The notes under the pieces are model-generated. The model saw only the letters and a program-made list of their open reading frames with translations. It had not been told where the DNA came from and ran no database searches. The position numbers were made by a program, and so were the translations under genes. Below, one piece after another: positions 1-64,000 of a DNA stretch of 64,000 nt. This DNA comes from Halichondria panicea. Lineage: Eukaryota > Porifera > Demospongiae > Suberitida > Halichondriidae. Where the stretch lies: assembly GCF_963675165.1 (NCBI RefSeq), contig NC_087392.1, forward strand, positions 1,379,001 through 1,443,000, read 5' to 3'. The stretch's first letter is position 1. Every line of letters starts with the position of its first letter.

Positions 1-3000
1 AGAGTAAGTCATTTGTTATTATTTTCTGGCAGAGTTTTTGCTCAGTCCTAATAGGGCCCCTATTGGCAGTTAAGCTATCATGGTTGAGTGGGCCAGTGTA
101 CACTTGACTATCACAAGTTAGCATAGTAAATAATGACCAAAAAGAGGAAAAACAAAACTCCGTTAATGGCTGAATTAATCCCCATACCACCCACCGCATT
201 AGTCCCAATCCACCCTAGTACCTTCCATACTGTACGTATTAACCCAATTATCAACTCTTTGTTATTGAGTCTAGACCCTTAATGTGTTCCTTCTGGTTGC
301 ATTCCATATACACTGTTACTTACATAGCTCTGCATAATGTCTAGCTCTTCCAGCGTGCTTTAATTTCCCTGGAACATGATAGCTTCCATAAGAAGGATAA
401 AGCCATATGCCTATTAAAACCACAAACATGTTTCCTTTTCTCCTATAATGTGGGTGGACAGGCCCAGACAGCAATCCATTGTGGTCTCTGTTACCGTGGT
501 AATTAATCATTCATGGTCTGTCCGCCCCCTCTAGTACCACACTCTCCTTTTGTGAAATGTGTAAACAACCAACGTTCAAATGTTTGTGGTTTACAGCAGA
601 TGGTTTCCCTCTTTATATAGTTGAGGGTTGAAAGAGTTTGAAATTCAAATGTAAACCACGGATGAGCAACCACAGACTCTAGCCTGTTGATCTTTATCTG
701 TGGGCACGTAGCAACCGTATTACTAGAATGTTTTGCGAGCATCAAACATATGCGCAAAACCTACTAGTAAATACACACGATCCTTGCCAGAACGCAATAG
801 TTAGATCGTAAAGGGTCAAATTTTCTGCTGATTTGGCTCATTCGCAAACGTTTTTCACTCGCAATATATTCTAGTATTACGGACGGTATATGTACGTGGT
901 GCTAGGTATGGTTAGTGCACGTACAATGTACTTAGAGTTTGAACTTGATGAATGGTGTGAATTTGTTTTGGGGAACTTTCGTAACTTTTGGCAGCTGGTC
1001 TCCTCTAACTATTTCGTATAGTCTTCCTGAAATCTGTTAGTTCGGTAGTTCTATGGAATTCGTAGCAATGTCTCCCCATGGAAATTTGATTTGGCATATT
1101 TAGACATTAAAAAATTTTAATCCCTCTAACTATATAAACACGTATGCATACATTATATTAATAGCTATAGTTGCACGTTAACTTGATGTTGTTAATTGTT
1201 GTGTGTCATTTGTTTACTCTCATTGCTTCATCAGCACCTATTGCTTGGCAGCGGCTGTAATTAATTTACTGGATACCGATATGAGTCTCCCTTGCCTACC
1301 TCAGGGAGCCTTGATTGAGAAGCCACTGTTTCTGCTCATACCAAACGATCCTCGATGTAAACATAGTTTAGTTGTTGGCAAATAGTGAAGTAGTTGACCT
1401 CTGCTGACTGTATTAAGCCCTTGTGAAGACGTGATTGTACGGTATTGAATGACAAAATTGAGCACATTATACGTATTATTAGTTTAGCTGACGGACAACA
1501 GTAGCCTTAAAAATAGATTTAAATAAATATCTTTTGTTAAGAAATGTTATGTTTTTTAATTCGCTGTGGTAGCTAGCACACTATTAATAGTGGCTTCTCT
1601 GTTCGTGAAACAAAAATCTATGGAGCCTGGTTACACTTACAAATAGTAGCCATGCATGCTAATACAGGCTATTCAAACTGGACATGCTAGTCCCCCAGTG
1701 CCTTCCTATAATCGATCATAATCACTAATTCCATTAGTTTGCTGCCTTCCTAAAAGGATGACTGCCTGTTTGCCCTAGGCTATACAGCTGCTCAGAGAGG
1801 AAGTGGCTACCCACCTTATGGGATGTGGAGCTGGTTGTTTCCCACTGGGACTGGGGGAGTCAACCGTGTTACCATGGGTGATGTTTGTCTGTTGTGGGGT
1901 CTTTGGTTTATTGCTCTGGTTTCTGGGTGCCCTCAATATTTCCGTTGACCTTACTGCCTATGTAACGATTTGCTTCCTACGATATGTGATCTGTTGTGGC
2001 TTGTCTGCATCATAGACAATTACATTTAGTTATGTCATGTTTGCTTCTATCTGCATGAACCGTTCCTTCTATATAATTGAACGAGCATTCTTGAAATAAT
2101 TATGACCGCTAAAAAACTTTAGATGTTCGTTTTGCATATAATTATTGCACACTAGAGCGTTCTTGAAATATGACCGCTAAGAAAATAATTTAAATGGTCT
2201 CTTCACTAAGTTGGCATATAATAGCCTACCTTTGCAGCACTTGCTTGGGAGGGACTATGGTTACCCTGTGCTGATTATTGCACATTATAATTATTATGCT
2301 ATTATGATACAGACAACGGTGCATTATGCCTCCCCCGTCCTACAAGCTAGGGACTCTCAACAGAGACCTGACAATGCTGGAAGCCCTCAGGGGAAGCTTC
2401 AACAGAGCCCAAGCAAAGCCCGTCTGGCCTGAATTAGTGGGTGCCTAAATGCATGCCTTGCATTGCGAGGGATCTTTTTTGGTACTTCCCTGAGTGTTTC
2501 TGAAGCTCACAACATGGCTGTTAAGCTTGCATCAGCTAGTGTATAGGCATCAGCTAGTATAGGCTCAGTGTATACTTTTCAAGTACTAGCGTACATTAAT
2601 TTGTGATCTTGCTATAATTATATATACTCAATAACGTGTATTCATTGCACGCTAGCACGTAATTGGACTGTGATGCACGTAATTTGTTTCTTAAAAGGTT
2701 GATTTGGCTCGCTGAGCTTGGATTAATGACCTGTACAAATCACACTTGGTATTTTAAATGAGTTGTGCACACGTAACATTAATAACAATTATTTATGAAT
2801 AATATTGTCGTCATGATTCAATCAATTACTTGGCAAGCATTGCAAGTGTGGTGTCTTAATCCAATCAAGTACACTGGTTAAATGGATGGATTATATCGGT
2901 TGCCGTCGGTTACCTTCGCTTCCGTAAGTGATGTCAATCATACGAGTGCACATGTTACGTGTATGTTATAGCTATGTGAACGGAATGAGACGTAATCACC

Positions 3001-6000
3001 TTTCGTCAGCAAGTTGTCACTACTCTAGTCTAAACTTCATAGTTCCCCATTTAACTCACAAGCAATTACTGCAATTTTGCCAATTTTTGGAGCCACTGTA
3101 CTTTACTATCAAGGTGTTGCACTCTAGCAATAGAGATAATGCCCTTTGATGTGTTGGAAACTATTGCTGCAAATTTAATTGCCTGTCTGTTGTGAAATAA
3201 TAATTTTAGCACTAAATGCAAGTGCAAAATATTTGTGTTTTGCACTTTTGTATAGGTCTATTCAGGCTCTATTGTTGGCCTCTGAATAGGCTGGGGTGAT
3301 CATTATCGGATATCAGAACATTCATTTGAATGAGTGAATCTGTTGTTGTGGGATGTAGCTTGAAACCACATGGGTGATTAGGAACATGGACCTTGCACAC
3401 TTGTTAACCAAGACTCATTGAGAGTGCACCTACGTGTACTACAGCCTGCCAATTCTAACCACATGCTCTACACTTTCTGGCAAGCCTTCTTATTGTATGT
3501 ATATATTAGTGGTAGCTAAAGTGTTCCTATTATAATTATCGTTAGTTACCATTTGTTCCCTCATATAAGGAATTGTACTTTAGACCCCCCCCCTTGCATA
3601 GAGTGTATACGAAGTGTTAGCCTCAGGGCAAAACCCCAAATATTGAAAGATAAATTTTTACTGCCGGAACTAAGAGCATGTGCTTTGTAAATGTCCTGAA
3701 GTGTTTATATCTAAAATAAACAATTCTCAGGCATCTTATAATCATGCATGCACCTTCAATAAAGAGAAGATTAGTCTCCTTGCCTTGTAGAGGTTAGTCT
3801 GGTCAGTGCTCAAATATAAGATGGCTAGCTGCCAAACGTGCATTAGCTACGAGTGGAGTTTGTACAGATTCACTGACCCGTGTCAGGAATCGCTAGTTTG
3901 CTAACACAGTGGTATTGTGTTGCTATTATTTTCCATATGTCAGGTTTCTTGTTCTGCTATGTGCATGTTCATGATTGACGTATGCTTTGAAGTAAATTCA
4001 ATTTGTTACCTATAGAGTTAAGGAAGTGCACTCTTAGTAAGACACTGTTTAAATATTAAATCTGCATTCACTTATGTGTTGCTCTTTGCTCTATTCAATC
4101 GTTTGGTGTATGTGCTCCACTGATTTTTTGTGTATTCTTTTGGCCTATACGACATTTAGTCTAAAGATACTCTTCATTTTGTATCGTTATTCCAACTTTA
4201 AACTTAGCGCCATGGTGATCAAATACTGCATGAGCACCTCTGTACCTCACATGTATCTATAGGCACACTCAATTGGTTACAGCTGCTGAATATGACCTGA
4301 GGCAGTGTCCTCTGTTGGCTGCCCACTGGTAGTGGCAGTGTGTGATCAGTCACTGGGCTGGCCTTTGCTCTGCCCTGGGAAGTTAGAGCTTGTGAGGTAG
4401 CTAGTGTGGAAGTGTGGCAATGGGTGGCCCACAAAATGGAGATTAGTATCTTCACATCTCATTTCGCTAAAAGGTGTTCCACTGAAGTGGTAGGAACAGT
4501 TGCATCGTAGCTGCATGGCTTGTTAGTGAGTGCACATGTATTAATTAACCTCCTCCCCCCAACGCACACACCATGCTAACACACAGTCAGTCTACATGTA
4601 CAACGACTGCAAGAACACGTAGTGGAGAGCTTATCATCACAAAACAGTACGTATAAATTATATAACTGGTTTTTAGGTGTGCCAATTATTGACTTTTTAT
4701 GGGCAATAATGTAGTCCCCTCAATCACGTCCGGTTATGATCATTGTTTGTGTTTATATTCCATACTGAATGTATAGTGAGCTGTACGTCCTACGTAGTTG
4801 ATTTACGTGTAACTGTTGAAAAGCTAAATTGCTAGGGAAAGTTTAGTTCTGGGACTGTTTACCTTGCTTCTATAAGGTTTCTTGAATTCTTGGCAGCCAG
4901 TAATGACATTAGTGGGTTTGCAGGTACTTTCAGCACAGTGCCATTTTGTCTACACTCCTTTGTCTTCTCCCTTACATGGCGAAGGGGATACACACACAGT
5001 CTTGCAAACTGTAGCTTTGTGGTATAGTTCTGTAATTACCCTGTGTCGTCTTTGTTAGTATACACTTTGAATTTAGTTCGTTTACGTTGGGTCCTCTAAT
5101 CTAATCCTAGCGCAAGTGTTTCCCAATGTTTGATTCCACACATTAGCTTCTTGTTGTCGTCCCGCGTTACACCAGTCCAGTCTGTCTCACCACTAGACAC
5201 TACTTGTGACCACAAACCTACTAACTAACTATGGTCTATTGTGCACTGTGGGAATACACTGGATGTCTTATTGCACACTCCAGATAATTTTTAGCATCAT
5301 TTCTGCCAAATTCCCCTCTAGACTAAATCCGCTCACATGTGCTGAATAGGCTTGAGGTGTTTGTTTATGTACCTGTGTGTGGTTTATTATGAAGATATTT
5401 CATGCCTATTAAATCCCATATGTTAAATTCCTTGGAGAAACTGATCCAAATTCTTAGTCTGGACCGCAAGTATTTTACAGTATTGAATTTATATGTGATT
5501 AAGTTGCCATGCTCAATTTATCGTGTGCATTACACGCATTCTGTGGTGAGTGGAATATACACCAGACAAAAGACAAAAGTGACGCAAAATGATATTGTTC
5601 CCATGTACATCTGTTCCGTTGGGTTCCCCTAATGAAGTGGTAGTTCCATTACTCTGGCAACCAGACCCTCTTTGGTTTGGCAAAGACTTGTTCTCAAACA
5701 AAATTCAATTTCTTCCGCTACATTCTCAAGCTTAGTGGTTCTGTCTCAAGTGACTACATGTACATGACCTCTTTTCAAGCCCCAATTATGCAGTACATTG
5801 CGTGGCTATTGTCACCTTATACACACAACTACCATGTTTAGTGCTGGCCAGGTATTGCCTATGTTTAGCTGCCAACCAGACCTGTGGTGTCTTTGTGTGC
5901 CTACTTGCTCAAGTTCTATTGAAAGCTAGTGTGTAATTGCACAATGATAAGACAATATGTACAGTGAACTTTGTCAACCTTTATGTAGCCATTCATTCCA

Positions 6001-6048
6001 TCCGGTGTATCTAAAAGCCACCTACTTAGTACTTGTTATGGTCACATG
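1..6048. other. long non-coding stretch upstream of KLF-like exon
   Basis: I see no convincing coding exon on either strand here. Open frames are short, have no recognisable similarity and are AT-rich. The stretch may be the 5' region and a long first intron of the KLF-like gene whose zinc-finger exon starts at 6225, but no upstream exon could be placed. An imperfect duplication of about 40 bp lies near 2085-2125 and 2155-2195. A short frame at 2326-2448 is preceded by an acceptor-like CAG but has no other support. Confidence 0.5.
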
Positions 6049-6057
6049 AATGTAAGC

Positions 6058-6170
6058 CAGAGGAAGTACGACACGAGTACCTCGATTAAGGCAAAATTCA
6101 ACGTTAAAGTCATTGCATGTAATTAACTCAATTTTAGCCTGATCGAGGTACTCGTGTCGGACCTCCTCTG
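6058..6170. mobile_element. fold-back MITE, family 1, copy 1 (113 bp)
   Basis: The element has long terminal inverted repeats starting CAGAGGA and ending CCTCCTCTG, about 34 bp each with a few mismatches. It is flanked by a 9-bp direct repeat with one mismatch, AATGTAAGC at 6049-6057 and AATGTAATC at 6171-6179. There is no coding capacity. It ends 54 bp before the zinc-finger exon at 6225. The 9-bp target duplication suggests mobilisation by a Mutator-like transposase, or possibly Merlin (8-9 bp). That assignment is inference. Confidence 0.85.
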
Positions 6171-6224
6171 AATGTAATCTACCCATCTGCAACCTATCTC
6201 ATGCAACTGTTCTCTCCCATGTAG

Positions 6225-6645
6225 AGTGCAGACTGAGAGCAGGAGTGGAGAGAAAGTCACAAAGCGAATGTATTGTTGTAATCACACTGGCTGTATGAAG
6301 ATGTACACCAAGAGTTCTCACCTCAAGGCCCACAAGAGGATTCACACTGGCGAGAAACCATTCAACTGCCCATGGGAGGACTGTGATTGGGCGTTTAGAC
6401 GATCGGACGAGCTGACTCGGCACTATCGCAGGCACACTGGAGAGAGGCCGTTCCAGTGTCGAGACTGCAGTAGAGCATTCTCACGCTCTGACCACCTGGG
6501 CCTGCACATTCTCAAGCACCAGGCTGGAGAGAGTTTTCCCAAAGGCACACTCAGCATTGCCTCAGGGGCAGTGCCCGTTGATGATATACAGCCGTGTCAT
6601 GTTGCCGATATGGAGAACAATGTATCACTAAACAAGGACGCTTGA
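6225..6645 (+). CDS. KLF-like zinc-finger factor, last exon only (partial)
   Basis: This is the terminal exon of a Kruppel-like factor, a nuclear sequence-specific transcription factor binding GC/CACCC boxes. It encodes three consecutive C2H2 fingers separated by TGEKP/TGERP linkers. The contacts typical of KLF/SP factors are present: KSSHLKAH in finger 1, RSDELTRH in finger 2 and RSDHLGLH in finger 3. Unlike most KLFs, about 45 residues follow the last finger before the TGA. The exon begins at an acceptor ending GTAG at 6224. No in-frame ATG precedes the fingers, so the N-terminus must come from an upstream exon that I could not locate. The gene is convergent with a second, complete KLF gene at 7594-8948. 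The subfamily cannot be assigned from the fingers alone. Confidence 0.88.
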
Positions 6646-7593
6646 TGAATCTAGTTTTGTATTTTCATATTGGATGTCAATGTCGTCTATTTCTAGATTT
6701 CTTTGTACCTTTTTTTTGTATACATATATAATATGTATGCTCTTCTCGTATACAAATTTTCAATGTATCCTGTTCAAAATATCATTCTTACTAACCCTGC
6801 AAACTCTGTCTACTGGTATAGTTACTAGAGACCGTGCAGGCAAGGGAAGCCATGATTCCTGGTTGCGTTCTGTGAGATTCATTGCAAACTCCCCCACTTG
6901 TAACTCATCTGAAACACTAACCACCAACAATAGGGTATAGAATAATGTTTTGGGGATAACATCACTATATAGATATTAATCTCTCATCTGCTCAATAGAG
7001 AGCTACACAATGCCAGTTCCTATTCCCTATTATGACTAGCATGTTGCCTTGACCACAGATTGTTGTGAATGGATTATCAGAGTTACAATAGTTGTTGTTT
7101 GGCTTAGAATGGAGGCCATGGTTAAGAGATGAGCCAACTTTCTATTCAAGCTTGCCCAACAAAGTAATACTAGAGGCTTTAATTAATTATTACAACTGCA
7201 TATAGATCTAATCAGATGGTATTTTGTTTTAATAGTTTGTGTATATGTACTGCGAGTGCATGCATGTTCTCAAAATAATTATTCTCATTTCGCAAATTAA
7301 TTGTTGAACACATTGTCAGTTGAATAGAGTAGAAGGGTGAACAGTCTGGTCTATTCGGATAAGGCCAAAAGAAAGTTACACATGAATCAAAGTGTACATC
7401 AAGGAAAAATTTGGTTATAACTAAAAGGTAAGCAGAGACAAAAACAACAACAATAAAGTGAAAGGTGGCATCTTAGCCCTTGCTGCAGTAAGTGACATGG
7501 GTGACCTACAACAAGCACACAGAGCTATACAATGTCTGTTCAGATTTGATGTAAGCAATCGATGGCTGCAGGAGATGGAATATTACACACAGT
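6646..7593. other. convergent intergenic region between two KLF genes
   Basis: This stretch holds the 3' untranslated sequence of both convergent KLF genes. It is AT-rich and I see no further coding exon or RNA gene. Confidence 0.6.
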
Positions 7594-8948
7594 TCATTGA
7601 TGTCTTTTCAGGTGGAGAGCAAGATGGTCGGATCTTGAGAAAGCTCGCTCACAATGGGGGCACTTGAATGGTTTGACTCCAGTGTGCTTTCGCATGTGTC
7701 TTGTGAGCTCATCAGAGCGTGCAAATTTCCATGTGCAGCCTTCCCACGTGCACTTGTACGGTTTTTCTCCAGTATGGGTCCTCTGGTGGGCCTTGAGGTG
7801 AGAGCTCTTGGTGTAGACCTTGTTGCAGCCAGGATAGCTGCAACGGTGGACTCGCTTGTTCCTCTGTGGCTTGGCATAGTAATAGACAGCGTTTACAAGA
7901 TCATAGGGGTTGTAGGGGGCCATTCCAGGTGCCATAAGGTGAGGGAAACCCAAGTGCTCCTTCATAGGCGAAGAGGGGTTGGAGTTCACGCCGGAGTAAT
8001 GATACAGGGGAACGGAGGGAGGGTACACTTGTCCAGCATTGGGTGCCTGGGTGTATACTTGAGTGTTGACGTTGATGTTCATCTGAGAGTATGAAGGAGA
8101 CGAGATGCCAGCAAAATCAGGCAGCTGAGACCTCACCAAGGCCTTGGAGTCAGCAGGTGGTGGAGAAGCTTGGTTACCAAATGACTGAAAGGGGTAGTGG
8201 CTGAGAGGGTGGCTGCTTTTGATGCCAGAAGGGCTTGCGATCCCACAAGAAGAGGTAAGCTCAGTCTTGACTTCGATTGGGAACTCCTCTGAAGCCATTG
8301 GTGGACTGGGGCAATACTCAGACTTGACAGAAGGACTGAGGGCAGGGTTGCTGATCTCATCAGAAAGCTCGAAATCGCGAAAAAATTCGTCTAAATCGGA
8401 AGCATTTGAAGAATTATCGTCGCTCTGACTGCCAAGGTATTTGGTCATTTCGTATCGAGCCTGCGAGTGAAGAGAGGGAATCATTAAAATACAGTTGAAA
8501 ATAAACATCAATAGAAGGCTAAAAAGGTCCAGTGTGGAAGGTTATTACTGGCTATGTGGGTGGATATTCCTAAGAGACATAAAGCAACCGTCGTTGGTGT
8601 GGGCAAATTAGACAATAGCCTGGCAACTGAGGAAATTCAATTACTCTAGTTGATACAAGAACATGAATCTTGTCACCAGACTGCATGCATTAAGGCTGCA
8701 TGCAGTTCAATGAATAACCACACGTTTCACTAGTAAACAACTACAAGAGGATAATGCTAAATCACCTTCTGAATTTCTTCGTCAGAGTGGAAGCCGCTGT
8801 CCTCTAGTTCAGAGGAGTAGCTGTACTCGGATGGGGAAGCTACACTCGGAGGGCTAGGGGTCCCAAAGGTGTAGAATCGTTCGTTGGCAGAATAGGTTGA
8901 CGGATTTTGTTGGGAAACAGGCAGGCAACTGAGAACTGCAGCAGACAT
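7594..8948 (-). CDS. Kruppel-like factor, complete, two exons, 349 aa
   Basis: Coding exons are 8766-8948 and 7594-8460 on the minus strand, joined in phase 0 with a 305-bp intron. The product is a nuclear transcription factor of the KLF family. Three canonical C2H2 fingers lie at the extreme C-terminus, with [16 protein letters not shown] and RSDHLALH recognition helices and TGEKP/TGVKP linkers. The protein ends HLKRHQ directly after finger 3, as in KLF1/2/4/5-type proteins. The N-terminal 260 residues are Ser/Pro/Tyr-rich with an acidic stretch ([11 protein letters not shown]) that could act in transactivation (inference). The start is the first ATG of an exon preceded by an in-frame stop-containing 5' region. 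It lies head-to-head with the gene starting at 9448. Confidence 0.94.
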
Positions 8949-9447
8949 CGCACTTTATTAATATAGAAGAAAGAAAATGAATTTAGTGAGAGGTCCTGTG
9001 ATTTCGTGTGTAGGTAGATGAGGCTTGTGATTATTGACTGCTAGAGTCTTTTAGATCGGAGATCTCGGCTTGAGGTTTTGTCCTGTGTAGGTATAAATTA
9101 TGATCCAGTTGATCCAGTTGATTCTCTTCGTTGCACTGCAACAGAATACTTGGAAATAAAACTTGATTGGCCGCACAGCGGAGGGTTGGAGCACTGCTCA
9201 CAGAGTTAGTGAAAAATGTCGGATAGTAAGACTATGTGACGAGTTCCAGCTCGTGAGACAAGGACCAGCCTGTCTGCTATAGAGCCAGCTATAGCTGTGA
9301 GGTAAACAATCGAGGACCTTCAGGTAAGCCTGAGCAAATTTCTGACTTCGGAATCTGGACAACAGTGCCAATTTTTAATGGCTTTATACAAACACAGACA
9401 GGAAATACATTGACTTCCTGTACCAAACTAAAACGTGTCTGGAGAAA
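8949..9447. promoter_or_regulatory. shared upstream region of two divergent genes
   Basis: About 500 bp separate the start codons of the KLF gene (minus) and the HMG-like gene (plus). The stretch should contain both 5' UTRs and core promoters. I see no coding exon and no motif I would name with confidence. Confidence 0.4.
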
Positions 9448-12400
9448 ATGGCCACCAGCAGCAAGGAGTTCATCAAGCAAAGGAGACGTGCGTATGCTGC
9501 AAAGTTTCCCTTCCTCACAGACAGTCAGATCACTGCAAAGTTGAAGAGGATATGGATTGCATCTCAAGGTATTACTGGTACCAAGTATTGCAATATACTG
9601 TAATGCACTGCTAAGCTCCTCGGTGGTTGGACCGTCAGTTTAGTACTATCTATAGTAGAGGCCTTTAATCTTTCCCAATAAGTCCTGGCGAAAATCTATA
9701 ATTTTTTTAGCTATTGTTGATTGCATTCATGCACTCCTGTCGATTGTTATGTAATTGTTTTAATGATCTTGTATTCCTGAAATGTTATTGCGTACTTGAT
9801 AAATTTGTGATTGTTTTAACGGTTCCACTCCCCAGGCTTACTTACAGTATTTGCATTGTCACTGTCATTAATTAATTATCCGGTACAACAATGATTAATT
9901 AAGCAATAAACGAGGTGTACATAAATCACAGTACAAGGTACAGTCTGTGTGCGTTAGTGCGGGTATATCTTTTAGCATCTCCCCTGCCAGTTAGTATTAA
10001 GTTTCAGTAATTGAATACAACTTGTGGGGTGGGTTTCTCTGTTTACATTGCTCAAATTAGTAATACATCTGTGTGCGCTACTATACTGGCATATAATATG
10101 CATCAGTGCCTAACTTGCTGACGACGTACGTGTATAGATGGTCGGAGTGTCGAGGAGCCTCTTCATGGCTCGTTGTCTCTCATAACAACTCAACTCTGTT
10201 TGCAATTCACTCCCTCTTGTATCAAAGAATATCACTGATTAATGTTGCGTAATTTCTCATAGAATAAGATGCATCTTCTGTAGTAACGTAGCAATGTAGA
10301 CCACAGCACTTGCTATCTCTGTATAATTATCACATGCATTCTCTACACTAGCCAGCACCAGAGGAGGTCTGCCACGAGTGCCTCGATTAGGCTAAAATTG
10401 AGTTAATTAGTCACATTCAACAATGACTTTACTGTTGAATTTTGCACGTTACCAAGCCTAAGCAAGCCTAATCGAGGTACTCATGTCCTACCTCCTCTGA
10501 GCCAGCACTTAGTGACCAAATGCAGCAAGTTACGCATATTGCTAGCACACACTTATATGCATCTTCATGTCCACTAAGTGGTCCACACAGGTCAGTATCC
10601 AAGTGGGAATTGGCTACTCTACTTATCTGACATTAATTTAGCTGCATCTTGCCCACTCACCAATGCTTTAACTCCAACCTGAGTCAGTCACATGAGACTG
10701 TTTAAATTTACCCTTTGATATTTGAGCTGCCTTGTTTGCAGTATTTCTTTCTATCTGCTGTGGGATAGAGTTGAATGGCTTGATCACACTTGTAAGAGAG
10801 AGCGTTCCGTTTTTGGATAACACTTTTATTGTCTTACTGATACATGTTTACCAACAAGAAGGTATCAGCACATTACTCGGCCCACTCAAAGCAAAGCTTA
10901 TTTTACACAACTGGCCTTTCATTGTAGCTTATAATAGTTAATACAATGAGACTACCAGGCAACCCGCAGGTCAGGTCGCGTTCCATTGAGCTGTTGCTAG
11001 GCTTCCTTATTTGTTGACAGCATTGCTAAGTATTCAAGAGACAGTCCGACTGCGTTCTAACCACAGGAATCAATAGACTCTGTCACAGTGTCCTCTATTG
11101 CATGGTCATTTTAATTTCCTTTTTTACTGGACGCATTCAGTTAATGCAACAACGGTCACAGTTAATTTAATTAATGTACATCCTTTTTAAAATGACATAA
11201 CCATTTGTAGTTGTTATGTCCCAATTCTAGTTACGAACATGTAAAAAATGCATGAGTTCCCATGGTATCTGTATTTAGACTCTGGTGACCTCAACAGGTG
11301 TTGGTGTTTATGCTCACTCTCACATAACACTCTCCTGCTTTGTCTCGGGGAGACCTCTTACGAGTAATTGACCACTCTTCTCCTTTGGTCTACTCGTGGT
11401 GTCTAGCCCTGTGTGCACATTGTGGTGAGCCTGTTGTGTGATTGGTCGGCTGAGGAATGTTCTCCACAGCGCACACACTTGGGGACATATGGACGTACCT
11501 AGCTGAAATTGAATTAAAGACCTCTTGAATTTGTCAATGGTAGAAGTCTGAGTAAGTAGCTCTATTGTATAATAGTTTAGTGTTTTAATTGTGTCTTTGT
11601 TCGCTGGCACCGTTCAACAAATTGTTTGTATTATAAACAAAATTATTACATTTTCAATTCAGCCAAATGTTTCCTCGGTGTAATCGTGGGCGTGTGTACA
11701 TGTATGGCTGTGTTGTATATTCCCCATTATACCGCTATATGACCTTACACTTCGCAGCGTACCCTTGTGTCAAATATGGGTGCTCGATAATTATATTTGC
11801 ATTCACTGGAAGCCGTATCTTTGGCTACCGATTGTTAAAATGCGTTATAGTATAATTTGAGTTAATTTTGTGTTGTGGGTCTCATTTCAGACCTATGTGG
11901 TTAAACGGTTTCTATAGTACTGTATATTGTGTCCTCGGAATGCCAGTACGTGATTCACGCTAGCTTCGGCAGTTGAATTGAATCCTGAAAGTTTAGTTCT
12001 TTGTCAACTGAAAGTATGCATTCTAATTGTTTTTGACATTACAAAGTAGGAAGGTATTACACAGTAATATATATTTTTAATGGCCCTGAAAATGAGTTGG
12101 TGAATTTGAAATCTTAGAGTGCCTCTAACTCACTTACGAGCATTCTTGCTGCCTAGCTACCTCTGCACTGACTAGGATTCATAAGTTTTGAGCCACTTTG
12201 AAAGCAAGCAAGCTATATAAGTGTAAAATGTTTTTTAGTTGCCAATTACGAAACTTGACCATTTGTGTCTCTCTCCTCTCCCACTTACCTTACTGGCATT
12301 AGGTTTCATTTACCCACTTTTAATTTGTTTCCATATTTACTCACTTTGGCTCTCTATGTATGGCCCACCCTCCCTCCTACGGGCAGCCTTCTGATTGGCT

Positions 12401-14062
12401 GGGTTTTTTTAACGAGACTAAGAGACCCCTTATCTCAATAGCTACGGTACTTTGCTCTAATTAAGTTAGCATTCATTCATACAATTCATACAAATGGGTG
12501 CAGTAGGTAGTCATTTGCTGGAGACACTTGTTTCTTGGCTTGTGCATTTTATTTGCGCTGATGAGTTTAATTAAGTAGTGTATACATGAATGCTCAGACA
12601 GATACATACATGCATAAATGTTGGATAAGTTATGGGAAATATTGTCCATTAAATTAATTGCACCACTCTCTATACTTGTCCGAATATCGAGTAGAACAAA
12701 CTTATTTCAGCTAATTTTTTCTCTTGTATGCATAGTAAAACAAACATCGTCTGTAATGCTAACCCAAATATCCTTGTGCTTCGTTGTATTCACTGTCTAA
12801 TTTCATTAAGGGTTAACGTATTGTGTATTACACCTTGTATACAATTGACTATAATTATTCTGTCTGTGTGCAGACCGTGTTAATGACTCACTTCCACCAA
12901 CTGTTGGCACAACACAAGCTACAAGTCGAAAGGTAAGCCTTAACCTTACAGTTATTTTTAGCCACCAATTAATTAATTGTATTGTTCCAAAGTGTTGAAT
13001 TTGCAGTATCCTCTCATCTCTCTTTGTACCTCTTTGCTCCAGTCCAGGTCCATTGTGCAAAGAAGCCTGCCTTGTTTGGCACGGGACTTCTCACAGGCCA
13101 TTAAAGAGAACATTGACACTGCACACAGCAAAGACATTCCGACTTGTACCCGAACAAGTGATGTAGGTAAGAATACAAAGCGAACTTGGCTCACTGCCAT
13201 GGGAAATTGTTAACTGATCGCACGACTTTAAATCCTCTCGTTCATCAGGGTCTAGGTGTGACCTCCCACAAACCACAAGTACCCCCCACGCCCGTGCCAC
13301 TGTATATAGCAGCCAGTCACCTCCAGTCACCTCATCCCACAACACTCGGGAACACACTGATACTGTCAGCCCACAATCTCCCAACACACTATTATTGACT
13401 GTAGGCTCTGAAGCCAGATGTCATGACCGACCAACTTATAAAAAACCAGTCCGAAAGCCTCGATTAAGCGTAGGAACTAAAAAGACGGTGCAGCAGAACA
13501 TTACAAGCTCGCAACCAGAGCCAACCAAGCACGATAATTCCCTTCTCGAAACGACACTAAACATATCCCTCCCTTGTGACCTCCTCCCCTCCTCTAGACT
13601 GACTCGCAGCAAGACAGCTTTCTTGAGGCAACAGGAGCTAGCCTCTCCGTCTCAACCACCAGCCAAGAAGAGGCGAACTATAAAAAAAGACGAGTCCTGC
13701 ACTCCAGATAAATGTCCGAGTGTGTTTGAGGTAGCAGCTGTGTCTAGGAGCAAAGCAAAGTCCAGCAGTCCTAATCAACCGTTTGTTGAGTGCACCACCA
13801 CACCTTCCCAGGTTGTACTAGCTCGTATATTTATTTACCCGTTTAAATGCTCACTATTGGTTTCGTACTTGTTACAATTCCTAATATACATGTATGCCAG
13901 CTTACACATGTACATAACCGTTTTATCCGTTTTCTCTTCTTTCAGAGCCCCTTGATGTCAGTGCCCCAAGACCAACTGTGTGACTTGTTCTCACGGCCAC
14001 TCCCAGAGAGACAATCACTCGACTCTGCCCCTACTCATTCCCACACTGATCAGCGAAGGTGA
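9448..14062 (+). CDS. unrecognised basic protein with HMG-box-like start, 327 aa
   Basis: I do not recognise this gene. The exons 9448-9568, 12874-12932, 13043-13166, 13249-13811 and 13946-14062 join in frame with GT-AG introns. The first 40 residues are basic and helical (KEFIKQRRRAYAAKFPFL, then ITAKLKRIW). This spacing resembles helices 1-2 of an HMG box. The rest is Ser/Thr/Pro-rich and basic, with a nuclear-localisation-like PAKKRR stretch and a RLTRSKTAFL motif, so a chromatin-associated role is plausible but inferred. Intron 1 is long (3.3 kb) and carries a MITE. An alternative acceptor at 13007 would add 12 residues, but that stretch looks like the polypyrimidine tract. The terminal AAG-GTGAGG at the stop could instead be a donor leading to further exons, so the C-terminus is uncertain. 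Confidence 0.6.
10359..10499. mobile_element. fold-back MITE, family 1, copy 2 (141 bp)
   Basis: Terminal inverted repeats begin CAGAGGAGGT and end CCTCCTCTG. A perfect 9-bp target duplication, AGCCAGCAC, flanks it at 10350-10358 and 10500-10508. It lies in intron 1 of the HMG-like gene and has no coding capacity. Confidence 0.92.
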
Positions 14063-14870
14063 GGTCTTACAAGTGCAGCGTCTTTGATACTGTAAGTAGG
14101 AAACTTTACGAAGCCAAGAATGCAAATTAAGGAATGAGGTAGTATGATTAATCATGTACAGTTCCACGAATTGTTGGTGGTTCAGACGCCATTAGTGAGC
14201 TTCTTAGTGAGGAATGTGCTCTTTGCTGGTTATTTTGACTGCTTTCTAAGTGTATGAGTGGGTGAATGTTTTAGTGAGGGTCTTTAAATGGTGTGAAGCA
14301 CAACTAGTGTATATAATATGGTAATTGTGTTTCCTTTATCCCAAAGTGAAAGCCTCATGCAGCTGCACGTACAGCCATGTGCATATAGAATCCTCTTAGT
14401 ATGATAATTAGTGGTCTGCATTGTGTTGTTATGTGTCCATGCCAGAGGAGGTCCGACATGAGTAATTTCGATAATTGCAACAATGACTCTGTTGAATTTT
14501 GCACGTGACCAAGCCTGAGCGAGGTACCCGTGTCGTACCTCCTCTGTGTCCATGCAGTACCTATGTTGACACCCTCTGCAGGATAATCTCGAGCGCAGCG
14601 AGGGACAGTCAGGGGGAAGTTTTGGACTATTGCCTATTCAATGATGTTGATGACATATTTATGTGAAACTATACATTACATACTTGTAGCTAGTTATAAC
14701 TTGTCCTGCTCATGCATAGCTAGAACTTGTAACTTTATGTTTGTATCCCTATTACACAGTCGACAACAATTTAAAATATCACTTCTTTTTAATAACATTT
14801 GCACAGCTTGTTTATCATTATGTTCAACAGTGATCGGGTTGCAGTAATAGTTACAAAAAAATATATTTAT
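14063..14870. other. convergent intergenic region
   Basis: This region lies between the HMG-like gene (plus) and BBS7 (minus). It contains MITE copy 3 at 14443-14546. I see nothing else beyond presumed 3' untranslated sequence. Confidence 0.5.
14443..14546. mobile_element. fold-back MITE, family 1, copy 3 (104 bp)
   Basis: The inverted termini CAGAGGAGGT and CCTCCTCTG are flanked by a perfect 9-bp direct repeat, TGTCCATGC, at 14434-14442 and 14547-14555. The internal sequence shares a GTTGAATTTTGCACGT core with copy 2. Confidence 0.92.
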
Positions 14871-15421
14871 TTATTTTGAGGAATGAAAGAATTCGAGAAG
14901 AGATTCAAGGTCACAATTGTCCAGTAATTCTAACAGTTCCGGTACTTTGTTCTTGACATTCTGTCCCTTGAAGCTTGCATGGTCCATGAACAGATCTGTT
15001 ATCAGGGCTGAGTGGGTGGGGGGGTAAAGGCATGGTCTGCATAATTGTAACAAGCTGCTTACCATAGAGCCTTTCTATCAAAGACGGCTGCTGCTTTAGG
15101 TCCTTTGTCATCTGTTGGGCATTGTCTGTTGAGGAAAGGGATAATGGGTAATGGTGATACCATAAAATAAAATAAAATTAAGATAAATTGGTTTAACGAT
15201 CTTTACCTAGAATGTATTGGCATTGTGGGGAGAGGAATTGGTTTAACGATCTTTACCTAGAATGTATTGGCATTGTGGGGAGAGGAATGATGTGTCTTCC
15301 TCATGGATTTTGACCTCCTGTAGTGCCTCTATGAGCTGGACATTCTTAGCCAGCATGAGCTGTGACTCTAGTCTGGGATAGATAATTCCTAATACGTGGG
15401 ATATCGAGTCCTCATCAAGCT

Positions 15422-15455
<34 letters not shown>

Positions 15456-18400
15456 CGGTGCATGTTACTGTACATACATACACATCATCTCACCGTGTGT
15501 GATCTTGACTAAAACCTTCCTGGAACTGGTCTCTTTAGACAAGACCTCTTTCAACACAGATATGGTTGAGATGTTGTCGGACCTAAACACGGCCTCTCCT
15601 CTTCTGTACACCACCTCCAGCTCTGTGTCAATGAACGTGGACTTGAAGTGCAGAGTGTTAGTACTGTCTGAGGTTGACTGGTCAGGTACGTTGGCTGGCT
15701 GGTCTGGTATATTGGGGAGAATAATCCTAATCCATGAATGCACCTCACCCAGGCTAAAGGGACCAGTCAATTTGAGCACATTGCAGGGGCTAGAGGGACA
15801 AATATGGTATGCAACATCAATTAATTTTCAACAAATCCACAGACTGCCAGTGATGATCGTGCACTCACTATACACGGTCATTACTACACTAATTGGCAGG
15901 GGGAACCCACCCACCACAGCTTACCACTACACTAATTGGCAGGGGCACCCACCCACACAGCTCACCACTACACTAATGGCAGGGGCACCCACACACACAC
16001 AGAGCTCACCACTACACTAATGGCAGGGACACCCACCCACACACAGCTCACCACTACACTAATGGCAGGGACACCCACCCACACACAGCTCACCGTGTGC
16101 TATCGAAGGAGTGAGTCCTTTGATGCAGAGACAGAGGCTTGATCTGATACTGTCTCACTCTGCACGACTTGGGCTCCATAAGAGGAACGATGTAAGCATG
16201 GAGAGTACCGTACTGCCCCTCTATCGAACGTACCTGGGGATGGAATATCGTAACAGAATGGATTCGCCTATATAGTAGTCACATACATGTATCTCATAAC
16301 CTAATACATGCGTATACACGAAATATAGCTTATCAACAAATTTCGTTACAATCATTAGTAATTATTATGATACTACTGAATTTGTATACTTTAACTTCGA
16401 GTCTGTTGGTGTCGTGACATCTGAATGTGGCTAGGAGGTAGTTATCGTTGTCAGTGTCTGGAGGAGTGTAGCTGACAACAGCTGAGCTTGTGTCCACCTC
16501 CTGCAGGTCCAGGGGCACATCACTCTGGCAGGTGGGGGAGGAGCAAGAATGTAACAACCTATTTATAATTGGAATGAATGACACTTGGTAACTCTTAACA
16601 AGCTGTTCACAAGATCACATCAGAGGAGGTTGGGCATGCGTCATCATTCATGTGAGATTCCTAAGATTATTGCTCACGTTATACTGAACAACTATAAAAA
16701 AAAGTTTGCTATATGTCTGAGCTTATAACACCTAACTACATGTAGCTGTATCTGTTGCCTGATTGGAGCAGGGTTAGCTTGCCTGATTGGAGCAGGGTTA
16801 GCTTGCCTGATTGGAGCAAGATTAGCTATACTATAGGGTAGAGTATAGTCCAGTGGTGCTGTATGTAGCGTTCATGGTACTGGCAGACTAGCATCTGCAC
16901 TCTATGCACTGATAACTCGTTAGAATGCTATACACCAGGAAGTCCAAATAATAGTCTGCTCTCAGTCTCTGATACTACGCTAACAAAATAAGCTAAATTG
17001 AAATCATTGTCTAGAATGTGAGCCAGCTCAGAAAAATGTCGTTGCCGTAATCGTGTCCAACCTCCTCTGATATCACATAATGTGTTTAGATCTATGGGCT
17101 ATTAAAAGGGGAGTATAAGCATGGGGCTGGTTAATGACTTGGAAGTCAAGAACAATCATAACAAAATAAGCATTCCATAGGAAGCTCAATTACATGCTAT
17201 GACTACGCCACTCACTTGTAACATAACAGTCTCAATGGGGGCCTGTATCTCAATGGCCAGTGTGTACCAGGCCTCATCTTGGTTCAAAGTGAACTTGTCA
17301 TTGATTGGAAATTGGGGGAGGGCTGAGAGAGTCTGAGTGGTCTCTCTGGCAGAGAACACTGTCTCTTGGTAGCGCTCCTTAGCCTCGTGCACCTTGCCCT
17401 CCAGTGAGGACACCTCCTCTCTACACACAGTTGGTCAATAATGGAAAATCGAGCACACTACATACAGCACAAGTATTGAGTGTACCACAGAAACATGGGC
17501 CTAGCAGCATATACAATACATGCACAAAACAACTGTGTAACTGGCAAAGGAAGAAAGTGAAGTGGTGAGCTTACTTGAGAGAGGCTAGTTTGGTCTGTAC
17601 CTCTTGGGACAGTGTTTGCTTTGCTACTTGTTCCTTAGTGAGGCCTAGGACACACCCACTGTAAGTAGCCACAATCACTTCATCATGTTCAGACGAGCCA
17701 ACCACCCCCCCACATACTGACGTCACACTCTCATTCAAACTCTACCAAGAGAATATCAATGAGATGAGGATAGAAGGTGGATAATACATACAGTTTAGTC
17801 TTGCTTGTTGACAAGAAATTTACGCATATCTTATCAGCTATTAAAAAAATCCACCCCTAGACACATTCCATTTATACCACATACCCCAAATCCACCCTCT
17901 ATTCTACACCCCCTCCCCCACACACACACACACACACACACACTGGGCTTACGTGTGTGAACTGGAGCCGTGGCTCATCGCTGTCCTCGAAGCCATACAC
18001 CTCCACCACACCATCATCACGCCCCACAATGATGTCGGCGACACCGTCTCCCGTGATGTCCCAGGTACTGATGCACGAAATGCCGCCATATTTACGCTCA
18101 TTGAGCATGTCCCAACGATAGTTTGGTTCGGTAGGTGTGAGTTTGACCAGCCCCATCTTTCCGTTTTGAGTGCCATAGAGCACCTCCTGCCCATCCTCTC
18201 CTGGGTAAGGTACAGCAGTAAGCATGATTACTAAGCACCAGGTAATGTGTTACCTCCGTCAGATTTATTCAAAGCAATACACATAGGCGGCCCAGCAACT
18301 TCCAGTTCATACAGCAATTCAGAGTCCTAAATGGTAAAAACATGATAAAAAAAATATTAGAATGAAAAGTAGTTTGCTGTGATGCTGCATGTAACTGTGA

Positions 18401-19046
18401 GACATACATACGCATGTAACTGTGAGACATACATACTGTAGGAGTCACCTTGAGTGCTCTGAGGGTATTGTCTTGGCAGGCCAGGACTGGACAGAGGGGG
18501 AGGTCAGGTTTAGGGGGGAGGCACAGGATGTCGTTGATCTTGTCTGAGCTCAGGTAGTAGTTGGTGTCCCGGCAATCCACATAGTGGTTGTACACGTAAC
18601 TCCCACACACGAATAGGTTGCTGCCTTCAACACACCTACGCATTTTGTCAAGGAGACAAGTTACAGCAATGACTGGTTAAACACTCAAGCAAGGTTCTGA
18701 AATGCACCAGGACACAGGAACAACCACATTAGAAGACACAATACTATAGGAACAGCGATTGAAATAGAAAACAGAATAACTTACATCCCATGAACACTTT
18801 CGGTGAGGGTGGTATCAAAGGATAGAAACTGCTTCCCTTTCCTTGAGAATCCACGAATCATAGCCTCTGAGGAGACAAATACCTTGTCTCGAGAGCCTGC
18901 ATCAGAACCACCTGTACAGAGTGTAGTGTGTGAGTGTGGAGGGGAGGAGTGTGTGTGTGTGTGGAGGGGAGGAGTGTGTGTGAGTGTGGAGGGGAGGAGT
19001 GTGTGTGTGTGTGGAGGGGAGGAGTGTGTGTGTGTGTGGAGGGGAT

Positions 19047-19085
<39 letters not shown>

Positions 19086-19628
19086 CGTAAAATTATCAGT
19101 TCACACCTAACTCCAATCTTGTTATCCCAGGACCAGGCAGACCCTTGAACACATTCTGTAAAGGCATACATTCATTCAACATAAACACAGCAACAATTGA
19201 ATACACAGTGAGTCTCACATGAGTGTCTCCTTTCTTCATTTCAAAAATGGTCACAACACCAGTGCTGTCTCCAATAGCTACCTGGAAATATGCTTAAATA
19301 AGATGTGTGCACGACAACAGTGCTTGGAGTACCTTTTGATGACCCTTCTTCACTGATGGGAGAACCTTCATAGTCTGAGGCACTGTGGTACCAACCTGAA
19401 GAAACAGGGATGACAATTCGTATAATTTATACTACAAGCATTCCATTTACGCTTGAATGAATGCAGGCTATGTAATTGATCAGTGATGCAAGTGATATGT
19501 GTACGTGTACGTAGTGGTGTACGTTAATTATGCAGATGGAGTTCTGATCTTTACATACATTATTTAGAGCAATGCAGGTCAGGATATCATACCTGTGTGT
19601 AGAACACTTGGTTGAGACATAAATCCAT
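14871..19628 (-). CDS. BBS7: BBSome subunit BBS7, complete, 16 exons, 717 aa
   Basis: BBS7 is a core subunit of the BBSome, the coat complex that moves membrane proteins in and out of cilia. Minus-strand exons run 19593-19628, 19333-19395, 19219-19281, 19107-19155, 18785-18911, 18449-18635, 18254-18326, 17953-18200, 17575-17741, 17216-17420, 16390-16524, 16094-16233, 15494-15789, 15257-15421, 15063-15125 and 14871-15007. They close in frame at 717 residues; the human protein is 715. The N-terminal half is the WD/beta-propeller ([33 protein letters not shown]). A coiled-coil segment, a GAE-like region ([16 protein letters not shown]), a platform ([17 protein letters not shown]) and C-terminal helices follow. 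The start [12 protein letters not shown] matches the family start. The stop overlaps an AATAAA. Tandem repeats duplicate two splice donors (exons 12 and 14), and a 449-bp MITE sits in intron 10. Confidence 0.97.
15186..15288 (-). repeat. 50-bp tandem duplication spanning the BBS7 exon 14 donor
   Basis: Two identical copies with a period of 50 bp (15186-15238 matches 15236-15288 exactly) each contain the last exon bases and the GTAAAG donor of BBS7 exon 14. The proximal donor (exon edge 15257) keeps the reading frame. Use of the distal one (exon edge 15207) adds 50 nt and hits a stop within five codons. Confidence 0.95.
15425..15453. repeat. (GT)n microsatellite at BBS7 exon 14 acceptor
   Basis: This is an uninterrupted GT run on the plus strand. 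In the sense of BBS7 it is a CA run ending in CACTAG at the 3' splice site of exon 14. Confidence 0.95.
15882..16093 (-). repeat. minisatellite, about five units of 40-45 bp, abutting BBS7 exon 12 donor
   Basis: Units contain ACTACACTAAT, GGCAGGG and ACCCACCCACACA. In the sense of BBS7 each unit carries a GTGAGCTGTG donor-like sequence, and the last unit is the true donor of exon 12 (exon edge 16094). Confidence 0.9.
16621..17069. mobile_element. fold-back MITE, family 1, copy 4 (449 bp, expanded)
   Basis: Termini CAGAGGAGGTTGG and CCAACCTCCTCTG are flanked by 9-bp repeats with one mismatch, AGATCACAT at 16612-16620 and ATATCACAT at 17070-17078. It is much longer than the other three copies. 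Inside, three tandem copies of a 24-bp unit (GCCTGATTGGAGCAGGGTTA core) lie at about 16757-16826. It sits in intron 10 of BBS7. Confidence 0.85.
18925..19083. repeat. GTGTGTGGAGGGGAGGA minisatellite and (GT)n
   Basis: Five or so units of a GT run plus GGAGGGGAGGA, ending in a pure GT run, start 13 bp inside BBS7 intron 4 next to the exon 5 acceptor. The sense strand of BBS7 is CA-rich. Long His-Thr frames across it are repeat artefacts. Confidence 0.95.
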
Positions 19629-20854
19629 GCTGCTGGGCTTAGTGATGATGACTTTGAAGGCTCTGGATCTGAAAAGTTGTCATTAGCAACTGGGGTTTAG
19701 AGTTTATTGATGTGGTTCAGTTGTCATGCGCACACAATAGTTAATTTGTTGCTGTTCCTGACCAATCCTCCACGCCTTGTCCGTTTGTCTGTTGCAGTTG
19801 AGAAAACTTTTGTCCAAGCAGCTAATTCAAGCAAAGCCTGTGTGTATTTACAGCGAGGTGAGTTAATACTGTAGATACAATATGTCACTTATTTTGCAAC
19901 GGAGGATCTAGGATAGCCTGGCTAGCTCAATTTTGTAACACAATTTGGGTGGGGCAGTTACTTGCAAACTTTGTAAAAGGTGCAACTTTTTCTCCAGTAC
20001 ATTTATCTGCCTTTGATAATAACTAGATTGTTCCTTGGAATCCAGATAACAATCAAATCATCTACAATAAAATTAATTAGCACGTTGATTGTTTGTAGTC
20101 TTCTGTTTGCTTATTGCATTTAATTTGCTGAAATTGAAGCAGCTCTATATGCTATTCAACTACTTGAAAAGTGTGTCCTTATTAGGTACATGTAGCTATG
20201 AGTTTGTCAAATGTGTGGTGTGGAGTTTAATAATTAACAGGAAGGAGTTTCCTATCTCCCTTTGTTGTGCTGTTCTTATCTGGTGTTCTCAGAATCTTTA
20301 GGTCTAATTATGAGATCACTGACCATCCTGTCAGTGGTGGCATGCCTAATTATAGTGCCAGGCCTTTGTTGGTGACAGACACTCTGCAATAGTGGTAGAA
20401 TGCCCATTGTTAAAATTAATGCATAAAAGGATAATAATTGTCTTGAAGGCTATTGGAGCTTATGAAAACAGTTGTTAATCAGAATACCCTACCCCATTAC
20501 ACATGGACTTTGTGTCAAAAGGCTGTTGTGCTTTGAGCTTGTTATCAGTGAGTGTGTGCCAATCATTGCTGCAACTGTAGGACCTCTGCTTCTTATGTGT
20601 ACTACAACATCTACCTCTTTTGTGACCATGTATAGCTGTTCCATGTGATAGGCTTTTATGTAGGACAAGAGATAATTACATTGTCTTTTTAGAGACAAAT
20701 GCTCCTCTTTAGCACGTGTTCCTTTAACGATATTCATAGATGATGCAATATAACGTATTCATGTTTGGAGTTGCCTTATGCGACTATGATAAGCACCTTT
20801 TTGTCTAGGATGGCTAAATAGCTTGAAAATGTTAATCATCATTTTTCCAGAGCC
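19629..20854. other. BBS7 / PH-gene divergent region with a likely 5' UTR exon
   Basis: The region contains the X-box at 19676 and a probable non-coding first exon of the plus-strand PH gene. That exon would end near 19856 at GCGAG-GTGAGT and be spliced to the acceptor CCAG at 20850, four bases before the ATG. No other coding exon is apparent. Confidence 0.5.
19676..19690. promoter_or_regulatory. X-box (RFX site) in the BBS7 promoter
   Basis: The sequence GTTGTCATTAGCAAC is two inverted half-sites, GTTGTC and AGCAAC, separated by three bases. This fits the RFX X-box consensus (GTNRCC, short spacer, RGYAAC) with at most one deviation. It lies 48-62 bp upstream of the BBS7 start codon. RFX factors control ciliary genes, including BBS genes, through such sites in nematodes and vertebrates. 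The same region may serve the divergent PH-domain gene. Confidence 0.75.
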
Positions 20855-22691
20855 ATGTCAGAGGAAGAAGCACAAATAGTACCTCCCACTACTGAGGAGA
20901 CCCCAGCAGCTACTTCAGAGGAGACTCCAGCAGAAACTCCAGCAGCTACTTCAGAGGAGACACCAGCAGAAACTCCAGCAGCTACTTCAGACGAGACACC
21001 TGCTGCCACTGATGACCAGCCAGCCGTGACAGAGGTCACCGAGGTCACTGTTACTGAGGACGCACCCACAGACGAGGCGGCGACACCCAAAGATGGTGAG
21101 AAGCCACCTAAAGAAGAGATGATAGAAGAGGTACCCAAAGATGAAAAGAAGAAAGAAGGTAACAGTGTATATCTATAGACGTACATTTCAACCTTATTAT
21201 TGACATTCCTTTCTATAGCGAAACCAAAGAAACCCAAGGAGCCCAAAGCCTCCAAGGTAGTTGACTACAGAACATCAAAGGAAGGATGGGTACAGAAGCA
21301 AGGACTGCTGTTCAAGAAGTGGAAGCGGGAGTACTTGTCTCTGGATGAGGAGGACAGTGTACTGCGTTGGTGGAAGAATGAGAGCAGGTCTAGCCTGGAT
21401 GCAGCACTCTACATGAAGTGAGTTCTGTCCCAGAATGCATGTTATTAATTGTTGGTTCTACCTTATTGTTTGTTGTTTCAGTTTAGCCCTATACATGTGT
21501 CTTTATGGCTTTCACTGTACCCTCTGTCACTGTGTAGGTACTGTGCTGATGTGTCTGAGCCCAAGGCAGAGGCCACCACCACTTGGCCTGACGACACTGC
21601 CAACCGCTGCTTTGTAGTGTGCTCCCCTTACAGAGCCTTCTTCATTGTGGCTGAATCACCAGAGGAGAAAGAGTGAGTTCATTCATGTTGGACCTGGGGA
21701 AGGGTGTTGATGCTAATAGGCTTATCTGTATTGTATGTATTGTCCTAATGAACTCTTGGTATTGTCTATAGCAGGTGTTATTGTAGTATTCTTTTTTTTT
21801 ATGGACATACCATCATGTTATCACCATCTTGTGCAGTGACTGGATTCAGAAGCTAACAGCTGCTAAGGAGAAGGTGAGTACAACCATGTGTTGTGTGTGA
21901 ACTCACTGTTGATTGTTGTGTCAATTCATTAGTGGAACACTGAAGGACGCAAAGTGATCTCAACTGAACTGATCTCCGGAGCATCTATCAAGGGTGCCTT
22001 TGACTCTGCGGCTGCTGATGCTGATAAGACACTCAAAGAGGAGGGAGTAGTGAAGGAGAAGACAGAGGTATGTTTATCAATGCCAAAAGTGATTCCTTGT
22101 CATGTGTAATCACTACAGGAAGCTCCTGCTGCTACTGAAGGTGAGACAGCACCTGCTGAGGCCGAGGGTGGGGTCGTTACCGTGGAGGTTGATGTTGAAA
22201 CACCGACCACTGAAGAACCCAAACCAGCTGAAGAGGCACCTAAAGATGAAACTCCTACAGAAGAGGCACCAAAGGACGAAACACCAGCTGAGGAGGCACC
22301 AAAGGACGAAACACCAGCTGAGGAGGCACCAAAGGACGAAACTCCCACTGAAGAGGCACCAAAGGACGACACACCTGCCGAAGATTCACCTAAAGATGAA
22401 ACTCCTGCAGCAGCTGAAGGTATATACATGTATACCAGTATATAATTATAGCTTTAGTTATCTCGTGCTCATTTTGCTACCCTATTGGCAACATATTAAT
22501 TTTATCCTAGTATCTCTCTCCATGCTGTAGGTGCTCATTTTGCTACCCTATTGGCAACATATTAATTTTATCCTAGTATCTCTCTCCGTGCTGTAGGTGC
22601 TCATTTTGCTACCCTATTGGCAACATATTAATTTTATCCTAGTATCTCTCTCCGTGCTGTAGGTGAAGCAGAGGTCAAAGCAGACGACTAA
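20855..22691 (+). CDS. PH-domain protein with acidic Pro/Thr repeats, 379 aa
   Basis: I do not recognise an orthologue. Exons 20855-21158, 21219-21417, 21538-21672, 21837-21873, 21933-22067, 22119-22419 and 22663-22691 join in frame. Residues 1-100 are low-complexity and acidic, with TSEETPAETPAA repeats. A pleckstrin-homology domain follows at about 122-224 (EGWVQKQGLLFKKWKREY at its start and the conserved Trp in DDWIQKLTAAKEK at its end). The C-terminus has five to six near-identical 10-residue units of the type EEAPKDETPA. PH domains bind phosphoinositides or proteins at membranes, so a membrane-adaptor role is inferred. The final intron contains a three-fold 66-bp tandem repeat that triplicates the last 3' splice site, giving two possible alternative C-termini. 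AATAAA occurs at 22868. It is convergent with PHKA. Confidence 0.88.
22465..22662 (+). repeat. three tandem 66-bp units, each ending in a 3' splice site
   Basis: Units at 22465-22530, 22531-22596 and 22597-22662 are nearly identical. Each carries a pyrimidine-rich TATCTCTCTCC tract and ends GCTGTAG. The last one is the acceptor that gives the GEAEVKADD ending. Using either earlier acceptor would give GAHFATLLATY and a stop. Confidence 0.97.
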
Positions 22692-23145
22692 CCACTGTAT
22701 ATATACACAAGAAAAATTGTAACAAGCTATCACCAGCTGTGAACTTAATTATGCATATCTTTATCTGTTATTATAGGCACCCAATTTATTTGCGATTTTT
22801 TTACACAATTTTTCGTTAATCCTTGCATGCCACCCTTTTTAGCTCAACGTTTAAAAATTTTTGTGTGAATAAATTGATATCTCAAACTTATCTCAGTGAA
22901 GCAATTCATTAGCTGCATACATGGATGGGGGGGGGGGGCTATTTGCTTGCATGCATGGAAATAGGGGTGGTACTATAGGGTCTGTAATAATTATAATTAT
23001 AGAGATGATAATAATTGATGTGCGAATATTCATACATGCATTCAGAGTATACATCAAACCAACTAGCAAGCACAAACAATAATTATTAATAATTATTATG
23101 AATATATGAATAAAATTAAGGTCGATTGATATAAATAGTCCTAGC
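22692..23145. other. convergent 3' intergenic region
   Basis: This contains the presumed 3' UTRs of the PH gene (AATAAA at 22868-22873) and PHKA. It includes a G-homopolymer at about 22927-22938. I see no additional gene. Confidence 0.6.
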
Positions 23146-26100
23146 TTAGCTAATCTTGCACTGGTCGGAAGGTGGGTGTGCTCCTCTCAGCTGGTCTGCC
23201 ACTGCCTGGGCCAGGTAACTCATTGTACCATAGCGACCACTGGGGGCACTGTCATAAAAATGCACACAGATATTGTTTGGCCCTCCACAGCTCCCCTTTT
23301 GAACACAGCAACACTTGGTAGCCGGACCCTCGCATTGTTTCTGTAAGGGGGGGGGGAGAGCAGGAGTCATGTGACATGTATAAATAAAGAAGGGTTCCTT
23401 GTAATTGAAATGGGCCTGTTTTTAGGAGCTACTTTGAGAAAATATATGTAGATAGAAATGTCCAAATTCAAAATTAACATGCTTGGCATACTGCACATGT
23501 AATGATGTTGATGTTGATTCCTTTTAGATTTAGCCTACTCACTTGGTCTTGAAGGAAGAGGTGGAGTGCAAGGTTGATGAGGTGGTCCACCACGATGGGG
23601 GAGTGGCCAAACGAGGGCTGACTGCTAGACATGGCAACCAGCCCAACAACCATGAGAACTTCCACTACCAGCTGTCGATACTCCGGGTCAGGAATATTGT
23701 TCAGTTTAGACTCAAGCAGCAGTGCAAACTTGAGCTCCCCAGGCGTCATCTGGTGTGCCACAGAACAAGTCTTATTACACACACACACAGTAACACAGTA
23801 CCTACATACACACGTACATGCACACACAGTGACACACACAGTGACACATACAACATACACACACACACAGTAACACAGTACCTACGTACACATGCACATG
23901 TACCTCTTGAATGGTTGGGTGCTGAGGAAGCTCTGATTCTTTTGTACTTGCAAAGTATATACCTTTACACTGAGGAGAGAAAATCAACCGTTATAACATA
24001 CACACACTCACTCCACACACTGTCAAACTCTCACCCTCTCTAGAATGTGCCAAACATTGGAGTAGAAGTCGACGGGCACTCTATTGAGAGCTCCATCGAG
24101 TCTCCTCCTTCGTTGCCAGTGACCAGAGTCGAGGTGACGGTTGGGTCGTCGCTCAATAGGGCTCTCCACGTCCATACTAGTGCCCAGCTCCTAAAGGAAG
24201 ACGACTACTATTACAATAGTGTTAAATAAGGAGGACCATAATATTATTCAGAAGGCTAGGGGCGCATATAAGTACAGCGTATAGTTGAATTTAGTACCGA
24301 GGCACATGTTTCAATCTCACTGACTTCTTGTACTACCTTTCAATTCATATATGAGGCTTGAGTATTCATTTTGATAAAGCACACCTTGATGTCTTTCTGT
24401 AGCCTCCCCTTGACACGCTGCTTGCTAGGGGCCACAATGGAGAGTTGTCGAGCGACTGAATTGACCAGCTGACCATCATACACCTTACTCTCACGACTCT
24501 GAACTGTGTTGTGTGTGTGTGTGGGGGGAGTGGAGTGGGCATATAGACCATTAAAAATTGTGCTTCTAAAGAGGAATTAAATACTGTATCTATGCATGTA
24601 CAAATACATGCAGGCCAGGGATTTTTTAGGGAAAAACCAAATTCCTCAGGGAATTGTATCAAAACACAGCCCAATAACACGTGTTTAGTGATTGTAAATA
24701 ACTCTATACAGACCTCAACAACATGTCCACCAACAAGTGTTCACATGTAACAACAGTGTACTAGCTTGTATGAACAATATGCATGTTGTGGTTGCATGGC
24801 CAGGCCACTCACTCTCTCCCACGCTGAACTCCTTCCTGCTGAGAATGAGGTGAAGGAGGTGCTTCACGTCAAACGGACTCAGTTCATGAAGACGATCCAC
24901 AGCGTCCTCAACTAGGGAGGGGCAGAAACATGAACAACTAGGGTACCAATATCCATCTATATAATCACATTTTCACTTTGGGAACGGTGTGTATACATGC
25001 ACCGACTAAGCATTAGAATGTATATACAAACAATACACGCACAGTAGTAGCACACTATATATACTAGTTGATTCAGTAACTACAGTTGTGGAGGGTACCT
25101 GAGCAGCTCATTGTGCGACTGAGCTCTGAGACCATGACGTTGCGAATAAGCCCCACCCTCAGTCTGAGCATGTCAGTAAAAAGCTCCGGCTCAGAACGAA
25201 TGAACATGCCCAGATACACAATGATCTCCTGTGTCAGAGCCACTGCAGTGTGATCGCTCTCACAAGCAGCTACAATCTTGTCCAGCAGCTCTAGTGATTT
25301 GCAGGGTCTGGAGGAGAATGATTTATGTTGTTGTTAGCTAGTAACTGAAGAGATAGTTTTAGACAAAGAGGTACGGTGATAGAGGTATGGTGATAGAGGT
25401 ACGGTGATAGAGGTACGGTGATAGAGTCAGCAGTGTGTCTCACCTCTCAATGTGTATTTCATGATTCGGTTGCCCCACTGAAAAATTCTTTTGTCTCACA
25501 AGCAAATCAGTGGCAGCCTGGAAAAAATATGCATACCTTGGTTGAGTAGCAACGTAATGACACATATTAGTGGTCACACGTCCTCCACAAATGCCCTGCT
25601 CACCGCTCCCAAGTCCTCCACTCTCTTGTGCAGCATACCGGCAGTGTGGCGGACCAGAGACCACATGTTAGACATTCCTGCCTTCTGGTAGAGCTCATCC
25701 AGTAAACTGCTGACTGTGCACTCTGCACCCTCTATCCACACCTGATAGTCCATACCACTGTGTGTGTGTGTGTGTGTGTGTTTGAGGGTATACAAAAAGT
25801 ATCATTTGTGTGGGAGAAATTGTGTCAACTGTTCGCGTTACTAGCTCAAACGGAATGCTCGCTTAAATTAATCTTTAAAAAGGTTGGCATCTGATGCCCT
25901 AATATTAAACTTAGTGGTGGATCCTTGAGACCTTGTATTATCCTATCTAGTTAGGCAAGCAAAAAAAAAAGGAGAACAAAAGAGCAAACGGCACAAAACC
26001 ATACAGGTAGAAAAGGCAAACAGATGCCCGACCTTGAGAGTCGAGAATGATGGGTTAAAGAGTCTTTAACGGTGCACCAACACTCCCCATTCATCTGTTG

Positions 26101-26475
26101 CATTCAAAACAACTAGTATACTGAATAATTATTGTAGCTATTCACTTGGGGCCATGCTGATTGTAAGCTATATTCACATTTGAGGTAATACTGACATAAA
26201 GTATAGAACTTATCTTAGACTTGGCTGCTGTAATACTTCAACTTAGCTTGTGCATGGCTGTGTACTTGTGTAAACTAAATCTGACCTTGAGGGAGGCTTA
26301 ATTATAAGGTACATTGTACAGGCCTGTATTGTCTGGGCCAGGTTTTGTGGTGGTAGTATCTGATAATGGGGATGGGTCTATGTGGTTCTTCTAGGTGGCA
26401 AGCACAAACTATCATTAACCTCTAATTTTTGGTTCTTAGAATTAGCACAAGGCATTAGTCAAAATAAATAGATAG

Positions 26476-26526
<51 letters not shown>

Positions 26527-29500
26527 GTGCAACATAAGCATACGTGTGTCCACTTGTATAAGTAACTACATACGTTGATACCAACTACAAACTTTAGAAT
26601 TGCTAAGGAATTATCAATCAAAGCGCCTAATATAGCACATGTGTTGGTCATTTGTGTAATACAGTAAGACTCATACATGTAAATCCTACAAACACATGTC
26701 ACACTGTATGCACAACACAACATTGAATTGCCACTCAGTTTCCAACACAGAGACCCACCAACCCATACACTACAAGGGTCGATTATTGCTAGCATTAGGT
26801 CAACACACACACTCACACACTCACCATATGTCATGGATCCTATTGAGGTAGTCGGCCTGATTGAAGATATTACTGTCCACCTGCAGTCTCCTCACTAGTT
26901 CCTCCACTGCCAGACTCTCGTTCTCTTTACGAACTAGCTGCCCGAATGAAATGGACGGAGAGATGGTGTGGTCCGTACGAAGGCGCTCAGAGATGCCTTG
27001 TCTCCTGCGACTGTAGGCTGAGGCTACTCTCAGACTCAGCATGGGCTCCTCTGGTGTGCTAGCCATCGCACCTGAACAGGAGAGGACACACGTATTCAGT
27101 ATTAATAGTAATAATACCAATTTTAGGAGAATACCAGTTTCCCCTTTTGTTGGATGAAGGTAATTATAGTCATACTGTAATAATTATGTAGACGATTGCA
27201 ATATGTTGGGTAGTTGTTGTCCCCTGTACCTCGTTTGTCATCCCTAGATATGGAGCGTCTGGCAGTGGGGGGAGTGACCCTACTCCTCCTAATGGAGTCC
27301 TGGGCTCGATTCAGAGGGAGGGAAAGAGGCTTCCCAGTGTGCTCCATCAATGTACTGTTTCTTTGGAACAACCCTGACATACGATAAGACTTCTGGTCCA
27401 CAAGAGAGATGTCTAGAATATTGACTAAGACGTTGTGTGTGTGCGTGTGTGTAGAGTGAATTACCATTGTGGGCAGAGCAACACATTTACACACTGTACA
27501 TAAACTCAGTCTGTACACTGTACACATACATAGATTATTCCGAACCCAATAACGAACCAATCAACATGAATCTCCTCACCTGCTTCCGATCGACTAATAA
27601 AGTGAAGGTTTCTGATGCTTGCAGTGTTGAAGAAATCAGACATCAGGCCAACTTGAACCCTGACCCCTGCCGTGTAGCCGCTGTTGAGAGTGTTGAGTAG
27701 TTTGATCATGGGTGACTTATCCCACGTCAACTCCTCCCCCAGCATCGTCCTGCAGCAACAAACCAGGCAGTGGTATAATCACACGGTGTCTTGATTCTAC
27801 AGTTGTTCTGATTATGATTTTTTGAAAGCTTAGGTTTTCCCTTTTGGTAAAAGAGAAATGTTGCTATGAAATAATCAATCTGTACATGCTCTAGACTAGA
27901 AACTAGTTGCCTTGGGAATATATAAACTGTAACAGTACAATTCTAAGGAGACAGAATTTAGAGTTAATACCACAACAGTGACATGGTACCATAGCAGTGG
28001 CAGTACAATGGTAGGTCTTCCCATGAGCTTCCAGTTGGACTTGAGGTAGGCCAGGTCAGTTCTGATGAGGTCCGCCAATAGACGATTGTCTAGACACATG
28101 TAGAAAGCCTCGTGGTCCAGGAACTGGAGGAAACAAAGACGAAAGAAACGGGACGCATAATTACAGGTAAGAACAATAGGAGAGAGTACAGCTACACCTC
28201 ATTCATTCCCTCTTCATTTCCCACTATCCCATGCAACTCTCTCCCTTTTCTGTATCTTATTACACAGAGGCTAGAGGAAACAACAAACAAACTATTTTTA
28301 TTATGAAATGGACCTCTAGAGAGCTAAAGGCTAATGTTGAGAGAGGTACAAATAATAGTAATACTAGGCCAATAATTATGCTGGACTCTGACTACACGTA
28401 CATGTATACATTTATCTAACAGTGTTCATATCTCGATGAATGTACCTGAGGTGTGAAGACAACAGTCTGGTTGGAGTGAGTGTATAGCTGGCTTGTGGCG
28501 ATGACTCCCAGCATGTGAGGGGGTCGTCCAGAGAGACCCATCTTCTGACTCACTCCCAGTCTCTCGTACACCTTGATCAGGTATTTGGCAGGCAGGATCT
28601 TGACCGGGTGTTTGTGCTCACGCTCAAGATGGCGGATAGTTTCCGTGGAGATGCCAACCTGACGAAGTTTGTGCCGCATTTTGCTGTCCTCCGAGAGCAC
28701 AACAACTGCAGATAATAATTATTACAAGTATCGCTTTTTTACTGATTGGTGTATGCAAGCACAGTTGACATACACTGACATGTAATTATTAAAATTTTGT
28801 ATTTCAGATAAGAATGCTAACATCTTGACTATGGGGGAGGGGGTTATGGCTCCACCCACTCACCTTGTACCAGTGTGTCGGGACGAGGGAGCATGGAAAA
28901 TCGTCTGTTGAGAGGATCTATCTCTCCAATATTGAGGAGGTTGGCCTCGAGGAGGTTACAAAGAATGAAGAGAGATTGAGACCACATGTGCTGGATTTTA
29001 GGACCCATCACCCTTGATTGACTGTGGGGGCGGGCGTACTCCAAGTCAACCTGTCGGGTGTAATAAATGGAGTTACTGAAACTGAATCATGACCTTTCAA
29101 ATAAACAGCCATAACTTTATTAAATTTCTGTATGCTTAGAAAGAGACCTTTCAAATGATGAACTTTGATGACACTATTTAAAGATCTCTTTCTTAGCTTT
29201 CAGAAAATAGTTGAAATACAGAAATTGAAACGTGGAATGATTTGATGAGTTGATTAATTCTCTCACCGTTTCTCTTGGTACGAGGTAGAGTTCTGGTACG
29301 ATGGCCAGTCCCTCCTCGTTCACTGGGACAATCTTATTGAGTTGTGCCCTGTACTCCTGAGCCTTGATGTGGTTGCCCTCGATAAGAGAGTCCAGTAGGA
29401 GCAGGATGAGGAATAGAGGCCACTCGCACTCTATATTCTCAAACACCTTCAACTCTGCAGGCTCGTAGTGCTGTCTGGTAGAGTCCTACACATGGGGCAA

Positions 29501-31882
29501 TTTCGATAGAGTAAGGAGACATAATTATAATTAAGTAGCTAGGCTTTCTGGAATATAGTAGAGGGTCATGTGATACAACTCCTTTTGTTCTGAGCAACAG
29601 ATTACTGGATCTTCCTTGCTTGAGTTACAAGTACACACAGTTTCGTGCAATGAGAACATACCTCTTTGGCTGTCTGGTAGCCATCTCTGAGGAAGCGTTT
29701 GCAGCCATAGTTCCCTAGCAGCTTTGTGATCACCTCCTCCTTTGTCTCCTGGGCCATACAGGGATCAGAGACGGCAAAGGCTGGGAAACCAACTATTGTG
29801 AGCAGGGCCGCGTCAATCTCCTTGGAACTTGATTCACGAGGAAGAAGCGAGTTGAGCTTTGTCTGTATATATAAGTAAGTTAAATAATGAGTACATACAT
29901 GTACACTTATATGTGCACTCATTACTGACCTAATTAAAGCAACCACCTAATTAAAGCAACCACAAGTTCCGTACACATTGTGTAATACATTATAGCAGTG
30001 CTAGTACACGCCACCACCTCACTCCCTCCACTTGCTAGTACACGCCACCACCTCACTCCCTCCACTTGCTAGTACACACCACCACCTCACTCCCTCCACT
30101 TGCTAGTACACGCCACCACCTCACTCCCTCCACTTACATCACACTGTGCAACCTGATCGTTCATCACATGGATCACAGAAGCCTCACTGCCACGAGAACC
30201 AAACAGGTCCAGCTCACCGATGGCCTCAAGAGCAGCCTTGGCCATTCCAATCGAAGATGAATTGAGCTCTGTCTCACCGTGGTTTGTCTTATCACCTCTC
30301 TCCCATATACCGTAGTCCTGGAGGGAGGGGGGAAACAGGCGGGGAGTTTTCAGCAAACAACAGCTACTAAATAAATTATGATCTAAACGCAGCACTACTA
30401 GTGGCTGCTAAGTAAAGTGCATCTTTATTACTTGACTTACAGGTATCCTATACGCCTCCTCTATGTAGAAGACTAAGTTCTGTACGTATGCCACTTCATC
30501 CAGACTGTAAATGATCCGTAGGCCGGCGGCTGTCATCTGAGCCAGAGTGAGGATGTACAGGGAGGTGGCATCAATCTGCAGGTGGCCCCAGTTGTGGTCC
30601 CCCACCACCGTCAAGCAGCTGTCTGTGTGCGTGCGTGTGTGTGTGTGTGTATGTGTGTGTGTGTGTGTGTGAGTGTGTGTGTAGTGTATGAGTGGGTGTG
30701 TGTGTGTGTGTGTAGTGTATGAGTGGGTGTGTGAGTGTGTGTGTGTGTGTGTGTGTGAGTGTGTGTGTGTGTATGAGTGGGTGTGTGTATGAGTGGGTGT
30801 GTGTGAGTGTAGTGTGTGTGTGTGGGCTTGAGTGGAGTACAAGCTTCAAGGTATTCAGAACACTATGCAGTGCTATACCGTGGTCGAATAATTATATGAA
30901 GTGCATGTACTTACTAATGTTATACTTTGCATGAAGAGAGTGCTCTTTGCTGAGTGTTTTCTTGAACATCTCCACCTTGTCCGCCTATAAAAAGCAACAA
31001 AAATAGTATTAAAATAGCCAGCTCTTCCCGATTGTATAACACCACAGATTGAGTTGCTACAGACTAGACGTACCTGAGACATCATACTCATGAGCAACCC
31101 CCTCATCAGCTTCACAGAGCTCTGCATCATAGGAACACATAATTATAAAGGAGCTTGCTAACTATCATTGAGTGCCTATAACTTTTTTATTTATTTTATT
31201 TTATAGTAATAGCAAAGGTCACAAAAATATAGCAGTTATGCTAATGCTAATCTGCAACTTAAGATAGCTTTCAGTTGCTCCTACCATAGACATTAGAGAT
31301 GTTCCTACGGAGCCTTAGTGGTATGCACCTATTGCTTGTATGTATTATACATTAATTGAAAACTGGCCCTTAATCTCGTGTGTCTAACGTATATACAATG
31401 TAACCCATGGCCACATTAACGTCCATAGCAGAGCCATATTATAGTGCCTGCAATAAACAGATCGAAGGCCGGCAGTACCTGCTCCAGTTGGAAGGCTGTC
31501 AATCTGTCCTCTTCAGTATCTGCCTGGCGTCTGAAGGCTATGGACGTGCCCCATATCGATAGACAGCTGTAGACGTTGTCCCTCACCCAGGCATCGTTAG
31601 CTGCCCAGCCAGGCGTACCATCAGCATATAGGAATGCCGGTATCAGTCCAGTCACAGGATGCTGTACAATTTATATATATATGCCATTCTCCATGAACTT
31701 GCACGTCTATTGTGCAATGTACTCACTTGATATTGTAGTACAGTTTTGTTCAAGAGTCTGTACGACTCGTGAAGCTTGGTTCTGGAGTTTCTCCTGAAGC
31801 GCTTCATGTGTACTAGGTCAAGGCTCCCCTCAGACTCGCTTCTATTCTGCCTCAATCGTTTCCTCGCAGGAGCTTGAGCCAT
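23146..31882 (-). CDS. PHKA: phosphorylase kinase regulatory alpha subunit, complete, 23 exons, 1236 aa
   Basis: This is the large regulatory alpha subunit of phosphorylase b kinase, which activates glycogen phosphorylase. Minus-strand exons, from the 5' end: 31727-31882, 31479-31661, 31074-31121, 30915-30984, 30441-30622, 30138-30317, 29662-29862, 29267-29485, 28864-29050, 28446-28705, 27990-28123, 27580-27749, 27230-27424, 26825-27071, 25604-25757, 25444-25517, 25099-25307, 24813-24911, 24385-24503, 24035-24190, 23904-23969, 23543-23749 and 23146-23340. The N-terminal GH15-like region ([11 protein letters not shown]-type motif; [36 protein letters not shown]) and the C-terminal region ([28 protein letters not shown]) match alpha rather than beta. 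Human paralogues are about 1223-1235 residues. The end CKIS is a CaaX-like prenylation motif, as in vertebrate alpha. A basic 25-residue extension precedes the usual start; M26 is an alternative. Confidence 0.97.
25368..25425. repeat. 14-bp tandem repeat (AGAGGTACGGTGAT) x4
   Basis: Four near-perfect units lie in the PHKA intron just downstream of the exon at 25444-25517 (higher coordinate is upstream in the gene). Confidence 0.9.
25759..25780. repeat. (TG)n microsatellite at a PHKA acceptor
   Basis: In the sense of PHKA this is a CA run that directly forms the CACAG acceptor of the exon 25604-25757. Confidence 0.95.
26479..26523. repeat. (TG)n microsatellite in PHKA intron
   Basis: An uninterrupted TG run of about 45 bp lies in the 1067-bp intron between the exons at 26825 and 25757. 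Confidence 0.95.
29085..29215. mobile_element. fold-back repeat, family 2, copy in PHKA intron
   Basis: The inverted arms contain TTCTGAAAGCTAAGAAAGAG and its complement, with AGAGACCTTTCAAATGATG in one arm. They match the arms of the repeat at 62240-62490. The copy fills most of the intron 29051-29266. No target duplication could be defined. Confidence 0.6.
29999..30137 (-). repeat. 35-bp minisatellite x4 abutting a PHKA splice donor
   Basis: The four units contain GCTAGTACACGCCACCACCT. In the sense of PHKA the first unit begins with the true donor GTAAGTGGAGGG (exon edge 30138), while the following units carry GCAAGTGGAGGG, a GC-type donor-like sequence. Confidence 0.9.
30625..30830. repeat. 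long (GT)n-rich compound microsatellite
   Basis: Interrupted GT runs with GAGTGGGTG and GTAGTGTATGAG interruptions fill most of the PHKA intron upstream of exon 30441-30622. The sense strand of PHKA is CA-rich and leads directly into the acceptor CACAG. Confidence 0.95.
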
Positions 31883-32199
31883 AAGAATTAATATTTCAAT
31901 ATTTCGCTACCGAAGGTCATTTGATGTGCTTGCGAATAATTAGAATGAGCTCCAAGTACACTGTACCCTGCCTCGAACATTTGCGGCCTTAATTAGAGAC
32001 AAATTATTTATGAGCAAAGAAACTGAATGCATTTTGCTTAAAAATGTTGTTGCCAAAATCATTTTTTGGCGACATTAATTTTGCACTGCTTGTTTATTTA
32101 GTATGCATGCATTCTCGTATCAAACTTTTGCAAATTCATGTAATTTGATTGCACAAATTGATTCAGATTTAGCCAAAATTGATTGTTCAACATAATCTC
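31883..32199. other. PHKA upstream / NCDN downstream spacer
   Basis: This 317-bp AT-rich spacer lies between the PHKA start codon and the NCDN stop codon, both on the minus strand. It must hold the PHKA promoter and the NCDN 3' UTR. I see no motif to name. Confidence 0.5.
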
Positions 32200-35100
32200 T
32201 CACTGTGTGACTGACTGGAGGAAGGTACAGAGTGCAGTAGCGACCGACTCCAGCTGATCGTTTCCTATAGACAAAGAGTACATAAATTTGGGGCAGACAC
32301 ATACAGTAACACACACCTACCTTTAGAGACCTCTCCAATGTCTGCAAGGACTGTTGTCAGTTGCTGAACATAGTTCCCATTAATGGCCACTTCTAAAAGC
32401 TCTGACTTCCATAGAGCTGACCGAGAAAGCTCTACACAAATTGGCATATGACATCGATTAACGGCGCCAGTTTATACTTTGATATACCATGTACCTTGCA
32501 CGGATATAAACCATAGTTCAGAGATATCCTCCCACAAAGTAGCTGAGAGTGATTGGTCTCCGTGCCGCTTCACACCTGGGCAATCCCTCAGCAAGGACAC
32601 AAGGTAGTGAAGAATGGAAGTCAGTGTCTCTTTGAATGGGGCTTGAGTTTGTCGACTGAGCTGATCTGAGCCTGTACAATGGAAGTGGATGATAGCAGTG
32701 AAACTGCATTACACCATGCATAACCCAATGGCTTTGAAATTAATGGTAAAATTCCATATCAGTACTTGTATTTATAAACAGATGTTGGACAGATTTTGAG
32801 TGATATTCATCAATTCATTGACATACAAAAATAACTGCACTAGACATTCTCACAATTTAAACTTGTTTTTGCTGGTACACTGATCAACAGTTCTAGCACA
32901 TACACTATCATGATGTAAGTTTTTGTACATAAACAGTCCATGTCTCTGAAACGCTCCTCCACCAACAAACAGGACACATTGTGCACGAGTCACAATCACC
33001 TTTTGTAACAGTCCAATATATCCCGCGTCTTTTGTGCCGGACACACTCTCAAATCCATCCTCCCATTCTCCTATCGAGGCACCAGCTCCGTACATACCCT
33101 GAAAAAGATGCATCACTTCATTACTGATTTCTGGTTGCGCTCCTTTCCTCCATTTCTTGCTTCCGTACTTTCCAACGTCAATTGAAAGGAATGCATTCTC
33201 GAGCTTAGTGTCCTTCTTAAACTGCTGGAACTTGTATAGAGTGTCCTTGAGGCAGTAGGGGACTGTCTTGTGTGTAGTGAGAAGGCTCATTTCGTATCGA
33301 CCCATGACAGCCAAAAACGGCCCTCCACTAAAGTGTCTATTGATATAAATTTCTGCATCATGAACTAACCGCTGACTGGGACTAATGATCTCTTGAATGG
33401 GGTAGGTTTCGGCACAACCAGAGTCTCTAATGAGAACACGCTGGCCAGAGCCCATCCCCCTCCACATCTCCATGATAACAGTCACCTCGTTACTCGAGTA
33501 ATCACCCAGTATGTGAGAGTTGAATTCGTTCAATGATAATTCATCACCATAGTAAAAGTTCAAACATACTTGACGTACTATTGTAAAACCTTTAGTTTTA
33601 AGAAAATTGACTTCAGAGGATGATGGAAATTTGCTATCACAACCAATCTTATATCGGTCTCCTTGAGGTGAATGCAGCACTTGTTCACCAGCTTTCTGTC
33701 TTGCTTTCAAAACACTAACTGAAGGATAGTTGAACGAAACAACGATAACTTTTTGGGGCCCTTCAATAAGAAAATCTTCCCAGTTTATCAGAGATGAATA
33801 CTGGTACTGATCGGAGACTCTCTTCCACTCGGCCGTATCGAACAGATCCCCAAATCTCAGTTGGCTCTTCCACATTTGGTCATTGAGTGGAGTCAGTAGG
33901 GAGGAGTCTTTGGTGGCTGGTTGAACTACATCTAGATTAAGCGTCTTTGCCCAGCACTGAAGTTGAAACATGTTTCGAGAAGCCATTGTCTGCTGTTCAT
34001 AGTAGTTGATTGCAAGTACCACTCCTCTCTTGACACTGATATTGTTGGGGTCAACTTTGAGTGGAGGGATCTCAGTAACACCTTTTTGCATTATAACTGG
34101 CTGATTTGATTCCATCACTTTGTGTCTAACTATCACTGCAACAGGTACACTTTCAGAGGATGAGTTGAATACTGCTTTATGCACAACAATTGAAGTATTT
34201 TGATCAGAGGAAGGAGACTCTTTTGGAGGGGAAGGTTTATTTCTTTCCTCAGCTGAAGACTTTATCATCTTTTCGGCTTTGAGAAGATCAGGTGCAACTT
34301 GTAGTAGTCTTTCTGGTGTGTCTTCATAATGACTCTCTATATTGTGCACCTTAATCTTACGACCATGTTTTACAATAGGGATGAGGTCATTGGGTTCAAT
34401 CGAGGGAGAGCTACTCACTTTGAGGGCTTTAAGATTGAAGATGAAAAGGCCTAAAAATAAAGCTAGAGCTACCAGCAGTAGTAAGATTTTCTTGAAGAGC
34501 CTAGCCATCTTTAGTTTAAAAGTAAGGACTAGCTGCATACTGCTGTAACTAGGAATGTAACAACCATAGGAATGTAACACAAACACAAATGCAATTTACA
34601 TGCCACACTTGCTGCTAGGGCTCTAAGAAACCTTGTTCGTAATCAATTAACAACATGCTAGCTAAAGTCAAGAGTGTTGGTGTGCTCTGTACAGTAGTAT
34701 CGATAGTGCTCTTATTCACTCATACCTACCTACGATCAAACGTTGCTATACAAAGTCAAATAATAGTTGGAAGAAGACATCATTCTACACAGAGTCAAAT
34801 AGAACTACCAATAGTTAAAAGAGGAAATCTTTCTACACAGACCATAAAAAAGAGTGATCCCACAAGAGGCTTTGTCGTAGCTGGTGACTTCTGGGAACAA
34901 TTTTCATCTGCAAGTAGAAATTTGCAAAATCTTCAGTGCTGGGCAGGAAAGGTTGGAGCTAAGGTGGTGGAACCCTACTCTGTGAGCTCAATGCTTCGCA
35001 CAACAATCGGACCACAGCAGTCCAAGCTAAAGTTCAGTGATCTTATTGATCTGGAGTATTGGAACCAAGAGAGTGTGAGGATGAGAAATGCAGAGGTTGT

Positions 35101-38100
35101 ATCATATGAGACGTTCCTGAAAGAAGCAACAAAAGATGTTATCATAGTGCAACTCAAATTCGTTAAAAGTAAGACCAGAACATTGCAAGCAGAAGTGAAG
35201 CAAAAGCCCGACAAATTCCAACCAAGAGAAATCAGATACAAAAACGGTTGCTCCAAACACAGTAAATGGCCAAATAATGATCTCATCAGTCAAGCTGGCT
35301 TCAATATTGTACGAAAAGTTTGCTTCAACTTTGAATATGGAGACAAACTAACAATTGATGAATTCAATGAAGCTATATATAACACACACAGCCCTAACAG
35401 TACTACAGTGTACTTTGAACAATGGAAAGGACTGGCTGCTTCTGGCCGTATAAATGTTGTAAATTCAGGATGCTCAAATACGGGTATACAGGAGCACATG
35501 CCTCCCAGTCCAAGGCTATTAAAACATGTCGACAGATATATCACAAAATACCTAACAAACAGTGAGTTTATCGCTATTATTGCAAGGATTGAAAAATCAA
35601 AAAACGGACTAAGCAAGCGGCAAGGCTCTATAGGATACTGTCTAACAAAGACACTTGAGCATTGGAAAATGTTCTCTGCTAAAAAAAGTCTGAGCAAAAC
35701 ATTTCTATCCATAGATATGGGAAAATATGGGAGCAAAAGTTTCAAACAAAATGCCACGATTCAGCAAGACTTTCAAAATTTCTTTCAAGGTATGTATGGT
35801 GACAAGTGGAGCGTTGCAGAGTGGGAGCGATCATTTGAAGACATTGGGGATACCACCGATGCAGGCTACATAGCACTACTCCAGAAGATGATTGTCACAA
35901 GAGCAACGTGTGTGCTGTTTGTGGGTGGAGGGTCGTTCCAGAAGCACGCTCTGGCATTGTATCAAGCTAGAGTCCCTGAGGCTGATTGGTGCATTCATAT
36001 AGTGCCTGTATGTACTCAGAAGGGCAATTTGGAACTTATTCATGCATAGTTAATGTTACTAGTATCGATCACATTAAAATGGTGATGTAAACACCATAAT
36101 TATATTAATTGTGTAAATGATTATAAGGCTTGGATTCCAAACGTTTGCATAATTGCATTCCATGCTACAGGTACAGTTGGGTAGGGTAGTTAACACATAC
36201 ACCTTTGTATTTAGCTATTTAGCTATAGATCTAGTTAACTATAGAAGCTAAGATGACCATCACAGGCAAAATCAAGATAGTTTTTATCCTTCTAGTGCTA
36301 GTCATTCTGCTATTAATGACCAACAGCTCATACTATTATCAAAGTGCCTTGTTAACTACAAGCAGGAATGAAGGTCGATCAGAGCATTCCCGTACAGCAT
36401 CAAGCTACAACAACAGTATTGAGAGGCTACTAGTTACAGAGATGGAGAACATGCTGAGACATAATTTAACTAACTCACAAGAGCAATTAAATGTTACTGA
36501 ACTAAATAACACTACAGCCGAACACAATAACATTCTGTCACCTTTTGCTGCATCACTACAGACAGCCTCCTTGAAACAAGACTACAACACTGAAGGAGGG
36601 TACATAGTAGTACTGGACATATACGAACAACAAACAATGGCCTCAGGCAACCTACTACAACTACAATGTTGGGCCCGGTATTTGAACATGGTGGTTGTTA
36701 AGCCGTTCATGAAAAACTCGAATATGTTGACCCCATTAGATGAAACTAAACAACTGGGCATGCTCAGAATGGAGGACACGTTTGACATGCACGACTGGGA
36801 AGAGTACACCAGAGATGTTGGATACGCTCCACTCGTAGAATGGGCGGAATTTGTGAGAACAGCCCCCAGAAAACTGATTGTTGTACAAGCTAAATACCCA
36901 GTCTTAACGTATGTAAGAGACGTACGAGCTAGGGGACTCCCCTTTCCCCACCCCCCTTCAGCAAAGAAACTTTACGCTGAGGGATGCAAATTCAAGTTTC
37001 TACACAGCAAAGGATTGTCTTATTTGCAGTCAAGAGGGTTTGTGGTTGCACGTACTGTGTGTCTCAATTTCCTATCAGGGGATGAGTTAACTATGAAAGA
37101 GATTCAAGAACACATTTTAGGAGAATATGAAAATGAAAAAGTGTCGATTCTTATTAGCGAGTGGAGAGGAATTGGAGAGAATCAGAGATTTTTAGTTCAA
37201 GAAAACATTTGTCCAGAAGAGAAAGCTTATAGAGAGCACACAAAACCAAGTGCAAGAATCTTACGCGATGCAGAACTCTATACTCAACAGTATCTAAGTC
37301 ACAATGGTGGTAATACATCATACGTGGCTGTAATGGCCAGATACGAAATGACAGGACTGACTAAACACAAGATCAGTGATGGAGATACACATGCCATTAT
37401 TCCCAGCTGCCTAAAGCAAACTAATCAAGGCTTGGAGGTAGTGAAGTCTGTCAAGCACATACCACAGGTGTTCCTTTCTATAGACATTGGAAAGTATGGC
37501 AGTGACAGTTTCAAAAACAAACATTATTTTGGCCACCTCTCAGACATGGAAGCATTTGTGGAGAAGCTACAAGGATTGAAATTAGAGGACTGGGAGAAGA
37601 CCTTTGAGTCAGTTACACACAACCAAGACTCTGGCTACATAGCCATGTTACAACTAGTATTAGTCACTAAAGCTGATTGTATAGTGTTTGTAGGGGGAGG
37701 AACATTTCAAAGACATGCTCTACATTTGTATCAGGAGTTACATCCTAATGAAAGCGACAGATGTGTTAGGATAGTTGAGAAATGTACAAGTCCATACAGA
37801 CCAGTTACAAAGTGACTTTAATTTGCCTTATTATACTACCATTCTATGATATCACTCACCTGTTTTGTTTGCAATGAGAATGAACAATAGAAGAGTGTTC
37901 ATCTTCAAAATGGGACATGAGGGAGGGGCTACAGAATGTGTGCATGAGGGGCACAGATGAGGACATGTGAGAGAGAGTGGGAAATAGTAGGAGAGGCAAA
38001 CAAAACGTTGTACACAGCAATCAATGAATGCACAAAAATGTATAGATTCCCTATAAAACATACATGTACCATGCACATACCTACTACGTGCATGGTACAT

Positions 38101-40398
38101 GCATGTTTTATAGGGAATCTATACATTGCCATACCTAGTATACTGTATGTAAATTTATAATGTAATTGTACAATGAATATAGTAATGACTGTGTATTCAA
38201 AGCAGTATGTGTATCTCACCTTTGGTGAATATCTTAAAGATGAGTGCAGAGGTAATGGCAGCTTCTTCTCCATCACTGAACAGACTCCTCTCACAGACAC
38301 ACACATTCACCATCACCTCACAGCAAAACCGCAGCTTTTCAGCTACACCATCACTGTTAAGAAACAAATCCTTCCTAAAATGTTCCAAAAACAATCGATT
38401 ATTCACTTACAGACTATTAGGATTCTCCAGAAGCAGTCTCTGCAAGTGTGCCTGCAATACATCCCACAGACCAGCTTGAATGAGGCTCTTTCTTGGATTG
38501 TCCTCAGCTGTGAGGTGACTTAATCCAGGGAGTAAGAACTTGAGGAGGTCTTTACCCTCTCTCTCTGCTGCTGGGCTGTCGGTGAGCTTTGCAAGACGAA
38601 CAAGAAATGGGAGACACGAGTAAATATCTGTAGATAGTGAGAGGCTGTCTTCTGCAAGCCAGGCCCCTACCACACGCACACACGCTATGAGGAGGGGGGT
38701 CGTCTCCATGGAGAGTGTTTCAAGGAGCGTGTCAGTGGGTGTTATGGAGTCAAGTTGCTTGAGAAGGAGGAGAATAAATGTGAATATCTCAGTTAGGGTG
38801 GTATGCAAATGGAGAAGATCTTCTTCAGTAAGTGAAGTTCCTAGTATGAATGAGAAAAAGGGACCAGTCAGTATGGGTGACTCACAAGGCTGCACGTATG
38901 TCGTACCTTTTGTAATGTCGTTGTGTCTCAAGATGTAAGCTATGGCAGACTCAAAGACAATGAAACAAGAACATAGCAGCTCTGAAGATTCACTAACATC
39001 AGTCACCTCTCTTCCATCTATTGCCAGTCTTGCCTCCTAAGGTAACAAAAGCAGACACATTAACTAAAGCATAACTACAGCACATCCAATTGATCATTGG
39101 CTTCATATTTAACACACAGGCACTGTACTAAGGGCTAAAAATAATTATTGAGACCTCACCACTTTGAACAGGTCAACGAGTAGTAGCATGAATTTTGAAC
39201 CTGAAGGCTCCACCCATTGCAATCCAAACAGTTGACATAGGAGAGCGGCCAAGTGTAGGGCAGGGTCACGATGGACTGAGTCCAGCTTACTGGTCAGAAT
39301 GTCCTTTAGCCCAGCTGCAACGTCTCTCACCCACTCAGCTCCGCCCATGGCTACGTTCTGTACAGGACAATATTTTAGAATTTTTTGCAACAATCACTAC
39401 TTACCAACGAGTCTCCAGCTAGTAGGATCACACTATGAAGCAGTTTACACAGCTGAAACTTCAGGTCATCCTACAAAATCCATCCCAGTCAATACAACAC
39501 CATCTCTTATCAATCAATGTACTCCCTCACCTGGTTCGACTTAAACTCTGCAGCAAGCACAGTCATAAGAGACGACAAGTGAGATGGAAAACTCTCCATT
39601 GCTCTAACGTCTTCTTGTCTCAGAATATGTAGCAATAGATCTTTTCCTCCTGCAGACACTAAAGAGCAAAATAATTATGATTATATACATCAGACCCACA
39701 ATAAAGGACATTACCTGAGGTTTGACAGATATAATTTTTAGCCAGGGCTTGGAGAGTGGAGTAGTCAGATCTCAATAAATGGCGGCACCCAGTGCAAGTT
39801 GTACTGATTCCTTGGAGACATTGTAGAGCATCTTCTGCTATTAAATTATTCTCTTTACTGGAGAAAAATTTATAACCTCCCGAGCATGGACGGTGAGATG
39901 TACTGCTTACCAGTTGGATAAGTAGTCATTGAACAGAGGAATTTTGGAGGTCACTTGAGGATGCAATGCCTTATGGACGTGAGTGCTGGTCAATTTAGGT
40001 ACAAATGATGCAATTTAATGGTTACCAATTCTTGGTCTGTGCAGAAGCAAGCTAATATGGTGACAGCAATCGCCTGATAAGGATTATCAGTGCATTCTTC
40101 TGGATTAATCTCTGTGGAAGGAACCACATTTTCATAATAGTTAATAAGGTACAACTCACTCGTTGCAAGTAGCCTGTTCAAAAAGTTGAATCCAATTGAA
40201 TTGAAGATTTTTTTTCGATCTTCACTCCCGATATCTCCAGATTTGATCAGCTTGGCAGCCTGTAAAGAATCAGTGAAATTTAATACAGCTAGCTACAGGG
40301 CATTTTGGTTTCGTAAAGCTTACCACCAGCATTGCAGCCATTTTCTCATTATCTGAGCTGGCCTTGGTTAGGATAGATAAGCACTGGCTGAGATCCAT
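32200..40398 (-). CDS. NCDN: neurochondrin, complete, 14 exons, 678 aa, hosts three nested genes
   Basis: Neurochondrin is a cytoplasmic leucine-rich helical-repeat protein implicated in signalling and cell outgrowth in vertebrates. Minus-strand exons: 40324-40398, 40160-40259, 40026-40111, 39911-39969, 39715-39857, 39531-39658, 39405-39470, 39160-39357, 38411-39036, 38220-38353, 37860-37928, 32495-32671, 32321-32431 and 32200-32264. They close in frame at 678 residues; human is 729. Family matches include IGFNFLNRLLAT, AVTILACFCTDQEL, EWVRDVAAGLKDIL, VGAWLAEDSLSLSTDI and LLPGLSHLTAEDNPRKSLI. The start MDLSQCLSI was chosen because its spacing to the first helix fits; the frame extends upstream to 40524. 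The intron 32672-37859 is 5188 bp and encloses three intronless glycosyltransferase-like genes, while exon phases across it remain consistent. It is head-to-head with TMBIM4. Confidence 0.93.
32850..34508 (-). CDS. type II membrane O-fucosyltransferase-like protein 1, 552 aa, nested
   Basis: This is a single-exon gene inside the large NCDN intron, on the same strand as NCDN. The chosen start (MARLFKKILLLL) gives a short basic cytoplasmic tail and one hydrophobic signal anchor at about 8-28, so the product is probably a Golgi or ER lumenal type II protein. The frame continues 26 codons upstream. The lumenal part has the general order of the GDP-fucose O-fucosyltransferase superfamily: a first block with FQLQCWAKTLN and LRFGDLFDTAEW, a middle block with ARYEM-type arginine (FLAVMGRYEMS), and a C-terminal block (FLSIDVGKYGS, then VLFVGGGAFQRH). 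The substrate is unknown and the superfamily call is an inference from motif order. It has two paralogues next to it. Divergent start codons (34508 and 34655) are 146 bp apart. Confidence 0.72.
   Translation of the reverse strand: MARLFKKILLLLVALALFLGLFIFNLKALKVSSSPSIEPNDLIPIVKHGRKIKVHNIESHYEDTPERLLQVAPDLLKAEKMIKSSAEERNKPSPPKESPSSDQNTSIVVHKAVFNSSSESVPVAVIVRHKVMESNQPVIMQKGVTEIPPLKVDPNNISVKRGVVLAINYYEQQTMASRNMFQLQCWAKTLNLDVVQPATKDSSLLTPLNDQMWKSQLRFGDLFDTAEWKRVSDQYQYSSLINWEDFLIEGPQKVIVVSFNYPSVSVLKARQKAGEQVLHSPQGDRYKIGCDSKFPSSSEVNFLKTKGFTIVRQVCLNFYYGDELSLNEFNSHILGDYSSNEVTVIMEMWRGMGSGQRVLIRDSGCAETYPIQEIISPSQRLVHDAEIYINRHFSGGPFLAVMGRYEMSLLTTHKTVPYCLKDTLYKFQQFKKDTKLENAFLSIDVGKYGSKKWRKGAQPEISNEVMHLFQGMYGAGASIGEWEDGFESVSGTKDAGYIGLLQKVIVTRAQCVLFVGGGAFQRHGLFMYKNLHHDSVCARTVDQCTSKNKFKL
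34655..36049 (+). CDS. type II membrane O-fucosyltransferase-like protein 2, 464 aa, nested
   Basis: This is a single-exon paralogue of the 32850-34508 gene, on the opposite strand to the host NCDN. A signal anchor lies at about residues 9-25 (SVGVLCTVVSIVLLF). The shared blocks are all present: NLQCWAGKVG, LKFSDLIDLEYW, VRKVCFNFEYGD, FIAIIARIEKS, FLSIDMGKYGS and VLFVGGGSFQKHAL. The stem between membrane anchor and catalytic-like region is shorter than in the other two copies. Cys positions in LQCW, NGCS, KVCFNF, GYCLTK and the terminal PVCT are conserved, suggesting the same disulfide pattern. Confidence 0.72.
   Translation: MLAKVKSVGVLCTVVSIVLLFTHTYLRSNVAIQSQIIVGRRHHSTQSQIELPIVKRGNLSTQTIKKSDPTRGFVVAGDFWEQFSSASRNLQNLQCWAGKVGAKVVEPYSVSSMLRTTIGPQQSKLKFSDLIDLEYWNQESVRMRNAEVVSYETFLKEATKDVIIVQLKFVKSKTRTLQAEVKQKPDKFQPREIRYKNGCSKHSKWPNNDLISQAGFNIVRKVCFNFEYGDKLTIDEFNEAIYNTHSPNSTTVYFEQWKGLAASGRINVVNSGCSNTGIQEHMPPSPRLLKHVDRYITKYLTNSEFIAIIARIEKSKNGLSKRQGSIGYCLTKTLEHWKMFSAKKSLSKTFLSIDMGKYGSKSFKQNATIQQDFQNFFQGMYGDKWSVAEWERSFEDIGDTTDAGYIALLQKMIVTRATCVLFVGGGSFQKHALALYQARVPEADWCIHIVPVCTQKGNLELIHA
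36253..37815 (+). CDS. type II membrane O-fucosyltransferase-like protein 3, 520 aa, nested
   Basis: This is the third single-exon paralogue in the NCDN intron. The start MTITGKIKIV gives a signal anchor at about 7-23 and a glycosylation-rich stem with many N-x-S/T sites (for example NLTN, NVTE, NNTT). The catalytic-like region keeps EQQTMASGNLLQLQCWA, LRMEDTFDMHDW, VVARTVCLNFLSGDEL, YVAVMARYEMTGL, FLSIDIGKYGS and VFVGGGTFQRHAL. The stop at 37813-37815 lies only 44 bp from the NCDN exon at 37860, so its transcript must end within or across the host splice donor on the other strand. It is closer to copy 1 than to copy 2 in the first block. Confidence 0.72.
   Translation: MTITGKIKIVFILLVLVILLLMTNSSYYYQSALLTTSRNEGRSEHSRTASSYNNSIERLLVTEMENMLRHNLTNSQEQLNVTELNNTTAEHNNILSPFAASLQTASLKQDYNTEGGYIVVLDIYEQQTMASGNLLQLQCWARYLNMVVVKPFMKNSNMLTPLDETKQLGMLRMEDTFDMHDWEEYTRDVGYAPLVEWAEFVRTAPRKLIVVQAKYPVLTYVRDVRARGLPFPHPPSAKKLYAEGCKFKFLHSKGLSYLQSRGFVVARTVCLNFLSGDELTMKEIQEHILGEYENEKVSILISEWRGIGENQRFLVQENICPEEKAYREHTKPSARILRDAELYTQQYLSHNGGNTSYVAVMARYEMTGLTKHKISDGDTHAIIPSCLKQTNQGLEVVKSVKHIPQVFLSIDIGKYGSDSFKNKHYFGHLSDMEAFVEKLQGLKLEDWEKTFESVTHNQDSGYIAMLQLVLVTKADCIVFVGGGTFQRHALHLYQELHPNESDRCVRIVEKCTSPYRPVTK
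38037..38127. repeat. near-perfect 40-bp inverted repeat with 11-nt loop
   Basis: Left arm 38037-38076 and right arm 38088-38127 pair with one mismatch around an 11-base loop (ATACCTACTAC). It lies in the NCDN intron between the exons at 37928 and 38220. It could be a small fold-back element or a microRNA-like precursor. I cannot decide from sequence alone. Confidence 0.95.
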
Positions 40399-40599
40399 GC
40401 TTGCAAATGCTCTGAAGCTGCTGCAGATATTGTAGTTTCTGAATCTCCTCTCACTACTCAGCTCAGAGAGACGGTAAAGGGCTTTGTTGCAACATGTGTG
40501 CTTCAAGGTGGCTGGGGCTAGCAACCCCTTGAAAGTCTTTTTTTGTGTCGATCTTAACCAATTTAATAAGCTATAAGAATCAACAAACCAGGAGTCAAT
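40399..40599. promoter_or_regulatory. compact bidirectional promoter NCDN / TMBIM4
   Basis: Only 201 bp separate the start codons of the divergent genes. A CCAAT-like AACCAAT lies at about 40557-40563. The NCDN reading frame stays open across part of this region, so an N-terminal NCDN extension cannot be excluded. Confidence 0.45.
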
Positions 40600-41743
40600 A
40601 TGATGGATCTTGAGTCAGTATTCAATGGAGGAAAGCCTGGGAAAGGAGAGTCCCTGTCAGTATGGCAAGCTGAGATTGCTCTAAGACTCAGTAAGTTGAT
40701 ACCAGATCTTACTGTTGTAAAAGCCTTTTACATTGTCTTGCCCAACTCTACATAATTATGTAGGTTTTCTGCGAAAGGTGTATGGGATCCTCACTGCTCA
40801 ACTACTGCTAACTGTGCTGGTGTGTGCAGTATGCATGTTTGTGCCTGCACTCAAAGATGTCGTACAGAGCAGGTGTGTTCGTATTGCTTGTATTGTGCTG
40901 TGTTTGCCATCTTTGTTCTTGCCTGCAGTGTTGTGCTTAGTATTGGGTTGCTCATAGGGACACTAGTTGTTCTAGTGGCACTCATTATTAAGAAGAACGA
41001 AGCTCCCACCAACTTTATTCTTCTGTTCGTATTTGTAAGTCACTCAATTGTCGTAAATTATAGTATCAGACAGATTCATGCACTCCTAAAATCGATAGTA
41101 TGTATCTCATTTATTTTAATGTGTAGACACTCCTTGAAGGCCTCAGCGTTGGGATTGTGATAACCTACTATGATGTGGACCTAGTATTGAAGGCATTTGC
41201 TATCACCGCCAGCGTATTCATTGGGCTTACAGCCTACACCATGCAGAGCAAATACGATTTCAGCAGTTGGGGAGCAAGGTGAGTTGTGTTGCAATGAGTG
41301 GCATTCTTTAGGAAGACAGTTACGTGTAAGGTTCCTCCTCTCTGTCTTCATGCAGCTTGTTTGCCTTCCTCTGGGTTCTGATCATTGGTGGAGTGTTACA
41401 GGTGGGTGGGTATAATAACAGGCACATCTCTATAGGCCGCCTTTGTTTTCATCTATAGTAGCGTATCACTTGTATCAGCTAAAACTTATTAGTTAAGAAA
41501 CATATCTAGAGCCTGTATTATATCCATACCCTACAGATATTTTTTTGGAGCGAGGCTTTGGATTTTGTGCTGACTGTGGGAGGTGCTCTGATCTTCTGTG
41601 GCTTCATCATATTCGACACACACATGATAATGCACAAGGTCTCGACAGAGGAATACATAATGGCCTCTATTAACCTCTATCTGGACTTCATCAACTTGTT
41701 TCTCTACATTTTGCGTCTGTTGCAAGCCATGAAAAAAAACTAG
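40600..41743 (+). CDS. TMBIM4: Lifeguard/TMBIM4-like BAX-inhibitor family protein, 236 aa
   Basis: This is a multi-pass membrane protein of the BAX inhibitor-1/Lifeguard family, which modulates Ca2+ release and apoptosis from Golgi/ER membranes. Exons 40600-40690, 40764-40872, 40929-41034, 41127-41278, 41356-41401 and 41537-41743 join in frame. The length of 236 fits human TMBIM4 (238). Family landmarks are [19 protein letters not shown] at TM1, [43 protein letters not shown] and the final [15 protein letters not shown]. About seven hydrophobic segments are visible. The acidic residues of the family pore/latch (the Asp in IFDTH and in YLDFIN) are present. A short soluble N-terminus of about 30 residues precedes TM1. 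Confidence 0.95.
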
Positions 41744-42170
41744 CATAAAAAGAACATAACTTTCATTGTACTATAACAGCTGCAAGTAATTTCTGCATTG
41801 GTTGTATAAAACTAGTCATTCTTTTACAGTGTGTGTGTTAAGGTTTATTAAAAACTTTGATTGAAAAAAAAAATTACGGGTTAAAGAATTCCCTCTCATT
41901 CAGCGATCTACGATAACACAGGGTGCCTTGCTATTATTTGTGCAATACTATATATAAGCCCATTAGGTGGTTAACCAAAATAAGTTTCATCATAAATATC
42001 TGCTTCGAGGTCAAACCGCGTACAAGTATAGGAGGAAAGCTCAAAGGTCAAAAGGTTAAAAGGTCACATGACTAGCACACGGTGGTACATTGTCTGCCCG
42101 CGAAAGCCACAAGATCAAAGAGAAAGTTTAGAGCATTTTACAGCTATCTAGAGCTTGTTGCAAGTAAAAA
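41744..42170. other. TMBIM4-ISWI spacer
   Basis: These 427 bp hold the TMBIM4 3' UTR and the ISWI promoter/5' UTR. A poly-A tract occurs at about 41863-41872. Nothing else was recognised. Confidence 0.5.
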
Positions 42171-48584
<6,414 letters not shown>

Positions 48585-48823
48585 ACTGCTCCACTGACAA
48601 TCATTAGATAGATTGCATGCATACATTGTTTCTTGCTCACTGCTCACAAACTTTACTGTATAGTAGTTATATAATATTATTATGCAGCAGTTCACTTTGC
48701 TTCCTGTGGTTTGTTGTACTCTTTGCTAACTCAATTAATGAAGGAATGCAAAATAAATGCAAACCACATGAAGTGCTTGACAAGACTCTGTAGCTTTAGT
48801 AGTGTTCTTACTGTACCTACGAA

Positions 48824-51800
48824 ATGGCTGATGGAATAGACATACAAGTTGTAGCAGCTAGCCCCCCACCTTTACAAAATAACGATGTTACTGAAGCTCT
48901 CACTGACAAAGAAATAGAACAGTACGGTGGGCTAAATTTGTCTGATCGAATGAGAGATGTTCTCCAACGGCCAAGAGGTAGTATCTCTTTGGAACAACCT
49001 TCTCCAGTCTCCAATCTAAGACGGCCTTCAATTATTGAAATGGTGAATAGTGGAGGCCTTGTTTTCAATCAGCGTGGCTCATGCGAAATCAACTTGGAAA
49101 ATCTGCCTGCACAAGATGTTGAAATGATGTACCACTATCATGGTCATAGAAGAGGCTCTTTCCAACCTAGCGAGAACCCGTCATGGAACCAGAGTCTGGA
49201 CACAAAGGACTCCTTAAATGACGACCAAGAAGAAACCGAAGATAAACAACACTGCTGTTCTCACACACGTTGGAACCAAAAATTCGACTCTCCGATCCTC
49301 GAGAAGCATCTGAGTAGAACTGTGATGGAGTTTCTTCGAATACGTTTCCGTTTTGCTCTGTTGTTTATTGGTCTCTTTACGCTCATCTGGCTTGTATTCT
49401 TTGCTGCCAGCATTCCATTCACCCCCCCTGACTCAGTTCAACCAGTCACGTTGAGTGTGAATCTTTCCGTGTTCAGTGTGTCTTACAATGTTGGCTATGT
49501 GATTGGAGCGGCAGTGTTGTTTGTATGCACCATAGCTCTTCTGTTTTTCACCTATTCCCAATATTATAGGTTTATTGCAGTACCACTATCGGTTATTTTA
49601 TTCATTGTTCTCATGTTCTGCTCGTTTGCTTTGGCACTGGCTTTGCATTTTGATCGAGAAGTACAAGGATTCCTCACCATGGCGTATGTGGCACAATTCA
49701 CAATCACCTCAATTATAATACTGATGATTTTTATGCTTTCCCGAATGCCATTTTGGGTTTCTATAACCATGTGTCTTTTGTACCTTGTCATTCTAGAAAC
49801 CCTTCTAGCCATTTTCACATTCATTCCCAGGGCCCCCGGAGTTATGGAAGGTGGACCTCACTACCCTCAGAACTTTTACGTCAATTCACTTGTAGCTCGT
49901 ATCATGTTTTACGTTTGTCTCATTTCAGTTAGTGCGAGCACCTCTTATCTTTCTCGGCTACGACAGAAAGTCACCTTTTGGAAGATAGCACAGTGTGTCT
50001 TGTCGCAGAAGGCCCTTGAGCTCGAACGAGAATTGGAAGAGAAGACAATCCTCTCAATGATGCCAAAACCATTTGCAGAAGATCTGATGAATGTTCAAGT
50101 TCAAATGGCATTCATGCTCAAGACAAAAGTGGGAATTGAAAGCCTTGACCCACAGTTCCAGTCTATATCCGCACCATTTAACATTTGTAGCATGGAAAAT
50201 GTATCTATTTTATTTGCCGACATTGTTGATTTCACTAAGTTTTCCTCCTCTCTCTCGGCTCCAGAGTTGGTGGGGATTCTGAATGATGTATTCTCAACCT
50301 TTGACGAACTAGCCATGCAGTGCAATTGTGAGAAGATCAGCACTTTGGGGGATTCCTATTTCTGTGTTTCTGGGTGCCCTGAGCCAGCTGCAGACCACGC
50401 CGATAACTGTGTGAACATGGGACTGTCCATTGTTAAAGCTCTGGAAGAATTCAGGAGAAATACTGGTCACCCAGTAAGAATGAGAATTGGTATGTATTAC
50501 TACGAGCTTAAATAGATTAATTTTACTATTGATGTTTTCTCTGTTGTAGGTATTCATACTGGCTCTGTGTTCTGTGGTGTTATGGGAACGAAACGATTCA
50601 AGTTTGATGTCTGGTCAAAAGATGTGCGAATCGCCACCAAGGTAGAATCGACCGGAAGTGCTGGTAAAGTCTTGATCTCCTCAGCCACTAAGCTGTTTCT
50701 CTCTGACGACTACACCTTCCAAAGACTCAACACTCCCACTGGTGTCCCAGAACTTGCTGATCTCAAGCTCTACTTTGTCGAACTCCCCTCTCTCATGACT
50801 GACCCTGACATGGAATCAAGCATGCTCAAAGATGATGTAGAGTTGGAGCCATACCGCTCATTAACCGCTCGCCCGTCTCTCTCTACTTGTGAGTCTCCAG
50901 TTCGTAAGGTGGCTGCGCCCCTCCCCCTCTGTCCCTGCTTGCGGGCCCAACACACCACTGCCCCTGTTGGGAGGCCATTGCAGCCAGCTACCTCGATTGT
51001 GGACATTTTTTCTCGTCAGAAACAACTACAGCGATGCACTTCGTATGTGGAGCTACCAGTACCCAAACCTACAGACGAAAATAATGACAAAATTGTGGAA
51101 CTCATGGAAGAACAAAATGTGAACTTTGAAACGTATTTCGACCCCCAATTGAAAGCTATCTCCCTGTACTATCAGGACCCAGACTTGGAAGCATCTTATC
51201 GAAACCACGGACAAGACTTGGACGATGGTTCTAACATTGGTATGGCTGAAATCACGTTGGGATTCCGGATAACCAAGCTAAGCTACATGATTGACACCAC
51301 TGTTTTATTCATTAATTACCTGCTAATCATAATTGGATCTGTCGTTTGTCTGAACTCCGAAGGCACACTTGGGGAAGTCTGGCGTTCTCTGCTAGCTGTC
51401 GTTGTATTCGGTCTGATTATTGACATACTAATCATGGTCTTTGTGTCTGCTGTTTTTGCCCCAAAACTTTTCCCTAAGAGATTTGCGAAATTTGCCACTT
51501 TTATTGTGAACTGGTATGCCAGATCCATAGTTGCACTCTTCATGATCTACTACCCTATGACTATTGTGTATGTGAGCATAGCACAATGTAAGACTGGATT
51601 TGGATCAGTGGCAGGCCTGGCTCATGTCCAAATGGCCTTCTTCATAACAGTTCTTGTTCTGATTAGCAGTATCTCATTCATGGATGTCAGCTACTTTGTC
51701 AAATGTATTGGAGGCTTTCTGTCAGCTGCTCTGGCAATTGGTATGATTGTGGGCGTTCACATGACCCTCTGTATTGCCAACTCTAAACTGTACAATGAAA

Positions 51801-52765
51801 CACTGTCTACGTCTGCAACTCCGACCGATTCGGCCAGATTGGAGTCAGTGACACATAATGGTCGCATCCTCCCTACAGAGTCCCCTGAATCGTATGTGAT
51901 GACCTACTTCACAAGGCACGTGGCCCCCGAAACAACAGTACTTTTGTTACTAGTTCTCATTTTGCTCATGGTTGTCAATCGGATGTCTGAAGTGTCTCTT
52001 CGTCTCCATTTCATCGCTCGAATTGAGGCATCGGCTCGAAGGAGATTGGCTCGATTACGCAAGGCCCAAGCCGACTGGCTACTATTCAACATTATACCCG
52101 ACCACGTTGCTAGGGAGTTGCGAATTAACGGAAAGTACTCGCAAGACCACGAGTGTGTGGGTGTCATCTTTGCTTCTATTGTCAACTTTCGAGACTTTCA
52201 AATGAACACACCAAACAGTGATGAGGAGTCCCTTCGAGTGCTCAACTTAATCATCAGTGAGTTTGATGCTCTTTTGGATCGTGAGCAATTCTCCAGTATC
52301 GAGAAAATCAAAACTATTGGTAGTACATACATGGCTGCTTCTGGTCTACCACTGGATTCACAAGGAAGAAATGTAAAGCACCTTTTGGAACTTGTGGATT
52401 TCTCAGAGAAACTCATTGAAGTACTAGAGCAAATCAACACACAAATGCCTGGGTTTGTTTTCAGAATGCGTATTGGGTTCAATTTTGGACCTTTGACGGC
52501 TGGAGTGGTTGGAAGTAGGAAGATGCTGTTTGATATATGGGGTGATACGGTGAACGTTGCTAGTCGAATGGACTCTACTGGTTTAGTGAACAAGATCCAC
52601 ATGCCTGAGACCTGTTTAGAAAAACTCTCTCCCTATGTTAATCACGAGACATACAAAGTTGTCAATGTGAAAGGAAAAGGCGAAATGAAGACTGTGTTCA
52701 TTAGACTGGGCTCAAGACAAGAAGATGATGTACCTCCCCACAGAGCAACATGTGAACTTCATTGA
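48824..52765 (+). CDS. ADCY9: transmembrane adenylyl cyclase, ADCY9-like, 1293 aa
   Basis: A class III membrane adenylyl cyclase making cAMP from ATP at the plasma membrane. There are two coding exons, 48824-50489 and 50550-52765, with a single 60-bp intron inside the C1 domain. The layout is N-terminal cytosolic tail, six hydrophobic segments, C1, six more segments and C2. C1 has SILFADIVDFTKFS with the metal-binding Asp466 and LGDSYF with Asp510. C2 has VGVIFASIVNF, IEKIKTIGSTYMAASG (purine-binding Lys near 1141), MLFDIWGDTVNVASRM (Asp near 1217, then Asn and Arg), so both halves look competent. FKFDVWSKDV in C1 and FASIVNF in C2 point to the type 9 branch. Such a low intron number is odd beside 14-23-exon neighbours. 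It starts 239 bp after ISWI and is convergent with RPS3A. Confidence 0.95.
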
Positions 52766-53332
52766 CAATAAGGGACATTTCATAATTACTCTATTTCATA
52801 TTTCAGTTTGTAACTCGTGCAATCATTTTTCAGTTTTTGTATATTTATGTAAATTTTCGTACAAATCATGTATTTCTATTGTTGGTGTAAATACGAATGC
52901 CAATTTAAGTATCACATATTCAAGGCCTTGGCATGTTGTTGGTGTGTGTTAGTGGTGCCAACTGTACTGGCTTCAATTACCCATATTAGTAGCTTATTTA
53001 GCTGTAATAATTCTTTTGATGTTGAACATACGTATGGTTTTTATTGAACATGCGCACTGGACTACATAACACCCACACTCATTAAGGAGTAGGACGAATA
53101 TTTTCTAATAGACCTTATTATCACTTGTAACAAAAATCATGGTCGACCATTTCCTATTTTTGAAGCCCACAAAAATAGGGTCACTATATGCACCACACAT
53201 CCTCACAAAGCATTGACAGTAAACACAGACAATTCTCTTGACAGACATTTTGGTCAACAATTGAAATGAGACATCATAAAATTCTCTTCAACAAGACAAC
53301 ACACTCATCAATGTAACTGTTCCTAGACTGTT
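52766..53332. other. convergent 3' region of adenylyl cyclase and RPS3A
   Basis: This AT-rich stretch should contain both 3' UTRs. I see no coding exon or RNA gene. Confidence 0.6.
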
Positions 53333-54957
53333 CTAGACGCTCTCCAGTACAGGTGGCTCGAAAGTATCAGTGCCTCCCTTCCCTGAGGCACTATCACCGT
53401 GGAGGTCCAATAATCTACCAACTGTGTGTGTTGTGTGCGTGGAGAGGGTAAATTCTAGATTCTTAAGGCAGAGCTGATCTATTATGCATAAATTCGTATT
53501 ACATTTATAGATATCATTCTGAACACCTAGTTCAAAACTCACCATCAAACTTGGGTTTCTTGAGGACTTTGACTTTTCTTATAAAGACATCATGCAGAGG
53601 GTAGATGGACTGACATCTCTTCTCAATATCCTTGCCAATACTGTCCGGGATCCTGCACAACGATCAAACAAGATCAATATTATAGTGGACGTACCAATAG
53701 CTACAAAATTTAGCAGCGTATCAGATGTGCTCTATATATATTGGTAGGTTAGGAAACACAACTATAATTACATAGTTATAAAGAATGGTCATTTACTTAC
53801 AGTTTGTTGACTGTCTCCTTGAGGTCGATCTGACTGATCTCTCGATTCATCGTCTCCACCATCTTCTTGCGAATTTGCCTGCACTGTGATGACTTGGCAT
53901 AAGAGGTTTTCTTGATCTGGTTGGGTTGTCTCTTTGTGAATCCAATGCAAAACACTCGCAGGAGGTATCCATCAGTTGTCTTCACATCAACATTAGCTTC
54001 AATCAGTGTCTGAGAGGAAGGAGGGTACACAGAAAATAGACAATTTATTAATTTTGTGTAGCAGCATATCGGGCATAATGCTATCAAAAGATATTATATT
54101 TTCTACCTAACAATGGAGGGAGGCAATGTAGACTTTCACAGCATGGGAGGTAATTGAAGCAAAAGCAGTTGCCAGTATAGTACATACGCAACAAGACACA
54201 CACATCCTTACCTGCCATTTCTTGACAAGAGCACGAAGCTTGTCGGTTGTCATTGTCATTCCATGGAAGTTAGTGAGGACACTTTTCCCCTGGATATCTT
54301 CTGAGATCAGACGGAACTTTCTGAATGATTGCTCGTCATTTTGGAGGTCAGCTAGAGAAACCTCAAATACTCTACCCTTGAGTCCATCACTGGCAAGCTC
54401 TAGAGTGGGAAAGAAGAGAGAGCACAATGTCAGAGTGTGTAATGGTAGAGGGGCCGTCTTGGAAAGGAATAACTAGCGTATGAGTATAAATACAGCTATA
54501 TTTATGCGGCCTCAGTACAGAGTTGTCCGCATTGTCGATTGAACTAAGACAGGGATAACTTGTGATCATCATAGACAGTGCAAACTCGGCAAGAACTTTA
54601 GATCTAAATACATACACACTGCCTAAAAGTTTAAGCGTATGAAAAAATACGACCACTTGCAAACATACTTTTTCCTTGAGTTCTGGTGACTAAAGTCTTG
54701 CCAATGTTTCTGACTGCAAACATGGACGGGGCTTTGACATCATACCAGTCCTTCTTGGTAAAGGGATCAATTCTGTAGCGTGGGTATAGGCACAAGTAGT
54801 AACTGCATCCTTTCTAATCCTTAGTCTACGAGCACTTTTACTGTACTAAGAGCATAGGTACTACTTATATGGATACAATATTTGACGTAGATACTCACAT
54901 CTTTTTTTTTGATCCCTTCTTCCCCTTGGTTAGCCTCTTGTTCTTACCGACAGCCAT
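53333..54957 (-). CDS. RPS3A: 40S ribosomal protein S3a (eS1), complete, 6 exons, 252 aa
   Basis: eS1 is a small-subunit ribosomal protein on the platform near the mRNA exit. Minus-strand exons 54899-54957, 54669-54772, 54212-54399, 53801-54009, 53543-53652 and 53333-53421 join in frame to 252 residues; human is 264. The match runs through the whole protein: [73 protein letters not shown] and [11 protein letters not shown]. It ends EPPVLESV (human EPPVQESV). The C-terminal linker is shorter than in human. A 5' oligopyrimidine tract precedes the ATG, and intron 2 holds a candidate C/D snoRNA. Confidence 0.99.
54505..54580 (-). ncRNA. candidate C/D-box snoRNA in RPS3A intron 2
   Basis: On the minus strand an exact box C (ATGATGA, 54566-54572) and a box D (CTGA, 54512-54515) are about 61 nt apart, inside an RPS3A intron. 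Between them AGTTATCCCTGT directly precedes a D'-like CTTA. It is complementary over 12 nt to the universally conserved ACAGGGATAACT of 28S rRNA domain V (rRNA sequence from memory). The fifth position above D' would direct methylation of the second G of that GGG. RPS3A hosts snoRNA U73 in mammals. The terminal stem looks weak, so exact ends are approximate. Confidence 0.7.
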
Positions 54958-54967
54958 GATGATTAGT

Positions 54968-54980
54968 GAAAAGGAAGGAG
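54968..54980 (-). promoter_or_regulatory. 5' TOP-like tract and probable start site of RPS3A
   Basis: The minus strand reads CTCCTTCCTTTTC about 11-23 nt upstream of the ATG. This is the expected 5' terminal oligopyrimidine element of ribosomal protein mRNAs, implying transcription start near 54980 and translational control by TOR signalling (inference). Confidence 0.65.
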
Positions 54981-56504
54981 TTCCACGTGCTTCATATTTA
55001 TGTACATGCGCATAAAATCTCTGTGGGGAATAGTTGTCAAGCAGAGGTCGTCAAAGTTAGAATCTTGCAGAGTAAGCAGCCACACCCAGTTATGCAACTC
55101 TGCCCACCACTCCCCCCTAGCTAGCTAGCACTCTGAGATTGACAGTGCAGTGTAACTAGTGACAGTGTATACAACAGTGAATGAATAGTGAACAAATTGG
55201 AGCTTTATTTTGCTTCTCATATATGCAGGTGAGTTGTTCTTGGTCTGTGTGTCTGATGCATTACATCTCCTGATGGTGTTCTGGTGTGCAGAGTCAGTGT
55301 ACATTGTAGCTACATAGTAGTCATGTGTATTAATTAAAAACAATCTCCAATTCGTGTTGTTTTTTAATGTGTACATTTCAATGTACGTAGTTGGCTCATT
55401 GATACACATCATTAGTACGATCATGATTAGTATCTATACATGATTGTACGTCTGGTTAGTATAAGTATGCAATCATTGAAATGTGCTCAAGAGATACGAT
55501 ACAGTAGATCTAGTGATGTCGGTACATGGTGAACCATCTCAGTATTCTGAGACAACAGTGAGTGGGAAATCTTTCTCACTCTCTTACTAACAGTTTTTCA
55601 CAAGCATCTCTTTAACATGAGGGAATATACAGCAACCTGAACCTATATCCTGAAGTGCTAGTACTGTTGGGACACAGATTCCCTTAAAGGCTCTGTTTTG
55701 ATATTTCCTGCATGTAAATGTACTTCTCATATTACTTAACCTATTGTGTATAAGACTGTAACTAAATACAAGCCCCCCTCAGTCTAAGCTGTGCAATAGA
55801 GCATGAAAAAACTGTACCACAGAAATTCATAATGTTCCCTCAGGGGACTTCAAAATAATAAATAACTGTGTGTGCTATTTTCTTACCTGTCCAAGAGTCT
55901 CTGCCAGATATGGCTTGTGTTTACATGAGAGGTACTCCTCCACTGTGTGGGTGGATATTGGTTAGACCTAGTCGTTGTGGCTTGTACGAGCTACATGATG
56001 TTACTGCTACTACGAGATATGCCTCGGGGGGGGGGGGGGTACTGTAGAAATAGTGCACATATAGCTTTAACGACTTTGGCCTGAGGTTTTGTTGAGTGGT
56101 AGGTTTGCAGAAAGCCCACTTAACCTAATATGTGGACTGTGGTGGTCATGTGTTGTGAATAATGATTAGCATGTAATTACTGAAATAGTTTAAGTACAGT
56201 ATAAGCTTCCCCCTTGCTGTGTGTGTCAAATACTTGTGTCGTGTAAAGTGATCTGTCATCATGTGTTAATACAATGTACAATATAATGTACAATGACGGA
56301 TAATTTCGTGCCTGTAAAACACATAGGACATTATATATCATGTAGCTGATAATTGTCTTGTAGCAAACAACATCATCCTTGTAAGGACAATATTTTGCCA
56401 GCTACAATGCCAGCTACAAAGCTAGCCTTGGCCAAATTTTCTTCGTATATGCTGTACTAAAGAATGTAAATGTCAATTATGTGAAGTTTTTCTTTGGTGC
56501 CCAG
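54981..56504. other. divergent region between RPS3A and the SOD-SH3 gene
   Basis: A probable non-coding first exon of the plus-strand gene ends near 55228 at ATGCAG-GTGAGT and is spliced to the acceptor CCCAG at 56504. A G-homopolymer is at about 56027-56038. I see no coding exon. Confidence 0.45.
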
Positions 56505-56513
56505 ATGATCTAA
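56505..56513 (+). promoter_or_regulatory. minimal upstream ORF (Met-Ile-stop)
   Basis: ATG ATC TAA begins at the first base after the predicted 3' splice site and ends five bases before the main start codon. Such a short uORF could dampen initiation at the main ATG (inference). Confidence 0.5.
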
Positions 56514-56518
56514 GGTAG

Positions 56519-59500
56519 ATGAAGATGTTGATGAATGGCAGGTGTTGGTGGTTTCTCTCTCTACTGTTTCTGTTCCTGCGACCGACCCTCGGACTGAGAG
56601 TGAGGTCAGAGTTCAACCAGCGAGGCGTGAGCGGGAGCATCGAGTTCTCACAAGATGGACCAACCGATAACACCACCATTACAGTCAATCTGACCGGTGT
56701 GTTTCAGTGTGTGCTTGCTTCAGTGTAGCTAGAGGCCTATTTTATATACATATACATGACACTGTAAGGTGCTATAGTTACGTTGTATTAAAATTGAAAC
56801 GCATGTGTATATACATGTACATTTATGTTTGTTCATAGATCAATTGTTACTCTTAGTCAGAATCATAATCTACTACTCTATTACCCGCCCCCCCCATACC
56901 CATACAGGTCTCAGTCTCCACGATGATACTCTCTTCCAGTGGCATGTTCACCAGTATCCCTTTCCGCTGAATGGTATCCCTAATCCATGCGGCGTGGCCA
57001 TCACTGGGGGCCATTACGACCCCTTGGGGGCAAACTCAAATCAAAATTACACCCAGAACTGTGCTCAAGATCCAAGCAACTGTGAAATTGGTGATTTGAG
57101 TGGAAAGTTTGGTCTGCTCAACATTTCTCAATCCAATAACGTGATTGCTCAATACATTGACTCCACCCTATCACTACATGGTGTGTATAGTATTATTGGA
57201 CGCTCTATAGTCGTCCACCTCTCGGGCGGAGCTAGATTGGTCTGTGCGAACATTGACTACCCACAAGATACAGATACGGCTCAATCCGATATACTCATCT
57301 CTTCGTTTAGAAACCAATTCACTGGATATGTACATTTCAGGGGCCACACTGACAGCAACACTTCCTCTGTGTACACCAATCTCTTGCGAGTAGCTGGGAA
57401 CTCAACTTCGACTGGTCATAACTGGCATGTACACGTGAAGCCTCTGGATGTGAACGGTACTGATTGCTCTCTTGCTGGACCACATTATAACCCGTTGAAT
57501 GTCGATGTAAGTAACAATTATTCTATTTTGTGTAACCCTACAAGGCAAGAAAACTGTGAGATTGGTGATCTCTCGAATAAAGGCTCTCCGTACAGTGTTG
57601 TTAATCGTGTTGCTAAGCAGTTTTACACCGATCTATCTCTACCACTATCTGGAGACATGCTGTACATTGTCAATCGCTCAATTGTAATTCATCAGGAGAA
57701 TCGTGGTGGCCCTAGAATAGCTTGTGCTAATCTGACTCGATTTACTCCCCTGGAAGCTGTTGTGAACTTTAATAACGAAAACGGGATAACAGGCAGCATT
57801 CGATTTTCTCAGCTATCACTTTTTGACTACACATTCGTGACAGTTAACCTCCAAGGTTTGGCTGGAATGGCTGGAGGCTATCACGTACATGTCCTACCTG
57901 TTCCTCCTGAGGAGCCTGAGAGTTGTTTATTGACCCTGGGGCACTGGAACCCCACTGGAGTGGTGTACAATGACAGCATCACGCGACCACTAACTAGCGA
58001 TGAGTACGAGATAGGAGATCTAAGTGGGAAATTTGGAGGACTAGGCGGTCTCAATGAATTAATGGAAACATATTCGGACCCAAACGTGCCTTTGTTTGGA
58101 TTGTACAGCATTGTAGGACGATCTGTTGTGATTCATCGAACTGATGGATCTAGAGTGGCTTGTGCAAATATAGAACTAATCAGACCGGTTTTACGAGTTA
58201 TGGTATCTGTTAATACATCCAGCTTGAGAGGACAGATCATTTTTACTCAGCCAGCCGACGATCCATTCTCTGAGACGACAATCACCGTGGAATTGATGAT
58301 CCTACAGATAATAAACGTGACTACGCCCACTCCAAGTCCCACCCTCAGTTCTACCAACATACCCTCCATGACGCAACTTCCTGTTGAGGTTACTACTAGC
58401 CTATTCCCCTCTCCAGACACTACCTCAACTGTGGGTGCAGCGTCCTCGTTCCAGACTGTGTTTCCATCCCAGACAGTGCAGTCCATTCCAGTGTTCAGTT
58501 CCAGTGTGGACGTTGGCAGTGGTGACAGTATGCTCCCGTTTGGACCAACAAGTGAGCAAAATACTGTAAAAGCATAATCGGTCTTGTTTGTGAGATATTT
58601 GCCATTCTAGTGAGCGTATTCATTCATTTATTACTACATGTATTTGTGATTAATATTTGTGTTCTCCTCTGCAACTACAGCACCCGTTGCTCCAACACCC
58701 AGTGTCAGCCCCACCCCGATGTCTCGAAGGAGACGAGCCGTTAACAGTCGTACAAGAAGGCAGGCCGTGGGCGGAGTGGTCGGCTTCGATTGGAGCGTGA
58801 GGATGGTCTCTCAAGATTCCCCCATGGACTGCAATTCTCTGCCTGTCTTTGACCTAGCACCAAGGTTGTTGTGGCTTCCTGTGTGTTTCTTTAGAGCTCG
58901 TATTTGTGGCTATAAAACACCTTCAATGTTACAATATAAACAGTATTTCAATATGAACAGTATTTTCTAAAGCAATGTGTTTACACAGTATATTGTGTTA
59001 TTGGTGTGTACATAGTACACTTCTTTCAGTATGCCTTTGAGAGATAAACGAAAACGACGTAATAATTGATCAGCCCCATTTTAATGAACTACATGTACTC
59101 TGTATGTATTATAATCTACATGTTTCTGGAATGAGATCATTTATTAAACGTATTCACCTCCTCTCCCTCACAGTGACCCAACACTTTGCTCCCCGACCAT
59201 CCCCCTGGCATGTTCAACTGGTGATCTCACAGGGAAACATGGCCCCCTCTCACTCCCCGCCACCCCTGGGACATTCTCGGCCGTCTTTACTGACCCTTCA
59301 CTCCCCCTCTCTGGTCCACAGTCGCCATTCACAACACGAGCAGCTGTTCTTGTACAGCAGATGGGTGGATCCGTGGAGACGGCAACATGCTCATTGGCTG
59401 GCATGGTCGAAGAGCCACCTCCAATGACAATTAATCCCCCTACCACACTGACTGAGACCACACCTACGATGCAAACCACCACACCACCACCAGCAACAGG

Positions 59501-62500
59501 TATTGAAAAACGATACCAGTCTCTTAAACTGTTTGACTCCCTCCCCCCCCCACACACACTCATACACTGATTTAGCTGATACTGTAATCATTGGTGCCGT
59601 AGTGGGAGGTGTGCTAGGTGCTCTCCTGTTAGTGGGTGTAGTCATCCTACTCGTCTGTTGTTGCTACTGCAAGTCACAGAAGTCAGAGTACAAAGTGAGC
59701 AAACAAGCAGCTCTTGAAATGGGGACTGTTCGTCCATCCAAGCCTATACTCGGAGGTGAGCTATAGTTCTGCACGTGTAAATGCATGTGCTAGGGTAACT
59801 AACTGACAGGAGTGATTTGAATGCTCTTGTAACAAAATTGAGAGCTATTGATGGTATGTTTTAGCGAACAGTAAGTATTAAGCCAAATCATTAATTTGTG
59901 TTAATCCATGTAGGTTCACCATTATACTGTGCAGTGTGATACGTATTACTCTTATAGTTAACTGAAACCTGATATGCATGTACATGTACCACCCTCCACC
60001 CTTGTACACATTCTCCTCGTCTCCACAGTGCCCCACTATCGAGCACTCCACAACTATGCCCCCCAGAATCCGGATGACCTGGAGTTGGAGCAGGGGGAGT
60101 GGGTGACACTAATGGAGACCCCCGCTGGTGGGGGTTGGTGGAAGGGGAAAGTCACGGAGGGAGGGGAGGGATGGTTCCCACGTACCTATGTGGAGTACAT
60201 AGATAGAGACGCTGAGAAAAAGAAACAACAGGATGGTGAGTTTACGAACTTTATGCTGTTCCGTTTTATTTTTATTTTTTAGTAGCTGTGTATAAGGTTG
60301 TATGTTTAGTTATGTCAACACACACTCATCCTCAACAGAGAACTTCTTGATGGCAGCATCGGCCATTGTGGCGGCCTCAACATCATTCAACGTCCAGCAT
60401 CCCTCCCTCACACAGACCCGTCATCAGACACTCCCCTCAAAACCCAACAAGAGAGCCTTGTCCTTCAGCAAAAAGAAGGAAGACAAGATTGACTTGGAGA
60501 AGCTTCAGAGGTCACAAACGATGAACCGTAAGATTGATATTGACTCCACCCCTCGTGCTCTGAGGAAACTCGATCGACCTTACCTAGATACATTTAATAG
60601 GCAAGTTATCTTTTTGTTGAGTGGATCCAAAGCAATTTGGTACTACTCACCTTATAACTGCATTTATATTTGTGTATGTTTTGTAAGCTATGTAAATGTA
60701 CAGGAGTGCATGAACTAATTACTGTCCCTTTATAGTGATGAAAATGGAGAGGCTACAATCATTTCTAATGAGGGAGGAGAGGTAGTGAGTAATGGCGGGA
60801 CGCTACCAAACACACCCGTGAGTCAGAGGAACGTAGCCTTCTATGCCAATTCAGCAGCTATCGAGGGATCACCTCAGTCCCTAAGGGCATCAGAGCCGGT
60901 AGGTGGAGCTTCAAGTCATGTGACTCTAATAATTATAATGATCATGTAATACTGCAGGAGTATGAAAACGGAGAGCCAGACACTGATAAATACATAGCCA
61001 AACATAATTTCGATGGGTCTACGGATATCGAGCTCGAGCTGAAGAAAGGAGAACTTGTCACCGTTGTAGAGAAGTCGGACGGAGGGTGGTGGAAGGGTGT
61101 GTGTGAGGGGAGGGTGGGATGGTTCCCCCAGTCGTACGTTCGTCCTGCTCCTGTAGAAGCGAGAGAAAGCATGTCGGCCACCCAGCCAGCAAACATGGAG
61201 GAGATGATGAAAGCAGGTACAGTAGGTGTCTCTGTCTGTTTGAATGAATTGTTTGAGTGGCCACTTGAGTTTGTTCGTTCAATTTAAAATACTAACAGTG
61301 AGCTCTTTCATTTTTTTGGCAACTTAATGGGGGGAAAGCCCAAAATGTGTCCGTTAACTGAACACACCATAGAGAACTCAATTAAGTTATGGCTGATCAG
61401 AATGCTTGGATTTGTTACATGACACAAATACATTGTCAATGAGTTTAAGAAACAAGTTTATGGCACTCAAATTAATCCTGTTAATCATTTTCATGCCCCC
61501 TCCCCCCCACCAGGTGGTGATCTGGAGGCAGTAGAGTACTGCTCCATCTTCCCCTATCAGTCGGACACGGAGGGTGACCTTGTGTTTTCCGAGGGAGACA
61601 CTGTGCTCGTATATTGGGCCCAGGACAATGGCTGGTGGTACGGGGCAGTCGGTTCCACACAGGGATGGTTTCCTGGCTCTTTCGTCGAGGTAAGTATGGG
61701 TTGTGTAATATTCTGAAAGTCTCTGTAGGCATAGTGTTTTAGTTGCATGGTCATGGTTTATATAGAAGGACCGATTTCTAAGAGGTACATGTACTGTACA
61801 CTGAGCGTTGCTCACTGCACTAGGCCTGCTTTTGTACACATAATTATGTTGGAAGTACATGTAACTACTAGCATGTCTGATTCAAGATCATAATTTCCTT
61901 CTCTAGCCACTGATTGAATCTCCTGAGCCTCAAGATGAGAGACGAAAGGAGAGTAGGAGCTCGTTCAAGAAGATGTGGTCGCTACGTAAGAAGTCACGTG
62001 ACAAGTCTAAAGATGTTCCTCTGCTGGAGGAAGACAACGACGAGAAGTTACCGACAGCTAGCGAACCAGTGGGTCTGGAAGGTGAGTGATCCAATTGCCA
62101 TGGATGTACATGTACTTACTCAGTAGATGCATTTGCCATACTAATTTACATGCCATGCATGTAGCAACATACATGTATGGCAGCTGACAGAGTCCCCAAA
62201 CCATTGATTAGACGGGGGTAGGGGTATAGTTGAGCATCTTTCAACAGCCATAACTTTAGTACCGTTGATCCAATGTCAACAATTTTGTGATTTTCTGAAA
62301 GCTTAGAAAGAGACCTTTCAAATGATGTGTTTAAACATTAGGGCCATAATTTTTCGGCTTTCGGCTTTGGACCATGGGTATGAGAAAATTGGCAAATACT
62401 TTTATCAAAGTGAGATAACACCGTTTGAAAGGTCTCTTTCCAAGCTTTTTCAGAAAATAAAATTGAAATATTGGATCCACGGAATTTAAGTTACATGTAC

Positions 62501-64000
62501 TATAGGCCTACAGTCACTGACAATACTATCGAAGAGTCATGACTAGCCTCTGTTTGCCCTCAGGCCAACTCCAGGCAGCACTGGAGAGACGACGATCATT
62601 CGGTCGTGGACGTACCCTGGCAGTAGACGAGGAGGTGGCCCAGGGGGGAAGGAAAGAAAAGGGGCGTGGTGGGATGGGTGCCGTCGCTGATTTTATGAGG
62701 CGAAGCTTCAAGAAAACAAAGAGCAGGGACGAGCCAAAATATGAGGAGAAAATTGTTGAGAATACAAAAATTGATGAGATTTCTTCAACAACAAAACCGC
62801 CAGAAGAGGTTAGTTGTGATTAATTACTGCTGCAACACATAACATGAATTAAAAAAGTGTTAAGCTTTGTTCGTTCCTTATATGGAAAATGTTTCACTAC
62901 AAAAATGTATCTACATGTACATGTATATAACAGAACCACAGTGTGTTTATTCCATATAAGGAACGTGCAATGCTCAATGCTTTTAGTGATGTATTACAGA
63001 GATTCTTTGCAAACTCCAATACAGGCTCACCAAGTAGTAGTGTCTGTTTGCTTAGGTTAGTTCACATCCCTAGTTTCTGGCTTAATGCTGCTAGCCCTCC
63101 TCCTTATAGCTAGCTTAGTCTGATCATAATACTAAATAGTGCACAGCACATAATGAATTGCAATTGTTCTGTAGGTGGTACCAAAACCTGTTACACCACC
63201 AGCACCGTCAAGGTCTCCTCGCAAACGTCTGGACAGTAAGGCTAGACGAGCCCCTCCCCCTCCCCCTACAGCAACTACGCCCACTACACAGGCTCCACCC
63301 ACTTCTACACAGTCTGAACCGTTGAAAGAAGAACCATTAAAAGAAGAGCCGTCCCCTACCAAAGCCAAAGATACTAAGCCACCAACACCTACGCCACAAA
63401 TACGCAAGACCAGCACGGCCGCGGAAGCGGTGAAAACAACTCGCTCATTCTCTACTGCTCAGCCTAACTCCACCCAACCCATGATCCGTCCACGTAAACG
63501 ACTCACAACAACTGCAGGGGGCACACAGAGAAGACAGCCACCACCACCTCCACCAAGTGCGGCCAAAGTTGCCACACCTCCTGTTACACCCTCTCATCAA
63601 GCCACATCCTCAGATACAACAATGATTGCCAGCAGCACTAGTGCAGAGGAAGTCAAGGCACCTGCTAGTGAAACGAAACAAGTAAAGATCCCACCTGTTC
63701 CACCGAGATCCTCGCTACGTCCAAGAGTTCAACGCGTCAAGCGACCAATCAGTCGAATGATCCCCCCACCTCCAAACATTCCTCTCCCTCCCCCTCCAAT
63801 AAGAAAGGCATCCAAAATTGAGGAAACAATTCCGGCTATCAACAATTCAGAGAAGAGAAAGTCAATAGACAAACCATCAGTGGCACCAAAACCAGCTCAC
63901 TTGCGCAGATACAGCACCCCGACATCACCTACAGTTGCTCAAACGAATACAGAGCCTCTGAAATCACCTAAACCAAAACCACCCCCTCCAATGAGAACTA
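56519..64000 (+). CDS. single-pass protein: copper-only SOD-like repeats, TM, three SH3, Pro-rich tail (3' incomplete)
   Basis: Exons: 56519-56696, 56908-58551, 58681-58864, 59174-59499, 59576-59755, 60029-60235, 60339-60600, 60736-60898, 60958-61216, 61514-61689, 61907-62081, 62564-62808 and 63175 to beyond the window, all in phase (about 1608 residues so far). Residues 1-25 are a signal peptide. Three Cu/Zn-SOD-like domains follow. Domain 1 has His72, His74, His95 and His163, Cys87/Cys172 and Arg169. Domain 2 has His233, 235, 252 and 321, Cys246/332 and Arg329. Domain 3 has His385, 387, 405 and 469, Cys399/478 and Arg475. The zinc histidines are missing (CEIGDLS where RHVGDLG is usual), as in copper-only SODs. 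A degenerate fourth SOD unit (482 to about 760) is split by a Ser/Thr/Pro insert. The TM helix is at about 780-805. SH3 domains are near 840-893, 1059-1113 and 1141-1193 (WWKG, GWFPRTYV; WWKG, GWFPQSYV; WWYG, GWFPGSFV). A basic Pro-rich tail with many PxxP runs off the window. Intron 7 is GC-AG. Confidence 0.9.
62240..62490. mobile_element. fold-back repeat, family 2, second copy
   Basis: Inverted arms at about 62260-62325 and 62425-62485 contain GAAAGCTTAGAAAGAGACC and its complement, with ACAGCCATAACTTTA at one end. They match the repeat in the PHKA intron at 29085-29215. It sits in intron 11 of the SOD-SH3 gene. No coding capacity is visible. Confidence 0.6.

Follow-up and report, generated by a model that had tools for sequence, protein, structure and literature searches.

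Gene structure

The window, a 64,000-nucleotide stretch of the Halichondria panicea genome, carries a chain of thirteen exons and twelve introns (56519-64000, plus strand, by splice reading) in which every join is in phase, and the joined exons give 1608 stop-free codons within the window. In all thirteen exons the frame used is the sole stop-free forward frame; five of them are open in a reverse frame as well, and codon-usage scoring of the window exons is too weak to separate frames. Eleven of the twelve introns have GT-AG borders and the other, 60601-60735, is GC-AG (donor AG/GCAAGT). An in-frame TAG stands immediately 5' of the start ATG in exon 1. The window edge cuts the gene, whose end is found 1,148 bases beyond it, at L008:2148 in the continuation, giving a complete protein of 1990 residues; an AATAAA lies 269 bases 3' of the final stop (L008:2417), and N bases are absent from 56000-64000 and from L008:1-2200. 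That the chain is in phase and free of stops and Ns was counted in favor of a single gene. Introns 1 and 2 are phase 1, and exons 5 (helix) and 6 (SH3-1) are both phase 1-1; phase 1-1 exons and phase 1 introns are the pattern of exon shuffling.

The features are listed in Table 1. The original prediction of continuous in-phase exons encoding SOD repeats, a helix, SH3 domains and a proline-rich tail is borne out by the exon chain and by Pfam, and the domain search of the translated model that it proposed recovers Sod_Cu and SH3 in three stretches each. Its tally of three SOD and three SH3 domains is correct for the window, but it missed a fourth, degenerate SOD repeat and a fourth SH3 domain outside the window. 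From the DNA we infer that the SOD and SH3 exons lie on one transcript.

Table 1. Predicted features of the SOD-SH3 gene (residue numbers of the joined protein in parentheses)
Feature	Position	Strand	Basis or content
Exon 1: signal-peptide-like start (~1-25) with the opening strands of SOD repeat 1	56519..56696	+	MKMLMNGRCWWFLSLLFLFLRPTLG
SOD repeat 1 (~25-176), split by intron 56697-56907	56591..57257	+	Pfam Sod_Cu 37-164; HVH, GGHYDP, VVH, RLVC
SOD repeat 2 (~185-336)	57282..57737	+	HVH, GPHYNP, VIH, RIAC
SOD repeat 3 (~342-485)	57753..58184	+	PDB 4n3t match; HVH, GHWNP, VIH, RVAC
SOD repeat 4 part 1 (~488-533), degenerate	58191..58328	+	3.0 bits alone, full protein
Ser/Thr/Pro-rich insert within repeat 4 (~534-636), split by intron 58552-58680	58329..58766	+	Composition
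SOD repeat 4 part 2 (~637-745), split by intron 58865-59173	58767..59402	+	Repeat-profile match
Transmembrane helix (~781-803), exon 5 (59576-59755, phase 1-1), then CCCYCKSQK	59584..59652	+	Hydropathy
SH3-1 (~839-896), exon 6 (phase 1-1)	60031..60204	+	Pfam, structure-chain matches
SH3-2 (~1058-1115)	60985..61158	+	Pfam, structure-chain matches
SH3-3 (~1140-1193)	61528..61689	+	Pfam, structure-chain matches
Basic, proline-rich tail, exons 11-13, running on to L008:2148	61907..64000	+	Exon reading
SH3-4 (~1934-1988), closes the protein	L008, outside the window		Pfam

The SOD repeats

Pfam Sod_Cu matches the joined protein with an E value of 1.2e-33 in three stretches. Repeats 1-3 each have the four copper histidines, the cysteine pair and the active-site arginine, and in an alignment of five repeats (the three intact window repeats and the first repeat of each of two paralogues, see below) the copper ligands HxH, H and H are invariant in all five. 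The EIGD motif, which holds the E110/D113 pair of copper-only SODs, is present in 3/3 intact repeats, and loop VII is gone, with the active-site arginine separated from the last copper histidine (VIH/VVH) by 5, 7 and 5 residues in repeats 1-3. Counted back from the bridging histidine, the first cysteine of the pair is 8, 6 and 6 residues away in these repeats, so the first cysteines do not fall in one alignment column. The original prediction had the copper histidines, cysteine pair and arginine kept and the zinc histidines lost; all of this stands except for the bridging histidine, which is retained, as is expected of a copper-only site, while the further zinc histidines are lost in repeats 1-3. 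The sequence features support the assignment of these repeats as putative copper-only SODs.

Repeat 3 matches the Candida copper-only SOD5 (PDB 4n3t) with an E value of 6e-14 and 55.1 bits. When the repeat profile is compared with single-domain solved structures, copper-only SOD5 is at the top with 67.5 bits and the best single Cu,Zn SOD scores 55.0; the 67.8 bits of a fused SOD1 dimer are a total over two domains of 34.2. Structure prediction using window rows only (3 rows each) gave mean pLDDT values too low to bear on the copper site, 35.2 for repeat 3 and 28.5 for repeats 2+3. The three-repeat stretch has no match in NCBIfam and no relative among the viral contigs searched with it, and prokaryote genomes searched with the repeat alignment and one peptide pattern gave no relative. 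The repeat alignment finds three loci in viral contigs, at 26% identity; two of them (L062 and L064, the third being L063) look like ordinary Cu,Zn-type SODs in translation.

The two pieces of repeat 4 flank the insert and have none of the copper histidines. The Pfam scan does not detect this repeat; in the full protein, residues 673-730 match the repeat profile with 15.6 bits (i-Evalue 1.6e-4). Serine, threonine and proline make up 52 of the 92 residues at 531-622 of the insert, which also contains two basic runs, RRRR (623-626) and RTRR (631-634), that we take to be furin-like sites. The decayed repeat, with the insert and these sites, would serve as a stalk from which the SOD part may be shed.

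Membrane topology and the SH3/proline-rich part

The sole segment above a hydropathy of 1.6 in the 1990 residues is the one covered by 19-residue windows starting at 776-795 (maximum 2.99); the N-terminal stretch is signal-peptide-like by eye, with a hydropathy peak of 1.31. There are 13 N-glycosylation sequons in the ectodomain. The product appears to be a single-pass membrane protein with the SOD repeats outside and the SH3/proline-rich part inside.

Three Pfam SH3 models match the window protein with E values of 2.1e-34 to 4.7e-30, 3 stretches each, and SH3-4 is matched in the continuation exon with an E value of 5.6e-11. SH3-1 and SH3-2 are 51% identical; by reading, the ligand-binding aromatic residues are kept in three of the SH3 domains and SH3-4 is degraded. 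The tail contains five PxPxPR motifs and ten [RK]xxPxxP sites, which partly overlap. The top single-domain SH3 chains are myosin IB for SH3-1 (40.4 bits), beta-PIX for SH3-2 (52.9 bits) and intersectin-2 for SH3-3 (48.5 bits), all of them endocytic or cytoskeletal proteins. The earlier guess of a link to endocytic or cytoskeletal SH3 adaptors agrees with these matches, but short SH3 matches fix no partner. In the whole-chain list for SH3-3 p47phox is at the top with 52.5 bits, only because its two SH3 domains are summed; with per-domain scores of 36.5 and 14.3 it falls below intersectin-2, and a p47phox-like SH3-3 was rejected. For SH3-2 the per-domain p47phox score is 36.8, below the GRB2 C-terminal SH3 (44.6, whole chain) and beta-PIX.

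Relationship to known proteins

With three intact and one degenerate tandem repeat, the predicted ectodomain fits the CSRP/SOD4 family. Tandem copper-only SOD repeats, the E/D pair, the absence of loop VII and a predicted extracellular location with an anchor are shared with the CSRP/SOD4/CUSR proteins as they are described in PMC13017621 and PMC10416458. The former, a 2026 review, describes CSRPs as GPI-anchored or secreted extracellular proteins with 4-12 repeats, in agreement with the extracellular location originally assumed for them, and reports SOD activity for oyster CSRP and an essential role of CSRP in regeneration in a tadpole tail model (PMC13017621). Vertebrate SOD4 is described as having three repeats, and members of the SOD4 family are said commonly to have a signal peptide and a C-terminal transmembrane domain, so membrane anchoring of CSRP/SOD4 proteins is already described and is not new here (PMC10416458). 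The window protein differs in its long cytoplasmic SH3 and proline-rich part, such as was not found on a CSRP/SOD4 protein in the published literature searched; PMC13017621, PMC10416458 and PMC7730656 nowhere use the term "SH3" in their main texts (0 occurrences).

The fungal copper-only SOD5 (PDB 4n3t), the nearest single-domain solved structure to the window repeats, is a single extracellular domain without a transmembrane or SH3 part. The same genome has two CSRP-like paralogues, both on the minus strand (L009:7593-5782 and L010:2094-307; 521 and 522 residues), which are secreted by reading. Their first repeat retains the copper site as in the window gene; they differ from it in having three repeats, the last two of which are degenerate (14.8 and 23.9 bits against the repeat profile in L009, the one tested), and in lacking a transmembrane or SH3 part.

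Several SH3 domains, in some cases with proline-rich stretches, are also found in the adaptors NCK, CIN85/CD2AP, intersectin, p47phox/SH3PXD2 and GRB2. These are soluble proteins, whereas the SH3 set of the window protein is attached to a predicted extracellular enzyme. The yeast proteins Sho1 and Fus1 share with it a membrane location and a cytoplasmic SH3, but they have one SH3 and no SOD, where the window protein has several SH3 domains and SOD repeats. In the organizers p47phox and NOXO1 a PX domain precedes the tandem SH3 domains; Pfam finds no PX domain in the 1608 window residues or in the last exon.

Proposed function and alternatives

The best explanation, to which we give about an even chance, is that one gene encodes a single-pass CSRP/SOD4 protein with a cytoplasmic SH3/proline-rich extension, and that the tail positions the SOD. 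Repeats 1-3 would take up copper extracellularly and convert superoxide to hydrogen peroxide, and the SH3 domains, together with the PxPxPR motifs (bound by the protein's own or other SH3s), would hold and cluster the SOD at membrane sites, of which endocytic or actin sites are the most probable. The tail would then set the place of peroxide production rather than sense peroxide, and the SH3/proline-rich part most likely places the SOD at endocytic or cytoskeletal sites.

The protein could instead be a recognition or adhesion receptor whose SOD repeats are a binding surface and whose SH3 tail signals. Copper sites are missing in some CSRPs, for which a binding-surface role has been proposed, and oyster dominin is described as recognizing bacteria (PMC13017621); the layout is receptor-like, and the ectodomain carries the 13 sequons noted above. 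We nevertheless consider this unlikely, since three repeats keep every copper-site residue, a sign that catalysis or copper binding has been under selection.

It is improbable that a secreted or anchored CSRP gene and a neighboring SH3 adaptor gene have been misjoined by in-phase reading, or that the two are mainly separate isoforms. Past the end of exon 4 or of exon 5 the frame soon reaches a stop in the intron, so a secreted or short-tailed form is possible, and an ATTAAA at 59143, inside intron 3 and ahead of the helix exon, would permit an end before the helix. The SH3-1 frame stays open 5' of exon 6, in intron 5, where an ATG lies 18 codons ahead (59974), which makes a separate SH3 start possible and led us to give two genes more weight. 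However, all 12 introns agree in phase and splice consensus, part 2 of SOD repeat 4 spans exons 3-4 as far as the helix exon, and the frame of the helix exon terminates only through intron read-through. Moreover, in the interval 59143-62456 a motif scan found neither AATAAA nor ATTAAA, hence none just past the helix exon and none separating it from the first SH3 exon.

A third alternative is a NOX-coupled SOD, in which the SH3 cassette would bind p22phox at its proline-rich tail, in the manner of p47phox, and thereby bring the SOD beside an oxidase that releases superoxide extracellularly; the pair would then emit hydrogen peroxide. The genome has a DUOX, whose peroxidase, EF-hand and oxidase-core domains lie in neighboring frames, together with a second NOX-like gene and a p22phox-like gene with the tail exon PSHPPPRPPPQAR, and SOD4 has already been suggested to act on NOX-made superoxide (PMC10416458). 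The p22phox-like gene gives no match at E<=0.001 in the genome and is visible only when the threshold is relaxed and exons are read; one of its exons by itself scores 25.4 bits with Cytochrom_B558a against a cut-off of 25, and its three joined pieces reach an E value of 2.7e-10. Among 24 PX-domain matches (exons, some sharing a gene) an SH3 lies within ~1.5 kb in one gene only, which is SNX9-like by reading, so no p47phox was seen in this weak search (short flanks, introns). SH3-3 and SH3-2 match intersectin-2 and beta-PIX better than p47phox per domain, and because that check removed the p47phox resemblance we lowered the weight of oxidase coupling, which we regard as very doubtful. We give only a very slight chance to its fullest form, a transmembrane SOD acting as an oxidase organizer, with the SH3 set on p22phox inside and the SOD repeats converting oxidase superoxide outside; if true, superoxide source, converter and scaffold would be united in a single peroxide-emitting complex, and this in an animal where p47phox was not seen.

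The function of CSRPs is described as largely enigmatic (PMC13017621). A family member with an adaptor part built into its cytoplasmic side would offer a handle on it, in that the SH3 partners would reveal the site at which an extracellular copper-only SOD works and the proteins it works with; should an NADPH oxidase be the partner, superoxide production and conversion would be joined in a single physical complex. A redox enzyme tied by such an adaptor part to signaling or cytoskeletal machinery would be an unusual wiring.

Structure of the SOD-SH3 gene

The SOD-SH3 gene, rebuilt by hand and by script, has thirteen exons between its start and the window end, all joined in phase, and the resulting frame of 1608 codons contains no stops; eleven of its introns there are GT-AG and one is GC-AG. 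The coding frame is the sole stop-free forward frame in every exon, and 5 of the 13 also have a stop-free reverse frame. Because the last exon runs on for another 1,148 bases beyond the window, the complete protein is 1990 residues long. Pfam finds three Sod_Cu and three SH3 stretches in the window part of the product, and in a scan of all 1990 residues a single segment (about residues 781–803) passes the hydropathy threshold and is followed by a Cys-rich, basic stretch. The N-terminus resembles a signal peptide, but its hydropathy is below threshold. The in-phase exon chain of SOD domains, helix and SH3 domains in the original prediction is borne out by this model and by the domain search; its three SH3 domains are found in the window, but the gene extends further and a fourth lies at the C-terminus.

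Coordinates of the SOD-SH3 gene, its neighbours and related loci. The window is G000:C16:1379001-1443000 of the assembly (131 Mb, 39 contigs); L008 is the genomic piece continuing past its 3' end, and C2, C9 and C12 are contigs of the same assembly.
Feature	Position	Strand	Observation
Open frame	50516-52765	+	A pair of class III cyclase catalytic stretches (Guanylate_cyc E 3.3e-65); hydrophobic stretches between them, like membrane adenylyl cyclase
Exons divergent from SOD-SH3 gene	~53800-54960	-	Presumably ribosomal protein S3a
SOD-SH3 gene	56519 to L008:2148	+	
AATAAA in exon 2	57576 and 58310		
ATTAAA in intron 3	59143		
ATG in SH3-1 frame	59974		
GC-AG intron	60601-60735	+	Donor AG|GCAAGT
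Downstream gene	L008:2454-4700	-	Presumably KRR1; followed by an incomplete duplicate of a section of it, ~5000-5900
Best SH3-2 match outside the gene	C9:5230244		51% identity, 43 residues
Next SH3-2 match	C9:4476921		In NCK-like gene, three SH3 and start of SH2 (by reading)
CSRP-like genes L009, L010	G000:C2:1464001-1484000		Very similar; ~4.5 kb apart by SOD matches
p22phox-like gene L065	G000:C12 near 273325		

The SOD and SH3 exons very probably form one gene, judging from the genomic sequence: exon phase and splice signals are consistent throughout, the region contains no N, and the transmembrane exon sits exactly between the two halves. Separate or shorter units, in which the SOD part ends early or the SH3 part starts on its own, are possible, since the AATAAA hexamers in exon 2 and the ATTAAA in intron 3 could allow an earlier transcript end, and the SH3-1 frame, which stays open ahead of exon 6 and contains an ATG there, could allow a separate start; however, a scan for poly(A)-type hexamers finds neither AATAAA nor ATTAAA between 59143 and 62456, and an AATAAA lies 269 bases downstream of the final stop. 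A single gene also agrees with the phase 1 of introns 1, 2, 4, 5 and 6, which gives the exons of the helix and of SH3-1 the same 1-1 phase, a pattern that fits exon shuffling. Codon-usage scores do not discriminate on these exons.

SOD repeats and their relatives

When the three window repeats are aligned with the first repeats of the two C2 paralogues, all five share the four copper His, the active-site Arg and the second Cys, and the first Cys lies 8, 6 and 6 residues ahead of the bridging His in repeats 1–3, so each of the three has the copper His, Cys pair and Arg originally assigned to it. Between the last copper His and the Arg there are only 5, 7 and 5 residues, indicating that loop VII is missing. 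Repeat 3 can be aligned to the copper-only SOD5 of Candida at HVH, at the bridging and last His and at the E/D pair. Among solved structures the five-repeat profile gives SOD5 67.5 bits and the best single Cu,Zn SOD 55.0 bits, the 67.8 bits of a fused SOD1 dimer being the total of two domains at 34.2 each. Unlike these repeats, the genome's ordinary SOD retains zinc-site His (QHGG...RHAGD).

A genome search with PF00080 gives seven matches: three in the SOD-SH3 gene, two in one ordinary SOD gene (C16) and one in each of two neighbouring CSRP-like (animal copper-only SOD repeat protein) genes on C2, whose products of 521 and 522 residues have no membrane or SH3 part. In both C2 genes the first of three repeats alone keeps the copper site; repeats 2 and 3, at 14.8 and 23.9 bits with the profile (scored for L009 only), lack the His pattern by reading. 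The pair is probably a recent duplication. Two viral contigs (L062, L064) carry ordinary Cu,Zn-type SOD genes.

Repeat 4, the last of the protein, lacks the copper His. Once an insert of some 100 residues is cut out, the joined residues 486–533 and 637–746 match the repeat profile with 31.0 bits (28.0 for the best domain), and among 200 shuffles of the joined stretch (111 reported) the best gives 1.7 bits; with the insert left in the score is 28.3. Within the whole protein the second part reaches 15.6 bits (i-Evalue 1.6e-4), and the 3.0 bits of the first part are not significant; Pfam does not recognise a SOD when given a similar joined stretch. Ser, Thr and Pro make up 52 of the 92 residues at 531–622, and the insert contains RRRR and RTRR, by motif presumably furin-like.

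SH3 domains and tail

SH3-4 (E 5.6e-11, found again in a second scan) has its usual Trp and last Tyr replaced (DGFHYG, LHAVE) and so may bind weakly. SH3-1 and SH3-2 are 51% identical, other pairs 30–35%. Ten [RK]xxPxxP sites, some of them overlapping, lie in the tail together with five PxPxPR motifs, which resemble the ligand motif of the CIN85/CD2AP SH3 domains. In a whole-chain PDB ranking, where GRB2 and p47phox scores are sums over two SH3 domains, GRB2 is top for SH3-1, SH3-2 and the SH3-2/SH3-3 tandem, and p47phox for SH3-3. Per domain, p47phox (36.5 and 14.3 bits) falls below a single-domain intersectin-2 chain (48.5) for SH3-3, and for SH3-2 (36.8 and 19.0) below beta-PIX (52.9) and the GRB2 C-terminal SH3 (44.6); among single-domain chains myosin IB (40.4) leads for SH3-1. 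The set therefore looks like the general endocytic or cytoskeletal adaptor type rather than p47phox in particular, in line with the original prediction, although matches this short do not point to one partner.

NADPH oxidase context

The genome contains a DUOX gene, a second NOX-like gene and a p22phox-like gene. The last was missed by a whole-genome search at E<=0.001, probably because of its short exons: a loose search gives E 0.007, below cut-off, and one exon alone scores 25.4 (cut-off 25), while Cytochrom_B558a is recognised at 2.7e-10 once three exon pieces are joined. Its tail reads PSHPPPRPPPQAR, and it carries EYPRGKR and PPPRPP stretches. The surroundings of 24 PX matches, which are exons and in part belong to a single gene, show an SH3 in one gene only, SNX9-like by reading; these flanks span only ~1.5 kb, so p47phox may still be present in the genome. 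PMC2121648 reports genes like p47phox and p22phox from a choanoflagellate and widely among animals, ecdysozoans excepted.

Relation to known proteins and proposed role

In agreement with the extracellular nature given in the original prediction, PMC13017621 describes CSRPs as either GPI-anchored or secreted proteins; it reports SOD activity for the oyster protein and a part played by CSRP when tadpoles regenerate. PMC10416458 names a signal peptide and a C-terminal transmembrane domain as features of SOD4 proteins, which according to the same paper occur in choanoflagellates and Filasterea, and PMC7730656 reports CSRPs from a sea sponge. "SH3" is absent from the main texts of all three. Literature searches found no SOD and SH3 combination, none of the matches listed (8 of 34) having 'superoxide dismutase domain', and for membrane receptors with SH3 none of those listed (10 of 842) had 'cytoplasmic SH3 domains'. 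The predicted lack of a known member with cytoplasmic SH3 domains thus holds for the literature covered; the architecture may already exist in annotations, as the search covered few subscription papers and no sequence database for animals. At the DNA level it is real and unusual, a new form within a known family.

The SOD ectodomain would be loaded with copper and act catalytically outside the cell, and the SOD part may be shed. SH3 partners, possibly with clustering, would bind the cytoplasmic tail and fix where the SOD sits; most likely the ectodomain functions as a SOD outside the cell, at a location set by the tail.
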